Below, one piece after another: positions 1-27,536 of a stretch of 27,536 bases of DNA. Numbering within the stretch: position 1 is the stretch's first letter; each line of letters starts with the position of its first letter. The notes beneath the pieces were generated by a model that had not been told where the DNA came from, did not search any database, and was given only the letters and a program-made list of their open reading frames with translations. Made by a program: the position numbers and the translations under genes. The stretch covers positions 1-27,536 of IMG/VR virus record IMGVR_UViG_3300033887_000020, one strand, 5' to 3'. This stretch comes from a virus.

Positions 1-173
1 AGATTGCGCACCTGCATTCCAGCTTGCTGCTGCTGCTGGATGCGCAGTTTGTCGGCGCTGTCAGTCTTCGGAGCCTCTGCCTGAACGCCCAGAACGTCCG
101 CGTAGGGACCCATCTCCGTACCGGAGGAGGATGGCTGGCCGCCAGGATTCGGGAATGATTGCGGGCTGGTCAT
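1..173 (-). CDS. Partial gene, unrecognised phage protein (3' end outside window)
   Basis: The ATG at 173 lies 5 nt after the stop of the 34-aa gene, so it continues the same minus-strand transcript; the reading frame runs off the left edge. The visible 57 residues begin MTSPQSFPNPGG, are rich in Pro, Ser and Gly, and contain a run of five Gln (around residues 47-51), suggesting a disordered or helical N-terminus. A GGAAGG stretch lies upstream but is too distant to be a convincing ribosome-binding site, so coupling to the previous gene is likely. By position, after the portal, a head-assembly or scaffold-type role is possible. No family is recognised. Confidence 0.6.
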   Translation of the reverse strand, partial: MTSPQSFPNPGGQPSSSGTEMGPYADVLGVQAEAPKTDSADKLRIQQQQQAGMQVRN

Positions 174-178
174 TGCGA

Positions 179-283
179 TTACTTGCGAACCGCCTTCCGC
201 GCCGACTTCATCGGCGTGGTCAGCTTGGCCTTCCCGGACGCTTTGGTGGGCTTCTTTCCGTAATGTGCGTACTGGTTAGCCAT
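179..283 (-). CDS. Tiny basic protein, 34 aa
   Basis: The ATG at 283 is preceded by an excellent Shine-Dalgarno (AAAAGGAGATTCAA before ATG). It encodes MANQYAHYGKKPTK... and ends ...SARKAVRK, with about ten Lys/Arg in 34 residues and almost no acidic residues. It sits between a structured intergenic region and a downstream partial gene in the same orientation. A strongly basic mini-protein could bind nucleic acid or decorate the packaged head, but there is no family match by eye. The ribosome-binding site and tight spacing to the next gene are the main support. Confidence 0.6.
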   Translation of the reverse strand: MANQYAHYGKKPTKASGKAKLTTPMKSARKAVRK

Positions 284-302
284 TTGAATCTCCTTTTTTA
301 GT

Positions 303-384
303 GGGGCAGCCTTCAACGGGCCTGCCCCGCGTGTACCCTGACTTTGCGAGGGGAACCTTGCGGTTCGATCTACGCGGAGTCAGG
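303..384 (-). ncRNA. Two consecutive hairpins between tiny genes (candidate structured RNA element)
   Basis: On the minus strand, a first hairpin spans 384 to 337. Its outer 7-bp stem is CCTGACT/AGTCAGG, and its apical stem is GAACC-GCAA-GGTTC, that is, 5 bp closed by a GNRA tetraloop. A second hairpin spans 328 to 303, with a 7-bp stem CTGCCCC... read as GGGGCAG/CTGCCCC. The element lies in the 106-nt gap between the 23-aa and 34-aa genes, just upstream of a strong ribosome-binding site. Neither hairpin is followed by a U-run in this orientation, so these are not standard terminators. An RNA processing, stability or packaging role is inference. Confidence 0.4.
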
Positions 385-389
385 ATGGA

Positions 390-461
390 TTACTTCTTGC
401 CGCGCTTTTTCCCGCCGTGCTTTTTCCGGCGCATCGAAACCTGCTCGTAAGTGCTGAACAT
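390..461 (-). CDS. Tiny basic protein, 23 aa
   Basis: The ATG at 461 is preceded by GAAAGGAAAAGACACCGAA, an acceptable ribosome-binding site. It encodes MFSTYEQVSMRRKKHGG followed by a Lys/Arg/Gly tail ending KKRGKK. It is very short, so coding status rests on the ribosome-binding site, the strongly basic composition and its place in the same minus-strand series. It lies immediately downstream of an intrinsic terminator, so it must be served by read-through or a local promoter. The function is unknown; a nucleic-acid-binding peptide is possible. Confidence 0.45.
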   Translation of the reverse strand: MFSTYEQVSMRRKKHGGKKRGKK

Positions 462-485
462 TTCGGTGTCTTTTCCTTTCTCCGC

Positions 486-528
486 AAATAAAAAAACGGC
501 TCCACCGGGGGTTACCCGATAGCGCCGT
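486..528 (-). terminator. Intrinsic terminator after the packaging operon
   Basis: On the minus strand the base stem is ACGGC/GCCGT (528-524 with 500-496), enclosing an inner CGGG/CCCG stem. It is followed directly by seven T residues and then ATTT. It lies about 70 nt downstream of the stop of the 59-aa gene, so it would end the minus-strand packaging/portal transcript. The 23-aa gene starts only about 25 nt after it, so it may be a partial terminator that adjusts expression of downstream genes. Confidence 0.65.
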
Positions 529-598
529 CCAATTTCGCGGTACGCTCTTTTTCTACTTGAGATTAGACTCTTTTTTGCATAGCCTTGTCAAGTGGAGG

Positions 599-778
599 TC
601 AGTCCACTCGCAGTGGCGGTTTATCCGCCGGCAGTTTTTCAATCCATTTGTGCGTCCCGCTCGGCGAGCCTTGACTGGTGTTTATGCGCCATTCCCCATT
701 CCGCTTTTCACGCGCGACGACCTTGATCGCAGCCGCCAGCTTCGCGTTGGGAACCGTGACCGTCTTCTCATCCGTCAT
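599..778 (-). CDS. Small hypothetical protein, 59 aa, coupled to the portal gene
   Basis: The frame is open further upstream, but the real start is taken as the ATG at 778 because it overlaps the portal stop as ATGA, the usual coupling in this genome. It encodes MTDEKTVTVPNAKLAAAI, then a charged stretch (KVVAREKRNGEWRI) and a Trp-containing tail (HKWIEKLPADKP). No known domain is recognised. It is the last gene before the terminator at 486-528. Its position next to the portal suggests a structural or assembly accessory. Confidence 0.6.
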   Translation of the reverse strand: MTDEKTVTVPNAKLAAAIKVVAREKRNGEWRINTSQGSPSGTHKWIEKLPADKPPLRVD

Positions 779-2820
779 CGGCTCGTTACGGTCGTAGATC
801 GCGTCCCTTGATCTTTTTGTTTGACCTGCGGCGGCTTGGCATTCGTGGGAGGACGCCCGCGCCCTTGACCCTGCGGTGAGCCGATTTGCAGATCCTCGGC
901 GAGCGCGTGCTTCATTTCCTGCTCCACCATGAACTTGTCGGGCTCGCTGATGGCGGGTTCGCCGTCTCGCATCTCGGGCAGATCGCCCATATTCAATCCA
1001 AGCCCCGTTCCGATGGTGTGATCGCTCACCATGATACCGGCCTTCTTGGCCTGGAGCAGTGTCAGGTTCCGGCCAATACGCGATACCTGGGCCTGCGAGT
1101 ACGGCTCGATGTCGTAGCTCAACTGCTCGATCATCCACCGCGCCCGCTCCCATTTGCTGTAAATCGAGTCCTGCTGAGGGTCCTCGTGCGGGAGATGCGA
1201 GGGAATCAGTTCACCTGGGCTGAAGTCGAACATCTGCTTCACGGCGCCATCCTGACCAAGTTCCTGGAATACCTTCCCGGAGGTCCAAAATTGAATCGCC
1301 ATCGGGTAGAACAGTTCATCGAACTGCTGGCAGGCGATTTCACCGCCGCGCGAAATATCCTGAACCACCGGACCAGCCTGTTCGAGGATCTTTTCAATCG
1401 AATCTGCGCTCGGCACCTGCTTGGCCTTGGCGACCGCCATCAGATCCTTCACTATCGACATTTCATCGATCTCGTTCTTCAGCAGTCCCAGGACCTGAAT
1501 GATCCACTGTGGAACGTCCCAGAACGCCACAGGCAGCAGCGGCTGAACCGGATCGCCCATTCCCAGAGCCGCCTGGACCGTCTGCCCTGGGATGCGCGTG
1601 TTGATGCGCGCCATCGCGGTCGGGTCCATAACGTTGGGATCGTACTTCAACGGCGGTTGCAGGCGCACTAGAACGCTGTCCACCACGGCCCGCCACATCT
1701 GGTTCTCGGCCTTCTGAATCCTCCAGGTATCGTGAATGATCGAAGTGCCGAGAAAATCCCACGGATAATCGTCGAAGCGCAACTGGACGCGCGGGACGCG
1801 GCCGTGCAGATAAGGCGATGTTCCGTCCTTCAAGATGCAGGTGTCCGTCCAGATCGCCCGCCGGCGCAGCGGGAACAGGCGGCAGTCCTCTTCGGCCGCG
1901 CGCTTCATCACCATGCGCCCCTGCGAGTCCCGGTACCCGGTCGGGATGTCCTGCCCAAGATACGGGACTCTGTACTCCCAGCTTGTGCCGGGGTCGCCCA
2001 TCGGGATCACCTTGCCGGTGTTGTTGATGCTCATGTCCATGATGTAGGTCGTGTAGACATCCACCATGGGCATTTCTTTTCCAACCGACCGCTGAGGCGT
2101 ATCGAGCACTCCGACGACACCATTAGACTGCGAAGACGATCGCTTGAGCTTGTCCCACGTCCGCGCCATCCAGCCGGGGAAAGATCGCGAAGGTTCGATC
2201 AAATGCTGAAAGGCCGGGTAATTCGCCACGACCAGATGCAGCGGAACCTCTTCCGGGATCGTAACCGCGTAGGCTTTCTGAATGTCGTTGTCTTCGGTAA
2301 TCATCACCGGCATCACCGACGATGGGCCTCCGACCTTGCAGGAAATCTCGCCGCGCCCGTATCCGTAGAAATTAGGGTCCCACCACGGTTCCAGATATCC
2401 CGTTCCCAACCCGGAAGCATACTGGCAAGCTTCCCGGTACTTTCGATCCTGAGCGGTCTTGCGCCACCAGATCTTCTTCATCTGGTTCAGCCGCCAGATG
2501 GAATTCTGCGCCGCCTGGTTGTGCGTCACCGCTTCCCCGGTCGGCCTCAGGTTCGAGATGGTCGCCACTAGATCCCGGAAATTGCGCTTGATGCGGTTGA
2601 TCGAAACTGTCGAGTATCCCGATACCTTGAGCGGGGTCGTGTCAAAGCTCAGGATGTCGTAGGCCCTGGGGATCTCCTGCCAGGCCGCCTGCGATTCGAG
2701 GAACGCCTTGCCGGTGTCGCGCAGCTCCTTCAGGCGCCCGAGAGTCAGCTCCTGGATGCCCTTTGCTCCCGCGAGCTGCTCCAGATACGACGGGATCTTG
2801 TACTCGCTCAGCCCCGGCAT
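775..2820 (-). CDS. Phage portal (head-to-tail connector) protein, 681 aa
   Basis: The portal forms the dodecameric ring through which DNA enters the head and to which the tail attaches. The sequence shows a long helical N-terminal region; a wing/clip-type stretch around residues 352-395 (YPWDFLGTSIIHDTW, then a helix with Gln, Asn and Trp and VRLQPPLKYDP); and the portal-like stem helix around 466-491 (AKQVPSADSIEKILEQ, followed by VQDISRGGEIACQQFDELFYP). The C-terminal 50 residues are Gln/Gly/Pro/Lys-rich and probably disordered. The length of 681 aa is at the large end, as in P22-type or podovirus-type portals. The gene lies downstream of the large terminase and overlaps the next gene by ATGA. 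The assignment is by motif style and synteny, not by alignment. Confidence 0.85.
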   Translation of the reverse strand: MPGLSEYKIPSYLEQLAGAKGIQELTLGRLKELRDTGKAFLESQAAWQEIPRAYDILSFDTTPLKVSGYSTVSINRIKRNFRDLVATISNLRPTGEAVTHNQAAQNSIWRLNQMKKIWWRKTAQDRKYREACQYASGLGTGYLEPWWDPNFYGYGRGEISCKVGGPSSVMPVMITEDNDIQKAYAVTIPEEVPLHLVVANYPAFQHLIEPSRSFPGWMARTWDKLKRSSSQSNGVVGVLDTPQRSVGKEMPMVDVYTTYIMDMSINNTGKVIPMGDPGTSWEYRVPYLGQDIPTGYRDSQGRMVMKRAAEEDCRLFPLRRRAIWTDTCILKDGTSPYLHGRVPRVQLRFDDYPWDFLGTSIIHDTWRIQKAENQMWRAVVDSVLVRLQPPLKYDPNVMDPTAMARINTRIPGQTVQAALGMGDPVQPLLPVAFWDVPQWIIQVLGLLKNEIDEMSIVKDLMAVAKAKQVPSADSIEKILEQAGPVVQDISRGGEIACQQFDELFYPMAIQFWTSGKVFQELGQDGAVKQMFDFSPGELIPSHLPHEDPQQDSIYSKWERARWMIEQLSYDIEPYSQAQVSRIGRNLTLLQAKKAGIMVSDHTIGTGLGLNMGDLPEMRDGEPAISEPDKFMVEQEMKHALAEDLQIGSPQGQGRGRPPTNAKPPQVKQKDQGTRSTTVTSR

Positions 2821-2823
2821 CTA

Positions 2824-3012
2824 CTAGACCTCCTGAATTTTCTCTAACCCCTTGGCTAGATGATTGCGGGGATGCTTGCCGCGGTCCCATTTCACCACTA
2901 CCCTCGTTGGGGTAATCTTCTTAATGGTCCCATCCCCCAGTGCGTCTCGATATTCCTGGCGTCCCTCGGATAGGCGAACACGATCCCCGACAATGGCCTC
3001 GCCGTGGTTCAC
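2824..3012 (-). CDS. Small SH3/KOW-like protein, 62 aa
   Basis: A GTG start at 3012 lies 6 nt after the stop of the zinc-ribbon gene, and the stop is 3 nt before the portal start. The sequence has the pattern of a small beta-barrel: VGDRVRLSEG near residues 8-17, DGTIKKITPTRVVVKWD around 27-43, and a closing LEKIQ strand. This G-x-V-x-L / G-x-I / V-x-V-K-W-D spacing is typical of KOW- or Tudor-like SH3 barrels found as small phage proteins. The role is unknown; RNA binding or structural use are both possible. Confidence 0.6.
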   Translation of the reverse strand: MNHGEAIVGDRVRLSEGRQEYRDALGDGTIKKITPTRVVVKWDRGKHPRNHLAKGLEKIQEV

Positions 3013-3018
3013 AGTCGT

Positions 3019-3621
3019 TTACTTCCGCATCCGCCCGCCATCCCGGTTCCTGCCGTCTTCGCGGTTGCTGGCGTCACGCGACAGCGCATCAAAGAAAAAG
3101 GCTCCCTGGTACTTCTCTCGCGGCCTATTGTCATTCTCGCGCATCGCGAACCTTGCGAAATCCCGCTGCGACTCGCGCATGGGAGGAACGAATCTTCTTT
3201 CCCCGTCCTTCCCGATGATGTAGCCGCCCTGCTGCATGACCTGCCGAAGCTCCGCGCGGTTGTGCCTGGTCACGATCTCGCTCTGCATTTCCTTGCCAAT
3301 CCGGGCTCGCTCCCACTTCTCGCGATGCTCCCGGTCGATCTCGCGCTCCACCTGCCGCTTCTGCCATGTTTCCCGAAGCTCTATCCTCTCACATCCCTCC
3401 GGGATAAGCGCATCCTTCTGACCTGGAAGACCATAGGTCCCGTCCGGGCGCTTGTACACCACCAGCGTTTCGAGATAGTCCCGTGGTGAAAAAGCCACGT
3501 AAATGCGTGGTGATTCTGCACCACACTCCGGGCACGGCTGCGGTTTTTCGCAGTCGTCCATCTTGGCGAACTTCTCGAACCGACCGTGTTCCTGGCAGTC
3601 AAAGTCGTAAAGAATTGGCAT
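3019..3621 (-). CDS. FmdB-like zinc-ribbon protein with charged C-terminal region, 200 aa
   Basis: The start ATG at 3621 shares one base with the large-terminase stop (TGATG). The N-terminus, MPILYDFDCQEHGRFEKF followed by CPECG at residues 30-34, matches the small FmdB-type zinc ribbon (M-P-I-Y-x-F/Y-x-C...C-x-x-C-G). Here the first ligand pair is C9-x2-H12 rather than C-x2-C. After about residue 100 the protein becomes a highly charged helix rich in Arg/Glu (QKRQVEREIDREHREKWER), ending in an Arg/Asp/Asn-rich tail. Such proteins are recurrent between terminase and portal in some phages, but their role is not established. A zinc-dependent packaging or regulatory cofactor is inference. Confidence 0.65.
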   Translation of the reverse strand: MPILYDFDCQEHGRFEKFAKMDDCEKPQPCPECGAESPRIYVAFSPRDYLETLVVYKRPDGTYGLPGQKDALIPEGCERIELRETWQKRQVEREIDREHREKWERARIGKEMQSEIVTRHNRAELRQVMQQGGYIIGKDGERRFVPPMRESQRDFARFAMRENDNRPREKYQGAFFFDALSRDASNREDGRNRDGGRMRK

Positions 3622-5873
3622 CAGCCTTCGTCCTCCCAGCTCGCGCCCATTGCTCCCGGATGAACACCCACGGCTGCGCCCGCGAACGCCTCCCTGAGCG
3701 TCGGCGCGCCGCCATTCGCTAGTTGCTGCGGGCTCACGGTCGGAGGCGCGTAATCGTCTCCACCGAGTACTTCACGATACATGGGCGACGCCTCCTGCTC
3801 CCGCTGCTTCCGCAAATAGCTGATCGACTGCGCTTTACCGCTGATCTCCATTATGTGCAGCGACACCCAGATTATGCCCAGGGCCATGTAGCGATCGTCG
3901 TGCTGGCCGGATTCGGCGCGCGCCGCCTGCATCCCTTCGTCTCTGTGTAGCGCCTGCATTTCTTCAACGAACCGGGGTGAGTTGATATCGATCTCGCCGT
4001 CTCGCAGGGCCTTAATCGTGTAATCGATCACCATCGCGCGGCTCCAGCGATTCGTAACGAAACCCAGCCGCGTAGCGGTCGAAGGGTCGATCTTCTTTCG
4101 ATCCGTCCGCACCCAGTTGTGGAAGTTCGCCCAGCCCCGCTTTCGCAGTTCGAGCTGCGTAATTTCGCCGTTGAAATTGACCTCAATCGCCATTCTCGGC
4201 TGTTGATGACTCGCGCCCTGGTAAAACAACCCAACACAGTGACAAATGGACACGAAATCGGCCGCATTTATATACTCGCTGGCAAATTCGCACACCTGAA
4301 TATCGTTGTGCTCGAATGTTCCTTTACACAGTCCTTCGAGTACGGTGCGATCCTGGCCCACTCCGTCTCCCGTATCCACTCCGAAGCCGTAGGTTTCTCC
4401 GTATCGCGGCCACTGGAATACCATCAATTTCCCGGTCGGGTCGCCCGTCTGCCAACCGGGCCACTTGAGCGGCACCATCTGATACGGCCCCACGTCGATT
4501 ATTTTCCTGGTGGTGTCGCGATCATGCTCGTCGGCTTGTAATCGGGCCGGCAAAAGATGGATCGGCCCGCGGAATCCGAATACCCCTAGCGGCTCCTGGC
4601 AGTGCGTGTTGTAGGAGGAAAGCGTATCCACGTCGAACACGCTCTCGCCCGATGCGATGAACGATTCGAGATCGTCCGATGCAAATTCCCGAAGGAAGCG
4701 CGCCGTGTCTTTCTTTGAGGCGTAGTCTTCCTTGGTGATCTGCCAGAACCACATCTGCTCAAGCGGCATCTCCCAGTTCTCGGGATAGTGTCGTCGCAGC
4801 AGCTTGTCGGCCCGCACGAACTTTTTAGCGCGGCTTGCGTGTCCGATCGTCTCGCCGTTGGGATGCCAGCCCCGTTCCTTGAGTTTTAGCCGGACGGCCT
4901 CGTGGACCGCTGCCGGGTCCTCCGTGCTCATCTCCAGCTTGAAGGATCTTTTGAGCTGCGTCGGAGTCGGATAGAAGTTGAACGCCACAAACCACGGCAG
5001 GAACCCCGGCCTGAACTTGGCTTCGCCCTGCCAGTAGTGGCTCTTGCAGCGATTCCAGGTCTTGTACCACCAGCCGTAAGGCCCTTCACCGGTAGACTCC
5101 AGGATCACGATCTTGCTGGGATCTTCGTGAACCGCAGGCACCAGACCGGCGTCGATTAAGTCTTCTGCATTCAAATACGAAGCGACCTCCGAGAGGTGGA
5201 CGCAATCTGGGGTATTTCCGCGCCCGATGTCGTATTTCTGGGCGCCGTGCTGAACAATCAGCTTCGAATTGAGTTCCCCGAACTCCATGCGGGTTCCCAT
5301 CCGGTCCCGCGTCATCTCAGGCTTGAGCCAGTAGGGAATCCAGTCGTAAAGCTGCTTGTACTTGTCCACCATGTCCTTCGACCGCTCTTTGTCGGAGGAA
5401 CCCGTCAAGGCGATGACATTGGGGAAGAACAGGGTCCGGTGCCCGATCACAACCTGGGAGTCCGTGGTGATTCCGCACTGGCGGCCCTTCAGCCACATCA
5501 TCATGATCGCCCAGCCCATGTCTTCGAGCTCTGAGCGCGCGTCGTTCACCACGAGCTGCGCGATGTTCGGCGAATAGTGAATCACTTCGCTTTTGGCTAA
5601 GATCTTGGCGTAGCGCGTCGCAAAGTACAAGTAATCGACCTGGCTCAGGTACTTCTCGTTCTCAATCCACTTGACCTCTTCCCGGGTAAAGAGCATTCGG
5701 GGAGTACTTGGGGTGTAGGGCGGCTCACCGTACTGTTCCTTGTACCGCTGAAGCTTGTCGTCAAAGTGCGCGGCCGCTTCGTCGCAGGCTTCGACGGAAT
5801 GGTAGACCAGCTCGTAGCCGAGGTCTTCTTCCGCGACCTTCAGCCCTAACTCTACGCTCTTGCGGCTGTACAT
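3621..5873 (-). CDS. terL: Terminase large subunit (ATPase and nuclease), 750 aa
   Basis: This is the motor that pumps DNA into the prohead and cuts it. The ATPase domain has a terminase-type Walker A, KGRQCGITT (residues 129-137), a Walker B-type segment VHLSEVA (about 225-231) with its acidic residue, and a coupling motif ILESTGEG (257-264). The C-terminal RNase H-like nuclease is seen as YGFGVDTGDGVGQDRT (495-510, D500 and D503), IEVNFNG (563-569) and GQHDDRYMALGIIW (656-669, D659/D660). The N-terminal ~100 residues form an extra helical region. It is longer than many TerL proteins. The next gene overlaps by one base. Confidence 0.95.
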   Translation of the reverse strand: MYSRKSVELGLKVAEEDLGYELVYHSVEACDEAAAHFDDKLQRYKEQYGEPPYTPSTPRMLFTREEVKWIENEKYLSQVDYLYFATRYAKILAKSEVIHYSPNIAQLVVNDARSELEDMGWAIMMMWLKGRQCGITTDSQVVIGHRTLFFPNVIALTGSSDKERSKDMVDKYKQLYDWIPYWLKPEMTRDRMGTRMEFGELNSKLIVQHGAQKYDIGRGNTPDCVHLSEVASYLNAEDLIDAGLVPAVHEDPSKIVILESTGEGPYGWWYKTWNRCKSHYWQGEAKFRPGFLPWFVAFNFYPTPTQLKRSFKLEMSTEDPAAVHEAVRLKLKERGWHPNGETIGHASRAKKFVRADKLLRRHYPENWEMPLEQMWFWQITKEDYASKKDTARFLREFASDDLESFIASGESVFDVDTLSSYNTHCQEPLGVFGFRGPIHLLPARLQADEHDRDTTRKIIDVGPYQMVPLKWPGWQTGDPTGKLMVFQWPRYGETYGFGVDTGDGVGQDRTVLEGLCKGTFEHNDIQVCEFASEYINAADFVSICHCVGLFYQGASHQQPRMAIEVNFNGEITQLELRKRGWANFHNWVRTDRKKIDPSTATRLGFVTNRWSRAMVIDYTIKALRDGEIDINSPRFVEEMQALHRDEGMQAARAESGQHDDRYMALGIIWVSLHIMEISGKAQSISYLRKQREQEASPMYREVLGGDDYAPPTVSPQQLANGGAPTLREAFAGAAVGVHPGAMGASWEDEG

Positions 5874-5882
5874 GAGCCCAGT

Positions 5883-6530
5883 TTAGCTGCTCTCAACCTT
5901 GGCAGGAATAGCCCGAAGCTTCGCGGCCATGTTCCTGATCCCGGTTTCAAATGATGGCAGTTCGATTCCGGCCGATTCCGCAAAGGATTCGGACTTGGCG
6001 ACCGCGTTGTTCTGGTTGGTCACCGAAACATTCACCCCGCCGCCGCGCTTCTTTGCGCCCGCCACTTCCATGAACAGGCTCCGGTCGTTGTGCCCGAAGG
6101 CGGGCATCGAGGCGCTTTCGGCCATCGCCAGGGCCACTTCATGCGCCCGCCCTGCGATCACCGCGCCAATCTGGATCTGGGCCACGTCGAAGTGATACCG
6201 GTGCAGGACGCGCGCGCAAGCCCCAAAGACGACGGATCTGTTCACCCCGGCGCGCTCGCAGACCAGATCGAGAGACGGCGTATCGCCCTTTCCAGGGATA
6301 TGAGTCTTTCCCTTGAAGACCTTGTCGGCGACCTTGATGAACTTCACCATGTCATCTTCCCCGCGAAGAAGTTCTACCATGCGCCGCCGGGAGTCTGCGA
6401 CCGATTCCAAATCCGTCTTGATGAGCTTCACCAGGCCGTCGATCGATCCATCGAACGTCGCCGGAGGCGGGGGAAGCATCACCTCCTTGTGTTCGGGGAT
6501 TTTCTGGATTTCCTTCGGTTTGCGCTTCAT
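5883..6530 (-). CDS. Probable terminase small subunit, 215 aa
   Basis: The start ATG at 6530 overlaps the stop of the preceding HTH gene as ATGA, and the stop is 9 nt before the large terminase. After a Pro-rich N-terminus (MLPPPPATF) come helical segments, including a possible DNA-binding helix-turn-helix around LDLVCERAGVNRSVVFGA (about residues 86-103), then Ala-rich helices and a Gly/Asn-rich linker (GGGVNVSVTNQNN). Small terminases recognise viral DNA through such HTH domains and form rings. The assignment rests on position and size; no family signature is decisive. Confidence 0.55.
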   Translation of the reverse strand: MKRKPKEIQKIPEHKEVMLPPPPATFDGSIDGLVKLIKTDLESVADSRRRMVELLRGEDDMVKFIKVADKVFKGKTHIPGKGDTPSLDLVCERAGVNRSVVFGACARVLHRYHFDVAQIQIGAVIAGRAHEVALAMAESASMPAFGHNDRSLFMEVAGAKKRGGGVNVSVTNQNNAVAKSESFAESAGIELPSFETGIRNMAAKLRAIPAKVESS

Positions 6531-6907
6531 GCGATTCCTTGGCGCTTCAGAATCCTCAGCACCGTTCCAGGGTTCCAGTTTTCCTTCTGGTACCGGGTCA
6601 TGAAGCCGTGCCGCTCCATTCCCTCCGCGATCAGCCGGAAGGAAATTCCCTTCTTTCTCTGTTGGATCATGAACTCCAGCGCCTCTTTTTCCTTCGGGTA
6701 GTTCGGATGTTCGGCGAACGGAATCATTCCCTCCCGCCCTTTGTACTTGGCGCGGGCCTCGCGCATCCGCGCCATCGCCATGCGATTGCCTTCCCGGAGC
6801 GTGATGTTCACCACCTCATCGACCAGCTTGTTCACTTTGTCGGTGAGCTGCTTTCGAAGTTCGTCCACGAATTCGATGTTGCCACATCCCGCAACGATGT
6901 GCAACAC
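6527..6907 (-). CDS. HTH protein resembling the recombinase-type helix-turn-helix, 126 aa
   Basis: The only start giving the full frame is a GTG at 6907; another GTG lies at the codon for Val14. The second half reads YPKEKEALEFMIQQRKKG, then ISFRLIAEGMERHG, then NWNPGTVLRILKRQG. This is the G-x-S-x-x-x-I-A-x-x-L/M ... W-x-x-x-x-V-x-x-I-L pattern seen in DNA-binding parts of serine recombinases and related phage proteins. No catalytic domain is present. It overlaps the probable small terminase by ATGA, so it may assist packaging-site recognition or regulate the late operon. Its start faces the plus-strand gene at 6915 only 7 nt away. Confidence 0.6.
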   Translation of the reverse strand: MLHIVAGCGNIEFVDELRKQLTDKVNKLVDEVVNITLREGNRMAMARMREARAKYKGREGMIPFAEHPNYPKEKEALEFMIQQRKKGISFRLIAEGMERHGFMTRYQKENWNPGTVLRILKRQGIA

Positions 6908-6908
6908 T
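6879..6908 (+). promoter_or_regulatory. Weak candidate promoter for the plus-strand pair at 6915
   Basis: TTGCCA (6879-6884) is followed after 18 nt by AACACT (6903-6908), and the ATG of the secreted protein begins 6 nt later. No ribosome-binding site precedes that ATG. The -10 box is poor, but spacing and distance to the start codon match the other promoters in this window (18-nt spacer, start codon within 10 nt of the -10). It overlaps the 5' end of the minus-strand HTH gene. Confidence 0.3.
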
Positions 6909-6914
6909 GTCGCT

Positions 6915-7208
6915 ATGAGATTCCTTAGCTTCCTGTTGATTCTAGTGAGCCTCTTGGCTCAGGACAAACCCAAAGAGACTCCCGAAAAGGCTCCAAAAAT
7001 CTCGACCGAGCAGCGCGCGGTATTCTGGAGAGCCCAGGCTGAGTTCAGCAATGCCCAGGCCCAGGCCGCCGTCGCCAAGGCAAAACTCGATGCGGCGATC
7101 GAAGACATCCGCAAAACCTGTGACGCCATCCCGCAATTCGGGCCGGACGGAGAACCGCAATGCCCATCGTCCGCAGTAAAACCCGCCACTCCTCCGCCGG
7201 TGAAGTAG
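6915..7208 (+). CDS. Small secreted coiled-coil protein, 97 aa
   Basis: The frame is open further upstream, but the ATG at 6915 gives a clear Sec signal peptide: MRFLSFLLILVSLLAQ followed by a charged mature start (DKPKETPEK). The mature part has a helix rich in Ala and Gln (RAVFWRAQAEFSNAQAQ, about residues 38-54), likely coiled coil, then two Cys (CDAIPQ..., CPSSA) and a Pro-rich tail. No transmembrane segment other than the signal is seen and there is no lipobox Cys. It is transcribed against the flanking late genes and overlaps the next gene by 49 nt. A periplasmic lysis accessory (spanin-like) or conversion factor is conceivable but unproven. Confidence 0.65.
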   Translation: MRFLSFLLILVSLLAQDKPKETPEKAPKISTEQRAVFWRAQAEFSNAQAQAAVAKAKLDAAIEDIRKTCDAIPQFGPDGEPQCPSSAVKPATPPPVK

Positions 7209-7525
7209 TGGCGTCGCTCGGAAACAAGAGCTTCCAGGGACACGGCCTCCACCCGGAGGTCGCCCGGAGACTCGATGATCTGGTCAAGGGGATATCCTCC
7301 AACTCGACGCAGATCGATGCGCTCCAGGAAAGCGCCGTTACACCCGCGCAGGTTCAAGAAACCGCCGCGGCCGCCGCCAATTCCGCAGTATCGAGCGCGC
7401 TCCTGGCCAGTGGTCCGGGTCCTGGAACCTATACGATTGGAGCCAAACTCACGCCCGGCGGGAAGAATGGGACCATCACGATCGACTCGCAGGGGCGGAT
7501 CACGCAGATCCAGCAAGCCTCTTAG
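7160..7525 (+). CDS. Fibre-tip or collar-like small protein, 121 aa
   Basis: The ATG at 7160 has an upstream GGAG (in ACGGAGAACCGCA) and overlaps the end of the secreted gene in another frame. The first 60 residues include HPEVARRLDDLVKGISSNSTQ, a helix with heptad-like spacing. The C-terminus GPGTYTIGAKLTPGG, NGTITIDSQGRITQI has the G-x-Y-x-x-G-x-K-x-T ... I-T-x-D-x-x-G-R-I-T pattern common at the ends of phage fibre or neck-appendage proteins. It ends 38 nt before the convergent stop of the 1419-aa gene. It is probably a virion or appendage component. Confidence 0.65.
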   Translation: MPIVRSKTRHSSAGEVVASLGNKSFQGHGLHPEVARRLDDLVKGISSNSTQIDALQESAVTPAQVQETAAAAANSAVSSALLASGPGPGTYTIGAKLTPGGKNGTITIDSQGRITQIQQAS

Positions 7526-7563
7526 CTTGGCCCAATGAAACCGTCGAAATTGGTGCCCATAGT

Positions 7564-10500
7564 TTACGGCACCCCCACCACTTGCATCAAGCTCGACGTA
7601 ATGAGTCCAGCCGCGTTCTTGCGATCCACGATGTAGTACATCTCGTGCTGCGAGAGCCCAGGGATGTCGATCTCGCAGGTAGTCGAGCATGCCGTCCACG
7701 TTTGCGTTTCGCTCAGGTATGCGAATGGCGCCGATCCAGGTTGCGGCGGAAGCGCTCCGGTCGATGTAGCCGTCGCGCATACTTCCTGCCGAGACGTGCA
7801 GTAGAGGCTTGGGTTATAGCCGAATCTGATCCGGAACGATACGCCGCTGACACCACCGAGCTTAACCGGAACCGCAACGAAGGTCGAGCGATTAACGGAG
7901 TCCGTAGCTGGCCATGGCGGTAGCTGAATCGCTACGATGTCCTTGCGCACACCCTCTTTCCAGAAGACGTTGCCCAATATCCACGTGCCGTCCACCATTC
8001 CGTGCCAGTTCCAGTAGTTTGGAGTTACCCCTGGACCATTAAAAGCGTAACCGAGAGTCTGCCATAGATTTGCATTCGGGTCATTTTGGCCCCATTGATA
8101 TCGAGTTGCTTGTGCCGTGTAATTTGGAGCTGACGCGAGGCATGGGGCATTGCGGTCAGGCGCGGCACCATAGCAAATCCCGCCCGTGTCCGCGTTCGGC
8201 ACGACCACATAACGATTCCCGGCAGATGATCCACTGCGACATTCCCCCGCGTTATAGGCGTAGCAGAACGTATACGGATTAGAATCAGAGATTGACGACG
8301 ACGGCCCACTGATATCTGTGAGTAGAAATCGTCCAGCCCAGCCCTGCCACGTGAGTTGTTTTGGATATGCCGTGTCAAGGCATGCCCCTCCTGAGCTAGC
8401 GGAAGGGCAGGTGATTTGATAAGTATTGGTTTGTCCAGAAACAAGTGTCAGCGTGTGATACCAGAGCTGAATATCGAAACTCCCGCCACCCGCGCCGCCC
8501 CATGGCCTGCCATCATAGGCAAGACTCGGTGGCGTAGCGAGATACGCCTGACCTCCGGGGTGAGACTGTATGGCCGTGCCAATGCTGGTCCCGAATGCAT
8601 TCGTTACGATTCCAGCAAACGGATATACCATATTCATACCGTAGGTATAGTCGCTACTGATGACGGTCGGTAGAGAGCCATGGCGCGCACCATAAGAATT
8701 GTAATTGTTGTATCCACCTGAGATCGGCCCAGCAAAATAAGCCCCAAACTGAATTAAGTTTGTGCCGGTATTGTCTGATTGCCCAATGAAGGTGTGGCCC
8801 GTATCGAGGTTAGAGGGATCGCTGTAAATAGACGTTGGAGCGCTCTTTTGGACCCAGTAAATAATGCCATCACACTGTGCCGTGGCCTGCAAGTTAGGAG
8901 TCCAGCCATTGCTGTGTGCAGTCGGAGCAGATGCGCAAAGCTGGTTCACCCCGCGCGCGATGACGAGAGTAATTGAAGAGCACCCAGAACCAGATTTTGC
9001 CGCGACTAGGAATTGCTCTCCATATAAACCGTTAGCTCCGTCCAGAAGATAATCTCCAGGTTGAATCGTCTGTAGTTGTGCAGCACCAGCGACACATGCG
9101 CTCGGCCATTGCGCTTGGTCCCCGCTGCTAATGTTCCAACTAGCGAACGTCCCTGAGCCATTTACGCTAGTAACGTTGATTGCGAGCGTAGTTCCCGAAT
9201 AACTAGTTACGGTGCCATCCATCCAATCTAGGCCATTAGAGGCGTAAGCGGCGATAATCGGATCGCCAGCGACAAAGCTCTTGCCAGAGGCTACCGTGAA
9301 CGTCTGCGAGCCGGTTCCAATCGTAATTGACGTTGTAGAAGTAGTAACATATCCGCTTCCGAAAGTACCGGGCGTAGCGTTCTGCGGCTCATACGGAATC
9401 ACCATCTGAATGCAGTTATTCCCAGCAGCGCCAAGAGCATAATACGGACTCGACATTGAGATGCCGAGAGTCTGACAATTCTGGGTTGTCGGATCGGTGG
9501 AAACATTACCAGTCAAAACTGTAGTTGATGTCTCTCCGGTGATCGATGTGATCGACGGTGAATATTGTCCTATCCCGACCTGTGTTGCGGAATTTAACGG
9601 AGTTGTAAAGAAATGTGCCCATCCACCCGAAGTATCAGATGAAAATCCCCCATGCGCTCCCGTCCATCGCATCGGGTAGGTGGACCATGTGTTCATGCAG
9701 GCGACAATCTGGGACCCGGCCGACCGTGTGATATCAGCCCAACATCCATATGCAAGACCATTTTGAGTCTGTGCCTTAACCGTAAAGGCTATGTAGTTTC
9801 CGCTAAGATTATTTATCGAAACGCTATTGAAGTACTTCGGATTGAATCCGGAAACGATATTTGCCACCTGCTGTAAGATAGTCGTGCCGGATGTTGTATT
9901 GGTGCAGGTAGTTCCTGGACCGGAGGTTGTATAGGAAAGCGTGGTATAGTAGTTCGGCACGATAGCCGCGTAATTGTAACTGCTCGCATTGTACGTACAG
10001 GAATATAAATTACCATCCGCCCCATAAGCCCACCAATTATTTGGGTTGCTCGGGTTAAACATCCCCGTCGCCGTTACTTGATAGTTATTCCCATATGCTA
10101 TGAGCCTTGACTCTCCTGTCTGTGGAATAAATAGCCAGACTCCAGGGTTTCCGTATGAATCGGTAAGGGAGCACATTCGGCCTTGTTCGGCTGGGATCAG
10201 CGCAGTCACACCATCCGCCTGATAATTTACTGTCACCGTGGTAACCGAGCAGAAATTCGCCGTGCCGTCGTCACCAACGTCGAAGCCAGCAGACCCAGCG
10301 AATAAGTAAGTCATGTTCTGGAGATCCGCCGTCCCTGAACCGGAGTTCCAGACTAATACTCCAAAGTTGGTCATGGCGAATGCGGTCGAGCCCATTGTCG
10401 CGCCTGTGGTATGGGCATAGCCCGTTGCGGTACATCCGCTGAAGGTTGAGCCGCTAAGCGTACTGCAATACACTGTCTCCGGGGATGAATCCTGAAACGA

Positions 10501-11823
10501 AACAGAGTATGCGCCGCCAACCGGAGGATCAACGTCCATAACCCGAATGAATCCCGTAGCGGAAGATACAACAAAAGTCGTCACGCCACTCGATATAGAT
10601 CCATTCAGAGTGGTTGAGAAGCCTGTATATGAGCCGAGATTTTGGTTAAGCGTTAATGTAGTATTATTTATTAATGCAGAGATCGTACACTCATTATTTG
10701 TGCATGTCGGGGATGACCCAGCGATGAAAATATGGTCCCCCGATACTGTCGATAGGGGGAAGAAAGTCGAGGCTCCTCCGAGATTCGAAACGAGAGTGAC
10801 CGTCGTGCCGCTGATCGAAACCGTGCCGCTAAAATTGGTTAACTCCTCGGCTGTTATCTTCGGGTTCCCCCATGGACCGAACGGTGGCTGATAGGTGAAC
10901 TGACCCGAGGTCGGAGTGGTTCCACCTGGCGATCCGGTAGGTGTCGGTGGAATTACGACTGCGGCGGCTGACCCAGAGCCATTGGGCAATGCTACAGAAA
11001 GATTATTGCCGACGCAAACCCGATTTACCGCGAGACATGTCGAGATTTGGCCGCCAGCACCCGACGCATATGCCGACCCGAACTTGATTTGCAAATCGTC
11101 CGTGGAGCCGTTCGTGGCGAATCCAGGACGAATGATCTGATCAAGTGGAATAAAAAGGGCATTGGCCGATCCAGTTGAAGATGTACTCGCATATCCGGAT
11201 GATCCAAGAATATTCGCTGGATTCGTCCATGCCGAAGCAATATCCGTTACAAGTCTAGCTGACGACACCGTACTATAATAGCCAACGCCAGGGCTGCTCT
11301 GTCCCGGACCCGTGACTCGCTTAATCATCATTCCAGTAATCGGATCGATATACTGATCTCCCTGATTTGTCCAGTCGAAGGCGGGCCACGGATAATTACC
11401 CCAATTCGTGGAGTTCGCTGGAGTAAGCCACGCGGAACTATTCCCGAGCGCCGGTATTCCGGTCGTGAAATTGATCGATCCGGAATCCGATCCGGCCGTC
11501 AGTGTCAACGTATGAAGCGTTGCCACTTGAAGCGCCCAGTTCGCTCCCAGCACAAGAGTCTTGCAGCCATTCGGCCCAATGATGGTACTCGCTCGATCCG
11601 TGTCGATATTGCTGTTCGAAAAGATACTCGTGTTGATGTCGTTCGGCGTGTATGTCGTAAGCTGCCCGGTCGGGGACGCCGTGAGCGTAATCGTCACGGC
11701 CGACGCCTCGCAGTACTGGAACGCCACCTGCGTCGGCGTCTTCGAGTTTCTGACCTCGGTGATCGTGATCGTGGCGGCTTGCACAACCACACAGCACGCC
11801 GCAAGTAATATAAGTGATTTCAT
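7564..11823 (-). CDS. Very large secreted beta-rich protein, 1419 aa (surface or appendage protein)
   Basis: The ATG at 11823 begins a signal peptide MKSLILLAACCVVVQA with an AxA-like cleavage site. The LAAC at residues 7-10 fits a lipobox by letters but sits too early and inside the hydrophobic core. The next ~45 residues (ITITEVRNSKTPTQVAFQY) look like an Ig/Fn3-type strand set. The middle ~1,000 residues are Gly/Ser/Thr/Asn-rich beta repeats with many Cys. The C-terminus (SGVSFRIRFGYNPSLYC ... CEIDIPGLSQHEMYYIVDRK) again looks Fn3-like. No catalytic motif is recognised. The gene is visibly more A+T-rich than its neighbours, suggesting separate acquisition. It lacks a clear ribosome-binding site. 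An adhesin or receptor-contact role is inferred. Confidence 0.75.
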   Translation of the reverse strand: MKSLILLAACCVVVQAATITITEVRNSKTPTQVAFQYCEASAVTITLTASPTGQLTTYTPNDINTSIFSNSNIDTDRASTIIGPNGCKTLVLGANWALQVATLHTLTLTAGSDSGSINFTTGIPALGNSSAWLTPANSTNWGNYPWPAFDWTNQGDQYIDPITGMMIKRVTGPGQSSPGVGYYSTVSSARLVTDIASAWTNPANILGSSGYASTSSTGSANALFIPLDQIIRPGFATNGSTDDLQIKFGSAYASGAGGQISTCLAVNRVCVGNNLSVALPNGSGSAAAVVIPPTPTGSPGGTTPTSGQFTYQPPFGPWGNPKITAEELTNFSGTVSISGTTVTLVSNLGGASTFFPLSTVSGDHIFIAGSSPTCTNNECTISALINNTTLTLNQNLGSYTGFSTTLNGSISSGVTTFVVSSATGFIRVMDVDPPVGGAYSVSFQDSSPETVYCSTLSGSTFSGCTATGYAHTTGATMGSTAFAMTNFGVLVWNSGSGTADLQNMTYLFAGSAGFDVGDDGTANFCSVTTVTVNYQADGVTALIPAEQGRMCSLTDSYGNPGVWLFIPQTGESRLIAYGNNYQVTATGMFNPSNPNNWWAYGADGNLYSCTYNASSYNYAAIVPNYYTTLSYTTSGPGTTCTNTTSGTTILQQVANIVSGFNPKYFNSVSINNLSGNYIAFTVKAQTQNGLAYGCWADITRSAGSQIVACMNTWSTYPMRWTGAHGGFSSDTSGGWAHFFTTPLNSATQVGIGQYSPSITSITGETSTTVLTGNVSTDPTTQNCQTLGISMSSPYYALGAAGNNCIQMVIPYEPQNATPGTFGSGYVTTSTTSITIGTGSQTFTVASGKSFVAGDPIIAAYASNGLDWMDGTVTSYSGTTLAINVTSVNGSGTFASWNISSGDQAQWPSACVAGAAQLQTIQPGDYLLDGANGLYGEQFLVAAKSGSGCSSITLVIARGVNQLCASAPTAHSNGWTPNLQATAQCDGIIYWVQKSAPTSIYSDPSNLDTGHTFIGQSDNTGTNLIQFGAYFAGPISGGYNNYNSYGARHGSLPTVISSDYTYGMNMVYPFAGIVTNAFGTSIGTAIQSHPGGQAYLATPPSLAYDGRPWGGAGGGSFDIQLWYHTLTLVSGQTNTYQITCPSASSGGACLDTAYPKQLTWQGWAGRFLLTDISGPSSSISDSNPYTFCYAYNAGECRSGSSAGNRYVVVPNADTGGICYGAAPDRNAPCLASAPNYTAQATRYQWGQNDPNANLWQTLGYAFNGPGVTPNYWNWHGMVDGTWILGNVFWKEGVRKDIVAIQLPPWPATDSVNRSTFVAVPVKLGGVSGVSFRIRFGYNPSLYCTSRQEVCATATSTGALPPQPGSAPFAYLSETQTWTACSTTCEIDIPGLSQHEMYYIVDRKNAAGLITSSLMQVVGVP

Positions 11824-11852
11824 TTTTGAACTAATAAATCAGCGCCGCGTTC

Positions 11853-11882
11853 ATTATATTCAAATTACCGGCCGCATTCGAA
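11853..11882 (-). promoter_or_regulatory. Candidate promoter for the 1419-aa secreted protein gene
   Basis: A perfect -10 hexamer TATAAT lies on the minus strand at 11858-11853, and a weaker TTCGAA at 11882-11877 gives an 18-nt spacer. The predicted transcript would start near 11846, leaving about 23 nt before the ATG. The 123-nt gap between this gene and the upstream gene (11824-11946) otherwise contains no credible ORF. An independent promoter fits the different base composition of the gene. Confidence 0.45.
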
Positions 11883-11946
11883 CCCACGGAGTTATTCCTG
11901 GAAAACCGCTAATCCCAACCGAAGAAAGTTTTCGCATGATCCGATT

Positions 11947-13374
11947 TCAAAGAGTTAAAACGGCCTTCAATATGTAGTCGTAATGGGCGTTCGAATCCGT
12001 CCGGTTGATGAAGATCTGAAGGATATTCCCCGCCGAGCATCCGGACATCGTGAGGGTGCTAAGGGTGAGCTGCTGGAATTCGTTCGTAGCGGCGGCGGCG
12101 AGCGTTTGCGCCGTGTTCAGTGATGGTGTCTGCGGAGTACCCCCAGTTCCAGCGCTGCATCCAGTCTGGACAGTGAAGGTATCGGCCGAGGCAGCACTGA
12201 TGGAGACGTAAAGATCGAATCTGGCACCGCTGGTCCATCCGATAGGCACCGTGGTAGTTAAATATGCGCCACTGTTGGTCCCGCCATAGGAGGGCTGAAT
12301 AACCCCTAAGTAAAGCGTAGTTCCACCGAACTCCACACACCCAAAGCTCGCTCCATTAGTAACCGCTCCGCTCCATCCAGAACCGACGTATACCGTTCCA
12401 GTCGATGTGCAGGCCGCCGCTGGGTAATCTCGTGTGACCGCCTGATAAGATGACCCACCGCCAAGTGTCCCCCACGTCGGTGTCCCCGTCGCGCATCCCC
12501 CCGATGTCTGACACACAGAGGCCACCCAAGTAGAAGGCGTCGTGTTGTAGTATATGCTGCCCTGTACGCTTCCGGGCACCGTGGTCGGCGCGCCGGAGCC
12601 GATGAAATAAGTCGTCACGATGGTACCGTCGATGGTGCAATTCACCACGCCGCCAGTACCGCCGGTGCAGATCAGCCCCGAGGTGCCGTTGGTCGGTGCC
12701 GTGGCATAAACCGATCGTTGATCCTCGCAACCGATCGTGAACGAGGTCGATGAATAGCAGTTCGAGAACGAATCGAAGGTGTTCGCCGATCCGTTGCCGC
12801 CCGTGAAAATGGCAATGGGTGTGACTCCAGACGGGAAGCCAATGAGGGAGCTTGCCCCGAGCGCTCCGCCAAGCGAACCGGAAACGGCAATATCCGACAA
12901 GCTGCCGGTCGTTCCGCTCGTTCCGATCTTCATCGATGGCACAGTGGAATCCCAGTAGACATAGAATTTCGTCGCTGATGGCGCGCAGCCTGTGGAGCAT
13001 GTGAAGACCACCGTTCCACCAACCGTGTCTCGATAGTTGTTCGCTCCGAGAACGGTCCCTTGCGTGGGACACGTCATCGTCACCACGGTCCCAGATGTAT
13101 GAACCAGAATACAGTCGTTGAGTTGGTAAGCCGAACCGACACCTCCGGCAATTGTTAACCACGTAGAACCATTGGAATAACAGAGAGCCGTGGTCGATCC
13201 GCCGCCCGTGCCGCAATTCGGATTTGCGTCGGTGACCCCATAATATTGACCTGACGTTGAGGCCGCGGATGGCAGGGCTGAAACCGTCACCGTAGGGATC
13301 TGGGGGCCGGACGTGAACAGCGTACCCTGGCCCCAGCAGGCGACAGCAATCAGAAACAGAATGATTTTTCGCAT
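11947..13374 (-). CDS. Secreted tail-fibre-like protein, 475 aa
   Basis: The frame stays open to 13872, but the real start is the ATG at 13374, overlapping the upstream stop (TAATG) and beginning a signal peptide MRKIILFLIAVACWGQG. Residues about 30-75 show the fibre-type pattern ALPSAASTSGQYYGVTD ... C-x-x-GGGS-x-x-x-LC-x-SNGS-x-W. The middle is Gly/Ser/Thr-rich with paired Cys. The C-terminal ~130 residues (TVPIGWTSGARFDLYVSIS ... AGNILQIFINRTDS) look like a jelly-roll domain often found at fibre ends. It is coupled to the fibre gene before it. A receptor-binding fibre component is likely, although the signal peptide is unexpected. Confidence 0.7.
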   Translation of the reverse strand: MRKIILFLIAVACWGQGTLFTSGPQIPTVTVSALPSAASTSGQYYGVTDANPNCGTGGGSTTALCYSNGSTWLTIAGGVGSAYQLNDCILVHTSGTVVTMTCPTQGTVLGANNYRDTVGGTVVFTCSTGCAPSATKFYVYWDSTVPSMKIGTSGTTGSLSDIAVSGSLGGALGASSLIGFPSGVTPIAIFTGGNGSANTFDSFSNCYSSTSFTIGCEDQRSVYATAPTNGTSGLICTGGTGGVVNCTIDGTIVTTYFIGSGAPTTVPGSVQGSIYYNTTPSTWVASVCQTSGGCATGTPTWGTLGGGSSYQAVTRDYPAAACTSTGTVYVGSGWSGAVTNGASFGCVEFGGTTLYLGVIQPSYGGTNSGAYLTTTVPIGWTSGARFDLYVSISAASADTFTVQTGCSAGTGGTPQTPSLNTAQTLAAAATNEFQQLTLSTLTMSGCSAGNILQIFINRTDSNAHYDYILKAVLTL

Positions 13375-16298
13375 TAGTACCAGCTCCCCGCTGGGCCGGA
13401 GCAGTTGAGTGTCAGCTTGGCGTTGTTCGAGAGATTGTAAGTCGCGGGTATATTCCCGCCTCCGCCCACCATGATTGCTCCCGCTCCCAGCGTGTTCACT
13501 AGCGTGACCGTCTGCCAGATACTCAGGCATGGGCTGATCGTGGTGACGGTTCCCGTCGATCCTAACGCCACTACCGGCGCCCCGAGCCACGTCGTCAACG
13601 TCCCGCCCGATTCCGTAATCGAAGGCCAGGGCGAAGTATTTATCCTGATGGCGTCGATTCTCCAGTTCTGCGCGACACTGGTAACTACGATTGGCGGCGT
13701 GGCCGTACCCAGTCCCGAGTTGTCTGAAAACTCTGCATTTACAAGGGTCCACCAGATCGCTTGATGCGCCGTCGAAACCTGATGTATCCCGTACAGCGCC
13801 ATGTGGTCGCAATAGACCTGGGTCAGCATGACCTCGTTGACTGCATTCGAGGTCGCATCTCCCACGATGCACGATTCCACCACGCCCGCGTCGTGCATCC
13901 AGTTATCGATCTGGGTGCCGGTCGCATACGCCATGTACAGCGACGCACTTCCCGCGGCGTATGTGCCCGTGGTTTTGTCTGTGCTCGTGTGGACATGCGA
14001 AAAATGCGCGTCTGCGGCAAGGTAGACTCCCCGGTAGGCAAACCAGATATCGATCCAATCCCCTTTGCAGTTGTACGATTCGCAGTCGATGCCGACGTAA
14101 GCCGATCTGGTTCCGTTGACTCCGATCGACACATTTTGCACATTGAATCCGTCTTGAGACGAACTGGCGTAGAACATCGCGCCCGACGTCATATCCCCGG
14201 AATTCGGATAGATGCTGAAATTTGAGAACGTTGGGCTGATATCGCCGCCATCCGCCGTTACCGTAACGACGTTACCGGAGTTGAAGTACAACTTGATCGC
14301 GGTCCCATACGCTGCGCCGCAACCGATAAACCCCGGGTGGTCCGCCGGTGGGTTATACGGGCCGTACCAATTGACTCCCCCACATTGAACTTTGACCTGT
14401 TGCGTGGGGTTGGCGTTCGCGGCTTCCTGGAGCCCAGAGGTCGCGCTCTGTATCGTCCATGCGCCGGAGTGGTTATTCACCGTGGTGAAGATTACGGTTC
14501 CTGTGCTGTTACCAGCCACGCAGGTGCCTCCGGCGATTAAAACCGATTCGGCGGTCCCCGTGCCGCCGGAGACGTAGAGGTAGTGTCCGGTATCCGCGCC
14601 GTTCACTCCGCCGGGGCAGGGCGTGAGGGTCACTGTCGCGGCGATAGTCGCTGTCAACGTCCCTCCCGGAGCCTGCGCCGAGAAATTGTACGTCGCCGCA
14701 TAGATCGTCTGGCTCGTTCCGGTGGCGATGGTATTGCAGCCATAACCCGAGCCGAGCGTCCAGATCAGAGCGTCATTGGGCGCGGAGCAGGACGGGATAT
14801 TTACTGCGGTGGGCACGCCGGAGGACGTCAGGCTCGCGATTGTCTGATTAGCGGCGTTCATCGGATTGACCATGCCGCCGGTGCCGCCCACGATTCGTAT
14901 GAGAGCCGGCGCAATGGAATAATAGATCGTTATATCTCCGGTCGTCGGGTTGACTGTCTGTTTCATCGGCTCATACTCAGCCGGATTCGAGGTGGAGTTG
15001 AGAGCCTGCGCCCAAGCATAAATGCCCTGGCCGTGATTGCTCGCCAGGATGGCGCCGCCGCTCGCGGGAATCGTCGCCGGGCATCCTGAAGCGCACAGCA
15101 GATAAGGCACGGCTCCGGCGCCGCCGGCTCCGGAGGTGCAGTTGGCGTTTCCGTTGGCCTGAATTCCGGTGGATAAGGGCGTCCCGCCGGAGCACTGGGT
15201 AGGAGTGGCGGATAGCGCCGTCGCGGTCGCCGCGTTTCCGGTGGTGTTCTGGTTGAGTGTCGGGAAGTTGGTCAGCAGCGCGGCGCTGACGGCCGGAAGC
15301 TGGGCAGAACCGGTTAGCTGCACGAGGTTGCCGGCGGCGGTTCCCACGGTGTAGGAAGTCAGCCACGCGGAACCGGAGGAGTTGGGGACCCCGGCTCCGG
15401 GATAGACCATACCACCACCGCCGCCGATCGCGGCGCAGCCGGTCGCGTTTCCATTCGCCAGAATTCCAGTAGGCGCGTATCCGGTTGAGCAGAGGCTTGG
15501 GGAAGAGGCCAGGGCCGAAGCGGTAGCGGCGTTTCCCAGATAGCCTCCGGCGGCCGGGATCTGACCCGATCCATTCAACTGAAGCAGGTTGTTCGCGGAA
15601 GTTCCCACGGTGTAAGGGAAGGTCGCATACCAATCCGCAGCCAGGCCGCAGCCGCTGGAATTGGCGCACTGATACTGCTTGGGGGTGGCCCCGGATGTCT
15701 GGCACAGGCTCAGATATGCTCCTGTGGTGTTTCCGGGGTTACCGGCGCACTGGACGACCGATCCTCCGCCGCCGCCGCTGGAGATCTGGACCCAGGTACC
15801 GGCGCCCCCGATAGTCGATCCTTCGCAGGACCACTGCGCGAGAGTCGATACGACGATCTGGAGTCCGAGCGTTTGACCGACCGTGCAGGAGCCGTTGGGC
15901 GCGGTGGTGACGTACAGGATCTGCGGCTGAACCGAGGGGAGGGAGCTGGTGATTCCGGGTCCTGCTTCCTGGACATCGTAGGTTCCATTGTCCACGTAGA
16001 AGAACCAGTACCCGTTGGTCGAGTTTTCGGGAGCCTGGCCCACGGTGAACGGGTTTGAGAGGGGGGTTCCGCTATTGTCCTGGTAGAGATTGGCTTTGGT
16101 TCCTCCCGATCCGGTGATGAAGACGGTTACGGTGCAGTTGGTGTAGGACGCCATCAGCGGCATCGCGGGATTGGAGGGAACCCCGGCGACGGTGATGGTC
16201 CGGCCGCCTTGCGTACAGAATCCCCAGACTCGTTCGCGCGCGAACATAACGCCGGGAGCGAGGCACGCGAACAGGAGGAACCGGGATAGAATTTTCAT
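13374..16298 (-). CDS. Secreted tail-fibre/tailspike-like protein, 974 aa
   Basis: It starts with a signal peptide (MKILSRFLLFACLAPGVMFA). Residues 129-172 (SCTVG ... IVVSTLAQWSCEG ... GTW) are shared with the gene upstream. Two internal copies of a fibre module follow, about 229-288 and 316-387, each with YTVGT-x-A-x-NL-x-QL-x-GS-x-Q-x-PA, then GNAATA-x-AL, then GI-x-ANGNA-x-x-C. The region around 640-900 (FSNFSIYPNSGD, FNVQNVSIGV, AYVGIDCESYNCKGDW, DIWFAYRGVYL) looks like a right-handed beta-helix of the tailspike/pectate-lyase type, which often binds or cleaves polysaccharide. No catalytic residues can be assigned. Two pieces of this gene (15385-15440, 16111-16134) recur at 22420-22498. 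Confidence 0.75.
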   Translation of the reverse strand: MKILSRFLLFACLAPGVMFARERVWGFCTQGGRTITVAGVPSNPAMPLMASYTNCTVTVFITGSGGTKANLYQDNSGTPLSNPFTVGQAPENSTNGYWFFYVDNGTYDVQEAGPGITSSLPSVQPQILYVTTAPNGSCTVGQTLGLQIVVSTLAQWSCEGSTIGGAGTWVQISSGGGGGSVVQCAGNPGNTTGAYLSLCQTSGATPKQYQCANSSGCGLAADWYATFPYTVGTSANNLLQLNGSGQIPAAGGYLGNAATASALASSPSLCSTGYAPTGILANGNATGCAAIGGGGGMVYPGAGVPNSSGSAWLTSYTVGTAAGNLVQLTGSAQLPAVSAALLTNFPTLNQNTTGNAATATALSATPTQCSGGTPLSTGIQANGNANCTSGAGGAGAVPYLLCASGCPATIPASGGAILASNHGQGIYAWAQALNSTSNPAEYEPMKQTVNPTTGDITIYYSIAPALIRIVGGTGGMVNPMNAANQTIASLTSSGVPTAVNIPSCSAPNDALIWTLGSGYGCNTIATGTSQTIYAATYNFSAQAPGGTLTATIAATVTLTPCPGGVNGADTGHYLYVSGGTGTAESVLIAGGTCVAGNSTGTVIFTTVNNHSGAWTIQSATSGLQEAANANPTQQVKVQCGGVNWYGPYNPPADHPGFIGCGAAYGTAIKLYFNSGNVVTVTADGGDISPTFSNFSIYPNSGDMTSGAMFYASSSQDGFNVQNVSIGVNGTRSAYVGIDCESYNCKGDWIDIWFAYRGVYLAADAHFSHVHTSTDKTTGTYAAGSASLYMAYATGTQIDNWMHDAGVVESCIVGDATSNAVNEVMLTQVYCDHMALYGIHQVSTAHQAIWWTLVNAEFSDNSGLGTATPPIVVTSVAQNWRIDAIRINTSPWPSITESGGTLTTWLGAPVVALGSTGTVTTISPCLSIWQTVTLVNTLGAGAIMVGGGGNIPATYNLSNNAKLTLNCSGPAGSWY

Positions 16299-16304
16299 AT
16301 AGTG

Positions 16305-18812
16305 TTAGCAGTGAATGACGATCCCGCCTACCGACTGAAAGAGCGGAGTGGGGGCGCCAGAACAATTGACTCCGATGCTCGTCCCAGACTGATAGTACCC
16401 TACGGCGGCGATATTTCCGTTGGAGATTATGTCCGCACCGATCACCAATCCGGTAGTTACGACGGTTCCGGTCATGGTCAAATTCACGATATTCAAAAGA
16501 TTTCGTGAATTATCGACGATGGTGGTGCCGCCGACCCGGTAAGCTCCACCTCCGGTTATACCGGCCATGTTAATCGCGCCCGCGCCGGAAATATCTCCCT
16601 GTCCGTTAATCAAAACCTGACCGCTGTTCACGATCAATCCGTAATTCAACCCAGTAGCCGCCGAATCGAAGGCTCCGGCGATATCCACGGTAGATGGCAG
16701 GCTCAGGGTCACGGCCCCAGTTGGGGCGGATACGTTGATCTGATTGGCGGTTCCGGTTAAGGTGGTTACACCTCCACCGCCGCCGGACCCGCAGTCCGCT
16801 CCGGTGCCGCTGACGTTTCCGAAGAAATTGACGTGGAGACACTGGGTCGATCCGGTGATTCCGGATAGATTGAGCGCTCCGAAGACGCCGCTCGATCCAC
16901 TGACGTTTCCGGAGGCCGCGAGGCTGGAGGCGATGATGGGTCCGGTGGTGACGCTCGCGAAAGTCCCGTTATGGCTGGTATCGACCAGCAGGTAGCCGCC
17001 CGCGCCGTGGAGAGTTCCAGAGAAAGTCACATCGCCATTCCCGTCAACCAGATAGTTTGAGTTATTGAGCGCGAACCCGATGGAAGACCCGGTGGCTGAG
17101 GACACGAACTCGGAAGTTCCGGTAACGGCGGGAAGACTCAGGGTAACCGCTCCCGAGGTGGTGCTGGCGGCGATCTGATTGGTGGTGCCGGAGACGGAGC
17201 CGATGCCGCCGGAGCAGGTGGGGCAGGTCAGGGTGACGGTGTTACTGGTGGTGGTAGCGACCAGGGGGGTCGTGGCGGCGATGGTGATGGAAGGTCCGGT
17301 CTGGCTGTTGAGGCTGGAGATCCCGGTGCCGGTGGCTCCGAGGTCGATATCGTTCCAGGTGGAAGTCATCGTGTTGTAGAGCCAGATATGGTTTCCGTCC
17401 GAGCCTCCGCGATAGGTGAACGCCGAATAACCCCCGCCGGGGGTGATGGAAGGGGCGGTATTGGTGGGGAGCATTCCGTACCAGACGGCGGTATCGACGT
17501 AGCCGGCGGCGATGATGGCTCCTCCGGAGGTGGTCTGGTTCACGATTCCGTTTCCGTTCACCTGGAAACCGTCGGAATTAAACACCAGGTTCGTCCCAGT
17601 GTTCCCGGCGCTGAACTCGTTGGTTTGAACGATAGCGGGGAGGCTGAGGATCACATTCCCGCTGGTCGGGCTGGCGACGATCTGATTGGCGGTTCCGGAG
17701 ACGGAGTTTACGGAACCTCCGCCGCCACCGGAGCCGAGGCACTGCCAGGTGAGGGTCGGGGCGATTCCGTTGGGAGGGAGGGGACCCGATCCATAGAGCC
17801 CGTTGAAACAACCGAGGGCGTCGTCGTAGTAGAACATGCCCTGGATGAGCCCTTCGCCGCCGGAAAGCGGGTTGGTGACGGTGGCGATGGTTCCGGGAGC
17901 CGGGGGTCCGGCGGAGTGGCCTGTGATCATGTACCCGCCGCGATAGGCGCCGATCGGCAGAGGCCCGGTGGTGGTAGGGGTTCCGGCAGGGTAGAAGGAA
18001 AGGGCGGTGATGGAACCGGCCTGGACGCCGCCGGTGAACAGCTCGATGGTGGCGTAGCTCGATAGATCCGAGGAGAACCCGCCGCGCGCGAAGACGTAGG
18101 TATTGAGATTCAGTCCCGGACCGGAGGTGATCCCGACGACGGGGAGGGGAACTCCGCAGGAGCCGTTAGAGGGCATGAGGGGACTGGTGCCGCTCCAGAC
18201 GACGATATCGTTTGGTCCGAAGGTCTGCCCGTTTACCGGGATGGGCTGCTGAACATCGTTTCCGTAGATATCCTTGCAGACGGTTCCCGAATCGTAGGGG
18301 TTGTAGGTGATGGGCTGGATATCGATGTATCCGCCGTTGGTTCCGGCTGCGGTTTGATTGAGCGTGTATCCCCGCAGGAAAGCGCCATCGGTCAAAGACG
18401 TGAAGCCGTTGTAGGAATTCGCGGTAGAGGTGAAACCGGTGACCGAAGTAAGAGGCGCGGTAGGGCTCCAGGTGAGACCGGCATTGGCCCCAAAGATTCC
18501 GTTGGCGTTGTAGACGATCTGGGTATTGGCTCCGGGAACGGAGCCAATCGGCGTCCAAGTGCCGCTCGCTCCAATACTTGCTCCCTGGCACGACCACTGC
18601 GCCAATGTCGAAACGACGATCTCAAAAGATCCGGGCGCGCCGACCGTACAGGAGCCGGAAGGGGCAGTCGCGACGTAAGCGATGAGGTTGGCGAGAGCCG
18701 GATCAAAAGCGCTGACCGCGCCCAGAGTGATGGGAGGAGACTGCGCGTTGCAAAAACCCCTGCAAAAAAGCAAAAGTAATGCAACGATAGGCAACGGAGA
18801 ACGTCGGCTCAT
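16305..18812 (-). CDS. Secreted tail-fibre-like protein with repeated NQI/TLSLP modules, 835 aa
   Basis: First gene of the fibre block, starting at the ATG at 18812 with a signal peptide MSRRSPLPIVALLLLFCRGF ending CNAQ before SPP. Residues 47-90 carry the module shared with the next gene (SCTVG ... IVVSTLAQWSCQG). Three copies of a fibre repeat S-x-x-GT-x-NQI-x-x-S-x-x-(S/T)G-x-V-x-LSLP occur near 371-393, 540-562 and 685-706, separated by Gly-rich linkers. Its beta-rich, low-charge composition is typical of trimeric phage fibres. No enzyme motif is seen. The following gene begins 6 nt after its stop, so the block is probably cotranscribed. Confidence 0.75.
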   Translation of the reverse strand: MSRRSPLPIVALLLLFCRGFCNAQSPPITLGAVSAFDPALANLIAYVATAPSGSCTVGAPGSFEIVVSTLAQWSCQGASIGASGTWTPIGSVPGANTQIVYNANGIFGANAGLTWSPTAPLTSVTGFTSTANSYNGFTSLTDGAFLRGYTLNQTAAGTNGGYIDIQPITYNPYDSGTVCKDIYGNDVQQPIPVNGQTFGPNDIVVWSGTSPLMPSNGSCGVPLPVVGITSGPGLNLNTYVFARGGFSSDLSSYATIELFTGGVQAGSITALSFYPAGTPTTTGPLPIGAYRGGYMITGHSAGPPAPGTIATVTNPLSGGEGLIQGMFYYDDALGCFNGLYGSGPLPPNGIAPTLTWQCLGSGGGGGSVNSVSGTANQIVASPTSGNVILSLPAIVQTNEFSAGNTGTNLVFNSDGFQVNGNGIVNQTTSGGAIIAAGYVDTAVWYGMLPTNTAPSITPGGGYSAFTYRGGSDGNHIWLYNTMTSTWNDIDLGATGTGISSLNSQTGPSITIAATTPLVATTTSNTVTLTCPTCSGGIGSVSGTTNQIAASTTSGAVTLSLPAVTGTSEFVSSATGSSIGFALNNSNYLVDGNGDVTFSGTLHGAGGYLLVDTSHNGTFASVTTGPIIASSLAASGNVSGSSGVFGALNLSGITGSTQCLHVNFFGNVSGTGADCGSGGGGGVTTLTGTANQINVSAPTGAVTLSLPSTVDIAGAFDSAATGLNYGLIVNSGQVLINGQGDISGAGAINMAGITGGGAYRVGGTTIVDNSRNLLNIVNLTMTGTVVTTGLVIGADIISNGNIAAVGYYQSGTSIGVNCSGAPTPLFQSVGGIVIHC

Positions 18813-18820
18813 GAAGGCAT

Positions 18821-18850
18821 TCTATACCGAACGGAGGGCGTATGTGTGAA
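18821..18850 (-). promoter_or_regulatory. Candidate leaderless promoter for the fibre operon
   Basis: On the minus strand, TTCACA (18850-18845; five of six to TTGACA) is followed after 18 nt by TATAGA (18826-18821). The start codon at 18812 lies 8 nt further on, so transcription would begin almost at the ATG. No Shine-Dalgarno is present before this ATG, which agrees with a leaderless message. The -35 box overlaps the 5' end of the divergent plus-strand gene at 18842. Confidence 0.45.
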
Positions 18851-19048
18851 ATGAAAGCATGTCCGTTCCCGCCGGCGCGGGCGGGGCTGTGCCAGCAGCA
18901 TTCGAGAATGAGGGCTGAACCGGATCTATTCCGGCTCGACGTATCGCGCGCGATCATTATTCACCGCGAGTCGATTGCGGACCACGAAAAATCGGCCAGC
19001 TCGATCCTGCGCGAACGAGCCCGCGGCGCCAGAAAAAAAATCGCATGA
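18842..19048 (+). CDS. Small Cys/His protein, 68 aa, divergent from the fibre block
   Basis: The start at 18842 has GGAGGG 4 nt upstream; the in-frame ATG at 18851 is an alternative. The N-terminus MCEMKACPFPPARAGLCQQH has the spacing C-x~9-C-x-x-H of small zinc-binding phage proteins (C7, C17, H20 as possible ligands). The rest is a charged helix (ESIADHEKSASSILRERARG) with a basic tail. It is probably the first gene of the rightward early region, sharing a 29-bp intergenic gap with the minus-strand fibre gene. The function is unknown. Confidence 0.6.
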   Translation: MCEMKACPFPPARAGLCQQHSRMRAEPDLFRLDVSRAIIIHRESIADHEKSASSILRERARGARKKIA

Positions 19049-19578
19049 ACAGTGGCGCTCTGAGGGCGCAAAACTACCTGTAACTCATTGGTAATATTAG
19101 ATGAAGTGGTGGCGCTCTTGCTTGTATTCCAGCGGGCAGCAGCCACAAATATCCGACTACCTGAACATACCTGTCGCCAAGCCTCATGTAAAACGGAACT
19201 TCGGGGCTTTAGCCCTGGGCTTCATGACTCTAGCACCAGGGATACGCCGGACAGAACCAAAAAAATCCAGAAAAAAAGAAAACGTGGGCTCGGGCCTTAA
19301 GGACATCCCTCCCCCGCGCGCCCACCCTTGGACAATTCCACGCGCGCGTGACATAGACTATGCCTACGCCCCTGGACCCGCGGGCGGCGCGCCGGGAGCG
19401 TTCGCCCAGCCCCGCAGGCCCTCTACCATCGCCTGGCACGCTTTGACGCGCCCTGGCACGCGCAACGCGCAGCAATCGGCATTGGTAACGCAGGAGTTAA
19501 CGACAATTGCGACATGCGGACAATCCCCCCGCGTTGCGGTACTACGCGATCCGTGTGAACTATTTCTGTAGATTGTGC
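19049..19578 (+). other. Non-coding interval of about 530 nt before the early promoter
   Basis: No convincing gene is seen. A 156-codon open frame (19101-19571) has no ribosome-binding site and a composition unlike its neighbours. The interval contains a compact hairpin-like AGCCC-T-GGGCT near 19213, an A-rich stretch 19258-19282, a perfect CATAG-A-CTATG palindrome at 19352-19362, CG-alternating tracts, and a 20-bp tandem repeat at 19432-19470. Several GACAAT words (near 19331, 19502, 19520, 19581) are spaced through it. This density of symmetric elements fits a control region or origin, but nothing identifies it. Confidence 0.45.
19432..19470 (+). repeat. Imperfect 20-bp tandem repeat (two copies)
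   Basis: CCTGGCACGC is followed by TTTGACGCGC, then again CCTGGCACGC followed by GCAACGCGC. The first ten bases are identical in both copies, and the second halves share ACGCGC. It is in non-coding DNA about 110 bp upstream of the early promoter. Two copies are too few to call iterons, but the arrangement suits a protein-binding site. Confidence 0.5.
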
Positions 19579-19608
19579 TTGACAATCGCTGCGCAGCTGG
19601 CGTAAAGT
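19579..19608 (+). promoter_or_regulatory. Strong candidate early promoter with palindrome in the spacer
   Basis: A perfect -35 TTGACA (19579-19584), an 18-nt spacer and a -10 TAAAGT (19603-19608). The spacer contains the perfect palindrome GCTGCGCAGC (19588-19597), a likely operator. The ATG of the next gene is at 19619, only 10 nt after the -10, so the transcript would have at most a few leader bases. No Shine-Dalgarno precedes that ATG. Confidence 0.65.
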
Positions 19609-19618
19609 CGTAATTGCG

Positions 19619-19837
19619 ATGGATGAGCAACACACAACGCTGGCGGCAACAGCAAGCAGATCACGCTTATATAGAAAAGCTATGAAACACGCGAAACCAA
19701 CAATCTATCAGGCACTGTGTACCAAACTCGGACGCCAACCTACAAACGCGGAATTAAAAGCGGAAGTAACGCGAATCAAGCAAGATGCTGTTATCGAACT
19801 GGCACAAGCAGGCAAACTTCCACACCAAAAACGGTAA
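19619..19837 (+). CDS. Small helical protein, 72 aa, first gene of the early transcript
   Basis: The ATG at 19619 follows the early promoter directly, so translation is probably leaderless; an internal ATG at 19682 is an alternative start. The C-terminal two thirds (TIYQALCTKLGRQPTNAELKAEV ...) reads as a helix, a short turn with Pro, and a second helix with an NAELKAEV cap, a layout seen in small HTH-like phage proteins. No definite family is recognised. It contains one copy of the 21-bp direct repeat (19649-19669). Confidence 0.6.
   Translation: MDEQHTTLAATASRSRLYRKAMKHAKPTIYQALCTKLGRQPTNAELKAEVTRIKQDAVIELAQAGKLPHQKR
19649..19669 (+). repeat. 21-bp exact direct repeat, copy 1 (copy 2 at 20225-20245)
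   Basis: ACAGCAAGCAGATCACGCTT plus a final A occurs identically at 19649-19669 and 20225-20245, 576 bp apart, with immediate mismatches on both sides. The two copies are read in different frames (ATASRSRL here; QQADHA-stop in copy 2), so the match is at DNA level rather than from protein homology. The repeats bracket most of the first early gene and the whole 112-aa gene. Confidence 0.85.
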
Positions 19838-19907
19838 AGGCCTTCGCAACCCCGTAAGTGGGCCGGAGCGTTGGTTTGCGGGTATTTTGAGAGGAGAGCA
19901 AGGGCAC

Positions 19908-20246
19908 ATGGAAAACAACAAAATGTACCTGACAGAAACAGAAGCGAAAGCCAAAGGACTCGGGACGGTCCAGGAGCAGATTGACCGCTACAACGCGGCC
20001 CTGCCAAAGACCACCTACGTGCTGCGGGGGCTGGACGCCAACGGCAAGACGGCCTTCTATACCGGCAAGGCTGGCGAGGGATGGGTATCGCCAAACCGTG
20101 ACGCATCCTTCGGCTACGTCTCCCTGGAAGTGGCCCGCGGGAAGGCCAAGCTCTTTAATGGTCGCGTGTCGCTGACCGGACTCTGGTTTGTGGCCATCCC
20201 CTGGGAGGGCATGGGAACGTTTCCACAGCAAGCAGATCACGCTTAA
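19908..20246 (+). CDS. Hypothetical protein, 112 aa (FYTGKAG/WVS family-like)
   Basis: The frame extends upstream, but the ATG at 19908 has AGGAGA 10 nt ahead and gives a protein-like start MENNKMYLTETEAKAKG. The core TTYVLRGLDANGKTAFYTGKA, GEGWVSPNRDASFGYVSLEVARGKA, LFN resembles a recurrent small phage protein with Y-x-L-R, F-Y-T-G-K-A-G, W-V-S and A-x-x-Y/F-x-S-x-E-x-A-R-x-K-A. The function of that group is not known to me. Its last codons lie inside copy 2 of the 21-bp repeat, which supplies the stop. Confidence 0.7.
   Translation: MENNKMYLTETEAKAKGLGTVQEQIDRYNAALPKTTYVLRGLDANGKTAFYTGKAGEGWVSPNRDASFGYVSLEVARGKAKLFNGRVSLTGLWFVAIPWEGMGTFPQQADHA
20225..20245 (+). repeat. 21-bp exact direct repeat, copy 2
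   Basis: Identical to 19649-19669. This copy forms the 3' end of the 112-aa gene. Just downstream are three 10-bp tandem units (TTCTCCACTG twice, then TTCTCCTCAC, around 20265-20295) in the non-coding gap 20247-20430. Confidence 0.85.
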
Positions 20247-20356
20247 GCAGCAGAATCTCCTCGTTTTCTCCACTGTTCTCCACTGTTCTCCTCACTTGTT
20301 GCCTTTGTTTTGGCGACACGGCCCTGAGTGGCGCGCGGACCGCTCATGGGTCGTTC

Positions 20357-20387
20357 CCCGAAGTTTGGTTTGCACTTCGGGTTTGTT
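20357..20387 (+). terminator. Candidate intrinsic terminator
   Basis: An 8-bp stem CCCGAAGT/ACTTCGGG (20357-20364 with 20374-20381) with a 9-nt loop is followed by TTTGTT. It lies in the 184-nt gap after the 112-aa gene. The U-run is interrupted by one G, so termination may be partial. Confidence 0.5.
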
Positions 20388-20430
20388 CGCGTAAACCTTA
20401 CCGTTGTAGAGTCAGAATGGAGGATGCAGC

Positions 20431-20586
20431 ATGACTGAGTATCAATCAGAGGTCGTTGTCGGGAAGCTGAGGGAGGCGGAAAGCCTCCTTCTGGGACTGA
20501 TCGAAGATAACCCCAAAGTGGACGCGCTGCATGATGCCAAGATTCATATCTGGAAGGCAATCGATAAGGTAGCGAAGGCCGAATAA
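20431..20586 (+). CDS. Small acidic helical protein, 51 aa
   Basis: The ATG at 20431 has GGAGG (20419-20423) 7 nt upstream. It encodes MTEYQSEVVVGKLREAESLL, then a loop with Asn-Pro (EDNPKVDAL) and a second helix (AKIHIWKAIDKVAKAE). The pattern is a helix-loop-helix hairpin, typical of tiny phage-encoded regulators or inhibitors. No family is recognised. It follows the candidate terminator at 20357-20387, so it may have its own promoter; the candidate (TTGTTC ... TAGAGT) is weak. Confidence 0.65.
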   Translation: MTEYQSEVVVGKLREAESLLLGLIEDNPKVDALHDAKIHIWKAIDKVAKAE

Positions 20587-20613
20587 GGCGAACCCAGATG
20601 CGAAGGTGCCAGC

Positions 20614-21030
20614 ATGATAGACCCCACTGCTCAATTCGACGCCGATGAACGCCTTGAGGCTGAACAGGCGCGCAAAGATGGGCGGTGCATGCGCTGTGGT
20701 GGGATGACAATAAAACAGAATGTTTTGAATAACTGCCATCGCCACAATGATGACTGCATCGCGCATCTCCGACTGGCCTTAAGGCAATCTCAGGCGCTCT
20801 GCGAGGCTGCTGTCCGTGGCAAGACTTCTGCTGAACATCGGGTTGCGGAAATAGCCCTAAGACGCTCCCAGATCGAAGCCGAGATAGTAGCGCTAGATCC
20901 ATTCGCAAAGGACTACGATACTGACCGCCAATCGAATGATACATGCCTTGCGGCGGGTGCCCATGACGCCCTTCGTTGGGCCTTAGGTTTAGCGGAACAA
21001 TCCATCTCGGAGGTTCTAAAGTCTTCATGA
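20614..21030 (+). CDS. Cys/His cluster helical protein, 138 aa
   Basis: The start is ATG 20614 with GAAGGTG upstream. Residues about 25-55 hold RCMRCGG ... NNCHRHNDDC, a CxxC followed by a C-x-H-x4-C cluster that could bind zinc. The following ~80 residues are an Ala/Arg/Glu-rich helix (LRQSQALCEAAVRGKTSAEHR ...), probably a coiled coil. The stop overlaps the next gene (ATGA), so the two are translationally coupled. The function is unknown. Confidence 0.65.
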   Translation: MIDPTAQFDADERLEAEQARKDGRCMRCGGMTIKQNVLNNCHRHNDDCIAHLRLALRQSQALCEAAVRGKTSAEHRVAEIALRRSQIEAEIVALDPFAKDYDTDRQSNDTCLAAGAHDALRWALGLAEQSISEVLKSS

Positions 21031-21248
21031 TGAGGGTTCCCAAAGAGTTAGCAAACAAAAACAAGCCGATTCGACCTGTCCTAACACGTGCGCTGGCTTA
21101 TGCAGCAGCCCAAGACGCTGGCAGCCGATCAATGCACAAGGGCAAGCGCCCTATCTGGTCTGAAGATGATTACCAGGCAGCGTGTAACGAGTTCACCCGG
21201 CTGTGGGGCACAGCAGACCAGGACGCATGGGCAAAGGATCACGCATGA
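21027..21248 (+). CDS. Hypothetical protein, 73 aa, between Zn-like gene and recombinase
   Basis: Start chosen at the first of two adjacent ATG codons (21027), overlapping the previous stop as ATGA; GGAGG lies 13 nt upstream. The sequence starts MMRVPKELANKNKPIRPVLT and contains IWSEDDYQAACNEFTRLWGT, an amphipathic helix with conserved-looking aromatic residues. The stop at 21248 overlaps the recombinase start as ATGA. This tight coupling suggests a partner of the recombinase, for example a directionality or accessory factor, but that is inference. Confidence 0.55.
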   Translation: MMRVPKELANKNKPIRPVLTRALAYAAAQDAGSRSMHKGKRPIWSEDDYQAACNEFTRLWGTADQDAWAKDHA

Positions 21249-21931
21249 AGAGCGATCCCCCAGTGAGGGCTTTGGCCTACCTGCGCGTCAGCGGGCCGTC
21301 TCAATTGTCTGGCGACGGTTTCCCGAGACAAAGAGAGGCCATCGAAAACTACGCGGTGCACAACAACCTTAAGATCGTTTCGTGGCATGAAGAGCGCGCC
21401 GTCCCTGGCAAGACAGAATGGGAAGATCGGCCGGCCTGGGTCGAAATGGTGACAAAGCTGACGCCGCAAACTAAAACCATCGTCATTGAGCGCCTTGATC
21501 GCCTGGCCCGCGATCTCGGCGTGCAGGAGTGGATCATCCGCGAGCTGGAGCGCAGGCGCATCGGCATCGTTTCGACAAACGAGCCGGACCTGGATAGCAA
21601 AGATCCAACGCGGACGCTTTTCCGGCAGATTATGGGCAGCGTGTACCAGTTCGAAAAGTCCATGCTCGTCTGTAAGCTGCGCGCCGCGCGCGAGCGCATC
21701 CGCCGGCGCGGTGAAAAATGCGAGGGCCGCTACTGCTTTGGCTATGACCCGGAACGGCCCGGCGAGGCCGCGGTCTTGGAACTCATGCTCAAGTGGCACG
21801 CCGATGGCGCTACCTACAATGAGATCCAGCAAAAACTCAACCTCAACTGCGTCTCCACCCGCGATTCGAAAACGTGGTACGGCGCCACTGTGTCGCGATT
21901 GATTCGACGCGAACTCGCAAAAAGAGCTTGA
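21245..21931 (+). CDS. Small serine recombinase (resolvase/invertase family), 228 aa
   Basis: It catalyses site-specific DNA cleavage and rejoining through a 5'-phosphoserine link. The start ATG 21245 overlaps the previous stop, and begins 6 codons before YLRVS, whose Ser16 is the catalytic nucleophile. Other family motifs are GDGFPRQREAI (23-33) and IERLDRLARDL (81-91), with arginines that line the active site. The C-terminal ~70 residues (YCFGYDPERPGE ... TYNEIQQKLN ... TWYGATVSRLIRREL) form a short HTH-like recombinase domain, much smaller than in large serine integrases. Possible jobs are phage integration, resolution of repeats or DNA inversion. No clear att site or inversion repeats are visible in the window. 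Confidence 0.85.
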   Translation: MKSDPPVRALAYLRVSGPSQLSGDGFPRQREAIENYAVHNNLKIVSWHEERAVPGKTEWEDRPAWVEMVTKLTPQTKTIVIERLDRLARDLGVQEWIIRELERRRIGIVSTNEPDLDSKDPTRTLFRQIMGSVYQFEKSMLVCKLRAARERIRRRGEKCEGRYCFGYDPERPGEAAVLELMLKWHADGATYNEIQQKLNLNCVSTRDSKTWYGATVSRLIRRELAKRA

Positions 21932-21957
21932 CGCGATGTTTTAGCATGTGCTAACAT
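21928..21957 (+). promoter_or_regulatory. Promoter and palindromic operator before the RHH gene
   Basis: TTGACG (21928-21933), an 18-nt spacer and TAACAT (21952-21957); the ATG follows 7 nt later, so the transcript is nearly leaderless. A palindrome TTAGCA-TG-TGCTAA (21941-21954) covers the end of the spacer and the start of the -10. Because the next gene encodes a ribbon-helix-helix protein, which typically binds such dyads, autorepression is likely. The -35 overlaps the recombinase stop. Confidence 0.6.
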
Positions 21958-21964
21958 TGCGTAC

Positions 21965-22126
21965 ATGCTTAAAGAGAAATCGACCAGAGCGAGCGTCTTC
22001 ATGCTCCCATCCCTGTACAAACGGGTTCGCTCCTGCGCGCATCGGGCCGAACTCAGCGTTTCGAAGTGGCTGCAACTGGCGATTGAGCGCGCGGTTCGGA
22101 TCAATGAAAAAGGAAAATCCAGATGA
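21965..22126 (+). CDS. Ribbon-helix-helix (Arc/CopG-type) regulator, 53 aa
   Basis: The ATG at 21965 gives MLKEKSTRASVFMLPSLYKR, where RASVFML fits the N-terminal beta-ribbon that enters the DNA major groove. It is followed by helix A (YKRVRSCAHRAEL), the turn L-S-V-S, and helix B (KWLQLAIERAVRIN). The size of 53 aa is normal for Arc-like repressors, which act as dimers or tetramers. The palindrome over its own promoter (21941-21954) is a natural target, so it probably autoregulates the downstream operon. It ends in an ATGA overlap with the next gene. Confidence 0.75.
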   Translation: MLKEKSTRASVFMLPSLYKRVRSCAHRAELSVSKWLQLAIERAVRINEKGKSR

Positions 22127-22251
22127 CCCTTCTGCTTAACGCCGCGCTGGCGCTCAAGGCCGCGGTGCTGTGGAACCCTGTGGCTTGGTGCTGCGCTGTT
22201 TACGTTATCTGGGCGCTGGTGCGTGGAGCTTTCGATAGGAGGAAATCATGA
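22123..22251 (+). CDS. Small membrane protein, 42 aa
   Basis: It is coupled to the RHH gene by ATGA at 22123. It encodes MTLLLNAALALKAAVLWNPV followed by AWCCAVYVIWALVRG and a basic tail (AFDRRKS). One or two hydrophobic stretches make it a membrane protein with the C-terminus probably cytoplasmic. It overlaps the next membrane gene by ATGA after a strong ribosome-binding site (TAGGAGG). The function is unknown; a holin-like or membrane-targeting role cannot be distinguished. Confidence 0.6.
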   Translation: MTLLLNAALALKAAVLWNPVAWCCAVYVIWALVRGAFDRRKS

Positions 22252-22481
22252 CGGTTGATGCTGCTACTGCGCTGGGTATAGTGATCGCGATTGTGTTTTT
22301 CAGCCTGGGTTTCGCGCTGGGCCATTGCAATGGCCGGTTGACTGAAATCGATGAACGCGCCCAGCGCGAGCGCATCGCCGGAAAGGATTCGAAGGGTGGC
22401 ACCTGGTGGGACGGCGACTGGGACCCCGGCTCCGGGATAGACCATACCACCACCGCCGCCGATCGCGGCGCAGCCCGGTGA
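22248..22481 (+). CDS. Membrane protein with W-x-G-G-x repeats, truncated by an insertion (77 aa remaining)
   Basis: The start ATG 22248 has AGGAGG upstream. Residues 8-27 (ALGIVIAIVFFSLGFALG) are a transmembrane segment, followed by a charged helix (RLTEIDERAQRERIAGKD). Then GGTWWDGDW begins W-x-G-G-x type repeats, which stop abruptly; the last 19 residues (DPGSGIDHTTTAADRG...) come from inserted DNA. Downstream, in another frame (22499-22552), three more WRGGD units and WQ are followed by a TGA that overlaps the next ATG as ATGA. Removing 80 bp restores one gene ending in that coupled stop. I therefore infer that the original protein carried about five repeats and this copy is frameshifted. 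Confidence 0.6.
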   Translation: MTVDAATALGIVIAIVFFSLGFALGHCNGRLTEIDERAQRERIAGKDSKGGTWWDGDWDPGSGIDHTTTAADRGAAR

Positions 22482-22498
22482 TGAAGACGGTTACGGTG
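22420..22498 (+). repeat. Chimeric copy of two fibre-gene segments inserted in a repeat array
   Basis: Bases 22420-22475 are identical to 15385-15440, and 22475-22498 are identical to 16111-16134, both in the same orientation and the same order. They are joined at a single shared C, with the 670 bp between the sources missing. The source gene (13374-16298) lies on the minus strand, so the copy is antisense to the genes around it. It corresponds to fibre residues about 287-304 (a Gly-rich hinge, IGGGGGMVYPGAG) and 55-62 (TVTVFIT). The insertion interrupts the W-x-G-G-x repeats of the membrane gene. Confidence 0.9.
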
Positions 22499-22546
22499 TG
22501 GCGGGGTGGCGACTGGCGGGGTGGCGACTGGCGGGGTGGCGACTGG
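22499..22546 (+). repeat. Orphaned W-x-G-G-x repeat units (three WRGGD plus W)
   Basis: Three perfect 15-bp units TGGCGGGGTGGCGAC and a partial fourth, now out of frame with the membrane gene upstream. Read from 22499 they give W-R-G-G-D three times and end WQ-stop at 22552. Their bases also supply G-rich sequence ahead of the ATG at 22549. Confidence 0.8.
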
Positions 22547-22548
22547 CA

Positions 22549-22917
22549 ATGACACCGGCTCCCGACAACGGATCGCCTGAATGGTGTAAGGCCCACGGCC
22601 TGCCCTACAGCAGACGGATGGACTGTGCTCTGGACGCATGCCCGAACTGCAAAGGATCGGGGTACACGATGGAATCGGGGGATGTTTATCCCGAGCTGAA
22701 AACCAAGTTTGTCTCGTGCCTGCTGTGCGAGAGCTCCGGTCGCGTGGACCCCGGCTGTAAATGCTTTATGGAGCACGGCGAAGTGGACCCGTGCAACTGC
22801 GAAGTGCCGGGCCACTGCCCACCCGACGACGTGGCGCAGCCGGAACCTGAATATCACGAACTGGAACCTGCTGACGTATTGGAGATTTACAAGACCGCGA
22901 CGGAGGATGAACCATGA
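22549..22917 (+). CDS. DnaJ-type zinc-finger-like protein, 122 aa
   Basis: The frame extends through the repeats, but the ATG at 22549 is chosen because it overlaps the ancestral upstream stop as ATGA and gives a natural start MTPAPDNGSPEWCKAHG. It has CPNCKGSG (about residues 31-38) and CLLCESSG (about 60-67), the two CxxCxGxG-type knuckles of a DnaJ-like zinc finger, plus further Cys (CKCF, CNCEV, CPP). The C-terminal 25 residues are acidic. No J domain is present. Small proteins of this sort are common in phage early regions, and their roles are largely unknown. The stop overlaps the next gene by ATGA. Confidence 0.65.
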   Translation: MTPAPDNGSPEWCKAHGLPYSRRMDCALDACPNCKGSGYTMESGDVYPELKTKFVSCLLCESSGRVDPGCKCFMEHGEVDPCNCEVPGHCPPDDVAQPEPEYHELEPADVLEIYKTATEDEP

Positions 22918-23585
22918 AAATTTCAGAATGGCCAAACGCTCCGCAATGGCTGCGTGACGCGAGAACCGAAAATGCCGATGTGGAAATCTCGGAATCGGGA
23001 TATGTGACCTGGCGGGGTGGCACCTGGCACGGTGGCTACTGGCACGGTGGCTACTGGCGGGGTGGCGACTGGCTGGGTGGCACCTGGTGGGGTGGCGACT
23101 GGCTGGGTGGCAACTGGCTGGGTGGCACCTGGCTGGGTGGCACCTGGCTGGTTGGCACCTGGCTGGGTGGCGACTGGCTGGGTGGCGACTGGTGGGGTGG
23201 CACCTGGCGGGGTGGCACCTGGCGGGGTGGCACCTGGCACGGTGGCGACTGGCTGGGTGGCGACTGGGGGGTTGGCACCTGGTGGGGTGGCACCTGGCGG
23301 GGTGGCACCTGGCACGGTGGCGACTGGTGGGGTGGCGACTGGCTGGGTGGCAAGGTCAATGAAATCGAAGGGGCAAAGGTCATTATCACCTTCGCGCACT
23401 GCGACGGCTGGCCTAAGACGCTTGTTGATGTCAACGGCGAGGCGTGGATACTCGCGGGATGCCGATGGTTCAACTTCGCCGATGCGCGAAAACACTGGGC
23501 CGGGCGCGAGGATCGCATCATGACTCGCGCGCTGCTGCACGGAGCCTATCACCTCGCGAAGCATATGGGGCTGAAATGCGAGTAA
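22914..23585 (+). CDS. W-x-G-G-x pentapeptide-repeat beta-solenoid-like protein, 223 aa
   Basis: The start ATG 22914 is coupled to the previous gene. Residues 1-32 form a short cap (MKISEWPNAPQWLRDART). Residues 33-147 are 23 perfect five-residue repeats W-x-G-G-x: position 2 is L, R, H, W or G and position 5 is T, D, Y, N or finally K; two units have V in place of the first G of the pair. Residues 148-223 form a non-repetitive cap with AWILAGCRWFNFADARKHW. Five-residue periodicity suggests a solenoid, but this is not the classical A(D/N)Lxx pentapeptide consensus. No enzymatic motif is visible. Display, binding or DNA-mimic roles are only speculation. Confidence 0.75.
   Translation: MKISEWPNAPQWLRDARTENADVEISESGYVTWRGGTWHGGYWHGGYWRGGDWLGGTWWGGDWLGGNWLGGTWLGGTWLVGTWLGGDWLGGDWWGGTWRGGTWRGGTWHGGDWLGGDWGVGTWWGGTWRGGTWHGGDWWGGDWLGGKVNEIEGAKVIITFAHCDGWPKTLVDVNGEAWILAGCRWFNFADARKHWAGREDRIMTRALLHGAYHLAKHMGLKCE
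23010..23354 (+). repeat. 23 x 15-bp tandem coding repeat
   Basis: The unit is TGG-NNN-GGT-GGC-NNC, without any indel across 345 bp. The Trp, Gly and Gly codons are the same almost everywhere (GGT becomes GTT in two units). Codon 2 is CTG, CGG, CAC, TGG or GGG, and codon 5 is ACC, GAC, TAC, AAC or AAG. Groups of neighbouring units recur, such as WW-WR-WH-WW/WL orders around 23190-23265 and 23280-23340, indicating duplication of multi-unit blocks. The array has no stop codon in several other frames, which creates long spurious ORFs on both strands. Confidence 0.95.
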
Positions 23586-23623
23586 TCCCAAAACAGCAAT
23601 TGGATAGATGCGGGGAGGGATAG

Positions 23624-24028
23624 ATGCAAAAACTTCTGAACGCGAGCGCGATGGCCTACTGCGCATTGATGGTATTCGCGCTGTGGGGCTGGTGGCGCTT
23701 CTTTCGCGGCTTGCGCAGAGCCACGGAGATGCAGGAAGCGGCATTTAGGGAAGCGGAGCGCTTTATGGGAGGAAATATGTCGGAAAAACGAAGCAACCTC
23801 GTTGAAATCGCCAGATCTTTCAGCTACAAGCTGAACATGGATCTGATCGGTGGCGCGAAGTTTGAGAGCAGAGACTTTTTTGCTTCTGCGAAAGCGGAAT
23901 GCTATGAGCATGATATGGCGGAAACGTCGGCCAAGCTCTACACATTCTGCAAGTCGCAGGTGCTCACCGCGGTAAACGCATACATCCAGGAATCGATCGG
24001 CGAGCAGCCGAAAAGGAGGACATCATGA
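23624..24028 (+). CDS. Membrane-anchored helical protein with internal in-frame start, 134 aa
   Basis: The ATG at 23624 follows GGGGAGGGATAG. Residues 9-27 (AMAYCALMVFALWGWWRFF) form a transmembrane segment followed by a basic stretch (RGLRRATEM). At residue 52 there is an in-frame ATG (23777) with a strong ribosome-binding site, giving a soluble 83-aa product MSEKRSNLVEIARSFSYKLN ... YIQESIGEQPKRRTS. The C-terminal part is a helical domain of unknown family. Either one protein or two nested ones are made. It overlaps the SSB-like gene by ATGA. Confidence 0.65.
   Translation: MQKLLNASAMAYCALMVFALWGWWRFFRGLRRATEMQEAAFREAERFMGGNMSEKRSNLVEIARSFSYKLNMDLIGGAKFESRDFFASAKAECYEHDMAETSAKLYTFCKSQVLTAVNAYIQESIGEQPKRRTS
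23767..23779 (+). promoter_or_regulatory. Internal ribosome-binding site and start codon
   Basis: GGGAGGAAAT directly precedes the in-frame ATG at 23777 inside the membrane protein gene. It is as strong as or stronger than the ribosome-binding site of the full-length start, and resembles the TAGGAGGAAATC before 22248. It would give a form without the transmembrane segment. Confidence 0.5.
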
Positions 24029-24555
24029 TTGTTCGGGAGCCAGAACAGAAATATGGACCGCCGGCGCCAGTTGGCGTCCACGCCGCGGTCTGCGTCGATG
24101 AGATCGATCTTGGACTTGTGCCCAACAAATTCGATCCTACCCAGGACCCGGCGCCCACCGTGCGCCTGGTCTGGCAGATCGCAGAGGACCAACCCAACGG
24201 CGAGCCATACGAAGTACACCGGGACTATAGGGCGTCCCTGCATGAAAAGGCGGCTTTGCGCAAGGATCTCGAGAGTTGGCGTGGGCGGCCATTCAATTTC
24301 GATGAATTGGTGGGCTTCGATCTCGAGAACGTGGTTGGGGTGCATTGCATGATCAATATGGTCGAAAAGATGAGCCAGAAGGGCAAGAAGTACACGACCA
24401 TTGCCGCGATTATGCCGTTGGCAAAGGGGATGATCAAACTTGCGCCAAGGGATTATGTTCGGCACAAAAACCGGGAAGTGGCGGAAGCCATAATCAGTCC
24501 TCCGCCGCCGAATTTTGACGACTTGGCATCCAGCGACGATGATGTTCCGTTTTAG
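24025..24555 (+). CDS. Single-stranded DNA-binding-like protein with DDDVPF tip, 176 aa
   Basis: The start ATG 24025 is preceded by AAAAGGAGGACATC and overlaps the previous stop (ATGA). The last residues, SSDDDVPF, closely match the acidic C-terminal tip of bacterial SSB (DDDIPF type), which recruits replication and repair enzymes. A preceding Pro-rich linker (SPPPPNFDDL) also fits. The N-terminal ~145 residues show beta-strand-like patterns (VHAAVCVDEIDLG, TVRLVWQIAED, NVVGVHCMINMVEK ... KYTTIAAIMPL) compatible with an OB fold. It probably protects single strands during replication or recombination; the nearby Gp157-like gene supports that. The fold call is inferred. Confidence 0.75.
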   Translation: MIVREPEQKYGPPAPVGVHAAVCVDEIDLGLVPNKFDPTQDPAPTVRLVWQIAEDQPNGEPYEVHRDYRASLHEKAALRKDLESWRGRPFNFDELVGFDLENVVGVHCMINMVEKMSQKGKKYTTIAAIMPLAKGMIKLAPRDYVRHKNREVAEAIISPPPPNFDDLASSDDDVPF

Positions 24556-24564
24556 GGCAAATCC

Positions 24565-24750
24565 ATGAAAAACAAACAATTGGAACTCGATCCTGAACTG
24601 GAAGCGGTGGGGCAGATCGCGCTGGTGCTGCGACCGTTCGACAAAGACGCACGCGAACGAATCGTCAGAACGCTGAATGTGTGGATGAAGAGCGCTCCGG
24701 AGCCGGTGAAGCGCGGGCGCAAGCCGAAGGAGGCTGCAAGTGACAATTGA
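24565..24750 (+). CDS. Small hypothetical protein, 61 aa
   Basis: The ATG at 24565 lies 9 nt after the SSB-like gene. It encodes MKNKQLELDPELEAVGQIAL, then LRPFDKDARERIVRTLNVW, an amphipathic helix pattern, and a basic tail (VKRGRKPKEAASDN) resembling an AT-hook-like RGRKPK motif. This may bind DNA. The 3' end overlaps the GTG start of the hexapeptide gene by 11 nt, and this overlap is part of the 16-bp repeat copy at 24727-24742. Confidence 0.6.
   Translation: MKNKQLELDPELEAVGQIALVLRPFDKDARERIVRTLNVWMKSAPEPVKRGRKPKEAASDN
24727..24742 (+). repeat. 16-bp repeat containing RBS and GTG start, copy 1 (copy 2 at 25337-25352)
   Basis: AAGGAGGCTGCAAGTG here and AAGGAGGCTCCAAGTG at 25337-25352 differ at one base. 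Each contains the Shine-Dalgarno and the GTG start of the gene that follows, and also encodes KEA(A/P)S near the C-terminus of the gene before. The copies are exactly 610 bp apart and bracket the hexapeptide gene as a cassette. Confidence 0.85.
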
Positions 24751-25360
24751 AGAAATCTACCAAATCCCAGCCGATATTTTAGGCTGGCGCCAATGTCCTT
24801 CCGGCGCCTGGGTGAGTATCGGCCAGGGGGTGAAGATCGGCCGGGAGGTGACGTTCGGCCACTGGATGAGGTTTGGCGACTACGTGGAGGTCGGCGACTA
24901 CGTGGAGTTCGGCCGCGGGGTTATGCTCGGCGAAGCCACGGAGGTAGGCGACGGGGCGATATTCTGCGACTGGGTGATAGTCGGCGCTGGGACGAAGGTC
25001 GGCGCCGGGGGCTGGCTCGGCCCCAGCGTGACGCTCGGCAACAACGTGACGCTCGGCAAGAACGTTAAGCTCGGCGCCGGGGTGAGGCTCCACGACATGG
25101 TGAGGGTCGGCGACGACATGACTTGGATGGAATCTCCGCTTCAAATCCAAGGGTCCAAGCATCTGGTGTATGTGTGCGATCGCTCTCTCATAGGAATCGG
25201 TTGTATCTGCCAAACCGCCGAATGGTGGAATGAGCACTATGCCGACGTAGGACGTAGAAAACACTACTCGGAGGGGCAAGTGAAGGAATACCGCAAGTGG
25301 CTGGATATTGCCATAGAATGGCAGGCTGCGCTGCCTAAGGAGGCTCCAAGTGGAGAATGA
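24740..25360 (+). CDS. Hexapeptide-repeat (left-handed beta-helix) protein, 206 aa
   Basis: The GTG start at 24740 follows AAGGAGG with good spacing. Residues 25-126 are 17 hexapeptide units of the form V-x-(I/F/L/V)-G-x-x (VSIGQG, VKIGRE, VTFGHW, MRFGDY, VEVGDY, VEFGRG, VMLGEA ...), the left-handed beta-helix pattern known from acyltransferases. No acyltransferase catalytic His motif or N-terminal substrate domain is obvious; the single CDW and LHD units break the Gly. The C-terminal ~65 residues (LVYVCDRSLIGIGC ... WWNEHYADVGRRKHYSEGQV) form a distinct cap also hinted at in the W-x-G-G-x protein. A structural or binding role is more likely than catalysis. Confidence 0.75.
   Translation: MTIEEIYQIPADILGWRQCPSGAWVSIGQGVKIGREVTFGHWMRFGDYVEVGDYVEFGRGVMLGEATEVGDGAIFCDWVIVGAGTKVGAGGWLGPSVTLGNNVTLGKNVKLGAGVRLHDMVRVGDDMTWMESPLQIQGSKHLVYVCDRSLIGIGCICQTAEWWNEHYADVGRRKHYSEGQVKEYRKWLDIAIEWQAALPKEAPSGE
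24812..25117 (+). repeat. 17 x 18-bp tandem coding repeat (hexapeptide units)
   Basis: The unit is GTG-NNG-NTC-GGC-NNC-NNN with strong wobble-base uniformity (GTG, GTC/CTC/TTC, GGC). Some neighbours are near-identical, for example the pair giving VEVGDY/VEFGRG and the pair VTLGNN/VTLGKN, which points to local duplication. The array is without indels over 306 bp. Confidence 0.85.
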
Positions 25361-25589
25361 GCTAATTTCCAAAACTCATTTGTTTCGTGGCGCTCCCAGT
25401 GTTCGGGCGTGGTCGAAATATCAGGAGACAGACAAGCTGTGGACGCTGTGCGGCATACGAACTCCTCTGGACGTAGCACTAAAAGGCGATTTAGAGGGCT
25501 ACAACGCCTCGGAGGACCTGGAGGATGTAAGTTGTTCCTTTTGCCTCCAACTCTCGAATTCTCCCGTGCGGCGGTGCAGCAATGGGTAA
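25350..25589 (+). CDS. Small Cys-containing protein, 79 aa
   Basis: A GTG start at 25350 inside repeat copy 2 (AAGGAGGCTCCAAGTG). It encodes MENELISKTHLFRGAPSVRA, then LWTLCGIRTP and, 30 residues on, VSCSFCLQL. The T-L-C-G ... C-x-x-C spacing with an upstream His is common in small zinc-binding phage proteins. The stop is downstream of the Gp157-like start (8-nt overlap). The function is unknown. Confidence 0.65.
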   Translation: MENELISKTHLFRGAPSVRAWSKYQETDKLWTLCGIRTPLDVALKGDLEGYNASEDLEDVSCSFCLQLSNSPVRRCSNG

Positions 25590-26181
25590 TCTAAGCTTGT
25601 TCCAGATCGAAGGGGAACTTCAGGAGCTTCTCACACTGCGCGCCGATGCAGAAGCGGAAGGTGAGATGCCCGAAGTACTAGCCGGCATCGATGCGAGGAT
25701 TCAGGAGTACTTTTCGAGAGAGGTCCGCAAGGTAAACTCCATTTGCGCGATCCTGCGCGCCTTTGAGAATGCCGCGGCCGAGACCCGGGTCGAAGCAGAG
25801 CGCCTTTTTAGCCGGGCAAAGGCGTTCGAGGCCCAGGAAGCCCGGCTGAAGGACGCCACGCTCGCCGCAATGAAGGCGCACGGGGTTACGAAACTGGAAA
25901 CGCCGGAAAACACCCTGCGGATTCAGAGGAACGGTGGGATTGAGAAGCTGGAGGTTCCGATTCCCACAAATTTGCCGACATCATATCAGACCATCACGCT
26001 TGAGATGCCGCGGGAGGCTTGGAATTGGCTTTTGTGGCGAGGTTTGTGGCGCGGGCAGGAACTTGCAGTAGTAAAATCGGAGGGATACGACAACAAGCGC
26101 ATCCGGGAAGCGCTGAAGCAGCAGGTTCCGGTGCCAGGCGCGAAATTGCTTCCCCGCGGCGAAAGGCTCGTGGTAGAATAA
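25582..26181 (+). CDS. Gp157-family phage protein, 199 aa
   Basis: The start ATG 25582 overlaps the previous gene. The order MGNLSLFQIEGELQELLTLR, then EVLAGIDARIQEYFSREVRK, then SICAILRAFENAAAETRVEA, then RLFSRAKAFEAQEARLKD, then MKAHGVTKLETPENTLRIQR, fits the siphovirus Gp157 pattern of helices and a final beta segment ending with the L-R-I-Q-x-N-G-G motif. Members usually sit beside SSB and recombination genes in phage early regions, as here; Streptococcus phage members have been linked to altered phage sensitivity. The biochemical role is unsettled. The size is typical. Confidence 0.85.
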   Translation: MGNLSLFQIEGELQELLTLRADAEAEGEMPEVLAGIDARIQEYFSREVRKVNSICAILRAFENAAAETRVEAERLFSRAKAFEAQEARLKDATLAAMKAHGVTKLETPENTLRIQRNGGIEKLEVPIPTNLPTSYQTITLEMPREAWNWLLWRGLWRGQELAVVKSEGYDNKRIREALKQQVPVPGAKLLPRGERLVVE

Positions 26182-26256
26182 ACCTGTCCGGAAACTGTTT
26201 CTTAGGGCGGCCCAAACTCCAAGCTGGGTCGCCCGCCTTCTTGGAGGGGGTGATAA

Positions 26257-26331
26257 ATGATACTTTCTGCGCGCGCCGCGCGAATCTACGAACTTTTCAA
26301 GATGTGGACACGCCAGGGGCGACAAGCGTGA
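26257..26331 (+). CDS. Short leader ORF, 24 aa, coupled to the winged-helix gene
   Basis: The ATG at 26257 is the best-placed start after the strong ribosome-binding site GGAGGGG (9-nt spacing). It encodes MILSARAARIYELFKMWT, ending RQGRQA at a TGA that shares GTGA with the GTG start at 26328. The peptide looks like the first helix of an HTH protein rather than a random string. Either it is a leader peptide controlling the next gene, or the larger gene is split by a frame change. A second in-frame stop (TAA) follows immediately. Confidence 0.4.
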   Translation: MILSARAARIYELFKMWTRQGRQA

Positions 26332-27110
26332 TAAATTCAATTCGCGTTTCCAGGCCGGCTTGGGCACTCTGGAAATATCTCCAAGCTATTGAAAAACTGC
26401 ATGGATGGCTCGTGATCGGCGTCCGGCGGGTAATGCAGCGGTATAAGCGAGCAAAGCGTACTGTTTTGTTATGGTTGGCTGAATTAAAGGCGGCGGGTAT
26501 GCTTGCTTCGGTCCGCCGGGGCCGGAGGTGCTGTTCCTACCGCACTTTTGAACCGAAAGTTGCACCTCAGACTTGCACCTCAGGAGCAGTCTCTTCCTTA
26601 TTGAATGAGCTTTCAGATAGAACCACTACGTTTGATAGAACAGAAGTATCTTCTACTGTTCAAGGCAGAGGAACTCCCCGGAAGGGGCCATACTCAGAGG
26701 GGGTTATGCCCATGGAAGCGCAGCGCACACCAGAACCCGACCAATTCTCGGAATATTTCGGAATATTTGTGGCCTCAGGGAAGGCTCTGAATCGGGGCGA
26801 TATGGAGAGGGCCTGTCGGGAATGGGTGTCTCTCGGCGAGCAAGACCGCCTCGGCGCGATCGAGGACGCCCGAAAAACCTGCATGTCCGCCTCCGGCCCG
26901 GCGTTCGTTCCATTCCCGTCGAATCATCTTCGAGCGAAGGGCTGGACGCGCGTAGCGCTGCCCAGGACGTTGCCGGCGATCACAGCAAAAGAAACCGCGC
27001 GCGCAGATAAAGCTCTGGATCTGATCGAGGACCTGAAGCGGTTGCAGGCAGCGAGACGTGCCGCAGGACATGCGAGAGGCGCTACTGAGGCAGTGGAAAG
27101 GGAGCAATGA
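26328..27110 (+). CDS. Winged-helix protein, probable phage replication-initiation type, 260 aa
   Basis: The frame is open from far upstream through the previous gene, so the start is uncertain. GTG 26328 is chosen because of the GTGA coupling; GTG 26250 is too close to its ribosome-binding site. Residues about 10-65 (WALWKYLQAIEKLHGWLVIG, VRRVMQRYKRAKRTVLLWLA, ELKAAGML ... RRGRR) form a winged HTH. After a disordered Ser/Thr/Pro linker, the C-terminal ~100 residues (FSEYFGIFVASGKALNRGD ... ACREWVSL ... VPFPSNHLRAKGWTRV) resemble the terminal part of phage initiators that recruit helicase. Coupled to the next gene by ATGA. Confidence 0.55.
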   Translation: MINSIRVSRPAWALWKYLQAIEKLHGWLVIGVRRVMQRYKRAKRTVLLWLAELKAAGMLASVRRGRRCCSYRTFEPKVAPQTCTSGAVSSLLNELSDRTTTFDRTEVSSTVQGRGTPRKGPYSEGVMPMEAQRTPEPDQFSEYFGIFVASGKALNRGDMERACREWVSLGEQDRLGAIEDARKTCMSASGPAFVPFPSNHLRAKGWTRVALPRTLPAITAKETARADKALDLIEDLKRLQAARRAAGHARGATEAVEREQ

Positions 27111-27364
27111 AGAAAAGTAAATCAGTTGTCGCACAATCGCCTGGCGGAGCGATGGACATGGCCGCATATCTTCCACCGTGCACGAATTGCCATTGCCGCG
27201 CGGCTGCGCACGCTAGGGAGATCGCCCCGCCGGCAGAATTCGAAGGCGGAAGCGTTTCGGAAACCGTGGAGCTTGGAGCGTGCCAGGAGTGCACTTGTCC
27301 TAACTATCGAATTGCGGGCTCAGATCCGCGCATGTGCGCTCCGCTGAAAGGAACCATCCAATGA
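27107..27364 (+). CDS. Small double-CxxC protein, 85 aa
   Basis: The start ATG 27107 overlaps the previous stop as ATGA. It contains CTNCHC (about residues 25-30) and CQECTC (about 59-64), two Cys knuckles with a nearby His, consistent with a zinc-binding mini-domain, followed by NYRIAGSDPRMC. The acidic loop between them (EIAPPAEFEGGSVSETVE) looks exposed. The stop overlaps the next start by ATGA. The function is unknown; it belongs to the series of small Cys-rich early proteins in this window. Confidence 0.65.
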   Translation: MKKSKSVVAQSPGGAMDMAAYLPPCTNCHCRAAAHAREIAPPAEFEGGSVSETVELGACQECTCPNYRIAGSDPRMCAPLKGTIQ

Positions 27365-27536
27365 GCGACGAATTCCGCACGGTGATCACCCCAGAGGAAG
27401 CGATGGGCGCGGTTGGTCTCCTGTCGAGCCTAAAATATTTCCCTGCCCAGGGTCCGGCGTGGGTTGGTATCGCGGACGTCCTGACGCGGCTTGTGAGCAC
27501 AACTGAAAGGCTCGATTGGCTGGTGCGGGAGCTACT
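27361..27536 (+). CDS. Partial gene, unrecognised early phage protein (3' end outside window)
   Basis: The ATG at 27361 is coupled by ATGA to the Cys-rich gene and stays open to the right edge (58 codons visible). It begins MSDEFRTVITPEEAMGAVG, then LLSSLKYFPAQGPAWVG and TERLDWLVREL. The alternation of short helices with Trp and Leu looks like a small helical domain. No family can be assigned from this fragment. Confidence 0.6.
   Translation, partial: MSDEFRTVITPEEAMGAVGLLSSLKYFPAQGPAWVGIADVLTRLVSTTERLDWLVREL

Follow-up and report, generated by a model that had tools for sequence, protein, structure and literature searches.

In the window, the whole 27,536-nucleotide stretch of an IMG/VR record from a virus that probably infects a soil bacterium, a gene for a small protein with an N-terminal hydrophobic segment followed by W-x-G-G-x repeats carries within its repeat tract (22394-22547) an 80-bp insert which corresponds to two segments of a putative fibre or tail protein gene read from the opposite strand (Table 1). 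The label 'fibre' is taken from the initial annotation, a reading of the sequence alone, and a search with the 974-aa protein gave no Pfam or PHROG family match; the location among the late genes and the Gly/Ser/Thr-rich make-up suggest a tail or surface protein. A large surface-type protein is also encoded at 7564-11823, and as the versions in contigs G002 and G003 are 66-72% identical while these contigs are otherwise 97-99% identical, the comparison marks this gene as a swapped module. The gene at 25582-26181 matches Siphovirus Gp157 (PF05565) and a PHROG named Mu Gam-like end protection, so that its product is possibly a DNA-end-binding protein.

Table 1. Positions of the insert, its target and its source (window coordinates).
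Feature	Position	Strand	Remarks
Insert, piece 1	22420..22475	+	Exact 56-bp copy of 15385-15440; present likewise in PLDF01000311.1
Insert, piece 2	22475..22498	+	Exact 24-bp copy of 16111-16134; initial 22 bp also in PLDF01000311.1, followed by an NN gap
Target gene (small repeat protein)	22248..22481	+	Encodes W-x-G-G-x repeats after a hydrophobic N-terminal segment; frame shifted by the insert
Downstream gene, cysteine-rich	22549..22917	+	Protein starts MTPAPDNGSPEW; ATG would formerly have overlapped the target-gene stop (ATGA)
Left target TGG	22419..22421	+	Second copy at 22499-22501, as a direct duplication of 3 bp or as microhomology
Right target TGG	22499..22501	+	Repeat tract resumes with TGGCGGGGTGGCGAC units up to 22547
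Source gene, putative fibre/tail protein, 974 aa	13374..16298	-	Intact; intact also in IMGVR 3300050017_000046 (99.5% DNA identity)
Source of piece 1	15385..15440	+	Exact matching
Source of piece 2	16111..16134	+	Exact matching

Two fibre-gene segments within a small repeat gene

Exact self-matching of the window recovers both pieces on the same strand as their sources and without a mismatch (56/56 and 24/24 identical bases), and piece 1 is antisense relative to the reading strand of the fibre gene. Between the two source segments 670 bp (15441-16110) are missing from the copy. These matches and the length of the lost interval are as the initial annotation had described them, and its overall picture of two colinear fibre-gene pieces that had been copied, fused and placed in a repeat tract, with the fibre gene as the source, stands as well. 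The base-to-base joining of the pieces needs a small correction, as C22475 is common to both and the source-derived total is 79 bp rather than 80. The 80-bp insert consists of 77-79 bases from the donor and of a TGG (or T) that the target contributed by duplication. Once the W-repeat arrays are set aside, the two matches are the longest repeats of the window. None of 100 dinucleotide shuffles produced an exact repeat of more than 19 bp, the longest being mostly of 14-15 bp, and the exact copies are therefore far beyond chance. No further close match to either piece is found elsewhere in the complete phage contig, and in this contig as in the MAG that holds it each piece occurs as the source and one copy only. 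A small mobile element such as a MITE or repeat element was rejected on this copy number and on the ends GGGACCCC and TTACGGTG, which are not inverted repeats; the predicted fold energy of the insert is ordinary (z 0.25).

Insertion into W-x-G-G-x repeats had been claimed and holds, but the array concerned is the short tail of the gene starting at 22248 and not the long array of the neighbouring gene. The latter array (23007-23350, in gene 22914-23585) is present with a few units only in the MAG contig, as either a collapse across repeats of 30 bp or a genuine difference in copy number would produce, and arrays of this type are found in 27 stretches of IMG/VR contigs. Upon removal of the 80 bp, the frame from 22248 runs on to ...GGTWWDGDWRGGDWRGGDWRGGDWQ* and its stop codon TGA (22550-22552) overlaps the ATG of the next gene (22549-22551). 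Because the W-R-G-G-D frame and the ATGA overlap are restored in this way, the insert is the derived state and the fibre gene the source; that the target is otherwise preserved would follow from the reading frame. In translation, the insert acts as a frameshift by which the last 16 aa (RGGDWRGGDWRGGDWQ) are swapped for 19 out-of-frame aa (DPGSGIDHTTTAADRGAAR), and the predicted small protein has consequently lost its final W-x-G-G-x repeats and possesses a truncated tail. No new function is evident for the predicted altered protein, and the insertion is probably non-functional.

A relative with the empty site was not encountered in peptide and DNA searches that included the flanking genes, and no gene that matches adjoins the recombinase of G004, a related 59-kb phage; contigs G001, G002, G003 and G006 from IMG/VR, which represent the same phage as the window, end short of the insertion site. 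The fibre gene, on the other hand, is intact also in PLDF01000311.1, and both source segments are in their normal places in IMGVR 3300050017_000046. An older fibre gene already fused in this manner was found neither in other IMG/VR contigs, where the 30-bp fused junction does not occur, nor among 396 genomes of the phylum of the MAG, which gave weak, GC-rich matches at chance level only.

The junctions in a second assembly

The insert is known from assembled contigs, and the initial annotation had named an assembly chimera as the main alternative. A search with the serine recombinase encoded near the site identified a 100% identical protein on PLDF01000311.1, a contig of the MAG Bryobacterales bacterium isolate palsa_243, which with 58,988 bp and a 150-bp terminal repeat represents the same phage and is probably its complete circular map. 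A TnpB-like protein with OrfB_IS605 and Cas12f1-like TNB domains is encoded on this contig at 12098-13225, at a distance of several kb from the gene of the serine recombinase. The contig differs from the window by four substituted bases across their common 27 kb, not counting N gaps and the repeat array. Three of these positions are covered by IMGVR 3300050017_000046, which sides with the window and not with the MAG at all three; this agreement hints at separate reads behind the two assemblies.

The left junction and the junction between the pieces are exactly identical in PLDF01000311.1, whereas the right junction coincides with a 2-N scaffold gap located 2 bp short of where piece 2 ends, at the start of the tandem repeats. 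Since the second assembly agrees at the left and internal joins, a chimeric molecule or an error of assembly that put fibre sequence into the repeat tract becomes unlikely for these two joins, while the third stands in the window opposite an NN gap. In its favour the MAG contig, which has two more such N gaps elsewhere, breaks or collapses within repeat tracts, and reads are possibly common to both assemblies. CLC was the assembler applied to bulk metagenomes from Stordalen in a related study (PMC6786970), and presumably also to the palsa_243 MAG. An artefact would, though, have had to create three junctions within 80 bp and to return exactly to its starting point, alike in two public contigs that differ at a few bases, and the empty version was assembled in neither of them. 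We consequently regard an artefact as unlikely.

Junction structure and possible routes to the insertion

The overlaps at the three junctions amount to 2 (GG), 1 (C) and 0 bp, a 3-bp TGG is found on both sides of the insert, and the flanks of source and target are unlike, with 5/15 and 6/15 identical bases. Gene conversion, which the initial annotation had offered together with template switching, finds no support in these flanks, and homologous recombination in general is excluded because donor and target share no flanking homology. Low overlap combined with a short duplication fits the joining of staggered ends. Of the characteristics of such joining, an intact donor, a copy of its sequence elsewhere and little or no homology at the junctions are observed. 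The copies are exact and keep their order and orientation, the frame is restored once the insert is taken out, and two of the three junctions (left and internal) recur in the second assembly. We infer a break closed by end-joining, and on balance lean towards a real, recent and probably one-off templated insertion at a staggered break.

In the proposed course of events, the donor would have been either a short piece of fibre-gene DNA that already lacked its internal 670 bp or two neighbouring scraps. A staggered break in the W-x-G-G-x tract of the 22248 gene would have taken it up and then been sealed by end-joining with almost no homology, and fill-in of the staggered ends would have given rise to the TGG duplication. 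Two independent captures in the same order and orientation less than 0.75 kb apart in a 58.8-kb genome have a chance of about 0.6%, and because of this low probability of coincidence a single donor with a 670-bp internal loss, or a local process, is favoured. A CCGGT stands at each end of the lost interval, the two being offset by one base, which is only weakly unusual (P about 0.04), and slippage at CCGGT across this interval is a possible origin of the loss. Genes for Ku and for LigD-type polymerase domains are present in the MAG, and the Bryobacterales organism, to which the phage contig was assigned by binning, would as the putative host have supplied Ku/LigD.

The main rival to end-joining is replication template switching, which is the part of the earlier proposal that stays alive. 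In this scenario a polymerase would have stalled within the G-rich 15-bp repeats, switched to the fibre gene to copy 56 bp, passed over 670 bp, copied a further 24 bp and then come back to its start point. The pieces are colinear and local, CCGGT is common to the ends of the jump within one base, and a tandem repeat tract is a target at which forks are likely to stall; moreover, junctions expected from this process would be much like those of end-joining. However, primed switches would be expected to leave longer overlaps than the 2, 1 and 0 bp seen here, and the return to the exact point of departure together with the 3-bp duplication is simpler under the model of a broken end. Template switching is thus considered possible but rather improbable.

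The colinearity of the pieces would also be explained by one RNA donor, whereby a host reverse transcriptase would have copied fibre mRNA and jumped 670 nt before the cDNA was joined into the break. The initial annotation had stated that the window lacks a reverse transcriptase, and a six-frame search of the MAG extends this to the full phage contig, which gave no RVT_1 match, although several reverse transcriptase genes are present on other contigs of the MAG. The predicted mRNA fold, on the other hand, keeps the ends of the jump apart (23% of random pairs are equally close), the lost interval has neither GT..AG nor group II intron ends, and the DNA bears no mark of an RNA origin, which makes cDNA capture highly improbable. 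An intron or spliced RNA was likewise rejected, as the lost interval is without intron-like ends and the predicted fold does not join them.

Other short duplications and likeness to known systems

Other short direct duplications are present in this phage. An exact 21-bp sequence is duplicated 576 bp apart (19649-19669 and 20225-20245) without flanking homology, the second copy providing the final codons and the stop of a gene, and this may reflect either another small capture or a binding site common to both places. On PLDF01000311.1 an exact 27-bp direct duplication (34216-34242 and 34445-34471) lies in one open frame, again without flanking homology; Markov shuffles as control for the phage contig gave at most 19 bp. 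With the same settings, clean short duplications were found in none of lambda, HK97 and a sampled 50 kb of Tunturi_1, but some were present in two other metagenome virus contigs (L060 and L070). The comparison set is a small sample of contigs not randomly chosen, and short repeats may be binding sites. In L060 (IMGVR 3300044801_000043) a 110-bp stretch at 6527-6636 consists of exact 97-bp and 31-bp matches to 3420-3516 and 5175-5205 that overlap by 18 bp, possibly another fragment-copy mosaic in a virus contig. As a lead only, the duplications point to recurrent capture of short fragments in this phage or its hosts, possibly with involvement of cDNA, a reading that appears unlikely.

With respect to known systems, a diversity-generating retroelement would share the link between a tail-fibre-type gene and a second copy of part of its sequence, while the copy resides here in another gene. 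This candidate was rejected, as no reverse transcriptase is encoded on the phage contig and the 79 bp show 0 mismatches and thus no adenine-specific changes. Bacterial short-patch double illegitimate recombination likewise places short stretches of a genome elsewhere within it via microhomology, but resident bases are replaced, whereas here bases were added on balance, none appears to have been lost and 3 bp are duplicated.

Closest in kind are templated insertions ('filler DNA') at double-strand breaks, described in yeast and human cells (PMC11724301, PMC8421209), which are alike in the short exact copies of distant sequence, the break-like point of insertion and the little overlap. In yeast, insertions at breaks involve end-joining and two or more fragments are found in 5-7% in certain mutants, while pairs of fragments that come from one locus and share an orientation are reported to be very rare (PMC11724301). 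Occasional two-fragment inserts are a further likeness; the differences are that the present insert is located in a bacteriophage, derives from two same-orientation fragments of one locus and has its break deduced. The fibre-scrap insert is an instance of this known kind, the templated insertion, which is unusual for a phage, and it gives the impression of a single accident and not of a functioning system.

The locus provides a natural record in which the donor, the target and the inferred empty site can be read, with a phage gene that gains a new, out-of-frame C-terminus from fragments of a second gene. Should captures of this kind be frequent among phages whose hosts perform end-joining, they would constitute a source of novelty distinct from homologous mosaicism.
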